Source: Negativicutes bacterium
GTDB taxonomy: Bacteria > Bacillota_C > Negativicutes > Sporomusales_B > JARLHX01
Reading direction: 5' to 3'
Length of the DNA: 9,121 nucleotides
Assembly: GCA_031292015.1 (NCBI GenBank)
Contig: JARLHY010000165.1
Span: forward strand, 1 to 9,121
This document shows positions 1 to 9,121 of the stretch, in pieces. The first letter of the stretch is position 1, and every line of letters starts with the position of its first letter. Under the pieces are notes generated by a model. That model did not search any database and had not been told where the DNA came from. It saw nothing but the letters and a program-made list of their open reading frames with translations. Made by a program: the position numbers and the translations under genes.

Positions 1-1
1 C

Positions 2-196
2 AACTATGGCCGAGTGGTGACCAAAGACCGGATTATCCAAAAGGTATGGGGCTATAATTCGGACGCCGAATTTACCGCCGTCAACCTGTATATTCATTAT
101 CTGCGCAAGAAGCTCAACACCTCCAGTATCAGGACCGTGCGGGGAATCGGCTATTGCATGCAGCGGGAAGAAACATTGTCCAAAACGGCGAACTGA
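2..196 (+). CDS. Response regulator, OmpR/PhoB family, C-terminal DNA-binding domain (5' end outside the window)
   Basis: The reading frame is open from the left edge, so this is the 3' end of a longer gene: 64 codons and a TGA stop. It encodes the second half of a winged-helix effector domain. A segment reading VVTKDRIIQKVWGY precedes the recognition helix, which reads EFTAVNLYIHYLRKKL, and the C-terminal wing reads IRTVRGIGYCM. This is the usual pattern of OmpR/PhoB regulators (xVDVHIxxLRKKL, then IxTVRGxGYxL). Such proteins are phosphorylated by a sensor kinase and bind direct repeats at promoters. The receiver domain and partner kinase lie outside the window, so the signal and targets are unknown. 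A strong terminator follows at once, so the gene is probably a separate unit from the flagellar genes. The GTG at 14 is an internal codon, not a start. Confidence 0.9.
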   Translation, partial: NYGRVVTKDRIIQKVWGYNSDAEFTAVNLYIHYLRKKLNTSSIRTVRGIGYCMQREETLSKTAN

Positions 197-212
197 ACAT
201 TTTTTCTGACTC

Positions 213-239
213 AAACTACCGGCTTGCCGGTAGTTTTTT
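213..239 (+). terminator. Rho-independent terminator after the response regulator gene
   Basis: A perfect 10-bp stem (213-222 pairing with 227-236) has a CTTG tetraloop. Its right arm runs into a stretch of six T residues (234-239). It begins 17 bases after the TGA stop and separates the regulator from the flagellin transcription unit. Confidence 0.93.
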
Positions 240-352
240 CATATATCGATTACATCTGATAATTTTCACCAAAAAGTAGGCTGCTACTAAACATTCTTCA
301 AACAAAAGACTTCGAAATCAGTTATAGACAACAATGAAAGGAGGACCTGCCA

Positions 353-403
353 GTGGACGACACTGGCGATGAACCGGCGGGACGGCCTCTCCGGTTCCGA
401 TAA
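353..403 (+). CDS. Possible 16-codon leader ORF upstream of flagellin (uncertain)
   Basis: A perfect Shine-Dalgarno AAAGGAGG (337-344) is followed after 8 bases by GTG and a 16-codon frame ending in TAA, with predicted product VDDTGDEPAGRPLRFR. The start codon lies inside the left arm of the 349-367 hairpin. It could be a true leader peptide whose translation alters folding of the downstream leader. More likely the SD-like sequence is a decoy or CsrA site in a structured RNA. A second overlapping mini-frame begins at ATG 334 and ends at 372. No conservation evidence is available from one sequence. Confidence 0.2.
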   Translation: MDDTGDEPAGRPLRFR

Positions 404-416
404 ATAGCGGCCGATC

Positions 417-434
417 TTGGGCAAGGAAGCCCAA
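417..434 (+). promoter_or_regulatory. Candidate CsrA-binding hairpin in the flagellin leader
   Basis: A perfect 6-bp stem (TTGGGC/GCCCAA) displays an AAGGAA loop. A GGA held in a small hairpin loop is the preferred CsrA ligand. The GGA (425-427) lies 20-23 bases upstream of the two GGA motifs inside the flagellin Shine-Dalgarno sequence (447-452), a distance that would let one CsrA dimer bridge both sites and mask the ribosome binding site. No csrA or fliW gene lies in this window, so the regulator is assumed. Confidence 0.5.
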
Positions 435-460
435 CAGCAAAATCAAGGAGGAATGTACAA

Positions 461-1747
461 ATGGGTATCACTATCGCAACCAATATGTCAGCTCTCAACA
501 CCTGGAACCAGTTGACCAAAAACACCAATGCCATGAATAGCGCCCTGGAGAAACTGTCGTCAGGCTACAAGATCAACTCCGCGTCCGACGACGCCGCCGG
601 TCTGGCCATCTCGGAAAAGATGCTAAACCAGATCAACGGTCTCGACCAGGCCAGCAACAACGCCCAGGACGCCTCTTCTCTCGTTCAGACGGCCGACGGT
701 GCCCTGGAAGAAACCAACTCCATCCTGGAACGGATGCGGGAACTGGCTGTTCAGTCAGCCAGCGACACCAACACCAGCGCCGACCGCGCCAACATCCAGG
801 ACGAAGTCGACGCTCTGGTGAGCGAGATCAACAACATTGCCGACACTACTCAGTTCAATACCAAGAAACTGCTGGACGGCTCGATGAGCAAAGCTGTCGC
901 CACCGCCACCGTCAACATCGAGTCCAACGACGCCCTCAAAAACTCGGGCGGCACCTTAGCTACCAACACCGCTCTTACCGCCCTCACTGACACCGCCGGC
1001 AACAGCCTCGGTATCGCCACTGGGGACACGGTAACAGTCAGCTACATGAAGGATGGCACCCTCTACTCCAAATCCATTACTCTCACCACCGCAAACGTTG
1101 GCAGTGTCACGCTGAACTCCCTTGCGACGGGAGCCGGCTTTAAACTGTCGGTTGTCGCCGCCGCCTCCTCCACTGCCAAAGGAGTCGCCACCGGCACGGT
1201 GCAGGCGACTGCCAGCACCACAGGTACGGCCGGAGCTATCTACGGCCTGACCATCAAGGTCACCGATAAAAACGACGACAATATCTCGGCCGCTACTGAC
1301 GCGCTGTCTTCCTTCACCCAGACCACGGCAGCCAAGGATAAGACTGTCACAGGCACGGCCACTGTTCTCATCGGCGCCAACACCGGCCAGGACATCAGCA
1401 TCAACATCGGCAACATGGACGCTACAGCCCTCGGGGTGGAAGGCATTGATGTCAGCAGCCAGGCGGCAGCGAACGTCGCCATCAGCGTCATCGATACCGC
1501 CACCGCCACTGTGTCGGCTCAGCGGGCCGAACTCGGCGCAGTTGTCAACCGGCTGGACGCCACTACTTCCAACCTGTCCACCGCCAGCGAAAATCTGACT
1601 GCCGCCAACTCCCTCATCAAAGACACCGACATGGCGTCAGAGATGGCGACTTACACCAAGCTGAGCGTCATCACCCAGGCGGCGACCGCTATGCTGGCCC
1701 AGGCCAATTCCCAGCCCCAGTCGGTATTGAAACTGATCCAAGGATAA
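461..1747 (+). CDS. hag: Flagellin (filament subunit)
   Basis: The 428-residue protein polymerises into the flagellar filament after export through the flagellar type III apparatus. Residues 1-140 are the conserved N-terminal D0/D1 region, with KLSSGYKINSASDDAAGLAI at 31-50 and LERMRELAVQ at 89-98, the stretch that overlaps the TLR5-recognised site in other flagellins. Residues 303-326 contain LIGANTGQDISINIGNMDA, the usual start of the C-terminal D1 helices. Residues 385-428 form the C-terminal D0, ending in MLAQANSQPQSVLKLI. Between them (about 142-302) is a Thr/Ala/Ser-rich insertion corresponding to outer domains D2/D3. Bacillus Hag, about 304 residues, lacks most of this. The protein has no cysteine. 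The start is fixed by AAGGAGG at 445-451, 9 bases before ATG; the ATG at 453 is out of frame. The gene is likely under flagellar sigma factor and CsrA control, though no sigma-28 box could be assigned. It could equally be called fliC. Confidence 0.97.
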   Translation: MGITIATNMSALNTWNQLTKNTNAMNSALEKLSSGYKINSASDDAAGLAISEKMLNQINGLDQASNNAQDASSLVQTADGALEETNSILERMRELAVQSASDTNTSADRANIQDEVDALVSEINNIADTTQFNTKKLLDGSMSKAVATATVNIESNDALKNSGGTLATNTALTALTDTAGNSLGIATGDTVTVSYMKDGTLYSKSITLTTANVGSVTLNSLATGAGFKLSVVAAASSTAKGVATGTVQATASTTGTAGAIYGLTIKVTDKNDDNISAATDALSSFTQTTAAKDKTVTGTATVLIGANTGQDISINIGNMDATALGVEGIDVSSQAAANVAISVIDTATATVSAQRAELGAVVNRLDATTSNLSTASENLTAANSLIKDTDMASEMATYTKLSVITQAATAMLAQANSQPQSVLKLIQG

Positions 1748-1812
1748 ATGACCTTTTGACCTGCTTATCAGCTTAAAAAGCGGGTCCAAACCTAAGATCG
1801 CCATGCGATCGG

Positions 1813-1863
1813 AACGGAGTCGTGCGCTCTTCCCAGCGGGAGAAGGGCGTCTGACTCCGTTTT
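1813..1863 (+). terminator. Probable terminator or 3'-end-stabilising hairpin of the flagellin transcript
   Basis: A 9-bp stem (AACGGAGTC at 1813-1821 with GACTCCGTT at 1853-1861) encloses an inner stem of about 8 bp (1825-1832 with 1842-1849, one G-U pair). It is followed by only a short T tract, TTTT at 1860-1863, partly inside the stem. The large hairpin may protect the flagellin mRNA from 3' decay as well as terminate it. The weak T tract lowers certainty for pure intrinsic termination. Confidence 0.65.
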
Positions 1864-1978
1864 GGCTTATTGATGATAAGCGTTCCGATTAAAATATAAA
1901 TTAAAGACTCTGTAAAATACGGATCAAATATTGGCAGCCGATGAACAGGCATAGGGTGAAACACACCCCAATCATTGC

Positions 1979-1985
1979 AAGGAGG
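1979..1985 (+). promoter_or_regulatory. Ribosome binding site that sets the start of the Ser-rich gene
   Basis: AAGGAGG stands 6 bases upstream of ATG 1992. The frame is open further upstream to an ATG at 1941, but that codon has no Shine-Dalgarno sequence. The 17 residues it would add are basic, unlike the Ser-rich acidic protein. The start is therefore placed at 1992. Confidence 0.85.
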
Positions 1986-1991
1986 AAGACA

Positions 1992-2771
1992 ATGAGTATA
2001 TCGTCCAACAGCATCTGGCAGTTATACGCCAACCAGGCCTATTCAGCCATCACCGGCACTCCTGCGTTGCAGGCGACCTCCGCCGTCAGTTCGCAGACCA
2101 CCTCGTCCACCGGCAGCATCCAGGGCATCGGCAACAGTTCTCTGGACAGTTTCCAGCTGTCCGGTACCAGTGACGCCATGTCGGCCGGACTCTACGGACC
2201 GCCGCCCCCTATGCCGCTGGATAACTCCAGCTCCGCCAGTTCCAGCACAAGTAGCTCCAGCTCGGACACCTTGATGAGCGACATCCAGAGCTTCTTATCC
2301 AAGGCGGCTGACGGGACGGTCACCGATTCCGACCTTACTGCCCTGGAGAGCGAGCTGCAGAGCGCCGGTGTCACGGGTACCAGCTCGACCAGTTCCAGCA
2401 GCGACAGCAGCACTGTTGCCAGCACCAGCTCCAGTACCGGCTCCGGCAATCTCATGAGCGACATCCAGAGCTTCCTGTCCAAGGCGGCTGACGGTACAGC
2501 CACCGACTCCGACCTCACCGCTCTCGAAAGCGAGTTGCAGAGCGCGCAACAGAGCTCGCAGCAGTTCGCGCCGCCGCCGCCCCCCGTGCCGCCGGATAGT
2601 TCCACCTCCACCAGTTCCAGCTCCGCCAGTTCCGGTTCCGATACCCTCATGAACGATATCCAGAGCTTCCTGGCCAAAGCGGCTGCAGGCACGGTCACCC
2701 AGTCCGATCTCACCTCCCTCGAGAGCGAGCTGCAAAGCGCCGGCAGCGCAACCAGCACCTCCCAGGTATAA
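1992..2771 (+). CDS. Unrecognised Ser-rich protein with three near-identical helix-loop-helix-like modules
   Basis: I do not recognise this 259-residue protein. Serine is about 28% of residues, and there is no cysteine. It has no Sec signal peptide and no membrane segment. Residues 1-70 are Ser/Thr/Ala-rich. Three 32-residue modules follow at 94-125, 154-185 and 219-250, each starting LM(S/N)DIQSFL and ending LESELQSA. They are separated by poly-Ser linkers and two proline runs (PPPPMP at 70-75, PPPPPVPP at 194-201). Each module reads as helix, short DGTVTDSD-like turn, helix. The turn resembles positions 5-12 of an EF-hand loop, but the first two acidic ligands are missing (S and A instead), and module 3 has lost more acidic residues, so calcium binding is doubtful. 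It sits between flagellin and a TPR-glycosyltransferase with its own RBS and terminator. A disordered N-terminus without a signal peptide would suit export by the flagellar apparatus, but this is inference. It could instead be a cytoplasmic or otherwise secreted adaptor. Confidence 0.8.
   Translation: MSISSNSIWQLYANQAYSAITGTPALQATSAVSSQTTSSTGSIQGIGNSSLDSFQLSGTSDAMSAGLYGPPPPMPLDNSSSASSSTSSSSSDTLMSDIQSFLSKAADGTVTDSDLTALESELQSAGVTGTSSTSSSSDSSTVASTSSSTGSGNLMSDIQSFLSKAADGTATDSDLTALESELQSAQQSSQQFAPPPPPVPPDSSTSTSSSSASSGSDTLMNDIQSFLAKAAAGTVTQSDLTSLESELQSAGSATSTSQV
2271..2366 (+). repeat. Module 1 of the Ser-rich protein (32 codons)
   Basis: Encodes residues 94-125. It differs from module 2 at 15 of 96 bases, but only one change alters the protein (Val to Ala in the turn). 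The other 14 are synonymous. Confidence 0.9.
2451..2546 (+). repeat. Module 2 of the Ser-rich protein (32 codons)
   Basis: Encodes residues 154-185, starting exactly 60 codons after module 1. The protein is identical to module 1 at 31 of 32 positions, while 13 codons differ. Confidence 0.9.
2646..2741 (+). repeat. Module 3 of the Ser-rich protein (32 codons)
   Basis: Encodes residues 219-250, 65 codons after module 2. It matches module 1 at 27 of 32 residues. Changes are S to N, S to A, D to A, D to Q and A to S. Two of these remove acidic side chains from the turn. Confidence 0.88.
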
Positions 2772-2796
2772 GACAAAGTCCGTTGCAACAGGAAAG

Positions 2797-2840
2797 CCAG
2801 GCGCCCATTCAGCGAATGAGCGCCTGGTATATCTGTTTTT
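2797..2840 (+). terminator. Rho-independent terminator after the Ser-rich gene
   Basis: An 8-bp stem (CCAGGCGC at 2797-2804 with GCGCCTGG at 2820-2827) continues past one C-A mismatch into CATTC/GAATG with an AGC loop. A TTTTT tract lies at 2836-2840, separated from the stem by 8 bases, which is longer than ideal. The structure lies 25 bases after the stop codon and 21 bases before the next gene. Confidence 0.7.
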
Positions 2841-2860
2841 AAGCAGGGAAAGGTAGCGCT

Positions 2861-4219
2861 ATGACAGTGACAAGGTATATTAACGAAGGACTGGCGCTGG
2901 CCAGGCAGGGTGAGCTGCGGCAGGCGGCGCTGCTTCTCTGCCTGGCCGTGAAACTGGACCCGGATCGGGCGGAAGCCTATCGGCACCTGGGTGAGGTTCT
3001 GATACCACTGCAGCGCTGGGAGGATGCCGAGGCCTGCTTCTTCCGGGCTGTTGCCCTGCAACCTCACTTTCCCGAGGCTCACAACTATCTTGGGGTAGTG
3101 TTGAACCATAAGAAAGACCTGAGCGGGGCCGAAGCCTGCTATCAGCGGGCCATTGGGCAAAATCCCGGCTATGCCGAGGCTTATCACAATCTGGGGAGCT
3201 GCTTCAAACAGGCCAATCGTATTGATGAAGCCGAGGCATGTTATCGTCGGGCCCTTGAACTGCAGCCGGACCTCAGGGACTCTCGTTTTTCCCTGGCGAC
3301 ACTGTATTTGTTGCGGGGAGAGTATGAGCTGGGCTGGCAGCTTCACGAGTCGCGCTGGCAGGGAGACTTCCGGCTGGATATCCCGCTCTGGCAGGGGGAA
3401 GATCTGACCGGGTGCAAAATTCTTCTCTTCTTCGAGCAAGGCTATGGCGATATGCTTCAATTTGTCCGCTACGCTTATATTGTCGCGAAACAGGCGGCGG
3501 TGACAGTATGGATCCAAAAACCGCTCAAGCGTTTGCTGGCCGGCAGCCAGACCGCCTTTTCAGTCTGTACCGGCAGGACGCTACCTGAGGAATCCTTCGA
3601 TTACGCGTGTTCCCTTCTAAGTTTGCCTTTTCACTGCAAAACATCCCTGGCGACCATTCCCAATGACGTCCCATATCTCCACGCGGGGGCGGAAATCACC
3701 GCCAGGTGGCGGGATAAAATTGACGCCGCCGCCGGCGGGCGCTGCCGGGTAGGGGTGGTATGGGCAGGTAATCCGGAGCATTCCGATGACGCGAACCGGT
3801 CCATCGCCTTTGCGTTGTTCGGCCGGCTGTTTTCGGTGGAAGGAATCGCCTTCTTCAGTCTGCAGGCCGGCGGGAAAAGCCGGCAATTGCCGTCGCTGCC
3901 CAGCGAAGTATTTGACTGCTGCGGGCAGCTCGCCGATTTCGCGGAAACGGCCGGAGTGATCGCCAACCTGGATTTAGTCATTGCCGTCGATACGGCGGTG
4001 GCTCATCTGGCCGGCGCCATGGGCAAAAAGACCTGGCTCCTCCTGCCGTTCAAGCCGGACTGGCGGTGGGGCCTGGACCGCGAAGACAGCCCCTGGTATC
4101 CCACGATGCGCCTCTTCCGCCAACGTCAACCCGGCGACTGGCAGGAGGTATTGGAAAGGGTGGCCGCGGCCTTACATCGCCGGATCAAGGCTTCCGCTCA
4201 AAATACAGCAGGCAGCTGA
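2861..4219 (+). CDS. TPR-repeat protein with GT9/heptosyltransferase-like glycosyltransferase domain; candidate flagellar-protein glycosyltransferase
   Basis: This 452-residue protein has two parts. Residues 3-138 hold four 34-residue TPR units (about 3-36, 37-70, 71-104, 105-138) with typical A-EAY-LG and A--CY-RA-L-P patterns, followed by a partial unit to about 165. TPRs usually bind a protein partner. Residues 185-440 resemble the C-terminal domain of TPR-linked glycosyltransferases related to family 9. Motifs are FEQGYGDMLQFVRY (191-204), VGVVWAGNP (297-305) with NRSI (312-315), VIAVDTAVAHLAGAMGK (373-389) and WRWGLDREDSPWYPTMRLFR (401-420). Similar proteins are often encoded next to flagellin genes and are presumed to glycosylate flagellin. 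The sugar donor and acceptor cannot be read from sequence. ATG 2861 has AAAGG 7 bases upstream. There is no signal peptide, so it is cytoplasmic, where flagellins are modified before export. An acceptor other than flagellin, such as the adjacent Ser-rich protein, is possible. Confidence 0.85.
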   Translation: MTVTRYINEGLALARQGELRQAALLLCLAVKLDPDRAEAYRHLGEVLIPLQRWEDAEACFFRAVALQPHFPEAHNYLGVVLNHKKDLSGAEACYQRAIGQNPGYAEAYHNLGSCFKQANRIDEAEACYRRALELQPDLRDSRFSLATLYLLRGEYELGWQLHESRWQGDFRLDIPLWQGEDLTGCKILLFFEQGYGDMLQFVRYAYIVAKQAAVTVWIQKPLKRLLAGSQTAFSVCTGRTLPEESFDYACSLLSLPFHCKTSLATIPNDVPYLHAGAEITARWRDKIDAAAGGRCRVGVVWAGNPEHSDDANRSIAFALFGRLFSVEGIAFFSLQAGGKSRQLPSLPSEVFDCCGQLADFAETAGVIANLDLVIAVDTAVAHLAGAMGKKTWLLLPFKPDWRWGLDREDSPWYPTMRLFRQRQPGDWQEVLERVAAALHRRIKASAQNTAGS

Positions 4220-4235
4220 GTCATTGCTGCCTGCT
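4207..4235 (-). terminator. Perfect inverted repeat between convergent genes; probable terminator
   Basis: The arms AGCAGGCAGC (4207-4216) and GCTGCCTGCT (4226-4235) pair over 10 bp with a 9-base loop that holds the TGA stop of the TPR gene. On the minus strand the stem is followed by GTATTTTG, a weak U tract, and lies 31 bases after the chaperone stop. On the plus strand no T tract follows. It therefore best serves the fliD-side operon, though the hairpin could also cap the 3' end of the TPR mRNA. Confidence 0.6.
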
Positions 4236-4266
4236 AAAGGATAAGGTTCTGTCAATGAGATGAATA

Positions 4267-4686
4267 TTAGCCCCGCTTGTTGAACCGGCTTCCCTGGATC
4301 GGGATCGTCCAGCAGTTAACATACTGATGCTGTAGCCGGCGCCCTGTCCGGACGTCGAACAATCGGGTTCCGACCCGGTCCCGGGCTGCCATCGCCTCCT
4401 GCAGGGCTGTGTCCCAGCAGGCCAGTATTTCCAGTTTTCTTGCCGCAATCGCTTCGGTCAGTTTTTTCAGGTCAGGCTGTCCGGCTGGGCTGTGCGCGCC
4501 AGCAGTCATCTCCCTGTCCAGTTTGAGAAGCTTGTCGATCAGCGCCGCCCGCTCGTTCAGCAGGCGACGGAGCCCCCGCATCTCACCCCGGCGGGCGAAG
4601 CGGGCCTGTTTCTCGGTGTTGACTTTGATCTCATCAAGTAGTTTCAGCTTGTTTCTCAGAAGATTGATGACCTTGTTCGCATCCAA
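4267..4686 (-). CDS. FliT/FlgN-like flagellar export chaperone (small, helical)
   Basis: This 139-residue, almost entirely helical protein is rich in Leu, Lys, Arg and Glu. It lies directly downstream of fliD, where many bacteria keep fliS/fliT. Residues 1-75 form a long amphipathic helix region with LLRNKLKLLDEIKVNTEKQA and LRRLLNERAALIDKLLKLDR. Residues 76-112 form a second helix. The tail is less regular and ends in SRFNKRG. Length and helical character match the FlgN/FliT class, which binds FlgK, FlgL or FliD in the cytoplasm and delivers them to the export gate. Sequence alone does not decide between FliT and FlgN. Translation starts at TTG (4684-4686): the only nearby ATG is out of frame and stops after eight codons, and the next in-frame Met is residue 35. 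The Shine-Dalgarno sequence overlaps the fliD stop, so translational coupling is likely. Confidence 0.75.
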   Translation of the reverse strand: MDANKVINLLRNKLKLLDEIKVNTEKQARFARRGEMRGLRRLLNERAALIDKLLKLDREMTAGAHSPAGQPDLKKLTEAIAARKLEILACWDTALQEAMAARDRVGTRLFDVRTGRRLQHQYVNCWTIPIQGSRFNKRG

Positions 4687-4696
4687 TTCCGCTCCG

Positions 4697-4704
4697 CTCC
4701 TTTA
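4697..4704 (-). promoter_or_regulatory. Ribosome binding site of the chaperone gene, overlapping the fliD stop codon
   Basis: On the minus strand the fliD TAA and the Shine-Dalgarno sequence are fused as TAAAGGAG, followed by 10 bases and the TTG start. Ribosomes finishing fliD are thus placed on the next start. Confidence 0.75.
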
Positions 4705-6654
4705 CGAGGATGACGAGGAAAGGTACGATTCCAGCGCCGATAGCTGGGTATTCATTTTGTTGATGTAGGTCTCCAGGCTGGAGTACTCGGTGTAAACCCT
4801 GTCCTCATAGGTGCTTAGCCGGTCCTGCTCGGCCGTGATCTCCGTCTCGTACTTGGAAATCTGGGTAGACAGCGAGTTGTCGCTGGCGTATAGCGTATCG
4901 GCCACCCCGGCCTTCGACACCAGCAAGCCTTCTGCTTTGCTGCTTATTGACGTATATTTTTCAATGACATCGTAAAAACGGTAAGCGATGCCTTCCTCGT
5001 TGTATCTTGTCGACCGTTCCGAGGAATCCAGGTCGGTCAGGGTGCCGGTGGTTCCCGAGACGCTGCTCGCCTGCTGGGTGAACAGCGCGATCACGGCGTC
5101 CGGGTTATCCTCAATGGCGCTCTTCAGGGTGCTTTCGGTGATGGTGAGTTTGCCGTTGTCGGTATAACTGTCGGAGGTGTCGATGCCGATATCAAAAACG
5201 CTGGTGGACAGCCCGGAGACTGAATTGATCATCGTGTCCCGCAGTTCGGTCAGGAAGCTTGACAGGGTCGAGTCATTCTCCAGCAGGCCGGTCTTGGCCT
5301 TTTCTTCGTAGTTGGTGATCTGGGTGTCGGTCATGCTCGACTTCTGGTCGTCGGTCAGCGGTGGGTAGTCCGAGTCGTAGTCCTCGTCGATCGTATCGTT
5401 GATGGTGGCGATCAGGGCGTTGTAATCGGAAACGAAATTGCTGATCAGATCATAGACCGCGTCGGTATCCCGGGCCACGGTGACCGTGGCAGCGCTGTCG
5501 GAGGACGACGAAGAAGACGAAGAGTCGGTGGTAACGGTGTTAAAAGTGTAGGCCACGCCGTCGACGGTGAGGTTGTTGGCGCTGCGGGTGTAGGACGTCC
5601 CGTCGATGGTTACCTTGGCGTCGGTACCTGCGGTCGATACGCTCAGGCAGTTCGACAAAAAGTTTTCGTTGCCGGTGTCACTCTCGCTCACCGTCAGGGT
5701 ATTGCCGGCGCCGGTGCTGTCCGCCGTCAGTATCAGCTTGCCGCTTGTTTCGTCATATTCCGCGGTAGCCCCGCAGTCGGCGTCATTGATATCGCTGACC
5801 ATTTCGGCGATGGTTGTGCTCTTGTCAAAAGAAGGGATAGTAACGCCGTTGATTGCCAGGGTTATACTGTCGTTATCGCTGTCAAAGGTCAGCCCGGAGA
5901 TGTCCGCAAGGGTCGAGGATGTGGTCAGACGGTTGGACGTGCCGCTGGTAAGGCCGAGGTCGGACAGGGCGCTGGTGCCGGAGGCGGGAGAACTGATGCT
6001 GATATCGTCCACGCCGCTGTCCACCGTGTCGCCGTTGGAGTCGGTGTAGGTGGCTGAAATAGTCAGATAGCCTGAGGAGTTGGTGCCTACCGTCAGCTTG
6101 TCCGCGCCGACCGCGTCGTCGATGGTCGACTGCAGGCTATCGATGTCGGTCACATCGCTGCAGTCAACAGTGTACTCGGTGCCGTCCAGAGTGATATCAA
6201 AGCCCGTGCCGCTAAGGGCTGAGTAGGATGGCGCCGAGTCGCCGGTGATGTCGCCTGCGAGGCTGGCGCTGCTCTCCAGCGTTGCCGCCGCGGCCAACTG
6301 GCTGACAGAGACGGTGTGGCTGCCTGCGCTGGCGTCGCTGGTGTAAGTGGCTGTGACTGCGGCACTGCTGCTGGTAACCGAATACTGGGACAGATTCGTG
6401 GAACTCAGCAGGCTGCTGGAGGAAGTAGCGTCGAAATAGGTGCTTTCAAAAGCGTCGATATCGGTGATGATCGACCGGTAGGAGTCCTGCTTCCACTCCG
6501 AAAGCTGTTCCTTCTCCTGCAGCTTGTCCAGTTTTTTGGCCTTTTCGGCAGTCATCAGCTCGCTGACGATGGTATCGACGTCGATGCCTGACGACAGGCC
6601 GGTGTATCTTGTTGTTCCGTTGACGGTGGTCGCGCTGATGGTGCTTGAAGACAT
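4702..6654 (-). CDS. fliD: Flagellar hook-associated protein 2, filament cap
   Basis: FliD sits at the distal tip of the filament and guides insertion of flagellin. The FliD N-terminal domain is at about residues 15-125, opening with YTGLSSGIDVDTIVSELMTA (17-36). A flagellin-IN-like repeat is near 263-292 (SITLAINGVTI...IAEMVSDIND). The FliD C-terminal domain covers about 395-645. Its landmarks are YPPLTDDQKSSMTDTQI (430-446), KTGLLENDSTLSSFLTELR (454-472) and ITESTLKSAIEDNPDAVIALF (505-525), and it ends in a coiled coil (595-645) and a poly-Ser tail. At 650 residues it is clearly longer than Bacillus or enteric FliD (roughly 470-500); the extra length is a Ser/Thr/Asp-rich middle (about 130-395) with a run of eight serines at 378-385. 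It contains three cysteines (165, 294, 336). AAGGAGGGG lies 6 bases before the ATG. It follows flgL after 39 bp, probably in one operon. Confidence 0.97.
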   Translation of the reverse strand: MSSSTISATTVNGTTRYTGLSSGIDVDTIVSELMTAEKAKKLDKLQEKEQLSEWKQDSYRSIITDIDAFESTYFDATSSSSLLSSTNLSQYSVTSSSAAVTATYTSDASAGSHTVSVSQLAAAATLESSASLAGDITGDSAPSYSALSGTGFDITLDGTEYTVDCSDVTDIDSLQSTIDDAVGADKLTVGTNSSGYLTISATYTDSNGDTVDSGVDDISISSPASGTSALSDLGLTSGTSNRLTTSSTLADISGLTFDSDNDSITLAINGVTIPSFDKSTTIAEMVSDINDADCGATAEYDETSGKLILTADSTGAGNTLTVSESDTGNENFLSNCLSVSTAGTDAKVTIDGTSYTRSANNLTVDGVAYTFNTVTTDSSSSSSSSDSAATVTVARDTDAVYDLISNFVSDYNALIATINDTIDEDYDSDYPPLTDDQKSSMTDTQITNYEEKAKTGLLENDSTLSSFLTELRDTMINSVSGLSTSVFDIGIDTSDSYTDNGKLTITESTLKSAIEDNPDAVIALFTQQASSVSGTTGTLTDLDSSERSTRYNEEGIAYRFYDVIEKYTSISSKAEGLLVSKAGVADTLYASDNSLSTQISKYETEITAEQDRLSTYEDRVYTEYSSLETYINKMNTQLSALESYLSSSSS

Positions 6655-6693
6655 TGCTATCCCCTCCTTGGGTGTCTTTCTCTTAGGGCCAGG

Positions 6694-8016
6694 TTAGGCC
6701 ATATAGTCGACCAGTGTTTTGCTGATCGCCTTGGCGCCGACGGACAGGGACGCGTCATAGACGGTTTCGGCGCTGGATTCTTCGATGGTGGCCTTGGCTG
6801 TGTCCACATCCTCGTTGTTGCTCATCAGGCCGGTGTAGGTCGTATAGTCGCTGCTGAGGCGGTCGGACACGTTGCTGACATGGCTCTCGCTGGCCCCTAA
6901 GGCGGCCTGGGCGGTAGTAAGCATATCAACATTGTTGTCGAGGTCGGTGAGCAGCGCGTCAATGTCGCTGATGCTGGTGGCTGTCGAGGTGCCTGTGGCG
7001 GAGTCGTAGGTTTCGTAGCTGGTATCGCCGTTGAGCGCCAGGAGTACCTTGGAAAAGGTGTCGAACAGGCTGGTGCCGGTGCTGGAGCCGACCACGTCCT
7101 GGCCCTCGGTATTCACGGTGATGTCCGAGCCGTAGCCGATGTTGTACTTGATCGACTGGGCGGAGGTGGAGGAGTAAACGCCGGTGGCGGTGTAGACACC
7201 AGCCATGGTGGCGGCACTGAGAGAACTGGAGTAGGTGGTGGTGAGATATTCCCCTTTGTAGGTGACCTGATCAATGTCGTTGGCAATACTGAAGGTAAAC
7301 CCGTCTCCAGTTGTATAGCCGCCTGCCGGGGCGCTCAGGGTGATCGTTCCGCCCGAGGTTGTGGTGAGGGAAACCGAACCGGTGCTCGACGTGGTCGTGC
7401 CGGTAGCAACCGTATTGTTCGACGCATCTTTCATGGTGACGGTGTAGGTGCCACTGCTCTCAGTCACACCTATGGTGTAGTTGTCGCCTGCGGTGAGATC
7501 GCCGCTGAGACTGAGGCTGGCGGCGGTATAGTTGCCGGTGCCGGCAGTGAAAGCGCTTACGGCGGAGCCCTGGACCAGGGCGTAAGGTGCAGTGTCGGTG
7601 TCGTAGCCGCCGAAGATGTAGCGTCCGCCGTAGGTGGTATTCATGATATCGACAGCCTGGTCTTCCAGCTCGCTGATTTCGGTGGCGATGTCGGACAAGT
7701 CGCTGTCGGTCATGGTGGCGCTGGAGGCTTTCGCCACCAGTGTCCGCGTCTGGGTGATGACGTCGCTGAGGCTGCTCAGGGCGTCGTCGGTAACGCTCTG
7801 CCAGGACTGGACGTCACTGACGTTGGTCTGGTACTGCTCAATGGTGTCCACGTAGTTGCGGTACTTTATCGCTCTGGTGGCTACCACCGGGTCGTCGGAA
7901 GGCAGCGAGATCTTTTTCTCGGACGATACCCGCTCCTCGGCTTCGTTCATCCGGTTGGCGGCGTTGTTGATATTCTTGATGGTATTGGCGACAATCATGT
8001 TATTGGTAATTCTCAC
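6694..8016 (-). CDS. flgL: Flagellar hook-associated protein 3 (hook-filament junction)
   Basis: FlgL forms the second junction ring between hook and filament. The 440-residue protein begins MRITNNMIVANTIKNINNAA, followed by the conserved VSSEKKISLPSDDPVVATRA (30-49). Residues 130-138 read GGRYIFGGY, the usual end of the N-terminal helical domain. The C-terminal helices cover about 351-440 (DIDALLTDLDNNVDMLTTAQ, later AKATIEESSAETVYDASLSV). Residues 150-248 are a Thr/Ser/Gly-rich beta-like insertion, which largely explains why it is longer than the roughly 300 residues of Bacillus or enteric FlgL. There is no cysteine. The start is GTG (8014-8016), set by AAAGGAGG 7 bases upstream, and it gives the expected MRITN terminus. 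The 15-bp gap to flgK and the SD adjoining the flgK stop suggest coupled translation. Confidence 0.97.
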   Translation of the reverse strand: MRITNNMIVANTIKNINNAANRMNEAEERVSSEKKISLPSDDPVVATRAIKYRNYVDTIEQYQTNVSDVQSWQSVTDDALSSLSDVITQTRTLVAKASSATMTDSDLSDIATEISELEDQAVDIMNTTYGGRYIFGGYDTDTAPYALVQGSAVSAFTAGTGNYTAASLSLSGDLTAGDNYTIGVTESSGTYTVTMKDASNNTVATGTTTSSTGSVSLTTTSGGTITLSAPAGGYTTGDGFTFSIANDIDQVTYKGEYLTTTYSSSLSAATMAGVYTATGVYSSTSAQSIKYNIGYGSDITVNTEGQDVVGSSTGTSLFDTFSKVLLALNGDTSYETYDSATGTSTATSISDIDALLTDLDNNVDMLTTAQAALGASESHVSNVSDRLSSDYTTYTGLMSNNEDVDTAKATIEESSAETVYDASLSVGAKAISKTLVDYMA

Positions 8017-8023
8017 TGAAGGC

Positions 8024-8034
8024 CCTCCTTTCTA
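8024..8034 (-). promoter_or_regulatory. Ribosome binding site of flgL, adjoining the flgK stop codon
   Basis: Read on the minus strand, the flgK stop TAG is followed directly by AAAGGAGG, then 7 bases and GTG. The strong SD supports the non-ATG start and suggests reinitiation after flgK. Confidence 0.85.
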
Positions 8035-9121
8035 GTCCGACACCATGTCGATGGTCGTCTCATAGATGGAATCCCAGGTTGTGACCGCTTTGGCGGAAGC
8101 CTCGTAGGCCTCCTGGTATTTGGTCAGATTGGCCGTTTCTTCGTTGGTGGACACCCCCGACACCGAAGATCGGCTGGAGTCGATGTACGAGGCGATGGAG
8201 CTCTGCACGCTGTCCTGGCGCGAGGCGAAGGATGTGGCTGTGCCCAGGGTGGCGATGATTGAGTTGTAGTAATCTTCGGCCGTCCCGCTGGCGAACATCC
8301 GCGAATCGTCGCAGATGCTGATCAGATTCTGGACGTTGGTATTGTCACCGGATGTGTCGTCAGCCGACGAGGCGGCCGCGATGGTGGACAGGTCGTCCTC
8401 CACGTCCGACGACAGCGATATGTTGGCGGCAGTGATGTTGGCGTACACGTCAGCCATGCTGGATGAGGAGATATCCGCAGCCAGCGTGCTGGAGGAAAGG
8501 CCGTCGTAAGAGAAAAACCGGTAGCCTGTATTGCCGTCGGTGCCGTAACCGGCGGAGTAGCCGCTGTAGTAGGAACTTCCGTCCTTGTAGACGCCTTCGT
8601 TGAAAGCTTCGGCGAAGGTCTGGGCGAAGGTGTCCAGCTGGGACATGTAGTAGGGTATGCCCTGATACTCCCCGTCGCTGCCGGTTCCGTCCCGCAGGTC
8701 GAGGTCGGCCTTCAGCGAACCGCTGCTGCCCGGACTGAAAGAGGCCCCGGTGTCGGCCCAGACGACATCGTACATGCCGTCGGTGCCGGTGGTGCACTCC
8801 AGCTGACGGGCCTCGTTGCCGTTGACCAGGGTCGCGCCGCCCACCGAGATGTCGTAGGTGGTGACGTCGGAGCCGCCGGCGGTGGTGCCGATGACGGTCT
8901 TGGTTACCGAGACGTCGGCCAGAGCCGATAGCTTGTCGACAAGCAAGTCCCGCTGGTCTTCCAGTTCGTTGGCCGAGGAGCCGGAAGCCTCGGCCACGGA
9001 AATCCGCTGGTTGAGATCAGCAATCTGCTGGCTGTAGGAGTTGATCTCATCCACCTGTGTTTTCACATCGCTGTTGACATCGGCCCGCAGCGAGGTCAAC
9101 TCCGAGGAGGCGTTGTTGAGA
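8032..9121 (-). CDS. flgK: Flagellar hook-associated protein 1, C-terminal part (5' end outside the window)
   Basis: FlgK forms the first junction ring on the hook. The frame is open through the right edge, giving 362 residues here; the TTG at 9097-9099 is an internal Leu codon, not a start. The visible part begins with a helical segment (DVKTQVDEINSYSQQIADLN, then RISVAEASGSSANELEDQRD and LLVDKLSAL), which matches the conserved FlgK linker between the N-terminal helices and the outer domain. A Ser/Gly/Asp-rich middle follows. The C-terminal helix reads TANLTKYQEAYEASAKAVTTWDSIYETTIDM, given here as TANLTKYQEAYEASAKAVTT plus WDSIYETTIDM, the class-defining hook-associated C-terminus. Two cysteines occur in the visible part. 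It is the first visible gene of the flgK-flgL-fliD-chaperone operon; its promoter lies outside the window. Confidence 0.96.
   Translation of the reverse strand, partial: LNNASSELTSLRADVNSDVKTQVDEINSYSQQIADLNQRISVAEASGSSANELEDQRDLLVDKLSALADVSVTKTVIGTTAGGSDVTTYDISVGGATLVNGNEARQLECTTGTDGMYDVVWADTGASFSPGSSGSLKADLDLRDGTGSDGEYQGIPYYMSQLDTFAQTFAEAFNEGVYKDGSSYYSGYSAGYGTDGNTGYRFFSYDGLSSSTLAADISSSSMADVYANITAANISLSSDVEDDLSTIAAASSADDTSGDNTNVQNLISICDDSRMFASGTAEDYYNSIIATLGTATSFASRQDSVQSSIASYIDSSRSSVSGVSTNEETANLTKYQEAYEASAKAVTTWDSIYETTIDMVSD

Follow-up and report, generated by a model that had tools for sequence, protein, structure and literature searches.

The window, i.e. the whole stretch of 9,121 nucleotides analysed here, opens with the end of a regulator gene, behind which follow, on the same strand, a flagellin gene, a gene for a Ser-rich protein built of modules (the module gene) and a glycosyltransferase gene, with further flagellar genes on the opposite strand (Table 1). 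The module gene is real: its design is kept in the two closest relatives of its product, P0001 (99% identical) and P0002 (65%), both of the same architecture, and in dozens of distant ones, and it is therefore no chance ORF. An in-frame ATG at position 1941 also opens a longer reading of this ORF; since P0001 and P0002 both begin at the MSIS methionine, the ATG at 1992 is the likely start. GC at third positions amounts to 0.80, not far from the 0.68, 0.76 and 0.77 of the neighbours. An earlier reading of the DNA letters (the sequence-only reading) had described a Cys-free protein of 259 residues, about 28% of them Ser, behind AAGGAGG and ATG and composed of three modules. The ORF reading and a composition count (73 Ser, no Cys) bear this out, the modules being near-identical, 34 residues each, with pairwise agreement at 31, 29 and 26 of the 34 positions. 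The 'own terminator' claimed for the gene stands in so far as a strong hairpin lies behind it, but the T run follows only about 9 nt past the hairpin on the plus strand, and a terminator scanner reports the site at 2797-2827 for the minus strand only. The other large hairpin, between the flagellin and module genes, is very stable and branched, and goes beyond a plain terminator in complexity.

Table 1. Annotated features of the window, in order of position
Feature	Position	Strand	Remarks
C-terminal part of OmpR-type response regulator	2..196	+	most like regulators beside module genes and flagellins
Candidate regulatory box of flagellin gene	286..317	+	13/18 positions; same place as fuller boxes of L107, L114, L201
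Flagellin, Flagellin_N and Flagellin_C, starts MGITIATN	461..1747	+	
Large hairpin between flagellin and module gene	1807..1889 (about)	+	folding z -6.20
Candidate regulatory box of module gene	1912..1943	+	13/18 consensus positions, 48 nt before start; weak alone
Ribosome-binding site AAGGAGG	1979..1985	+	
CDS, Ser-rich three-hairpin protein, 259 aa	1992..2771	+	ORF reading and relatives
Leader: MSISS start, short predicted helix (very low confidence), DSFQLS motif at residues 52-57	1992..2177	+	similar leader in EF-hand-bearing relatives
Helical hairpin module 1, residues 91-124	2262..2363	+	
Helical hairpin module 2, residues 151-192	2442..2567	+	
Helical hairpin module 3, residues 216-253	2637..2750	+	
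Hairpin 3' of module gene, possible terminator	2797..2827	+	folding z -5.15
TPR protein with GT9-like glycosyltransferase C-terminus	2861..4219	+	
FlgN/FliT-like chaperone	4267..4686	-	below Pfam cut-off
FliD	4702..6654	-	
Flagellin-fold protein, FlgL by position	6694..8016	-	Flagellin_N match; Flagellin_C just under cut-off
FlgK, cut by window end	8032..9120	-	

For both the window protein and P0009, AlphaFold2 predicts separate helix-turn-helix hairpins (block pLDDT about 61-83) joined by disordered linkers; with a pTM of 0.23 for both models their overall confidence is low, and the packing of the hairpins is therefore left unstated. The N-terminus, described earlier as disordered, is largely so, except for a short helix predicted at residues 6-21 with very low confidence, and inspection by eye agrees with the earlier statement that neither a Sec signal nor a membrane segment is visible. 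A Foldseek search with the predicted structure gave no match at E <= 0.001; the likeness to YnzC/UPF0291 helical hairpins (Foldseek E 5.8) stays within what is common for helical pairs. Among solved structures the best sequence match of the relative P0003, a bacterial proteasome activator (E 0.0014), was likewise put down to helical likeness. NCBIfam held no match above cut-off for the window protein, and in Pfam the sole match above cut-off is EAD10, over half of the model.

Its relatives place the gene in an unnamed family whose members, from anaerobic bacteria that swim, are built like strings of beads. Each protein search scored only the approximately 7,990 candidates with most words in common; within this limit, the window protein as query retrieved at least four proteins at E <= 0.001, P0003 at least 25, and an alignment of 18 rows at least 93 at E <= 1e-6, the query members included. 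Members carry one to six modules of the type DIKSFLDKVANGTVTDSDLQNMQSEL on Ser-, Pro- or His-rich linkers, and include Heliobacillus mobilis GJ688_04310 by name; further loci lie in a Peptococcaceae MAG, Pelosinus propionicus, Desulfosporosinus and a Negativicutes MAG. Phages and viral contigs searched with the window protein, and plasmids searched with P0003, yielded no homologues, and a scan of genome contigs with the single window protein gave no match. Neither the module family nor the promoter box described below was found in a literature search confined to open-access papers, and the parts of PMC6199725 and PMC6337784 that were available hold nothing decisive. Three module proteins (P0015, P0035, P0036) are named 'soluble cytochrome b562' at source and P0032 'regulator of sigma D', names that look like annotation errors arising from helical likeness.

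Among 28 listed module proteins, 18 begin exactly M-x-I/V-S-S and six more have ISS slightly later, and a motif like D-T-F-E/Q-L-S, mostly some 45-55 residues in, occurs in 17, the 11 lacking it including those of Pelosinus. A similar leader also carries other cargo. In three weak matches of a class-wide search, it is followed by a DGDTFQLS or DGDTFQMS motif and then by EF-hands (L055, L052) or by one module plus EF-hands (L049), whereas L161 joins a similar start to hairpins of the DUF2680 type (41.6 bits against a cut-off of 25); P0027 likewise combines modules with what appears, by eye, to be one EF-hand. Because similar leaders carry EF-hand or DUF2680 cargo, the leader is treated here as a unit of its own. 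The EF-hand-bearing leader relatives L055, L049 and L052 match the model of XopAW-family EF-hand proteins (NF041410), whose name implies type III secretion, but at 100, 55 and 27 bits, compared with a curated cut-off of 120. On the window protein itself, neither NF041410 (up to E 1) nor DUF2680 (PF10925) gave a match. By eye, FlgM too shows a start followed by a D-x-V-x-L-S motif, in the order found in the leader. Homology of the leader and hairpins to FlgM was nevertheless rejected as a candidate: with 17 of 24 FlgM loci read, the leader against the FlgM N-terminus was not significant (p 0.03-0.12), and FlgM (PF04316) is absent from the 15 Pfam families listed for the window protein up to E 1.

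Does the gene always travel with flagellin, the question that the sequence-only reading raised? Module loci of 11-20 kb were compared, several of them incomplete on one side and L049 with its mixed protein counted in. Only one of 15 other loci (L045) has flagellar genes (flagellin, FliS, FlgN and FliD) close to the module gene, so that gene order, taken alone, speaks against constant travel with flagellin. In the other 14 (L001-L004, L042-L044, L046-L050, L053 and L054) tblastn found none of the window's flagellar proteins, and flagellar genes are absent from the heliobacterial regions L166 and L167 too. The link to flagella that the sequence-only reading suggested is supported by other routes, namely regulation (the promoter box described below) and co-occurrence in genomes. 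Of 380 Negativicutes genomes, 247 have a Flagellin_N match, and 28 were matched in the alignment search, of which 11 were accepted as holding module proteins and two as leader-only after their frames had been read; the 15 weak matches dropped before the count included four inspected ones, which turned out to be three flagellins and one unrelated frame. All 11 accepted module-positive genomes are flagellated (p 0.008, kinship not corrected for), as are all 13 when the leader-only genomes are added (p 0.003). Two of the dropped matches, G532 and G260, come from genomes without a flagellin match, and would thus spoil the perfect score if counted as positive. Many flagellated Negativicutes genomes show no module match.

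A standard sigma-28 promoter (TAAA, 14-16, GCCGATAA) was sought before module genes and rejected, none of 15 reaching p < 0.05 against shuffles (lowest 0.08). It was during this search that another element was spotted by eye, as first seen TTCAAAGG-N3-TTCCAA-N10-CGATA; the box before module genes reads TTCAAAG-N4-TTCMAA-N10-CGATA and is present before 12 of the 17 module genes with readable upstream DNA, the two heliobacterial members having none upstream. Since the training sites of the position weight matrix (PWM) were picked in the same module genes, its scores for these genes are circular outside the leave-one-out run. In that run, 12 of 15 module-gene sites score 13.9-31.1, and ten of these exceed 15.6, the highest score reached on shuffled sequence. 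The sites of L003, L043 and the window fall short of 8.5, the limit for listing; three non-module places (two in L045, one in L051) score 16.4-21.6. L090 and L091, also scored, had been fetched for their box and are not independent, whereas L161, found by its protein and outside the training set, has a box scoring 33.4, with a regulator as convergent neighbour.

Genome scans with the consensus extend the box to other genes; because the consensus was drawn from module genes, module matches in training genomes are circular. In the 11 module-holding genomes, 37 sites at three or fewer mismatches compare with 20 for a reversed control, and the 13 sites at two or fewer comprise nine before module genes, two before FlxA-like genes (one of these assigned by likeness only) and two inside ORFs. 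Across 82 genomes of the class of G003, two or fewer mismatches gave 27 sites versus 11 for the control; the 23 that were read fall inside ORFs (13), before leader genes (five: L170, L175, L176, L177, L188) or in other intergenic places, upstream of other genes or of none (five). At one mismatch or fewer, all four sites of that scan have a leader or module gene downstream, the site in G167 being a training site. The largest scan, of 380 Negativicutes genomes (the class of G002) at one mismatch or fewer, yielded 17 sites against two for the control pattern. Ten of these precede module genes (L199 and L210, both in training genomes), FlxA-like genes (L198, L208, L209, and L196, the last by likeness only, without a Pfam match), DTVELS-coil genes (L206, with a FlxA match just under the cut-off, and L207), a Ser-rich gene (L200) or a flagellin (L201). 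Two have related targets, a FlxA-like remnant (L197) and a GT2-like gene whose contig carries a flagellin (L211), while the other five lie before unrelated genes (L203, L204, L205; Sec-type secreted proteins in the first two) or have no clear target (L195, L202). Behind the perfect box of L197 (G007) just the end of a FlxA-like gene is left; the module gene and the FlxA start seem to have been lost there through deletion.

FlxA-like proteins (PF14282; E. coli flxA) offer a close comparison, being small, with a Ser-rich start and membership of a flagellar regulon; several stand behind the same box here, and in L002 and L042 the gene after the module gene is of this kind, but their cargo is a coiled coil, in contrast to the hairpins of the module family. 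According to PMC4183435, E. coli flxA is driven by a FliA promoter; compared with that promoter as printed there, AAAG and CGATA stand 4 nt further apart in the box described here.

The box precedes many module genes and some flagellins, and is weak for the window's own two genes. There the matches before fliC and the module gene have p-values of 0.033 and 0.03 (0.81, i.e. nothing, before the glycosyltransferase gene), two further matches at 13 of 18 positions occur elsewhere in the window, and by PWM the two boxes rank at 15% and 20% of 381 genes. The window has CTAAACATTCTTCAAACAAAAGACTTCGAAAT where L201 has TTCAAAGATTCTTCAAAGATTCCCAGCCGATAT, AGACA and GAAAGGAGG then following in both. Flagellins at large mostly have neither box nor regulator. 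For this comparison, 30 loci with the best Flagellin_N matches were taken, of which 29 were read (L109 at a neighbouring copy that has 110 nt of upstream DNA). A box score of at least 10 was found in four of the 29, L107, L114, L115 and L117, the last lacking CGATA; the OmpR-type regulator described below lies within 1.5 kb of the flagellin in two of the 30, L115 (where it is split over two frames) and L122. Three of the 29 flagellins start MGM or MGL (L107, L114, L122), two of them with a full box and the third with a regulator and a variant box, while among the remaining 26 a score of 10 is reached by L115 and L117 only. The L201 flagellin, which came from the box scan, also has an MGM start, whereas the window flagellin begins MGITIATN and that of L045 MSMVINTN. 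The type of promoter apparently differs between flagellins with an MGM/MGL start (L107, L114, L122, L201) and those with a MIINHN start, the others of L096-L125.

The regulator fragment at the window's edge, compared over 64 residues or fewer, is 53-67% identical to regulators of a clade (48% for an outsider in L053), which lie beside module genes (L001, L043, L045a, L053, L054), leader genes (L052, L161) and flagellins (L045b, L122). Full-length members share 45-72% identity (88% in a tandem pair), compared with 26-43% for other regulators in the loci, and by this measure the clade is clear, with the exception of the L054 regulator, only 43% identical, and of one regulator in L167. Such a regulator adjoins the module gene in five of 15 loci. 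For regulators of the OmpR type, an 11-bp repeat in place of the -35 element is the usual layout. The box resembles PhoB/OmpR-type activator boxes in having two direct repeats, spaced by 11 bp, which stand in for the -35 element and end some 10 nt short of the -10 region, and in the presence of an OmpR-type regulator nearby in some loci; it differs in that the repeats read TTCAAAG and the -10 region CGATA, and binding is putative. In locus L054 (7174-8977) the G167 module gene also lies beside a sigma factor gene and an RsgI-type anti-sigma gene.

The reading that we favour, with a little more than an even chance in our estimate, is that the gene encodes a protein of the late flagellar regulon, probably exported by the flagellar machine. 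Its family has a similar start and tandem helical hairpins, and 12 of the 17 module genes with readable upstream DNA stand behind the box of two 11-bp-spaced repeats, TTCAAAG and TTCMAA, 10 nt before CGATA. Genes of the FlxA-like, DTVELS-coil and EF-hand-leader kinds and some flagellins have this box in front of them too. A regulator of the clade that adjoins some of these genes, the window flagellin included, may bind the repeats, which would then substitute for a -35 element; if so, the module protein would be made together with an MG-type flagellin. The gene appears to be switched on together with one flagellin type, so that its product is probably sent out through the flagellum. Less surely, the leader could act as a flagellar export signal, in which case the protein would exit via the flagellar channel and act outside the cell, either on the filament or free in the surroundings, as small helical hairpins strung together in a flexible, multivalent way. 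That the flagellar machine exports it is plausible from the leader, the regulon, the lack of a Sec signal and linkers that look extracellular; the best-supported steps are the family, the leader-cargo plan and the common box. FlgM occurs once in each of 24 genomes examined, and a sigma-28 circuit therefore exists besides.

Could the Ser-rich linkers instead be glycosylated by the neighbouring TPR-glycosyltransferase, making the protein a secreted, glycan-bearing component of the surface or filament? The enzyme was proposed earlier as a partner, and it does adjoin the module gene in the window; a more distant copy (46%) is the immediate upstream neighbour of the module gene in P. propionicus, G010 and G012 (as seen in loci L002, L042 and L044), the Pelosinus-type order being HD-domain gene, glycosyltransferase, module gene and FlxA-like gene. 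However, the second-closest copy (60%), in G012, lies in the order FliS-glycosyltransferase-flagellin, as expected of a flagellin-modifying enzyme, and the closest (66%), in G482, is 16 kb away from a flagellin, with a different copy at only 0.4 kb from that flagellin. Moreover, G007, G008 and G009 have a copy of the enzyme and no module-gene match (in G008, a FlxA-like gene is directly behind it), while G001, G003, G005, G159 and G167 have the module gene and no match to the enzyme. A pairing of the two genes is possible in Pelosinus and not general, and we regard the linkers as doubtful acceptors.

Unlikely to a similar degree is that the protein stays inside the cell as a cytoplasmic scaffold, chaperone or regulator of FlgM-like hairpins, co-expressed with flagellin. 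E. coli FlxA shows that membership of the regulon need not go with a known flagellar role (PMC4183435), and profiles of the module and the FlgM C-terminus align weakly (p 0.009 and 0.033); yet the similar leader on unrelated cargo and the very high Ser and Pro content would suit an exported protein better, and FlgM is already present in all 24 genomes tested. Improbable in our view is a third proposal, that the modules are degenerate EF-hands, with calcium sensing or binding as the role of the protein. The loop DGTVTDSD resembles an EF loop, dockerins give weak matches, and L049 (with P0027, seemingly) mixes module and EF-hands, but the window modules have Ser or Ala at loop positions 1 and 3, most relatives combine Asp at position 1 with a hydrophobic residue at position 3, the model has a 4-residue turn in place of an EF loop, and no EF-hand family emerged from the Pfam scan of the window protein. 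Least credible is an EAD10-type adaptor of a conflict (defence) system, a class defined by fusion to or neighbourhood with conflict-system effectors: PF19954 does score 30.4 bits on the window protein (Pfam gathering cut-off 24.1) and 49-63 bits on P0005 and L043, but the best stretch covers positions 5-41 of 77, one hairpin and not the full-length domain, and no effector domain is fused to the protein or was found among the subset of neighbours scanned with Pfam.

A wider scheme may be conceived for flagellated Bacillota, to which we give somewhat less than an even chance: one leader would serve as the address tag for varied cargo (hairpin beads, EF-hands, DUF2680), and a dedicated OmpR-type regulator would switch all of it on together with a second, MG-type flagellin, for delivery through the flagellum. 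Flagellar export of non-structural proteins is known in a few bacteria, but the sequence rules for finding such cargo are poor; a leader combined with a recognisable promoter box would supply a rule for a group of anaerobes. It would also link flagellin to the FlxA-like proteins and similar families, and suggest that sigma-28 is not the sole regulator of flagellin. Further members of the regulon can be predicted with the box.

The module protein at L045:9108-10379 has a cysteine cluster, CTICTGCGRC, near its start, and L158 and L159 combine a Sec-like start with repeats LDNLVTSGTITQDDVTAIQTALEAA, i.e. a similar hairpin within an ordinary secreted protein. In P. propionicus (L081), a box with three mismatches precedes the gene of a flagellin-like protein that has an HExxH motif and is possibly a flagellinolysin-like member of the regulon.
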